Source: a virus
Direction: 5' to 3' (one strand)
Virus record (IMG/VR): IMGVR_UViG_3300036840_000046
Location: 1 to 20,741 of that record
Length of the DNA stretch: 20,741 nucleotides
A program made the translations under genes and the position numbers. Numbering within the stretch: the first letter of the stretch is position 1; each line of letters starts with the position of its first letter. The notes beneath the pieces were generated by a model that made no database searches, had not been told where the DNA came from, and saw nothing but the letters and a program-made list of their open reading frames with translations. Positions 1 through 20,741 of the stretch are shown one piece after another.

Positions 1-175
1 TGCACCTCACGCGCGTGACCGCGTGCGGGATGAGGAGCCCCATGGCGTCCTCCACGAGGAACAGCGTCTGGACGGGTCTCGGAATGCCGAGCGTGAGCGA
101 CGCCGCAAACGACGTGTTGAGGTACCCGAGATGGTACCTCACGCGCTCCTTATCGGCGTCGCTCAGGGCGGTCAT
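1..175 (-). CDS. Hypothetical phage protein, 5' part only
   Basis: This reading frame is open from an ATG at 175 to the window edge, so only the first 58 residues are visible. The peptide begins MTALSDADKERVRYHLGY and continues with a PRPVQTLFLVEDAM stretch. It has no signal peptide or membrane segment. The start overlaps the stop of the preceding gene as ATGA, which indicates translational coupling. It lies two genes downstream of the major capsid gene, a place where head completion or head-tail connector genes are usual in tailed phages. That role is inferred from position only; I do not recognise the family. Confidence 0.75.
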   Translation of the reverse strand, partial: MTALSDADKERVRYHLGYLNTSFAASLTLGIPRPVQTLFLVEDAMGLLIPHAVTRVRC

Positions 176-540
176 GCGTCAAGCTGCTCGATCGTGACGC
201 CACACTCGCGGAACCCAGCAATTGCATGCGGATCCCACGTCTCGGCCGTGAACTCGTCACCCGTGTTGAAACGGATCTGCTGCCCGCGGTACCAAGCACG
301 GCCGCCTGCGACCACGCGGTATCGCGTGACCTTGGCAGGCGGAGGCAGCGGAGCCACGGTCTTGGCGAGCTCCTTGGCTGCCAGCGCGCGCTCCTCGTCG
401 GTCAGCGGCTTCTCTTCCTCCGCAGGCTCGGGCGCGGCCGCCGCTGGCGCAGCGACGGGTGGTACCTCGGTGTGAACAGCCTCGACCTTCTCGGCCGAAG
501 CGCGCTTGGGGATCCTGGCCCCTTTCAGCTGATCGGTCAT
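172..540 (-). CDS. Small phage protein following the capsid gene
   Basis: This 122-residue protein starts at an ATG preceded by a strong AGGAGG ribosome-binding site. Its N-terminal 60 residues are low-complexity, rich in Ala, Pro and Glu, and look disordered. The C-terminal half is more ordered, with RYRVVAGGRAWYRGQQIRFN followed by GDEF; this resembles a small beta-barrel in which a short strand precedes a hydrophobic turn. Capsid-adjacent proteins of this shape are sometimes head-tail connectors or decoration proteins, but I cannot assign it. The gene overlaps the next gene by 4 bases. Confidence 0.75.
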   Translation of the reverse strand: MTDQLKGARIPKRASAEKVEAVHTEVPPVAAPAAAAPEPAEEEKPLTDEERALAAKELAKTVAPLPPPAKVTRYRVVAGGRAWYRGQQIRFNTGDEFTAETWDPHAIAGFRECGVTIEQLDA

Positions 541-550
541 CTCATCCTCC

Positions 551-645
551 TGGAAGAAACAGTGAGGGCGCGCTGCCGTCGGAGCCCGCTACGCTGTTGA
601 CGGGGACGAACCTACGCAGGCTCGTTCAGCAGCCAGCGCCCTCAC
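551..645 (-). terminator. Structured RNA or terminator downstream of the capsid gene
   Basis: On the minus strand a 10-bp arm at 645-636, a 2-nt bulge and a further 5 bp (633-629) pair with 562-576, giving a 15-bp helix. The enclosed region contains a second 8-bp hairpin (606-613 with 618-625, loop GCGT on the minus strand, one G-U pair). The helix is followed by the T-rich run TGTTTCTT (561-554) and then by the AGGAGG site of the next gene. The arrangement fits a branched terminator or attenuator that reduces expression downstream of the highly expressed capsid gene. Only the base pairing is seen; the function is inferred. Confidence 0.5.
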
Positions 646-711
646 CGCAATTGAGCCCGGCGGCTCCCACAGGTAACCAGCACCCAGGGGTCGCCGCCGC
701 GCTCGCCTGTC

Positions 712-801
712 TCACATCGCAGCTTCCTTTGCGAGCTGGATTATTGCCTGGTAGTCGAAGGAATGCGCACACTTGTTGGCGTACTCCTCCAATGTCAGCT
801 G
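712..801 (-). other. In-frame 29-codon extension after the capsid UGA stop
   Basis: Immediately after the capsid stop codon (TGA at 804-802, followed by C) the same frame stays open for 29 codons before a second TGA at 714-712. The peptide is helix-like, containing LEEYANKCAHSFDYQAI and ending QLAKEAAM. Its third codon positions are mostly G or C, whereas the overlapping alternative frame is not GC-biased. It could be a readthrough extension of the capsid protein, a tiny separate gene from the TTG at 792, or a relic. There is no well-spaced ribosome-binding site for the TTG. Confidence 0.35.
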
Positions 802-2208
802 TCATTCCCCATGCTGAATGCAGCGGAAGCGCTTGTACCGCGCCGGGCCGCCCGTCGCCGCGTCCGTGCGCACGGGCCAGTCACCCATGAAGCGCCACGA
901 CGTGCTCACCTTGTCCGCAAGCCGGTTGAGCGGCTGGCGAATGATGAGCTGGATGCGCTCGCTCATGACCTCGATCCCGTTGTTGGTGATCTGCGGCTCG
1001 GCGAGCTTACCAGGGATACCGGCCTCGGTCAGAAGCCCGGACATGTCGTTGTAGTACTCGAGGATGCCACCCTGCGCCGTGAACAGGATCTCGTGGATCG
1101 GAACGCCCGTGCTCGCGTTGCCGTTGTTGAACAGCTCGCCGACGAACGGGTCGGTTTGGCTGTACGTTGCCGTGAGACCACCTACGACGGTCTGCGCGAT
1201 CGGACACTCCGAGTTGCGGAAGAACACGGTCCCGAGCAGCTCCCCGAGCGCGAACTCCTTGTAGGGGTAGTAGTCTGGGAGGGACTGCATGAGCCGCTGG
1301 AACTCGGCGTCCGAGAAGATCAGCGCCTGGCTCTTCGGGTCGAGGTGAGCGTGGAACTTCCCGTCGGGATGAGCCGGGACGTTATCCTGCCAGAACCCTG
1401 CGATCGCCGAGCGGACGTCCGCGAGCGTCGGGACGTCGCTCGAGCCCACGTCGTCGACCTTGTTGCCGCCGCCGACGCGCACGATGGTCGTGCGGTCGAC
1501 GCTGATCACGTACGCGCGGTCCGCAACGTTCGTGGTCGCTGAACCCAGCGTCAGGACGCCAGGGCCGTACTCGTCGCCGGGCGTGTCGGGCGTGTAGCCC
1601 ACGACCGTGTTCGTGGTCGCCGCGCCGTTATCGAAGATCGTGACCGTGAGCGGGTTGCTCGCCGACACGAGCTCGAAGCGCACGGCCTGGGTCCCCGAGA
1701 GGTTCGGGTTGCGCGCGCGAGTGAAGCCGTTGAGGCGCTTCACGCGGAGCGAAGTCGTGGCGACGGCCGCGCCGTCTGCGACGGTCCAACCGGAGAGCGC
1801 CGCCGCGTACATGCGGTTGCGCGCGATGCGGTTGAGCGTCTGCGACGCCTGCATGCCGAGCTGGTGGGCGTTGCGCAGGAACAGGTTCGCGATCGCCATC
1901 ATGCTGGTCGGCATGTGGGTGTCGGTGGTGCCTGCGTACTGCTGCAGCTGCGCGGTCCACTGCTCGAGCGGGTAGGTGATCGGCGCAGGATCCTCTCCGG
2001 GGCGCAACGGCTGGCAATCGACTGCCATGAGGCCGGGGGCCGAGAAGATCTGCGTGTCACCGACGCCCGCCGGCCAGACCACGGGAGAGACCTCACCGCG
2101 GAAGAGCAGGTTGGGGAACAGGGCATCGTGGAACGCGCGCTCGAGCAGGTTCTCCTGCACGATCGAACGGACTTCGGGGGACTGGAGGATGACGCTAAAG
2201 TCGGGCAT
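802..2208 (-). CDS. Major capsid protein
   Basis: A 468-residue protein directly following a scaffold-like gene and lying in a portal-MuF-scaffold-capsid order, the normal place for an HK97-fold major capsid protein. The N-terminus (SVILQSPEVRSIVQENLLER) is helical as in N-terminal arms. The middle has an alternating beta-rich segment, and residues around 300-340 (FHAHLDPKSQALIFSD, then FQRLMQSLPDYYPY) resemble the spine-helix and P-domain region of capsid proteins. The start ATG has a GGAG site about 8 nt upstream. Size is at the larger end for HK97-type capsids. The stop is UGA followed by C, with an open in-frame extension behind it. The fold is inferred from sequence character and gene order. 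Confidence 0.85.
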   Translation of the reverse strand: MPDFSVILQSPEVRSIVQENLLERAFHDALFPNLLFRGEVSPVVWPAGVGDTQIFSAPGLMAVDCQPLRPGEDPAPITYPLEQWTAQLQQYAGTTDTHMPTSMMAIANLFLRNAHQLGMQASQTLNRIARNRMYAAALSGWTVADGAAVATTSLRVKRLNGFTRARNPNLSGTQAVRFELVSASNPLTVTIFDNGAATTNTVVGYTPDTPGDEYGPGVLTLGSATTNVADRAYVISVDRTTIVRVGGGNKVDDVGSSDVPTLADVRSAIAGFWQDNVPAHPDGKFHAHLDPKSQALIFSDAEFQRLMQSLPDYYPYKEFALGELLGTVFFRNSECPIAQTVVGGLTATYSQTDPFVGELFNNGNASTGVPIHEILFTAQGGILEYYNDMSGLLTEAGIPGKLAEPQITNNGIEVMSERIQLIIRQPLNRLADKVSTSWRFMGDWPVRTDAATGGPARYKRFRCIQHGE

Positions 2209-2225
2209 TGGAATCTCCGTTGGAC

Positions 2226-2256
2226 GGCCGGGGCGTCAGATTATCACGCCCCGGCC
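2226..2256 (-). promoter_or_regulatory. Perfect hairpin in the leader of the capsid gene
   Basis: A 10-bp GC-only inverted repeat (2226-2235 with 2247-2256), extendable by one A-T pair, encloses an 11-nt AT-rich loop. It lies between the scaffold stop and the capsid ribosome-binding site, and no T-tract follows on the minus strand. That argues against a simple terminator and fits an mRNA-stabilising or processing structure that raises capsid over scaffold expression. The role is inferred; the pairing is seen. Confidence 0.5.
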
Positions 2257-2271
2257 AGGCCAACCAGCGAA

Positions 2272-3213
2272 TCAGCCGGGCGAACCGAGGTGAGGAGGGG
2301 TGAGGCCCTTCGAACGCAAGTAGGCGTCGTACTCTTGGCGGCTCATCTGACGCACGTCCTTGGGCGGCGCCGTGGGTGGCGTCGGCTTGTTGGGCGGCGT
2401 CGGAGGAGCTTCCTTGGACTCCGAGCTCGGAGAAGTCGTCACAGGCTGAACAGCCTCTCCGTACAAGTACGGATGAGACTTGCGCAGTGTGTCGGAGAAG
2501 AACTTACGTTCATCGAACTTCGCCAGCTCCGCCTGAGACATGCCAGCGAGCTGGCGTTTCAGAATGGTCAGGGCGTAGTCGATGTCCTTGACGCCGACGC
2601 TGACGGCCACGATCCGAAGTTCGTGCTCCGCGCGGTCCGCTTCGCGCTGCTTCTCGAGCTGGCGGGCTTTGCGCTCGGCAGCCGCCCGGGCTCGATTGGC
2701 CGCGCGGCGCTGCTCCTGCGCGCGCAGGAGCTCGCGTTGCTCGCGAGTCGTGCGCCCGCGGGGGGCCGTTGGCGTTGACGTGTCGGTCTCCTCGTTCTCC
2801 GTTTCCGGTTCGGGCGCGCTCGTACGCGACGCCGAAGGCTTGACGCGCGAGCGCTTGGCCTTCAACGCAGCGACCATGGCCGCATGCGAGGCGTAGCCGA
2901 GCCCCTTCGCCTCAGCATCGAGAGCGGCCAGCGCGGCGCGCTTGCCTTTCTCGCGCTCTTGGCGCTTGAGCTCGACCATGCGATGCGCGGGCATGGTGAC
3001 CACTTTGCTCGCCCGAGCCGGGGGCTCTTCTTGCGTTTCTGGGGCCTCGTCCTTCGTTTCCTCGGCCTCCGGCGGAGTCTCGCCAGTGGGCGGGGTTGTG
3101 GATTCGTCCGCGTCCGGAGAGTCCGGCGCGTCGTCAGTGCCCTGGAGCTGCTGTTGCGGAACCAGGGACTGATAGGATGATTGGTTCTGGATTCGGAACT
3201 TCTTGATTGCCAC
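2272..3213 (-). CDS. Probable capsid scaffolding protein
   Basis: A 313-residue, highly charged protein just upstream of the capsid gene, where scaffold genes normally sit. The N-terminal 65 residues are acidic and Pro-rich. Residues 75-110 and 150-200 are Lys/Arg/Glu-rich and predicted to be long helices or coiled coil (REQRELLRAQEQRRAANRAR). The C-terminal part has a Pro-rich linker (around residues 265-285) followed by a short helical tail, MSRQEYDAYLRSKGL. Coiled-coil proteins with a small C-terminal capsid-binding helix are characteristic of scaffolds. It starts with GTG at 3213, with AGGCAGG just upstream. No protease motif was seen. The function rests on position and composition. Confidence 0.7.
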   Translation of the reverse strand: MAIKKFRIQNQSSYQSLVPQQQLQGTDDAPDSPDADESTTPPTGETPPEAEETKDEAPETQEEPPARASKVVTMPAHRMVELKRQEREKGKRAALAALDAEAKGLGYASHAAMVAALKAKRSRVKPSASRTSAPEPETENEETDTSTPTAPRGRTTREQRELLRAQEQRRAANRARAAAERKARQLEKQREADRAEHELRIVAVSVGVKDIDYALTILKRQLAGMSQAELAKFDERKFFSDTLRKSHPYLYGEAVQPVTTSPSSESKEAPPTPPNKPTPPTAPPKDVRQMSRQEYDAYLRSKGLTPPHLGSPG

Positions 3214-3339
3214 GTGCCTGCCTTTTGCTTGCTAATGCCGCTGGTTAGACCGATTCACCGCCGTCATCGCGTGGTGGCTCGCTCGCGCCAGGCTGGGATG
3301 TGGAGCATCATAGAGGCGAATTGTCTCAGGCGCTAGGGA
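3214..3339 (-). promoter_or_regulatory. Non-coding gap upstream of the scaffold gene with a -10-like hexamer
   Basis: This 126-base gap is one of the longer non-coding stretches in the otherwise packed head operon. On the minus strand it contains TATGAT (3312-3307), one mismatch from the sigma-70 -10 consensus, but no good -35 hexamer at 16-18 nt. A promoter for the scaffold and capsid genes is possible. No small gene or strong hairpin was seen in it. Confidence 0.25.
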
Positions 3340-3819
3340 TTACGGCGTCGTGAACGGCCACTCCGTGTCCAGCGCGACGTTGGAGCGGGGGAAGTACTCG
3401 AGCACGAAACCCGTGACCGTGTTCGGGAACGTGATCGTCTTGCCGTCGTCGCTGAGCTTGGCGATGCCAACGGCCGCGCCGGCGCCACCCGGAGGGACGA
3501 TCGCCGTGGCGCCCGTGTCGGCGAGCAAGTACGCGCCGAGAGACGCCGCCGTGCCGGACGCCGTGATTCGGAGCGCTTGCCAGATCCCGATCGGCGGGAG
3601 GTTCTCACCGCTCTCGAGGTCGATCCCGACGATCGTGGCTGCTGCCTTGACGGCCGCGGTAGTGATGTCGACGGCCGCTGCTGCCGTGAGGCCCGAGACC
3701 GTGACCTTGATCCGGCTGAACATGTTGCCCACTTTGAGCTTCTTGTTGATGTCCGCGACCGTGTTCAGGTCGGCGCGGTTCAACGTGGCGCGAATGTCGG
3801 TTTCTGCGATGGTCGTCAT
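3340..3819 (-). CDS. Hypothetical head-cluster protein (possible decoration protein)
   Basis: A 159-residue protein located immediately upstream of the scaffold gene. It is rich in Ala, Thr, Val and Gly with alternating hydrophobic residues typical of beta-structured virion proteins (AAAAVDITTAAVKAAATIVG; then AVGIAKLSDDGKTITFPNTV). The C-terminus ends WPFTTP, similar to the tail of the small protein at 4749-5012. The start ATG overlaps the upstream stop as ATGA. A capsid decoration or cement role is plausible from context only. Confidence 0.75.
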   Translation of the reverse strand: MTTIAETDIRATLNRADLNTVADINKKLKVGNMFSRIKVTVSGLTAAAAVDITTAAVKAAATIVGIDLESGENLPPIGIWQALRITASGTAASLGAYLLADTGATAIVPPGGAGAAVGIAKLSDDGKTITFPNTVTGFVLEYFPRSNVALDTEWPFTTP

Positions 3820-4202
3820 GTGGCTCTCTCCCCGAGGAACACATTCACCTCGGTGTTGACACCCGTTAACCGGGTGAGGTCAAGGGCCGTCACAGGCACG
3901 GCCAGGGTCAGAAGGATCGCGAGAGGGTCGACCGGTACGGCTTGCGCGGACCCGTCCGAGGACGTGAGCCGCGCGCGCACCTTCGAGGTCGACTGGAGAA
4001 TGAGGACGTGCGCTCCGGAGAGGCTGCCGAAGTTGACCGCCACCGGGGAATCCCCGCTCAACACGGCAACCGTGTTGAGGCGCCGCACGAGGTAGAGCGA
4101 ATGCAGCAAAGGCGCCAGAAACTCTGGCGCCTGCTGAATCCCGAGCTCGAACGTGGCCGGGGCCGCGCTGAACTCGCCGCTGAGGCGGAACACGTCGGCC
4201 AT
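3816..4202 (-). CDS. Hypothetical head-cluster protein
   Basis: A 128-residue protein starting MADVFRLSGEFSAAP. It has alternating hydrophobic patterns suggesting a beta-rich fold and no membrane segment or known motif. It begins 3 nt after the stop of the tiny gene to its right and overlaps the gene to its left by 4 bases, so it is part of the same transcript. The family is not recognised; a minor structural role is inferred from the surrounding genes. Confidence 0.75.
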   Translation of the reverse strand: MADVFRLSGEFSAAPATFELGIQQAPEFLAPLLHSLYLVRRLNTVAVLSGDSPVAVNFGSLSGAHVLILQSTSKVRARLTSSDGSAQAVPVDPLAILLTLAVPVTALDLTRLTGVNTEVNVFLGERAT

Positions 4203-4205
4203 GGG

Positions 4206-4370
4206 TCAGCCGGTGCGCATGTTCCGGAACGGCGAAGGCTGAGGGCCCTCCTTCGTGTTCGGGAACTTGTCAGCATCGGACAGGTTCGCCGCAGCGTCCT
4301 TGTACGTGCCGAAACGCGCGTCGATCGCCTGTTGCGGGTTCTGGTTGGGGCTCGGCTTGATGTCGTTCAT
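4206..4370 (-). CDS. 54-residue protein with C-terminal SPFRNMRTG tail
   Basis: This short gene runs from ATG 4370 to TGA 4206. An AAAGG ribosome-binding site, formed by the last sense codons of the preceding gene, lies 8 nt upstream. The protein contains GTYKDAA, also present as GTYKDRA in the next gene to the right, and ends SPFRNMRTG. It is hydrophilic and probably disordered apart from short motifs. It is one of four consecutive tiny genes with related C-termini between the acidic protein gene and the capsid genes. Confidence 0.75.
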   Translation of the reverse strand: MNDIKPSPNQNPQQAIDARFGTYKDAAANLSDADKFPNTKEGPQPSPFRNMRTG

Positions 4371-4373
4371 GGC

Positions 4374-4541
4374 TCAGCCTTTCATCCCCTTGAACGGGGA
4401 GACAGTGCTCTTTTGGGGACCGGGCGAAGCGACCGTGCCCCACTGCGCGCGGTCCTTGTACGTGCCGGCGGCGGCCTTCTGCGCCTGCACGACACCGGCG
4501 CCGTCGCGCCCGCCCACGAGTTGCTCATTCGGCGTGGCCAT
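4374..4541 (-). CDS. 55-residue protein with C-terminal SPFKGMKG tail
   Basis: I chose ATG 4541 because it overlaps the upstream stop as TAATG and has GGAGG 9 nt upstream. The longer open frame to 4613 has no such support and reads as a shadow. The protein (MATPNEQLVGGRDGAGVV...) shares GTYKD with the 54-residue neighbour and ends VSPFKGMKG. The two proteins therefore look like diverged tandem duplicates. Its final codons AAA GGC TGA supply the ribosome-binding site of the next gene. Confidence 0.75.
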   Translation of the reverse strand: MATPNEQLVGGRDGAGVVQAQKAAAGTYKDRAQWGTVASPGPQKSTVSPFKGMKG

Positions 4542-4744
4542 TAGCGCATGCCTCCGAACGGGTTCTTGTCCGTGCCACCAGCGCGGCGTGGCGTGGGGGC
4601 GACCGCGGGCCAATTCTCCTTGGCCTCGGGGAGCGCCGGCGGCATGGGCTCCGCCGGGAAGTTGGCCTGGTCTGCGAATCGAGCGATGTTGGATCGCACG
4701 GTTCGCGGCTGTCCTGCGGGCTGCACGCCCTTGAACATCGACAT
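4541..4744 (-). CDS. 67-residue protein with C-terminal NPFGGMR tail
   Basis: The start ATG at 4744 (MSMFKGVQPAGQPRT) follows the previous stop by 4 nt and has AAAGG about 8 nt upstream; the upstream extension of the frame is an antisense-like Arg/Ser run and was excluded. The protein is Pro/Ala-rich in the middle and ends TDKNPFGGMR. The GGA GGC codons of this tail serve as the ribosome-binding site for the following gene, so RNA-level constraint may contribute to the tail's conservation. Function unknown. Confidence 0.75.
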   Translation of the reverse strand: MSMFKGVQPAGQPRTVRSNIARFADQANFPAEPMPPALPEAKENWPAVAPTPRRAGGTDKNPFGGMR

Positions 4745-4748
4745 GTGT

Positions 4749-5012
4749 TCAGCCTTTCGTTGTGAAGGGGACGCGCCCGGTTTTCTGGAGCGCGGGCTCG
4801 AACGGCAAGCGGTTCCCCTTGGAGCTGCCGACCAGGCCCGGACCGTTCGATCCACCCGACTGTTCCCAATCGGCGTAGATGTCTTTCTGCAGGCGCCCGA
4901 CGTAGTAGGCTGTCCCCGAGCCGCCTACGCCTTCCGTCTGAGGGGTGTATTGCTTTGCCACGCCCCGGAGCCTATCACCCGGTCTGGGCAGCGTCCAGGT
5001 AACGCTCGTCAC
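4749..5012 (-). CDS. 87-residue small head-cluster protein
   Basis: The GTG at 5012 overlaps the stop of the acidic protein gene as GTGA, which supports it as the start; a second GTG (VAKQYTPQTEG) lies 17 codons downstream. The sequence is Gly/Ser-rich with aromatic positions (GTAYYVGRLQKDIYADWEQ). It contains LPFEPAL and ends GRVPFTTKG, resembling the WPFTTP end of the protein at 3340-3819 and the KG end of its small neighbours. No known family was recognised. Confidence 0.7.
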   Translation of the reverse strand: MTSVTWTLPRPGDRLRGVAKQYTPQTEGVGGSGTAYYVGRLQKDIYADWEQSGGSNGPGLVGSSKGNRLPFEPALQKTGRVPFTTKG

Positions 5013-5503
5013 TCGTCGCCGAAGTCAAGCTCCTCGACGTCGGTTTCCTCGTCCTCTTCCTCGTCGGGCTCTTCCGCCTCCCCGCCTTCGAGCCCCACTT
5101 CCCCGAGCCTGTAGAGCCAACCCGCCAAGCGCTCGGCGTCGTCAATGATCTCTTCGGTCTCGAGGTGCTCGGCGATCTCGCGCGCCTCGTCGATCGTCAC
5201 GCCGGGGAGCGCCTTGGCCAGCTCCGCCTGGAGCTCTTCCGGAAGCTGCTGCGCGCCCTCTCGGAGGGACTCCTGCTCATCCTCATCGAGCTCCTGCCCC
5301 ACGTCCGTGAGCTGGTCGGGGTCGAACTCGTCGGAGAGCGCCTGCACGTCCTCGGCATGCGCCTCGAGGAGCGTGATCAGAAGACCGAAGCGCCCCGGGC
5401 CGCCCTCCTGCATGTCCTCGGACGTTTCGAGCTCGGGCAGCTCGTCATCGTTGCTGATCGGGTTGGCGAATGCGGCGAGCTCGGCGGGCGTGAGTGTGGC
5501 CAT
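5009..5503 (-). CDS. Strongly acidic head-cluster protein
   Basis: A 164-residue protein with an extreme excess of Asp and Glu, including a C-terminal run of mixed E and D residues (about 138-164). The central part (about 45-125) is Leu-rich and helical (LITLLEAHAEDVQALSDEFD). The start ATG has AGGAG 8 nt upstream. It lies directly after the MuF-type gene. Acidic helical proteins in this place may assist scaffold assembly or mask a basic surface such as that of the Lys/Arg-rich protein encoded at 7324-7734; both are inference. Confidence 0.75.
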   Translation of the reverse strand: MATLTPAELAAFANPISNDDELPELETSEDMQEGGPGRFGLLITLLEAHAEDVQALSDEFDPDQLTDVGQELDEDEQESLREGAQQLPEELQAELAKALPGVTIDEAREIAEHLETEEIIDDAERLAGWLYRLGEVGLEGGEAEEPDEEEDEETDVEELDFGDE

Positions 5504-5523
5504 TGTGATCTCCTGAGACAGAA

Positions 5524-6480
5524 TTACTCGGACTCGCCAAAGATACCGAGGGCGCGCGCCGGGTCAAGCGCCGTTAGGTCGATGCGCTGCCCACCTTGGA
5601 GGATCCAACCCGGCACGCCACAGCGCCGGTGCCAGGGGAGGAGCACGCTGCGATCGTTCGGGCGGTTCGGCGGGTGGGACCAGCTGCGCCCGCGCAGGCG
5701 CCCCGCGCGCGGGTCGTCGGGCATCGTGTACACCCCACCGGGGCGCGCAACCTGGCCGTGAATGACCAGGGAGTCGGGGGCCACGCGCTTGTCGAGCGGG
5801 CGCCCCGTGAGGTCGTCCACGCGCTCTGTCCAGCGCCCCCAGAGTAGCGTGCCATCCTCGGTGGGGTACGCGCGCAGCGCCGCCGCCTGCGCCAGGTTGT
5901 AGGCGTAGCTCGTCTCCGTTCGGACCAGACGATCCACGCGCCAGCTCTGTTGGTCTACGAGCTCTCCGGCGAGCACGATGAGATGGCGTGGGTCGGTCTG
6001 CTGCTCGAAGCTCGCGCGCAGCGCGCGCCACGTGTTCGCGCCGATCTCGGCGGAGACGCTCCGTGCGGTCGCCGCGCGCAGGCGCTCGATCTCGGCCAAG
6101 TGCGCGGTCATGACCTTGCCCGCGAGCTCGGGTGGCGGCGTGCGCCCCGTGAGCTTGCCCACGAGCGTCCCCGTCTCCTGCGCGCCGCGCTCGAGCGTCG
6201 GAGCGCTCTGCTGCAGGAGCTTGCCCTCGAGGCGCCGCGCGACGCCGGCGAAGTGCGCTTCGAGACGCGCGCGGATCGGCATGAGGTACTGAGGCGCGAA
6301 CTTCTCTTTGAGCCGCCCGGCGAAGTACCGCCGGAGGAGCGTCGTCACGCGCCCCGCCTCGTCCTCGTACCACGCGAGAATCGGCGACAGCGCCTTGGCC
6401 TCCACGCGCTCGGCGGCCTCGTGCGCGGCCGCGTAGGCCTCCGCCGTCCGCCGGCGCGCCTCGGCCTCACGCGCCTTCAT
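5524..6480 (-). CDS. Head morphogenesis protein, Mu F / SPP1 gp7 type
   Basis: This 318-residue protein starts at ATG 6480 (MKAREAEARRRTAEAY) with GAGGGGG just upstream; the longer frame to 6855 is a shadow of the preceding gene. The N-terminal half is a long charged helical region. The C-terminal half holds the phage Mu F-like signature: RLVRTETSYAYNLAQAAAL, then WTERVDDLTGRPLDKRVAP with a C-terminal domain containing LPWHRRCG. These proteins are minor head components that bind the portal and may be ejected with DNA. It sits between the portal and scaffold genes as expected and overlaps the preceding gene by 14 bases. Confidence 0.85.
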   Translation of the reverse strand: MKAREAEARRRTAEAYAAAHEAAERVEAKALSPILAWYEDEAGRVTTLLRRYFAGRLKEKFAPQYLMPIRARLEAHFAGVARRLEGKLLQQSAPTLERGAQETGTLVGKLTGRTPPPELAGKVMTAHLAEIERLRAATARSVSAEIGANTWRALRASFEQQTDPRHLIVLAGELVDQQSWRVDRLVRTETSYAYNLAQAAALRAYPTEDGTLLWGRWTERVDDLTGRPLDKRVAPDSLVIHGQVARPGGVYTMPDDPRAGRLRGRSWSHPPNRPNDRSVLLPWHRRCGVPGWILQGGQRIDLTALDPARALGIFGESE

Positions 6481-6979
6481 CGACCCCCTCGTCCGCCTCC
6501 GACCACGCCGCGCAACAGCCGTTGGCTTCCACGGTCGCATGGATCGGCTCCCCGAGGTCGTCCACGTCGTCCTCGTACGCCGCCGCGCATGTGCCCGCGC
6601 GCCCGCCGGTCCCGCGCCAGTGCGCGCACAGCTCACAGCTCGAGCCCTCCGCCGGCTGACACAGCCCGGAGAGCTCGGGATCGACAGGCTGCATGTTCTC
6701 TCGCGCCGGCACGTCGCCACCCATGGGGCGGCCGAACACGTGGTAGCCGCAAACCATGTTTTCGAGGACCACGACGTCCTCGGCGTGAATGAAGCACTCC
6801 TCCTTGCCCCGCGTGCCGTCCCCGCGCTCGCCGAGCCAGAGCGCGCAATTCCCACAACGCTTGCGGGTCATGTCGGGGTTTGGAGGCGAATAGAGCAGGT
6901 CCGCCAGCGTCAGGCGGACCGGGTCACTGTCCGGAGCCTGGCCGGCCCAGACCGTCAGGGAGCGTCGGTGCTGCGTCAT
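6467..6979 (-). CDS. Cysteine-rich protein with two CxxCAxW modules (HiPIP-like spacing)
   Basis: I chose ATG 6979 because GGAG lies 5 nt upstream; the ATG at 6997 lacks a good site. The 170-residue product has ten cysteines in two modules. The first is C42-x2-C45-A-L-W with C62 and C77; the second is C115-x2-C118-A-H-W with C131 and C155/C156. The spacing of the first (2, 16 and 14 residues, followed by GYHVFG) is close to that of high-potential iron-sulfur proteins, and short proteins with such motifs occur in phage head clusters. Zinc binding is an equal alternative. It lies between a membrane protein and the MuF-type gene. Confidence 0.75.
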   Translation of the reverse strand: MTQHRRSLTVWAGQAPDSDPVRLTLADLLYSPPNPDMTRKRCGNCALWLGERGDGTRGKEECFIHAEDVVVLENMVCGYHVFGRPMGGDVPARENMQPVDPELSGLCQPAEGSSCELCAHWRGTGGRAGTCAAAYEDDVDDLGEPIHATVEANGCCAAWSEADEGVDEGA

Positions 6980-7307
6980 CTTCTCTCCAGCTGTCATAGA
7001 TCCGACTCAGGCTCCAGCGCCACAGCCAGTGCTTGAGCCCAAACCAACATGCAACAGCCCACCACACGAGCAACCACTTGGCGAGCGCCACGGCCGTCCG
7101 CGCCGGGAGTGTGACGTTCACGAAGCGGTCCCGCCCAATGAACACGTCGAACGTTTCGCCTTGAGAGATCAAGGCCAGCTCTGTGCCATCGGGGTTCTTC
7201 CAGCGCTTGCCACACGCGCCGCCCGGCGGGTACTTGTTCCCCTGCTTGTCCTCCACGAGGAGCCAATCGTTGACCTTGTGGGCGAATGAGTCTCGAGCCT
7301 GCTGCAT
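6924..7307 (-). CDS. Small membrane protein with a tryptophan-rich segment
   Basis: The 127-residue product starts at ATG 7307 with AAGG 9 nt upstream. Residues 1-68 are soluble (KYPPGGACGKRWKNPDGTEL). Residues about 70-98 form one Trp-rich hydrophobic segment, TAVALAKWLLVWWAVACWFG plus LKHWLWRW, followed by a short charged tail. A single-span membrane protein in a head cluster is unusual; a holin-like or host-membrane role is possible but not supported by family recognition. It overlaps the following gene by 56 bases out of frame. Confidence 0.7.
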   Translation of the reverse strand: MQQARDSFAHKVNDWLLVEDKQGNKYPPGGACGKRWKNPDGTELALISQGETFDVFIGRDRFVNVTLPARTAVALAKWLLVWWAVACWFGLKHWLWRWSLSRIYDSWREDDAAPTLPDGLGRPGSGQ

Positions 7308-7323
7308 ACGTAACTGCCTTGCG

Positions 7324-7734
7324 TTAACGCCGGCGCGCTACGGCGCGCAGCGCGGCGACCTTGCGTTGCTGGTGGCTCATGGCCGAGCCCGGGCCGCCTG
7401 AGCCGAGTCGGATCCAACGGCGCTTGCCATCAACGACCACTTCGCGCCAGCGCGCTTTGGTCGCAGCGACCTTTTTGGCAAGGCGCCGTTCTGCACGTCG
7501 TGCCTGCTTGCGCGCTGCACGCGCCACGCGCTTGCCAACGCGCCGCACGCCCTTTTTGAGAGCCTTCCCCGCGCGACGCGCGCTCTTCTTGGTCGCTTTC
7601 CCTGCGCGGCGTACGGCCTTTCCCGCTTCGCGCTCGGCGACCCTGTAGCGCTGGCGGAAGATCTTCCCGCCGCGTCGGACCGTCTTGACGACCCAGCGCG
7701 TTGCACGTTTCGTTGCAGAGGAGCGCCGCGCCAT
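7324..7734 (-). CDS. Histone-like Lys/Arg-rich basic protein
   Basis: A 136-residue protein whose residues about 36-95 are almost entirely Ala, Lys, Arg and Gly in repeated units such as RRAGKATKKSARRAGK, like histone H1 tails or chlamydial Hc1. Residues 12-35 (RWVVKTVRRGGKIFRQRYRV) match the N-terminus of the ParB-like-domain protein two genes upstream. A second short unit, REVVVDGKRRWIRLG, follows the basic run. It probably binds nucleic acid; condensing DNA within the head or after ejection is an inference from its place among head genes. Confidence 0.75.
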   Translation of the reverse strand: MARRSSATKRATRWVVKTVRRGGKIFRQRYRVAEREAGKAVRRAGKATKKSARRAGKALKKGVRRVGKRVARAARKQARRAERRLAKKVAATKARWREVVVDGKRRWIRLGSGGPGSAMSHQQRKVAALRAVARRR

Positions 7735-7737
7735 GCC

Positions 7738-8445
7738 TCAGTCTCCGGCCGCCACGTAACGAATGGTCGCCGGTCCTCCGCGCACCCACACGTTCCCGCC
7801 CGACTGATTCGCCGCCGTGCCGAAGGAGACGACGTGCACGCGATCGACCAAGAGCTCCGAGCCCGAGCCGAGCTGCGTCACGTCATCCGGGAACCCGGCG
7901 CCCGCGAACTCTTGCGTGATGACGATGGCTTCGAGCGCGCCGGGGCGGTCGCCGCTCAAGCGGATCTGTCCGCCAACGACCGTCGCCAGCACGCCGGGGA
8001 ACCCTTCGAGCGCGGCGGCCGCGTTGATCCGCGCGGCGACCTGCGCCGCCGTGTCCGCGAGCTCGAGCACGGCCGAGACCGTGTAGCGCGTCGTCACGCT
8101 TCCGGCTCCGTAAGTGACGAGCTCGAACTCCAGCGTGCCGCCGGCGGCGAGCGGGAACACCCCCGCCGAACCCGTGAGACGCGGAGGAGCTCCGATCAGA
8201 ACCCCAACGTCGTTGCTCTGCCCCTCCACGACGGAGAGCGCCAGGAAGCGAAGCGACGCGAGTGCCCCCACGCCGAGCAACGAATACGTGGCGTCCCCCG
8301 GGAGTGCGATCTGCCCCGTGAGGATCTCGCCATAGTCCACTTCGAGGACGTCGAGCAGGAACGCGAGCGCGTTCTCTGGCTCGCACGACATGTGGCAGCT
8401 CTCGGGCGGGGCCTGAACGTCACCCATGAAACGAAGAACGGTCAT
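7738..8445 (-). CDS. Probable virion structural protein
   Basis: This 235-residue protein has a strong AAGGAGG site 8 nt before ATG 8445. It is rich in Gly, Ala and Val with beta-type alternation. Residues about 130-180 (DTAAQVAARINAAAALEGFP, then GGQIRLSGDRPGALEAIVI) have the pattern ARINAA...GG-x-IRL...G...I common in tail fibre, sheath and baseplate proteins, where a small domain is repeated. Its place among head genes suggests a virion component of unknown location. Confidence 0.75.
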   Translation of the reverse strand: MTVLRFMGDVQAPPESCHMSCEPENALAFLLDVLEVDYGEILTGQIALPGDATYSLLGVGALASLRFLALSVVEGQSNDVGVLIGAPPRLTGSAGVFPLAAGGTLEFELVTYGAGSVTTRYTVSAVLELADTAAQVAARINAAAALEGFPGVLATVVGGQIRLSGDRPGALEAIVITQEFAGAGFPDDVTQLGSGSELLVDRVHVVSFGTAANQSGGNVWVRGGPATIRYVAAGD

Positions 8446-8460
8446 GAACGGAAACCTCCT

Positions 8461-9165
8461 TCAAACCTTGATCATCCCAATGTATTCCCACTGCTCGGCG
8501 CCTCTCTGGCCCATCTTCCGCACGCGCGCCACGATCTGGTTCATGCCCAGCTCGCGCGCGACCGTGATCCTGTGGCGGCCGTTGGTGAGATGCGCCTTGC
8601 CGTCGCGCTCGATCGTGATCTGAGGGAGTCCCTCACGACTCGACCCGAAGTTGTCCCGCACGTTCCCCGTAGCGCGGAAGTGCGGATCCTTGCGCAACCA
8701 CTGGAGACCGCCCTCGTCCTTGAGCTCCTTCTTGGAGAAGGGGATCGCGTGGAGTTCCTTCAGCGACTTGCCCTTGACCGCACCATCTATCGCCTTCGTG
8801 ATCTCGGCGTGCGCCGAGGTCTTGGCGCGGCGGCTGACGCGCACGGACTGAGCGGCGTCGAACAGCTCCGACGCCGTGTGTTTGCCCGTCGGATCCGGCT
8901 TCTTGGGCTCGTTGCGCATGAGCCGTTGCGCGACGCTCTGCCCCGGTGGCGGGCCCTTCTTCTTGAACCACTGCCTGTGTACTTTCCCGCCGCGCGTGAC
9001 TTCGCGCTCGATCCAATGGTGGTCGAGCGTCTTGCCCGCGCGCACGGCCAACGGCGCCGGCTTCTTGGGCTCGGCATCGCGGTCGCGCACGCGGTAGCGC
9101 TGCTTGTGGGTCTTACCCCGACGGTTGACCGTCTTGACGACCCACTTGTAAACAGCGGGACTCAC
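8461..9165 (-). CDS. Basic protein with a C-terminal ParB-like nuclease domain
   Basis: This 234-residue product begins with GTG 9165, overlapping the preceding stop as GTGA. Residues about 6-27 (YKWVVKTVNRRGKTHKQRYR) and 49-70 (HHWIEREVTRGGKVHRQWFK) are two copies of a basic motif shared with the histone-like protein. After a Pro-rich linker, the C-terminal part (about 180-225) reads ITIERDGKAHLTNGRHRITV followed by ARELGMNQIVARV. This resembles the ParB/sulfiredoxin core, in which an Asn or Asp-Gly-(R/H)HR loop binds nucleotide. Phage head operons often carry such enzymatic domains, possibly delivered with DNA. Enzymatic activity is inferred only. Confidence 0.75.
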   Translation of the reverse strand: MSPAVYKWVVKTVNRRGKTHKQRYRVRDRDAEPKKPAPLAVRAGKTLDHHWIEREVTRGGKVHRQWFKKKGPPPGQSVAQRLMRNEPKKPDPTGKHTASELFDAAQSVRVSRRAKTSAHAEITKAIDGAVKGKSLKELHAIPFSKKELKDEGGLQWLRKDPHFRATGNVRDNFGSSREGLPQITIERDGKAHLTNGRHRITVARELGMNQIVARVRKMGQRGAEQWEYIGMIKV

Positions 9166-9434
9166 GGAGTGATCCGGATGATCCTCACGGCGGTTGCGCT
9201 CTGATTCTCCCCGATAACGCCGTGGAGCGCGTTGGCCCCGAGCGCGATCGGCCCGACGAGGCGTCCGCCGGGAATCGGGAGCCCGCTCGCCGGTGTGACG
9301 CCGCTCGGGCCGATGTAGACCTGAACGTTGTTGTAGGTCGCCTGGAGCCAGACCTGCTGATTCGCGGCCCCGGCGGAGAGCTCGATGCTAGTGCCGTCGG
9401 CCGGAACGATGACTTCTGCTGCTGCGATTGCCAT
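9162..9434 (-). CDS. Small beta-rich virion protein
   Basis: A 90-residue protein starting MAIAAAEVIVPADGTSIELS. Alternating hydrophobic residues and a Gly/Pro-rich middle (IGPSGVTPASGLPIPGGRLV) suggest a compact beta-sandwich, as in decoration or fibre-base proteins. It overlaps the next gene by 4 bases and follows the larger beta-rich gene by 3 nt. No specific family is recognised. Confidence 0.75.
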   Translation of the reverse strand: MAIAAAEVIVPADGTSIELSAGAANQQVWLQATYNNVQVYIGPSGVTPASGLPIPGGRLVGPIALGANALHGVIGENQSATAVRIIRITP

Positions 9435-9437
9435 GCT

Positions 9438-10037
9438 TCACCCTGGAAATTGCAAGTAGATTCCTGCGTATACATCCACGATCACAGGATCGGGATCGGA
9501 GATCTCCGAGAACTCCCCGATCATGACGATCGGCGCCGTGCCGTCGCTCTTGACCATGAGATGGGAGTCGATCGGGAGCTGGTGTCCGGCGTCGCCGAAC
9601 AGGTTCAGGCCTTCGAGGATCTGCGCACTCGCACCAATGTTCGGGTCGTTCCAGGTCGTGGAGATCGTGAGTTTGCCCGTGATCACCGTGCCCCGGATCA
9701 TGAACATCCTGTGGATCTCGTAGAGGCCCGCGGGGTGTCCAGCGGGGAGCAGCACGAGGTTGACGGGCGAGTCGCTCGTATGACCAATGTCGGAGATCAG
9801 CATGCTCTCGTTTCCTGTGGGGTAGGGACTCATGAAGTGCCCATTGAAGGCGCTGTCTGCAGAAGCGCCTGCGTTCGCTTCCGAGATACGGATGGCGGCA
9901 AGGCCCGACGCTCCGAGCGCTTGGCGCACTTGCTCGATTGTGCCTGCTACGACGCAGCGCTGGCGTCCCTTCAGGACACCGGCAAACGGGTAGGGGAGGG
10001 TGACAGGATCAAGGGACGTGTTCTCCAGTATGACCAT
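9438..10037 (-). CDS. Beta-rich virion protein, 199 residues
   Basis: I chose ATG 10037 (MVILENTSLDPVTLPYPF); the longer frame upstream is Arg/Ser/Cys-rich antisense-like sequence. The ribosome-binding site is weak. The protein is rich in beta-type segments (SPVNLVLLPAGHPAGLYEIH; VIVDVYAGIYLQFPG) with no membrane span. It lies 3 nt before the small beta-rich gene, and the pair may form one structural unit. The start overlaps the end of the zinc-ribbon gene by 29 bases. Role as a minor head or fibre protein is inferred. Confidence 0.75.
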   Translation of the reverse strand: MVILENTSLDPVTLPYPFAGVLKGRQRCVVAGTIEQVRQALGASGLAAIRISEANAGASADSAFNGHFMSPYPTGNESMLISDIGHTSDSPVNLVLLPAGHPAGLYEIHRMFMIRGTVITGKLTISTTWNDPNIGASAQILEGLNLFGDAGHQLPIDSHLMVKSDGTAPIVMIGEFSEISDPDPVIVDVYAGIYLQFPG

Positions 10038-10431
10038 GGGCAACCTGCACTCGGTTTGAGGGATCGGGACCTCGGTTGATGTCCACGACGGCCCAACTAG
10101 GGGCCTTCGCCAACTGCTTTTCGAATGCAGTTTGGCACACCCGGCAGGAGAACACCTCTGAAACGCGCACATGTGGCTCCAACGCCTTGTTGGCCCCCGT
10201 GCGCAGCATGAGGACGGCGGAGAGAACCCGTTGGGATGCCTCGTGTCCCGGCGGGAGCAGCTCGCGCCGCACGCACTCATCGTACGGCATAAACACGGTC
10301 GCTTTGATCACGGGCAAGCCGCCACAGCCGCCACAGCGGGCGCGCGGGCCGAACGTGTTCAGCGCGACGAACTCTTGAGGGGACAGTGTCCCGTTGAGGA
10401 ACTTTTCTGGGTTCAGCGTGCGGCGTGACAT
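10009..10431 (-). CDS. Small zinc-ribbon-like phage protein
   Basis: This 140-residue product carries two CxxC pairs, C33-GG-C36 and C96-RV-C99, a classic four-cysteine arrangement for a structural zinc site, with a helical middle (ASQRVLSAVLMLRTGA). Its place between portal-proximal genes and virion proteins suggests a small assembly or connector protein. The ATG at 10431 lies 11 nt after the previous stop. No family is recognised. Confidence 0.75.
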   Translation of the reverse strand: MSRRTLNPEKFLNGTLSPQEFVALNTFGPRARCGGCGGLPVIKATVFMPYDECVRRELLPPGHEASQRVLSAVLMLRTGANKALEPHVRVSEVFSCRVCQTAFEKQLAKAPSWAVVDINRGPDPSNRVQVAHGHTGEHVP

Positions 10432-10442
10432 TGAGTCACAGG

Positions 10443-10778
10443 TTAGTCACCTCGACGCTCCAGCGCAACGAGAACCTTCGATCCGTCCCGCATCTCCGCG
10501 TACGTCAACCCGCTCTCGTCCGGCAGGATCGAGATCTTCACCCACGAGTCGACCCCGAGTGAGAGATCCTGCTCCACACGCAGCAGATCATGCGTTTGCA
10601 CATAACGGAGCATGTCGCCGCCGAGCTCCGAGCGGGCGAGGAAGTCCTTGATCAGCGCCTCGAGGATCTTCGGAGTCACGGGCTTCGGTTTGAGGACAGG
10701 GCGCCCGTTTTCGTCGCGCACGCCATTCGTATCTTCGAGACCCCAAAGCGGGGGCGTCGGCTTGTACTGCAACAGCAT
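10443..10778 (-). CDS. Hypothetical head-cluster protein, 111 residues
   Basis: The start at ATG 10778 overlaps the upstream stop as TAATG and gives MLLQYKPTPPLWGLEDTNGV. The extension to 10895 is an Arg-rich shadow. The C-terminal half (VDSWVKISILPDESGLTYAE) looks like a small beta-strand domain. It is probably coupled to the preceding gene. Position three genes after the portal is compatible with a head-tail connector, but there is no recognised motif. Confidence 0.75.
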   Translation of the reverse strand: MLLQYKPTPPLWGLEDTNGVRDENGRPVLKPKPVTPKILEALIKDFLARSELGGDMLRYVQTHDLLRVEQDLSLGVDSWVKISILPDESGLTYAEMRDGSKVLVALERRGD

Positions 10779-11092
10779 TAGAGCGCTCTCTTGACGCGCA
10801 GCGCGCTGCGCGCCTGCTGGAGGTCCCAACCCTCGGCAAACATGAGCAACGAGCCATCGAGCGCCTCCACGCGCTCGATCAGCCCTGCGTCCCACATCTC
10901 TTCCACCTCCGAGTACGACACTGTAGGACGGTTCCTCGTGCGGTTGTACTCGGGTAGCAGCTGCTCGTTCGCGTGTGCGATCAAGAACTGTTGGATCAGG
11001 AATTGCTTGAGCCAGGCGTCAGAAGACCCAACGACCGTGCTCTCGGCGCGGTCTTCCAGCGCGCGGCGGCGCTTTCTCAGCTCGCTCATCAT
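10778..11092 (-). CDS. Hypothetical helical protein after the portal gene
   Basis: I prefer the double ATG at 11092/11089 (MMSELRKRRRALEDRAEST). The upstream ORF extension is Arg/Lys-rich and lies inside the preceding gene. Even so, the overlap with that gene is about 74 bases, so the true start may be further in. The product (about 104 residues) has a helical core, DAWLKQFLIQQFLIAHANEQ, and a C-terminal WDAGLIERVEALDG segment. It is unrecognised. Confidence 0.65.
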   Translation of the reverse strand: MMSELRKRRRALEDRAESTVVGSSDAWLKQFLIQQFLIAHANEQLLPEYNRTRNRPTVSYSEVEEMWDAGLIERVEALDGSLLMFAEGWDLQQARSALRVKRAL

Positions 11093-11564
11093 GGCTCTTT
11101 TCTTGCGTCTCTCTGGCTCTTTTGAGGGCAGCGCGCAAAACCGGATCACTTCGCAACACAGCCGCCTCGTCGCGCGCCCTGTATCGGCGCACCTGCGAGT
11201 TTTCCGCCAAGGCTGCGTCGATGAGACCGTGGCGGGCCAGCTGGAGGATCTCCTTGTGCGTAACGAACCAGCGTGCCTGTAAGAACTCCGAGGACACCCA
11301 CCCCTCGCGCGGATCTAGGTGCGGGAGCACCCTGTAGGTCACATGCTCGTACTCGTCGGTCCACGGCACGCCAGCGCGGAACGGCGGCGTGCGCTTGCGC
11401 TGCACGTGGATCTCACACACGCGACCGGTCGAGCACTGGCACAACGGCCGCTTGTCGCGATCGAGCGGCACGGCTTTGACGTGCGCTCGCGCGAGCTTCT
11501 GAGCCTGCCGCGCCTCTTGATCCTGCCAATACACGCGGCCCTTGACCACAACGCGCGTCGCCAT
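11019..11564 (-). CDS. Basic protein following the portal gene
   Basis: This 181-residue protein begins MATRVVVKGRVYWQDQEARQ one nucleotide after the portal stop region. Residues about 41-54 include CQCSTGRVCEIH, a possible metal-binding cluster of three cysteines and a histidine. The central WTDEYEHVTYRVLPHLDPRE segment looks ordered, and the last 45 residues are Arg/Lys/Glu-rich. The VVVKGRVYW opening resembles the REVVVDGKRRW unit of the histone-like protein. The role is unknown; the gene is probably in the portal transcript. Confidence 0.75.
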   Translation of the reverse strand: MATRVVVKGRVYWQDQEARQAQKLARAHVKAVPLDRDKRPLCQCSTGRVCEIHVQRKRTPPFRAGVPWTDEYEHVTYRVLPHLDPREGWVSSEFLQARWFVTHKEILQLARHGLIDAALAENSQVRRYRARDEAAVLRSDPVLRAALKRARETQEKSHDERAEKAPPRAGRPRREHGRWVF

Positions 11565-11565
11565 G

Positions 11566-13287
11566 TCAGTTCACCGCCGTCCGCGCCACAGCTGACAGCG
11601 CGCGCGCCTTCGGAGGCGGCGCAGCGGGTTCCTCGTCTTCGATGAGCTCCTCGTCCTCGACCTCTTCGTCTTCGCCGGGCCCCGCCATGGCGCCCATCAT
11701 CTCGGCCGCCGCCTGCTGGCGCTCGGCCTCGATCTTCTCGAGCATGTCTTGGACGTTCTCCACGCCGAAGTCTTCCGCGACGTACTCCGCCGCATGCTTC
11801 GTGTCGATCAAGCCCTTCTCCTTGGCCGTGCCCGCCGCCGTGACGGCGTCAATGATCGATTTCTGCGAGGGGTTGTAGTAGCGCGGCCAACGCAGCTCGA
11901 TCTGCTCGCCGTTACCCAGCTTGCGCTCGAGCCACACGGCTTGTCCCGTGAGCTCGTCCACGGCGCGCCGCTTGGGGAGCTTGATCTCGCCGCGCACGAT
12001 CCGCGGAATCCCGTCCTCCCCGACGTCCGTGCGCGTGCCCATGAGCTTGCGCGCCGCGCGCAGGACCATCTCCAGGAGCCGCTTGACGCCGAGCTCCCCG
12101 TACTGCTCCCGGAGCTCGTCGCAGCGCTCGATCATCGAGCTGTACGTGTGCTCGACCTCCTCCACGGTGCGGGACGGACCCCCTTCGTTGCGGTCGAGAT
12201 GAACCCGGGCGATCGTGCAGAGCTGCTCGAAGCACTCGTCTCGGAGCTTACAGGCGCGCTCGATCCCCGCCCCGGTCATCTCGAGTAGGTTCACGCTCCC
12301 GCCCTTCTCGACCTGCAGGAAGTTGCCCGAGCCGCGCTTGATCTGGTCGAACTCGGCTTCGCTCGAGATCCAGCCGGTCGGGTCGCAATTCGCGATGCTC
12401 GCCTTCCGCGCCTGAGAGTTGAGCATGTCGATCGACTCGACCAACGGCCACGCGCCGTGGAGATCCTCGTCCCCGTCGATCGCGTCGTCTACTTCGGAGT
12501 TTTGGATCCAGACGACCGGACACTCCCCAAACCCGTGCTTGGCCGCCGTGTAGCGCTCCTTCTCCCACTCGGGTTCCTCCCCGGGGACGACGCGCACCTT
12601 GGGCCAGATCACGTCGTACATGTGGTCAATGACCCTCCTGTACCAAAACCACATGGTCTCGAAGCCTTCCGGCGTGCGGACCTGCTCGGAGTACTGGTAG
12701 CGCTTCTCGAGCCGCCCAACGACCAACTCCGAGCGGTCTCGGAAGATCGGCGTGCACCAGCGCGGGTCGTGCACTTCCACGATCGGCTTGCCGTCCACGA
12801 ACTTGAAACCGACGCCGACGGATCCCATGGCCCCGCCGAAGTTGCGCGCCTGCTTCATCTTGCTCCAGAGCCGCGTGACCTCGGCCCACCCCGTGAGCCA
12901 ATCCTCCGTGAGCGGGTCGTCGCAGGCGATCTTCGGGTGCTTCTTGGAGCCGAAGAGCATGCTCGTCAGCTTGAGCGGGATCACGCGCCCAAGGGCAACC
13001 GGAGCACAGGGCTTGCGGAATCGGAGAGGCACTTGGCTCATCATCCCGTCCGCCATCTCGAACCCTGGCGGGAGCACGCCTTCTCGCGCGATTGCGTCTT
13101 GGCGCTCGGCGTCAACCGCCGGCGTACCATCCCAGTCGGTCTGCCGCGCCTCGTAGCTCTCCGCGCGAAAGTGCGTGAACAAGCGTACGAGGCGCCGCTG
13201 TCGTTCGGAGAGCCACTCCTCGGCTCCCTCCCCCTCCACAGGGAGGTCGGCCACGTTCACTTCGGTCCACGGCGTGCGAGAGCTCAT
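11566..13287 (-). CDS. Phage portal protein
   Basis: A 573-residue protein in the first position of the head cluster. It has the overall pattern of dodecameric SPP1 gp6/HK97-type portals: an N-terminal wing region (ERQRRLVRLFTHFRAESYEA), a middle domain with VHDPRWCTPIFRD and WPKVRVVPGEEPEW, then long helices (ERCDELREQYGELGVKRLLE) corresponding to the stem and crown. An acidic, Pro/Ala-rich C-terminal tail (about 540-573) follows. Portals form the DNA entry channel and bind terminase. The ATG at 13287 follows the phosphoesterase gene by 32 nt. Confidence 0.85.
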   Translation of the reverse strand: MSSRTPWTEVNVADLPVEGEGAEEWLSERQRRLVRLFTHFRAESYEARQTDWDGTPAVDAERQDAIAREGVLPPGFEMADGMMSQVPLRFRKPCAPVALGRVIPLKLTSMLFGSKKHPKIACDDPLTEDWLTGWAEVTRLWSKMKQARNFGGAMGSVGVGFKFVDGKPIVEVHDPRWCTPIFRDRSELVVGRLEKRYQYSEQVRTPEGFETMWFWYRRVIDHMYDVIWPKVRVVPGEEPEWEKERYTAAKHGFGECPVVWIQNSEVDDAIDGDEDLHGAWPLVESIDMLNSQARKASIANCDPTGWISSEAEFDQIKRGSGNFLQVEKGGSVNLLEMTGAGIERACKLRDECFEQLCTIARVHLDRNEGGPSRTVEEVEHTYSSMIERCDELREQYGELGVKRLLEMVLRAARKLMGTRTDVGEDGIPRIVRGEIKLPKRRAVDELTGQAVWLERKLGNGEQIELRWPRYYNPSQKSIIDAVTAAGTAKEKGLIDTKHAAEYVAEDFGVENVQDMLEKIEAERQQAAAEMMGAMAGPGEDEEVEDEELIEDEEPAAPPPKARALSAVARTAVN

Positions 13288-13319
13288 GGCCGAAGGTTAT
13301 CGCGCCTCGAGGCGAGACG

Positions 13320-14255
13320 CTACAGGTTCACGGGTTCGACGGCGTGATCGGAGAGCCAGGCGAGTACGTGGAGAGGGTGCTCGCCTTCGCGGAGCAACAT
13401 GGTCTCGAACCCCGCCGCGTTCCTGTGCCCGCCGCCGCCGTAGCGCTTGGCAATCGCACCCACGTCGACCGACCCGTCTGAGCGCAAGCCGACCCTGTAC
13501 TTCAGCCTGCCCTGCTCGACCGTGAGTGCGACGTTCACGAGGACCACGATACCGCGCTCGCGCGCCGCTTCTCCGAGGTCGGAGACCAGCGCGTGCGGCG
13601 CGCAAGCCAGCGCCCACAGCTGGCCGTGCTTCGAAACGCGGAGGACCAGCCCCGTCTTGGCGAGCGCCGCTACCTCTCGCACGCGCTCGGCGCGGAGCTG
13701 CTTGCCGAACCCCGTCGCCAGCAGCGAAAGCGCCGGCTGGAACGTCTTGGGGTTGCCGAGCCAGTACGTGCGCGGGAAAGCCTCGAGGATCGCGTGGAGC
13801 TCGAGCGCGCTCTCCCAATTCGGGCTCTCCTTGAGCCACGTGTCCCGCACGCTCGCCAGCACAGCTAGCTCGCACGCCCCGTCGTCGGTGCTTGGGTCGT
13901 GTCCGAGCATGGGTTTCAGCACGTGCTCGTACGCGAGCATGGCGCCGGACTCCCCGGCTTCGTTGCGCCCGAAGCGGCCATTCTCGCCGAAGGCCTCGAC
14001 AATGTCTCGGGCGTGGACGTGGTGGTCTAGGACGATCGCGCCGGCGGCGACATACTCCTGCACGCGGCTCCTGTGTGGTGTGAAGTCACAGAAGAGCATC
14101 CCGGGCTCGCACTCGAGCTCCTCCTGTTGCTTGCCGTACTGGCAGAAGACCAGCTCGACATCGGGCAGGGCTTCCTGAATCAGGAGCGCGCTCGCCAGCC
14201 CATCCATGCAGTTATCGTGTACGACGGCCTTTTTGACTTGTTTCAGATCCAACAC
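13320..14255 (-). CDS. DHH/DHHA1-family phosphoesterase (NrnB-like)
   Basis: This 311-residue protein has the full DHH signature: H13-D-N-C-M-D18-G, D57 in CDFTP, D77-H-H79 in VLDHHVHA, and a DHHA1-type GGGGHRNAAGF near residues 273-283. This is the arrangement of oligoribonuclease NrnA/NrnB and of cyclic-dinucleotide phosphodiesterases; the HxNCxDG form of motif I is typical of the NrnB-like group. It should be a soluble, metal-dependent (usually Mn) phosphodiesterase acting on nanoRNA, pAp or cyclic nucleotides. It starts with GTG 14255 and a GGAGG site 6 nt upstream, just after a strong terminator. A role in nucleotide salvage or in removing immune signals is possible; substrate is unknown. 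Confidence 0.9.
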   Translation of the reverse strand: MLDLKQVKKAVVHDNCMDGLASALLIQEALPDVELVFCQYGKQQEELECEPGMLFCDFTPHRSRVQEYVAAGAIVLDHHVHARDIVEAFGENGRFGRNEAGESGAMLAYEHVLKPMLGHDPSTDDGACELAVLASVRDTWLKESPNWESALELHAILEAFPRTYWLGNPKTFQPALSLLATGFGKQLRAERVREVAALAKTGLVLRVSKHGQLWALACAPHALVSDLGEAARERGIVVLVNVALTVEQGRLKYRVGLRSDGSVDVGAIAKRYGGGGHRNAAGFETMLLREGEHPLHVLAWLSDHAVEPVNL

Positions 14256-14266
14256 TGCCGACCTCC

Positions 14267-14337
14267 AAAAAGAAAGGCGGCAGGACGAGCGTCACGGGAA
14301 AGCGGGGACAAAACCGCGTGACGCTCATCCTGCCGCC
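14267..14337 (-). terminator. Strong 21-bp hairpin with T-tract before the phosphoesterase gene
   Basis: Arms at 14276-14296 and 14317-14337 are complementary over 21 bp with only one G-U pair in the minus-strand RNA; the loop is 20 nt. On the minus strand the hairpin is followed directly by TTTCTTTTT (14275-14267) and then by the GGAGG site of the phosphoesterase gene. This is a textbook intrinsic terminator oriented with the genes. It ends the accessory transcript or acts as an attenuator for the head operon. Confidence 0.75.
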
Positions 14338-14429
14338 TCGAAGCCTGGTCCTGTTCTTGGTTGCAGGCCCGAGTAATGGCTTCGCGACTGGCAGGCCCGG
14401 GCGGCGGAGGGGAATACACGCAACGCCCG

Positions 14430-14449
14430 AACAACCCTGCCTTGCAGGG
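14430..14449 (-). terminator. Short hairpin after the membrane coiled-coil gene
   Basis: CCCTGC and GCAGGG (14435-14440 and 14444-14449) form a 6-bp stem with a 3-nt loop, 3 nt after the stop of the coiled-coil membrane gene, followed by TTGTT on the minus strand. It is a weak terminator candidate upstream of the stronger one. The rest of 14338-14434 shows no convincing gene. Confidence 0.4.
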
Positions 14450-14452
14450 CGA

Positions 14453-14932
14453 TCAATCCTTTTTGAGCTGATCGAAGCTCGGGAGGGGCTGAAGCGGAGG
14501 CGCAGGCTCATCGAGCGCGCTCGTCACGGGAGGCTGGCTCGGCACGGTCGCGCGCTCGGGCGTGGGCGCCTTGGCCTGGAGCTCCTTGACAGCGGATGCG
14601 ATGCTGGCAGTCCACTCGCGCCCGCGCCGGAGCTCGAGGTTCAACGCGGCGATCTGCTCCGTGTTGCGGTCCGTCGCCTCCTTGAGCGCCTCGTACGTCG
14701 CACGCGAGACGGCTTGCTGCTCCTGGTAGTTCGTGTACGCCGTGATCGCCCCGGTCAAGGCAGTCACGAACGCGATAACTGTGCCGGGGACACCCGAGAT
14801 CACCGCAGCTGCGGTCTTCTTGTGTGGAGCGGGAGGCGTGGAACCTTGGGTGGTGGGCTCGAGCGACGTCATGCCGGGCAAGCTACACCGGATCCCGCCG
14901 CTCGACCACCCAATTGTTAAGACCTGATTCAC
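14453..14932 (-). CDS. Membrane-anchored coiled-coil protein (possible spanin or holin)
   Basis: The start is uncertain: GTG 14932 lies 3 nt after the previous stop with AGG-rich sequence upstream and a GC-biased first 20 codons, while ATG 14872 (MTSLEPTTQGSTPPAPHKK) has no evident ribosome-binding site. The protein has one hydrophobic span (TAAAVISGVPGTVIAFVTAL), then a charged helical stretch (NYQEQQAVSRATYEALKEAT; IAALNLELRRGREWTASIAS), and a Pro-rich C-terminus. A single N-terminal span plus coiled coil resembles inner-membrane spanins or small tail-anchored proteins. No endolysin gene is seen nearby, so a lysis role is tentative. Confidence 0.7.
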   Translation of the reverse strand: MNQVLTIGWSSGGIRCSLPGMTSLEPTTQGSTPPAPHKKTAAAVISGVPGTVIAFVTALTGAITAYTNYQEQQAVSRATYEALKEATDRNTEQIAALNLELRRGREWTASIASAVKELQAKAPTPERATVPSQPPVTSALDEPAPPLQPLPSFDQLKKD

Positions 14933-14935
14933 CCC

Positions 14936-15211
14936 TCAAGCCACCTCCCATTCCCGAAACATGCGATCGACTTCGAGCTCCACGGGATCGGCCGCCGGCG
15001 GCAAAGACGCACACATGCGGCTGATCGCGGCATCGATCAAGCAGTCGAACGCGAACCCTTGTTCGGGTTTCCCTCCCGTGCGCCAGACCTCATAGGCGAG
15101 CGCGAGCCGGCGATCTTTCGCGCACGGCGACGGGCGCGCGCCAGAATCTTCCGAGTTTCGTACAGGTTCAACCGAGCTTGAGTTGTCATCTTGCTTATCT
15201 CGAACGACCAT
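14936..15211 (-). CDS. Hypothetical accessory protein
   Basis: The frame with ATG 15211 (MVVRDKQDDNSSSVEPVRNS) gives 91 residues. Its second half, RRLALAYEVWRTGGKPEQGF to VELEVDRMFREWEVA, is clearly coding-like, with strongly GC third positions. The first 25 codons are less biased. An alternative ATG in another frame at about 15190 (MTTQARLNLYETRKILARA) also reads plausibly before running out at 15037, so the 5' end could be misplaced or contain a shift. A degenerate copy of the 27-bp motif overlaps this start. Confidence 0.65.
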   Translation of the reverse strand: MVVRDKQDDNSSSVEPVRNSEDSGARPSPCAKDRRLALAYEVWRTGGKPEQGFAFDCLIDAAISRMCASLPPAADPVELEVDRMFREWEVA

Positions 15212-15228
15212 GGGCAGCCCGCCTTTAG
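15202..15228 (-). promoter_or_regulatory. 27-bp motif, copy H (degenerate)
   Basis: Block 1 is CTAAAG, overlapping the TAA stop of the gene to the right, and block 2 is CGTTC, at exactly the spacing found in the other copies. The middle reads CTGCCC where others have CACCCG. It overlaps the proposed ATG 15211 of the next gene, which makes it the least certain copy. Confidence 0.45.
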
Positions 15229-15422
15229 TTGCAGGAGCGATCTTGTAGCTTGCGGATCGCGCCGGCGACCGCCGCATAGGCGACCTCGGCCGAGACCTGC
15301 GCGCGCGTGCTGACGACCTCGATCAGCGCTTCCAGCATGTCGTCCCCGCGCGTCTCCGGGCGCGTCACCAGCACGTCGCACCCCGCCTTGACCACTCCAA
15401 ACGCCAACGTCTCCAGATCCAT
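15225..15422 (-). CDS. Small accessory protein, 65 residues
   Basis: The ATG at 15422 has GGGAGG 6 nt upstream, a very strong site. The 65-residue product is Ala/Val-rich and helical (MLEALIEVVSTRAQVSAEVA; YAAVAGAIRKLQDRSCN), with two cysteines and no membrane span. The family is not recognised. The gap of 36 bases to its right holds no motif copy. Confidence 0.75.
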   Translation of the reverse strand: MDLETLAFGVVKAGCDVLVTRPETRGDDMLEALIEVVSTRAQVSAEVAYAAVAGAIRKLQDRSCN

Positions 15423-15458
15423 GTTCTACCTCCCTCTGTGTGTTTAGGTAACCCTGGT

Positions 15459-15791
15459 TCAGACAGCCTTAACCGGCCAAGGGCCCCCGTGGTAATCGGG
15501 ACCCACACGGGACGGCTCGCGCGTCGCGAGCGGGCCGTGCCCCGGCTGGCACCGATCTAGGCGCTCGCAGGACACGACCTCACATGTGTGTTCATGCCCA
15601 AAGCGAAACGCTTTGGCGGGCAGAGGGAAGAAACGCCAGTACTTGAACAGGTCGTTCGCCTCTATCCCGTAGTCGAACCCCGTTTTGTTGGCCTCGAGCT
15701 GAGCCGCCGCGCGGACGGCGGCGTGCGCGGCGAGGCCTTCCGGGGTCTGGCTCCAACGGACCGCGATCTTCTTGCTGCGTTTCATGCTCAT
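15459..15791 (-). CDS. Hypothetical accessory protein, 110 residues
   Basis: ATG 15791 has GGGAG 8 nt upstream (within the 27-bp motif copy D); a second ATG follows two codons later. The protein starts MSMKRSKKIAVRWSQTPEGL. It has an Ala-rich helix, an aromatic stretch (NDLFKYWRFFPLPAKAFRFG) and two cysteines (HTCEVVSCERLDRC area has three). The C-terminus is Gly/Pro-rich. Function is unknown. Confidence 0.75.
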   Translation of the reverse strand: MSMKRSKKIAVRWSQTPEGLAAHAAVRAAAQLEANKTGFDYGIEANDLFKYWRFFPLPAKAFRFGHEHTCEVVSCERLDRCQPGHGPLATREPSRVGPDYHGGPWPVKAV

Positions 15792-15793
15792 GG

Positions 15794-15820
15794 GAACGGC
15801 TCCCGGGTGTGAGGCTTGAG
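15794..15820 (-). promoter_or_regulatory. 27-bp motif, copy D
   Basis: Block 1 reads CTCAAG, the middle contains CACCCG after 9 nt of block-1-proximal sequence, and block 2 is CCGTTC, ending 2 nt before ATG 15791. It shares the 16-nt run CACCCGGGAGCCGTTC with copy E, ahead of an unrelated gene. Confidence 0.7.
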
Positions 15821-15826
15821 CAGAAA

Positions 15827-16057
15827 CTACGCGAGACCGATCGGCTGCCGGCCGAAGTAGACCGGGTGCGCCTGTTGAATGTTCTGGGCCGTGCGCCCCA
15901 CGGGGAGCGCCCCGCGCCCCGTGAGGATCTCTCCCGCGCGCGTGAGCCTGTAGATCGTCCGCCCCTCGGCATCCACGCCGTCCGGCTCGACCATCCCCGA
16001 CGCCAGCGCCGCCTTCAGGTCCCCATCCGACATGTGCACTCGATCACCCTTCCTCAT
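15827..16057 (-). CDS. Small winged-helix-like protein, 76 residues
   Basis: The start overlaps the upstream stop as ATGA, and AAGGAG is present 8-9 nt upstream. The sequence LKAALASGMVEPDGVDAEGR followed by TIYRLTRAGEILTG has the form of a small winged-helix domain, in which an acidic turn and an LTxAG wing follow the recognition helix region. The 92-residue protein at 18113-18391 has a related LTPSG element. DNA binding is a guess from this pattern; no regulator family is recognised. Confidence 0.7.
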   Translation of the reverse strand: MRKGDRVHMSDGDLKAALASGMVEPDGVDAEGRTIYRLTRAGEILTGRGALPVGRTAQNIQQAHPVYFGRQPIGLA

Positions 16058-16338
16058 CTCTGCTCTCCTTCTCCCCGCGCCTTGAGCGCGGCCAAAACTC
16101 GCTGCGCCGTTTCTCGGCGCTCCTGAGACTTTTTCTGCAACAAGTGGTGCGTTGTATGCCGCGCCAGGCTCGCCAGCAGCTTACGCTCCACCCGCTCCTC
16201 CGGGAGCGTGCGCAGCAGCTGTACGATCCACTTCACCCACCGCTCCTCCGGGAGCGTGAAGCGCGGGTACGCTTTGCGTGCCGAGCGGAGGAGCTTCCGC
16301 GCCTTGGCCATCTCCTCCGGATCGATCTTCCCCTTCAT
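16054..16338 (-). CDS. Helical basic protein with a repeated TLPEER unit
   Basis: The ATG at 16338 (MKGKIDPEEMAKARKLLRSA) overlaps the previous stop as ATGA. The 94-residue product is helical and basic. It contains FTLPEERWVKW and LRTLPEERVERK, encoded by a direct repeat of about 19 bp (16192-16210 and 16240-16258), suggesting a small internal duplication. The function is unknown. Confidence 0.75.
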   Translation of the reverse strand: MKGKIDPEEMAKARKLLRSARKAYPRFTLPEERWVKWIVQLLRTLPEERVERKLLASLARHTTHHLLQKKSQERRETAQRVLAALKARGEGEQR

Positions 16339-16610
16339 GACCGCGCCATGGCCTCCATGTACGTGATCCGGACCTGCTCGGCGCTCTTGCACGTCTGCTC
16401 GACCGGCGGCGTGTAGGCGTGCAGCGCGGCCGCCGAGCGAATGACCTCCCGGCCGGTGCTCAGGTTCGTGCAGCGGAACTGCGTCGTGACGCGCAGGCGC
16501 CCAGCGCGCGTCGAGACACTCTCGAACTCGGACTCCACGCGAACCCGCACGCGCACCCCGCCCACCTTGCTCGCGTAAACCGCCCCGACCTTGACGTCTG
16601 CTGATCGCAT
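16335..16610 (-). CDS. Hypothetical beta-rich accessory protein, 91 residues
   Basis: ATG 16610 has AAGGAG 8 nt upstream, so the Arg-rich extension to 16976 is excluded. The sequence MRSADVKVGAVYASKVGGVR continues with alternating Val/Arg strands and two cysteines, ending in a helical MEAMARS. This resembles a small beta-barrel (SH3- or KOW-like) fold, with VKVGAVYASKVGG as the first strand pair. That is a pattern impression only. Confidence 0.75.
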   Translation of the reverse strand: MRSADVKVGAVYASKVGGVRVRVRVESEFESVSTRAGRLRVTTQFRCTNLSTGREVIRSAAALHAYTPPVEQTCKSAEQVRITYMEAMARS

Positions 16611-16631
16611 TGTGTTGCTCCTTGCCCCTAT

Positions 16632-16658
16632 GAACGGCGCTCTATGGGCGCCCTGTAG
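16632..16658 (-). promoter_or_regulatory. 27-bp motif, copy F
   Basis: Block 1 is CTACAG and block 2 is CCGTTC, with the standard spacing. It ends 21 nt before ATG 16610, and a separate AAGGAG site lies between. The middle can form a short GGCGC/GCGCC hairpin that other copies lack, so the conserved part is the two blocks. Confidence 0.65.
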
Positions 16659-16678
16659 AAGAAAACGCGCGTTAGCAC

Positions 16679-16903
16679 TCACCAATCCCGATCCGCCGTC
16701 GAGCGGATCAGCCGCGCGCACCTGTAATAGACCCGCGCCGCACGTCGCGCGCGCCCTTCGGGCGGCGAGTCCTCGAAGGCCTCGAAGTCGTCCGCCGGCG
16801 CGGCGCCCGAGCTCGGCATCCGACAACACCCCGCGGGGAGCCCCGCCCGGCGGCACTGGCAATGCCGCGACCGGAGCGCGCGGGGAGCGACCGGGCCGAG
16901 CAT
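16679..16903 (-). CDS. Cysteine-rich small protein, 74 residues
   Basis: ATG 16903 overlaps the upstream stop as TAATG. The product has a C15-x-C17 and C26-C27 cluster (RHCQCRRAGLPAGCCRMP), an acidic DDFEAFEDSPPEG turn and a basic end with a fifth cysteine. It could bind zinc. No family is recognised; it is tightly coupled to the gene before it. Confidence 0.65.
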   Translation of the reverse strand: MLGPVAPRALRSRHCQCRRAGLPAGCCRMPSSGAAPADDFEAFEDSPPEGRARRAARVYYRCARLIRSTADRDW

Positions 16904-17157
16904 TACGCGCGCCCTTCCGCGCGGCGCTCGCGCTCCGCCCACGCGCGGTCGGCGGAGTCCTGAGAGAGGCCGTCACCGCGGCGCTCGAAGCCCTCCTCGC
17001 GCAAGTAGCAGACGCGCTCGAGCTCGGCGTCGGAGAGGGAGCGGAGGTATGCCGTGTCGCGGGGGTCGGGGTCGACGGCGGGGAGGCCCGCCTTGTGAGA
17101 GGCCTTGACGAGCTGGAGGGCGTAGAACACGGGGTCGAGGTTCGCTGCGTTGTTCAT
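16903..17157 (-). CDS. Small accessory protein, 84 residues
   Basis: The ATG at 17157 gives MNNAANLDPVFYALQLVKAS. It lies 9 nt after motif copy A and has no strong ribosome-binding site beyond AGGA directly adjacent, so the transcript may be nearly leaderless. The centre (RDTAYLRSLSDAELERVCYL) is helical and the C-terminus is rich in Arg, Glu and Ala. The first four residues and the upstream sequence resemble those of the protein at 18443-18694. Confidence 0.75.
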   Translation of the reverse strand: MNNAANLDPVFYALQLVKASHKAGLPAVDPDPRDTAYLRSLSDAELERVCYLREEGFERRGDGLSQDSADRAWAERERRAEGRA

Positions 17158-17166
17158 GTCCTGGAA

Positions 17167-17193
17167 GAACGGACGTCGGTGAGATGCCTGAAA
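17167..17193 (-). promoter_or_regulatory. 27-bp motif, copy A
   Basis: Block 1 is TTTCAG and block 2 is CCGTTC, ending 9 nt before ATG 17157. It starts 2 nt after the T-tract of a strong terminator, leaving only 38 bp for a promoter and leader. This is the best positional argument that the motif is itself a promoter. Confidence 0.7.
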
Positions 17194-17195
17194 CG

Positions 17196-17227
17196 AAAAA
17201 ACGCCGGGGACCCGAAGATCCCCGGCG
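17196..17227 (-). terminator. Intrinsic terminator of the first lipoprotein gene
   Basis: A perfect 9-bp GC-rich stem (17202-17210 with 17219-17227), an 8-nt loop containing TTCG on the minus strand, and six T residues (17201-17196) follow the lipoprotein stop by about 23 nt. It is oriented with the gene and directly precedes motif copy A. Confidence 0.85.
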
Positions 17228-17250
17228 CGCGTCACTTCAGGGCGGCGTGT

Positions 17251-17922
17251 TCAGTCGCAGGCCGCGTCGCTGGTCCGGATGTTGGGCAGCGTGACGTTGT
17301 TCTCGGCGAGCAAGTCGCGGATGATCTCCATGACTTGCAAGCACGTCGCCTCGTCCGCCACGGGGCGCGTGATCGAGTCGACGCCGTTGGCCGCCGGGGG
17401 TTGGTCGTTGGAGATGAAGGCGTACGTGGGGCTCCCTTCACCTACGATCCGCGTCATGCTCCAGTCCAGCCCGATCTGGAACGGAGTCGGGTTGCCCACG
17501 AAGTAGACGTTCTCCGTCGCGGAGCACTCCACGCGCAGCGCCGAGCCGGTGCAGCTGGCATCGATCGCGTACTCCCAGAACGTGACGCTCGTCGGGTCGC
17601 TCCCCGGCGGGAGGGACAGGTCGAGAACGGTCGTCCCGAACGTGCCGATCACCACGAAGTTGTTCCCGTCCCACAACGTGTAGGCGACGAAGGGCTGATC
17701 GGGGGTGTTGGGGTCGGAGTCGCGGAAGATGCCTGGCTCGTAGAAAACCCCGTACTTGCGCTGCGGCACGAGCACCAGCTCCTGCTTCGCCTCTCCGAAG
17801 TCCTCCGGCGGGACCAGGTCGGTCTCTCCGAGCCGCTCCACAGGCTCGGGCTGCGCCTCCACGCCGTGGCAGGCGAGCGCGATCAAGAACAGGCCGACGA
17901 TCCCATATGTGCGATTGTGCAT
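17251..17922 (-). CDS. Secreted lipoprotein 1
   Basis: ATG 17922 has AGGAG 6-7 nt upstream; the Arg-rich extension to 18015 is excluded. The 223-residue precursor has a signal sequence with a lipobox ending LIALAC18, so the mature protein should be lipidated at Cys18. A Glu/Pro-rich linker (VERLGETDLVPPEDFGEAKQ) precedes a beta-rich domain with four further cysteines, possibly two disulfides. Phage lipoproteins often protect the host surface from superinfection; that is an inference. The gene ends in its own terminator. Confidence 0.85.
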   Translation of the reverse strand: MHNRTYGIVGLFLIALACHGVEAQPEPVERLGETDLVPPEDFGEAKQELVLVPQRKYGVFYEPGIFRDSDPNTPDQPFVAYTLWDGNNFVVIGTFGTTVLDLSLPPGSDPTSVTFWEYAIDASCTGSALRVECSATENVYFVGNPTPFQIGLDWSMTRIVGEGSPTYAFISNDQPPAANGVDSITRPVADEATCLQVMEIIRDLLAENNVTLPNIRTSDAACD

Positions 17923-17965
17923 GTGTTCTCCTACTTTCCTCTCGGTACCGTGTGAGACAGGCGCG

Positions 17966-18070
17966 TCAGCGCGCGCCAGACGTGTGTTGGTTGGGGCCCG
18001 GCGTCCACGGGTCATCCCCGAGCAGCGAGCGGAACAGGCGGACCAACGCGGAACGGAGACGCTTCTTCAT
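17966..18070 (-). CDS. 34-residue basic amphipathic peptide
   Basis: A very short frame from ATG 18070 to TGA 17966, preceded by AAGGA and a GGGGG run. The peptide begins MKKRLRSALVRLFRSLLGDD, a strongly amphipathic cationic helix, and ends in a Pro/Gly-rich tail. It fills the gap between two genes. It may be a membrane-active or host-interacting micropeptide, or a chance frame. Confidence 0.45.
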   Translation of the reverse strand: MKKRLRSALVRLFRSLLGDDPWTPGPNQHTSGAR

Positions 18071-18112
18071 CCCCCGTCCTTGCGCGCCAGCCCGCCCCGT
18101 TGGGGCACGTTG

Positions 18113-18391
18113 TCACGCCTTCTTCGAGCCGTACAACCAGAAGTCGCGCCCGCTCGGCGTGAGGTGCCACGTGACGATCTTCGTGAGGCCGACGGGCTGC
18201 AGCGCCGGCCAGTTGCCGGCGTAGCTCGAGGGCTTGAGATCGACCACGCGCTCCCGGCGCTCAATGTGCCCGCGCTCGAGGAGCCAGCGCACGCTGCGCT
18301 CCGTTTCGGGCTCGAAGGGCGCCTTGCCCTCGAAGTCCCCCGACAGGCCGTGCTTGAACGAAGCCGAGTGCATCACTTCATCGATCGTCAT
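18113..18391 (-). CDS. Small winged-helix-like protein, 92 residues
   Basis: ATG 18391 has GGAGGAA 9-14 nt upstream. The product (MTIDEVMHSASFKHGLSGDF) contains ERSVRWLLERGHIERRERVV followed by TWHLTPSGRDFWLYG, the alternation of a helix, a basic turn and an LTPSG wing typical of winged-helix domains. It may bind DNA, but the family is not recognised. Motif copy E lies upstream. Confidence 0.75.
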   Translation of the reverse strand: MTIDEVMHSASFKHGLSGDFEGKAPFEPETERSVRWLLERGHIERRERVVDLKPSSYAGNWPALQPVGLTKIVTWHLTPSGRDFWLYGSKKA

Positions 18392-18419
18392 GTCCCTGTT
18401 CCTCCGTGTTTGATCCTGT

Positions 18420-18446
18420 GAACGGCTCCCGGGTGCCTCCCTTTAG
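18420..18446 (-). promoter_or_regulatory. 27-bp motif, copy E
   Basis: Block 1 is CTAAAG, with its TAA also serving as the stop of the gene to the right; the middle is CACCCG and block 2 is CCGTTC. The motif ends about 28 nt before ATG 18391, leaving space for the separate GGAGG site of that gene. Confidence 0.7.
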
Positions 18447-18694
18447 GAGGACTTGCGAGCGAAGCCGCGCTTGGCGGCGGCGAGCACTTCCTCGAAGGAG
18501 GCGCCGTAGTTGCGCGCGACCTCCTTGAGCTCGGCCAGATCCTCGTTACCGACGATCCCGCGCTTGGCGGCGGAGGCCTCGATCATGAGAAGCACTTCCG
18601 CCTTGACCTCGTCCACCGTCTTGACCCGAACCTTCACCACCATCGCGTAGCTCTCCGTCTCGACCGTCTTGTTAACCAGCACTGCGTTGTTCAT
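18443..18694 (-). CDS. Small helical accessory protein, 83 residues
   Basis: ATG 18694 gives MNNAVLVNKTVETESYAMVV; it begins 9 nt after motif copy B. The C-terminal two thirds (KTVDEVKAEVLLMIEASAAK; NYGASFEEVLAAAKRGFARK) are helical with alternating charges. The extended frame to 18787 is Arg-rich and includes the motif, so it is not thought to be coding. The function is unknown. Confidence 0.75.
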   Translation of the reverse strand: MNNAVLVNKTVETESYAMVVKVRVKTVDEVKAEVLLMIEASAAKRGIVGNEDLAELKEVARNYGASFEEVLAAAKRGFARKSS

Positions 18695-18703
18695 GTCCTG
18701 AGA

Positions 18704-18730
18704 GAACGGCGTGCGGGTGAGGCTCTTGAG
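18704..18730 (-). promoter_or_regulatory. 27-bp motif, copy B
   Basis: Block 1 is CTCAAG, the middle contains CACCCG and block 2 is CCGTTC. It ends 9 nt before ATG 18694, followed by TCTCAGGAC; copy A has the same spacing and the near-identical TTCCAGGAC. Confidence 0.7.
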
Positions 18731-18806
18731 AGGAAAACGACGTGGGCGTGCTCGCGTCGACGCGGCCGAAGTGATGTAGCCATGCACCAGCGATCCTCAT
18801 TCACGC

Positions 18807-19031
18807 TCACAACCCGCTCTCCTTCAAAAACTGACAGTGTGGGCAATCGGCGAAGCGCCGCTGGAGCGGGCGCTTGGGGCTCGGCTCGAGCCGGCGCAAG
18901 CGGAGCTCATGGGACGTGGCCCCGAGTGCGATGCCCAGCTCGCGCGCGTGCGCCTCGTTGCGCGCTTCAACCAGCGCCAGCCCGCGCCGCTTGCCCTTCT
19001 CGTAGTAGAACAGCTGATACCAACCGTGCAT
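18807..19031 (-). CDS. Small accessory protein with C-terminal CxxC
   Basis: ATG 19031 has GGGAGGGG upstream, giving MHGWYQLFYYEKGKRRGLAL, 74 residues. An aromatic, basic N-terminus is followed by an Ala/Glu-rich helix, then a basic linker and DCPHCQFLK near the end, which may bind metal. The N-terminus (YQLFYYEKGKRRGLALVEAR) looks like a small beta-alpha fold. The family is not recognised. Confidence 0.75.
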   Translation of the reverse strand: MHGWYQLFYYEKGKRRGLALVEARNEAHARELGIALGATSHELRLRRLEPSPKRPLQRRFADCPHCQFLKESGL

Positions 19032-19089
19032 CGTGTGCCCCTCCCTAGAACATGCAAAGGCCGCAGACGCTCGAGCGCCCACGGCCTCT

Positions 19090-19116
19090 GAACGGAGCCC
19101 AGATGGGGCTCTTTAG
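19090..19116 (-). promoter_or_regulatory. 27-bp motif, copy G
   Basis: Block 1 is CTAAAG, containing the stop codon of the second lipoprotein gene; block 2 is CCGTTC. Between them lie GAGCCC and GGGCTC, which can pair, so this copy may combine motif and hairpin. It is followed by a further imperfect hairpin (AGGCCG/CGGCCT) before the gene at 18807-19031. Confidence 0.65.
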
Positions 19117-19865
19117 GGCGCGTACTGCTGGAGCCGGCCCGCCTCTGTGCTGTTGGGGGACTTCGATTGGGTGAACCACGTGAAGTCTGCCGAAGGCGCG
19201 TCGCTGTTGCCCATGAGGGGCGAGTTGTTGGAGTTGCGGTGGAGGCTCAGGCCGTAGAAGATCCCGCGCTTGTAGGCGTTGGTGATGTACCGCTGGCACT
19301 GCTGCTGGGTCGCCCCCATGGCGTTGCAGTGGTTGACCAGCTTGTTCCCGTTGGCCACGGACCACGCCTCGTAGCGCCGACACACGAGCGAGCCTCCCGG
19401 GCCGCCTTGCATACAGGGGTCGACGCCGACGTTGCTGGGGTACACGAACATCTGACTGTACGGCGCCACAGGCCCCGCCACGCACCGCCCCTTGATCACG
19501 ACATCCGCCGTACCCGAGCCGGCGTTCGTGAAGCCTGTGGAGTGGGTGATCGTGAGCCAAGCGAACGCCTCGCTCGCGGCCGTGTTGAAGGCGTTCTGCC
19601 ACAGCGTCCCCGAGCACCCGCCATCCAGCAACCCCGAGAACTCCATGCGCACACGCTTGCCCTTGGGGTAAATGCACTCGGCGCCGGACGTCTTGAGGCA
19701 GACGTCCAGATCGGGCCCCAAGGAGACGCGCGCGATCCCGTAGCCCGACGGGACCGTGAGCTCCTGCTCGAGCTCCCCGAGCTCCTGCTCGAAGTCACTT
19801 TCGACGCCGCCGCACGCGGCGAGCAGCGTCGAGACGAATAACACCCACAATGTCTTGAATTGCAT
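19113..19865 (-). CDS. Secreted lipoprotein 2, cysteine-rich
   Basis: The 250-residue precursor starts at ATG 19865 with GAAGGAAA upstream. The signal peptide (MQFKTLWVLFVSTLLAAC) ends in a LAAC lipobox at Cys18, followed by GG and an acidic EQELGELEQEL linker. The mature domain has eight further cysteines, an even number consistent with four disulfides, and a C-terminal segment YKRGIFYGLSLHRNSNNSP. It should sit in the outer membrane or periplasm. Phage-borne surface lipoproteins commonly block receptors; an attachment or host-fitness role is equally possible. I recognise no catalytic motif. Confidence 0.85.
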   Translation of the reverse strand: MQFKTLWVLFVSTLLAACGGVESDFEQELGELEQELTVPSGYGIARVSLGPDLDVCLKTSGAECIYPKGKRVRMEFSGLLDGGCSGTLWQNAFNTAASEAFAWLTITHSTGFTNAGSGTADVVIKGRCVAGPVAPYSQMFVYPSNVGVDPCMQGGPGGSLVCRRYEAWSVANGNKLVNHCNAMGATQQQCQRYITNAYKRGIFYGLSLHRNSNNSPLMGNSDAPSADFTWFTQSKSPNSTEAGRLQQYAP

Positions 19866-19879
19866 GCTGTTTCCTTCGG

Positions 19880-20212
19880 TTAACCCACGTACTGGGTTTC
19901 ATCCGAAGGAGAGCATACCACTTTCGGCCGAGCGCACTTGATCTTGACCTGCTGGAAGCCGGCGAGCTCGAGCCCGCGCCGGGAGCGCTCGGCGGCGTCG
20001 CGCGTCTCCTTCGTGATTACGGCCATGAGGCCCTTTTGCCCATGCTTGTGCAGCGTCGCGCAGGGCTTGCAGACGCGGAAGCAACCCCCCGCGATCAGGA
20101 CGTTCGTGAACGAGTCAGCTCCAAACACGTCGTCCGTGGAGCTGTGTCCGCACATGTGGCAGACAATCGTTTCTTCCAGGCCTTGGTTTTCGAGAGCGAA
20201 GAGCTTTTCCAT
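19880..20212 (-). CDS. Four-cysteine zinc-binding protein
   Basis: ATG 20212 gives a 110-residue product beginning MEKLFALENQGLEETIVCHM. It has C18-x2-C21 and C44, C48-x2-C51 with H55 and H57 (CFRVCKPCATLHKH), a zinc-ribbon-like set. The C-terminal half is basic and helical (TRDAAERSRRGLELAGFQQV). It begins 9 nt after motif copy C, without a strong ribosome-binding site. Nucleic-acid or protein binding is likely; target unknown. Confidence 0.8.
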   Translation of the reverse strand: MEKLFALENQGLEETIVCHMCGHSSTDDVFGADSFTNVLIAGGCFRVCKPCATLHKHGQKGLMAVITKETRDAAERSRRGLELAGFQQVKIKCARPKVVCSPSDETQYVG

Positions 20213-20221
20213 ACCCAGGGA

Positions 20222-20248
20222 GAACGTCCGCCGGGTGCTGGCCTTTAG
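20222..20248 (-). promoter_or_regulatory. 27-bp motif, copy C
   Basis: Block 1 is CTAAAG, the middle contains CACCCG and block 2 is ACGTTC. It ends 9 nt before ATG 20212, the same spacing as copies A and B, and follows the TGA of the gene to the right by a few nucleotides. Confidence 0.7.
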
Positions 20249-20253
20249 CAGAA

Positions 20254-20448
20254 TCAACCGTCCGTGCGCGCTTTGCTGATCCGGACGTGGAGCTCGGCGT
20301 ACGCCTCCCGCTCCTCGTGCATGACCTTCGCCGGCCCGGGAAGGCGAGCGGCGAGATAGTGCTCCTCGGCTTCCGCACACTTGGACTTGCTCTCTGCCAG
20401 CGCCGCCCCGATTCGCCTCAAGTCTGCCTCTGAGAGATCAACCTTCAT
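20254..20448 (-). CDS. Small helical protein, 64 residues
   Basis: The ATG at 20448 overlaps the preceding stop as ATGA. The product, MKVDLSEADLRRIGAALAES followed by a charged helical segment (EEREAYAELHVRISKARTDG), is short, helical and unrecognised. The Arg-rich upstream extension is a shadow of the preceding gene. Coupling suggests it is made with the possible methyltransferase-like protein. Confidence 0.75.
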   Translation of the reverse strand: MKVDLSEADLRRIGAALAESKSKCAEAEEHYLAARLPGPAKVMHEEREAYAELHVRISKARTDG

Positions 20449-20741
20449 AACCGACTCCACGCCGCGAGCGCGATCAGCTCTTCGGCGAACGCCCGCGGGC
20501 TCGCGATCGCCTGCTTCTTGTTGACCGTAGGCTTCTTGCGATCGAACCAGCCCACTTGGTGCGTGCCCTCGAGGCGTCGCCAGTCGAGCTCGAAGGGCGG
20601 GCGCTGGCCGTAGTAGAGGAGCCACGTGCGCTTGCGGCAGGCGTGCCCGTAGGCGCTCTGCCAGACCTCGCACACGTAACGCAGGCGCGCCACGCGCTGC
20701 CAGCCGACGCCGCTCGGCGCGGGGATCCCGTACGTCGACCA
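20445..20741 (-). CDS. C-terminal part of a possible DNA-methyltransferase-like phage protein
   Basis: The frame is open to the window edge; only about 98 C-terminal residues are visible. The pattern C-E-V-W-Q-S-A-Y-G-H-x-x-R-K-R-T-W-L-L-Y-Y-G, then GTHQVGWFDRKKPTVNKKQA and an AFAEELIALA tail, matches from memory a family common in proteobacterial phages. In it, the QxxYGHxxRKxTWL element resembles the region of C5 methyltransferases that reads YGxPxRKRTxLW. The catalytic part would be beyond the window. A GTG at 20693 is a possible internal start but the reading frame clearly continues upstream. Function is tentative. Confidence 0.6.
   Translation of the reverse strand, partial: WSTYGIPAPSGVGWQRVARLRYVCEVWQSAYGHACRKRTWLLYYGQRPPFELDWRRLEGTHQVGWFDRKKPTVNKKQAIASPRAFAEELIALAAWSRL

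Follow-up and report, generated by a model that had tools for sequence, protein, structure and literature searches.

A repeated two-block motif ahead of accessory genes of a phage, a candidate phage-specific promoter

Short repeated sequences close to gene starts have been described in several phages. Microbacterium cluster EC phages carry 12 copies of an 18-bp intergenic motif, TAGaCTATaGGTgTaAgC, which is located ahead of the ribosome-binding site, 21 to 30 bp upstream of the start, and whose function was left open; a sigma factor gene is also present in these genomes, as are additional genes in the interval from terminase to portal (PMC7302621). Cluster K mycobacteriophages have Start Associated Sequences, which are 13 bp long, contain an AGGAG core, lie 3 to 7 bp from the start, and have been proposed to play a role in translation (PMC3203893). 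In phiEco32 and 7-11, a phage-encoded sigma factor uses low-copy, well-conserved motifs at gene junctions (PMC4331800).

The motif family described here comes from a 20,741-nt fragment of a phage genome (IMGVR_UViG_3300036840_000046, positions 1 to 20,741), referred to below as the window. An initial annotation of this DNA had claimed eight 27-bp copies, and all eight were located on the minus (coding) strand (Table 1). Its description of a first block ending in AG, a second block reading CGTTC, and a fixed 16-nt spacing holds in every copy: the invariant columns of the alignment are T2, A5, G6, and C23-G24-T25-T26-C27, the gap from G6 to C23 is 16 nt in 8/8, and strong conservation is confined to the two blocks. 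The form YTMAAG proposed for block 1 fits most copies but fails in A and F, since the blocks read CTAAAG (four copies), CTCAAG (two), CTACAG (one), and TTTCAG (one). Similarly, the CACCCG reported in the middle is exact in B, C, D, and E but inexact in the other four. An additional T is found 5 nt upstream of block 1 in seven copies. The motif is asymmetric and is oriented with transcription in all eight, but the neighboring genes all point the same way.

Table 1. Motif copies, terminator, and genes of the window
Feature	Position	Strand	Sequence	Context
Copy C	20222..20248	-	CTAAAGGCCAGCACCCGGCGGACGTTC	ATG at 20212, 9 nt downstream; TGA of upstream gene 5 nt before
Copy G	19090..19116	-	CTAAAGAGCCCCATCTGGGCTCCGTTC	Block 1 contains TAA of upstream gene; SD in 58-nt leader
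Copy B	18704..18730	-	CTCAAGAGCCTCACCCGCACGCCGTTC	ATG at 18694, 9 nt downstream; SD absent
Copy E	18420..18446	-	CTAAAGGGAGGCACCCGGGAGCCGTTC	Block 1 contains upstream TAA; 28-nt leader with SD GGAGG; ATG at 18391
Copy A	17167..17193	-	TTTCAGGCATCTCACCGACGTCCGTTC	Terminator before; ATG at 17157 after (9 nt); SD absent
Copy F	16632..16658	-	CTACAGGGCGCCCATAGAGCGCCGTTC	AAGGAG in 21-nt leader; ATG at 16610
Copy D	15794..15820	-	CTCAAGCCTCACACCCGGGAGCCGTTC	ATG at 15785, 8 nt downstream; second ATG 2 nt past CGTTC
Copy H	15202..15228	-	CTAAAGGCGGGCTGCCCATGGTCGTTC	Block 1 contains upstream TAA; ATG at 15189, 12 nt downstream
Intrinsic terminator	17201..17228	-		12-bp stem and T-run, immediately upstream of copy A
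Gene after C	19880..20212	-		110 aa, CxxC-rich, no match in Pfam
Gene after G	18807..19031	-		74 aa
Gene after B	18443..18694	-		83 aa, N-terminus MNNA
Gene after E	18113..18391	-		92 aa; weak match in relative G023
Gene after A	16903..17157	-		84 aa, N-terminus MNNA
Gene after F	16335..16610	-		91 aa
Gene after D	15459..15785	-		108 aa
Candidate ORF after H	15037..15189	-		50 aa; overlaps ORF 14936-15277 in another frame
Portal protein	11566..13287	-		With the capsid gene, placed the record among relatives
Major capsid protein	802..2208	-		Query that found 80 related loci

Several searches of the window separate the copies from background. A weight matrix built from the eight scores them at 20.8 to 31.8 bits, and the matrix search that had been suggested with the motif gave a best non-copy site of 11.8 bits on both strands. 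With leave-one-out matrices, six copies rank within the top 8 positions, while H comes 10th and A 14th. Without supervision, seven copies emerged from an EM search of 36 upstream regions (log-likelihood of 106, versus at most 84 in shuffles), and AAG-N16-CGTTC was the top-ranked dyad in intergenic regions, being present in 6 of 18.

Between 20.3 and 15.0 kb, the motif occupies 8 of the 10 junctions that measure 35 nt or more and none of the tight ones, and no copy lies inside a gene of the window. The same census bears out the reported absence from the head cluster. Limitation to the junctions of one region, along transcription, is a trait of phage-specific promoters read by a phage-encoded sigma factor, and the motif shows it; the two long junctions that lack the motif, ahead of the starts at 17922 and 15422, count against one. 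Every copy precedes a gene by position, as had been claimed, but the gene behind H is ambiguous, because the motif itself contains an ATG that belongs to another ORF (frame ending at 14936), which overlaps the 50-aa ORF starting at 15189. This uncertain start is a further observation unfavorable to a promoter. Copy A does lie between a strong terminator (fold of -27.8 kcal/mol; z of -4.4) and an ATG, but the space, first given as 38 bp, is corrected to 43 nt from the stem end to the ATG; the motif fills 27 of these.

The distance from CGTTC to the start is 8 nt in D, 9 nt in A, B, and C (as previously reported for these three), 12 nt in H, 21 nt in F, 28 nt in E, and 58 nt in G. No Shine-Dalgarno (SD) sequence lies between block 2 and the start in A, B, C, D, and H, whereas the longer leaders of E, F, and G contain one. 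The SD energies are -0.5 (A), +0.7 (B), -5.0 (C), -6.6 (D), and -3.0 (H) kcal/mol for the abutting copies, with the value for D due to GGGAG within the motif, versus -9.5 (E), -7.5 (F), and -11.3 (G) kcal/mol. SD sequences are weaker at the abutting starts than at 25 other genes (Mann-Whitney P = 0.003), a comparison of five copies whose starts were partly chosen by hand. As read from the sequence, this pattern fits leaderless or near-leaderless transcripts at the abutting copies.

The motif is thus probably a phage-specific promoter, one for each transcription unit of the accessory region, read by a factor other than the main sigma factor of the host. We infer promoter activity, start sites, and factor identity as follows. 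YTHMAG would be the upstream, -35-like contact and CGTTC the downstream, -10-like contact, with a spacing of 16 nt, and the reader would be either a sigma-like protein encoded by the phage or an alternative sigma factor of the host. Transcription would start about 6 to 10 nt past CGTTC. For A, B, C, and D, and nearly so for H, this would place the start at or just before the ATG and yield leaderless or near-leaderless mRNA; for E, F, and G, the same rule would yield a leader carrying the SD. The promoter and leaderless proposal of the initial annotation is partly supported overall, on the basis of the fall in SD strength, the junction census, the terminator, and a promoter family in a close relative described below. 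Profile searches found no sigma factor, polymerase, or clear regulator among the proteins of the 20.7-kb fragment, which counts against it. Two features of the sequence also run against a promoter: the GC content of CGTTC is high for a melting region, and the spacer CACCCG (4/8) is superfluous to a plain promoter.

Like the cluster EC motif, the window motif is asymmetric, has one orientation, and lies in small intergenic regions preceding accessory genes, but the cluster EC sequence is different and no leaderless pattern was described (PMC7302621). The Start Associated Sequences are likewise short, asymmetric, mostly in one orientation, and adjacent to the starts of nonstructural genes, and the stop codon of the upstream gene may fall inside the repeat (PMC3203893). 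Membership in that family (GGGATAGGAGCCC-like, 13 bp) is rejected, as the window motif has no AGGAG core and lies at 8 to 58 nt. Well-conserved, low-copy motifs at gene junctions are shared with phiEco32 and 7-11, but phiEco32 has a single 9-bp TAATGTATA-like block rather than two blocks 16 nt apart (PMC4331800).

The motif was also compared with the promoters of three sigma factor classes. The blocks YTHMAG and CGTTC are not those of a sigma-70 promoter, and between 13.0 and 20.7 kb no site reaches 9/12 for TTGACA and TATAAT-like hexamers 16 to 18 nt apart. The sigma-28 (FliA) consensus is TAAAGTTT-n11-GCCGATAA, with TAAAG in the -35 element (PMC2859248). TAAAG is found in C, E, G, and H, and GCCG at consensus spacing is found in B, D, E, and F, with both only in E; the distance from T to the GCCG position equals the consensus 19 nt, and the fewest mismatches are two, in copy E only. 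The -10 element GCCGATAA is not matched, as ATAA is absent in 8/8 and the ATA position reads TTC. EcfG-type extracytoplasmic function (ECF) sigma factors recognize GGAAC at -35, with AAC nearly invariant, and CGTT at -10, with a spacer of 16 nt (PMC7083833). CGTT(C) at this spacing is found in all eight copies, but GGAAC is absent from all, and block 1 ends in AAG or CAG.

The absence from related phages that the initial annotation regarded as telling against the motif was, taken literally, found: 2.05 Mb of relatives contain no site that reaches 20.8 bits. This is weak evidence against function because two relatives have start-associated promoter families of their own; it also means that the relatives provide no evolutionary test of the sites. 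Gapped dyads were used on the relatives in place of the EM search, which was dominated there by ribosome-binding sites and codon bias. The close relative G003 (IMGVR_UViG_3300031746_000007; capsid 66% identical) has 20 copies of TTGACA-N17-GACNCT, with TG ahead of the second hexamer, in the corresponding region, which lies upstream of the terminase, portal, and capsid genes. All point toward the head genes, with an SD and then a start downstream. They resemble the window motif in lying on the coding strand, with a single copy for each gene or small unit, but differ in their sigma-70-like sequence, an overlapping inverted repeat, and SD-bearing leaders. In G008, TTGCAC-N17-TATAAC repeats precede genes. 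Sigma-70 region 2 is present in proteins of several relatives, among them a 174-aa, ECF-sized protein of G006 (capsid 64%).

Elsewhere, CTMAAGN5CACCCGN5CGTTC had 10 single matches in viral_contigs and 72 in genome_contigs, and a looser pattern had 43; these counts are roughly those expected by chance. No multicopy family was found among the outside matches, and the start context of A and B had 0 matches. The window has no DNA similarity to named phages, searches of viral_contigs with the portal and DHH proteins gave nothing useful, and a capsid search of genome_contigs gave 0 matches. In the fetched relatives, no accessory gene has a homologue, apart from the weak match of the gene after E.

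It is possible, though doubtful, that most accessory genes are driven singly, from start-abutting promoters, by an ECF-sized sigma factor that the phage encodes and that has a new specificity (YTHMAG-N16-CGTTC). The regulon would then be largely leaderless, and relatives would have exchanged the promoter family for unrelated ones at the same genomic location.

An unlikely alternative to the promoter is an operator, a 27-bp site at which a phage repressor or activator binds and controls the accessory genes from promoters elsewhere or overlapping. The exact CACCCG of four copies, and agreement of five to seven of the eight at columns 12, 13, 15, and 17, exceed the needs of a plain spacer; seven relatives from among the more distant ones have dispersed palindromic sites resembling protein-binding sites, and the repeat overlapping the G003 promoter is ATTCTC/GAGAAT. 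However, the motif is neither a palindrome nor a half-site repeat, no separate promoter is seen near the copies, with little space for one at A, and an operator would not predict the SD pattern. We give little credence to an element of the 5′ leader that acts as RNA or in translation initiation, akin to the Start Associated Sequences. Five copies are close to the start (8 to 12 nt) in a single orientation, and the stretch running from CCGTTC to the end of ATGAACAACGCAG is identical at 27 of 29 nt in A and B. However, the copies have no consensus RNA structure and no Rfam matches, F and G are the only two that fold better than shuffles (the internal hairpin of G is -10.6 kcal/mol), the conserved blocks lack an SD-like core, and start distances span 8 to 58 nt, with long-leader copies bringing their own SD. 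The lack of shared structure weakens this alternative, which the initial annotation had raised.

That the copies are degenerate remnants of an insertion or repeat that was copied, and have no part in regulation, is very improbable. CACCCGGGAGCCGTTC is identical in D and E, and A and B share a start context as if duplicated, but conservation is limited to scattered columns with a constant gap, and all copies lie at junctions, in one orientation, with none within genes. Least probable is the promoter of a single-subunit phage RNA polymerase. The element is compact, strict, and close to its gene, as T7-like promoters are, but is bipartite with a variable 16-nt gap, and PF00940 had 0 matches in 25 relatives (a search run without a positive control).

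Judged from its sequence and placement, the phage-specific promoter reading implies that the motif is most likely the phage's own gene-by-gene “on” switch for small accessory genes. Repeated start-associated motifs were already known from several phage clusters, mostly without an assigned function; here, placement relative to the terminator and SD sites leads to a testable prediction, namely, a promoter that gives leaderless mRNA where it abuts the ATG. According to the comparison with relatives, this layout, with a single signal for each accessory unit ahead of the head genes, may be retained in some related phages while the signal itself changes. If true, such a change within a kept layout would exemplify rapid turnover in promoter specificity.

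All eight coordinates that the initial annotation gave for the 27-bp motif were correct, as were its block 2 (CGTTC, columns 23 to 27), which is invariant, and the 16-nt gap between the blocks (8/8 copies each). T2, A5, and G6 are further invariant columns. Two elements of the description held only in part: block 1, given as about YTMAAG, fits CTAAAG (four copies) and CTCAAG (two) but not CTACAG or TTTCAG (one each), and the middle CACCCG is exact in four copies and inexact in the other four. A matrix built from the eight copies scores them at 20.8 to 31.8 bits, with the next site on either strand of the window at 11.8, and in leave-one-out analysis none of the eight ranked below 14th among about 41,000 positions. 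Two unsupervised searches also recovered the motif. The family is thus real and well defined, and its eight copies exceed chance expectation.

The window, which is the whole IMG/VR record (20,741 bases) and itself a fragment, carries its genes on the minus strand. Between 20.3 and 15.0 kb, 8 of the 10 junctions of at least 35 nt contain a copy; the junction census of the window found none in tight junctions or, as first noted, in the head cluster. The upstream gene's TAA falls within block 1 in copies E, G, and H. Ahead of copy A, the reported terminator (12 bp, fold −27.8 kcal/mol) was recovered, its stem lying 43 nt from the ATG. Copies A and B are identical at 27/29 nt, from CCGTTC through ATGAACAACGCAG, as if promoter and initial codons had been duplicated together before unrelated genes. 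The products of two accessory genes are likely lipoproteins, having a signal peptide and a lipobox-like cysteine; each of these genes has its own Shine-Dalgarno (SD)-like site and no motif copy. A DHH phosphoesterase gene separates accessory from head genes; the only relatives that turned up for it among viral contigs are on contigs 350 kb and 128 kb long, with matching hits. Two head-region proteins have a 71-nt stretch in common (72% identity; VVKTV..RGK..RQRYRV), possibly a repeated domain.

Features of the window and of related phage contigs (G numbers; L numbers are labelled stretches on them)
Feature	Position	Strand	CGTTC to start (nt)
Copy A	17167-17193		9
Copy B	18704-18730		9
Copy C	20222-20248		9
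Copy D	15794-15820		8
Copy E	18420-18446		28
Copy F	16632-16658		21
Copy G	19090-19116		58
Copy H	15202-15228		12
A/B identity	17144-17172, 18681-18709
Small accessory genes	20.7 to 14.4 kb	minus
Then DHH phosphoesterase, portal, more head genes, down to major capsid protein		minus
DHH phosphoesterase	13320-14255
Likely lipoproteins	17251-17922, 19113-19865
71-nt stretch	7625-7695, 9074-9144
G003 family	L104-L105, 47.8-67.2 kb	minus
G008 elements	L116, 93-98 kb (93.4-98.3 kb)
G006 sigma-like proteins	L107, 9836-10003, 19858-19947
G024 repeat	L167, about 24-38 kb
G021 palindromes	L157-159
G023 palindromes	L161-165
G025 palindromes	L171-175
G026 palindromes	L176-180
G027 palindromes	L203-204
G028 palindromes	L181-185
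G030 palindromes	L190-194

The motif is probably a promoter, judging from its sequence context. By analogy with known promoters, transcription would start about 6 to 10 nt after CGTTC; the mRNA would therefore lack an SD site where a copy lies 8 to 12 nt from the ATG, and copies farther away would need one. Pairing with the 16S tail is weak at the five abutting starts, and SD sites are clear for E, F, and G. Compared with 25 other genes, the abutting group differs (P = 0.003), with n = 5, gene starts partly hand-chosen, and the start after copy H ambiguous. This supports the promoter reading first proposed, with short-leader or leaderless transcripts, and predicted leaderless phage promoters have a precedent in cluster O mycobacteriophages (PMC4351075). 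A promoter predicts this SD pattern and an operator does not; the promoter ranks first, and an operator, ranked second, is unlikely. An RNA element does not predict the pattern either, and no RNA fold common to the copies was found.

The EcfG promoter (GGAAC-N16-CGTT; PMC7083833) agrees in −10 and spacing but not in −35. The sigma-28 promoter (TAAAGTTT-n11-GCCGATAA; PMC2859248) agrees in spacing (19 nt from T to the GCCG position), and TAAAG occurs in four copies, with as few as 2 mismatches in copy E alone, but its ATAA part is missing in all eight. Because of these mismatches, the motif was assigned to neither. Comparable in how they work are the motif found in Microbacterium cluster EC (PMC7302621), Start Associated Sequences (PMC3203893), and, in phiEco32 and 7-11, phage-sigma promoters (PMC4331800). 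Among candidate readers, the window encodes no sigma-70 region 2 protein, and a genome scan found region 2 above the Pfam cutoff in 5 of 25 relatives (G025, G030, G006, G024, and G023). G006 encodes an ECF sigma-sized protein of 174 aa, matching region 2 and a C-terminal helix-turn-helix below the cutoff. Sigma-like proteins on the G006 contig number two: region 2 is present in one, region 4 in the other. A search run without a positive control found no single-subunit polymerase family.

Relatives were reached from the capsid protein via Streptomyces phage Kromp and Komagataeibacter phages phiKX1 and phiKX2, giving 80 related loci with capsid proteins 29 to 71% identical. The window motif had no site of at least 20.8 bits in 2.05 Mb of these contigs, and in public collections its core pattern gave only isolated single matches. 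Other repeat families were sought as dispersed gapped dyads. Seven relatives carry palindromes of about 16 to 28 bp, in some 6 to 23 copies each, dispersed across 40- to 100-kb contigs and specific in sequence to each phage (for example, ATTGGAAACCCGGGTTTCCAAT, 18 copies in G025). They recall the palindromes, 17 bp long, known from cluster O mycobacteriophages and may serve as sites for repressor, partition, or other proteins. In G024, a repeated CATAAACCGAAACCCGAACCC adjoins terminator-like hairpins with T-runs in about 11 places.

Most near relatives other than G003 and G008, several of them short fragments, showed no promoter-like family such as theirs. The G003 family has 20 copies before genes, all oriented towards the portal and capsid genes, with the sequence aATTCTCTTGACA-N10-GAgAATGAGACNcT (TTGACA, 17 nt, GACNCT; TG precedes the second hexamer), and an SD site and start come next. 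An ATTCTC/GAGAAT inverted repeat overlaps these TTGACA-type promoters. G008 carries TTGCAC-N17-TATAAC elements with conserved flanks before genes (seven, 70 bp long, two of them weak). In two relatives, then, promoter-like signals are likewise repeated, with other sequences.
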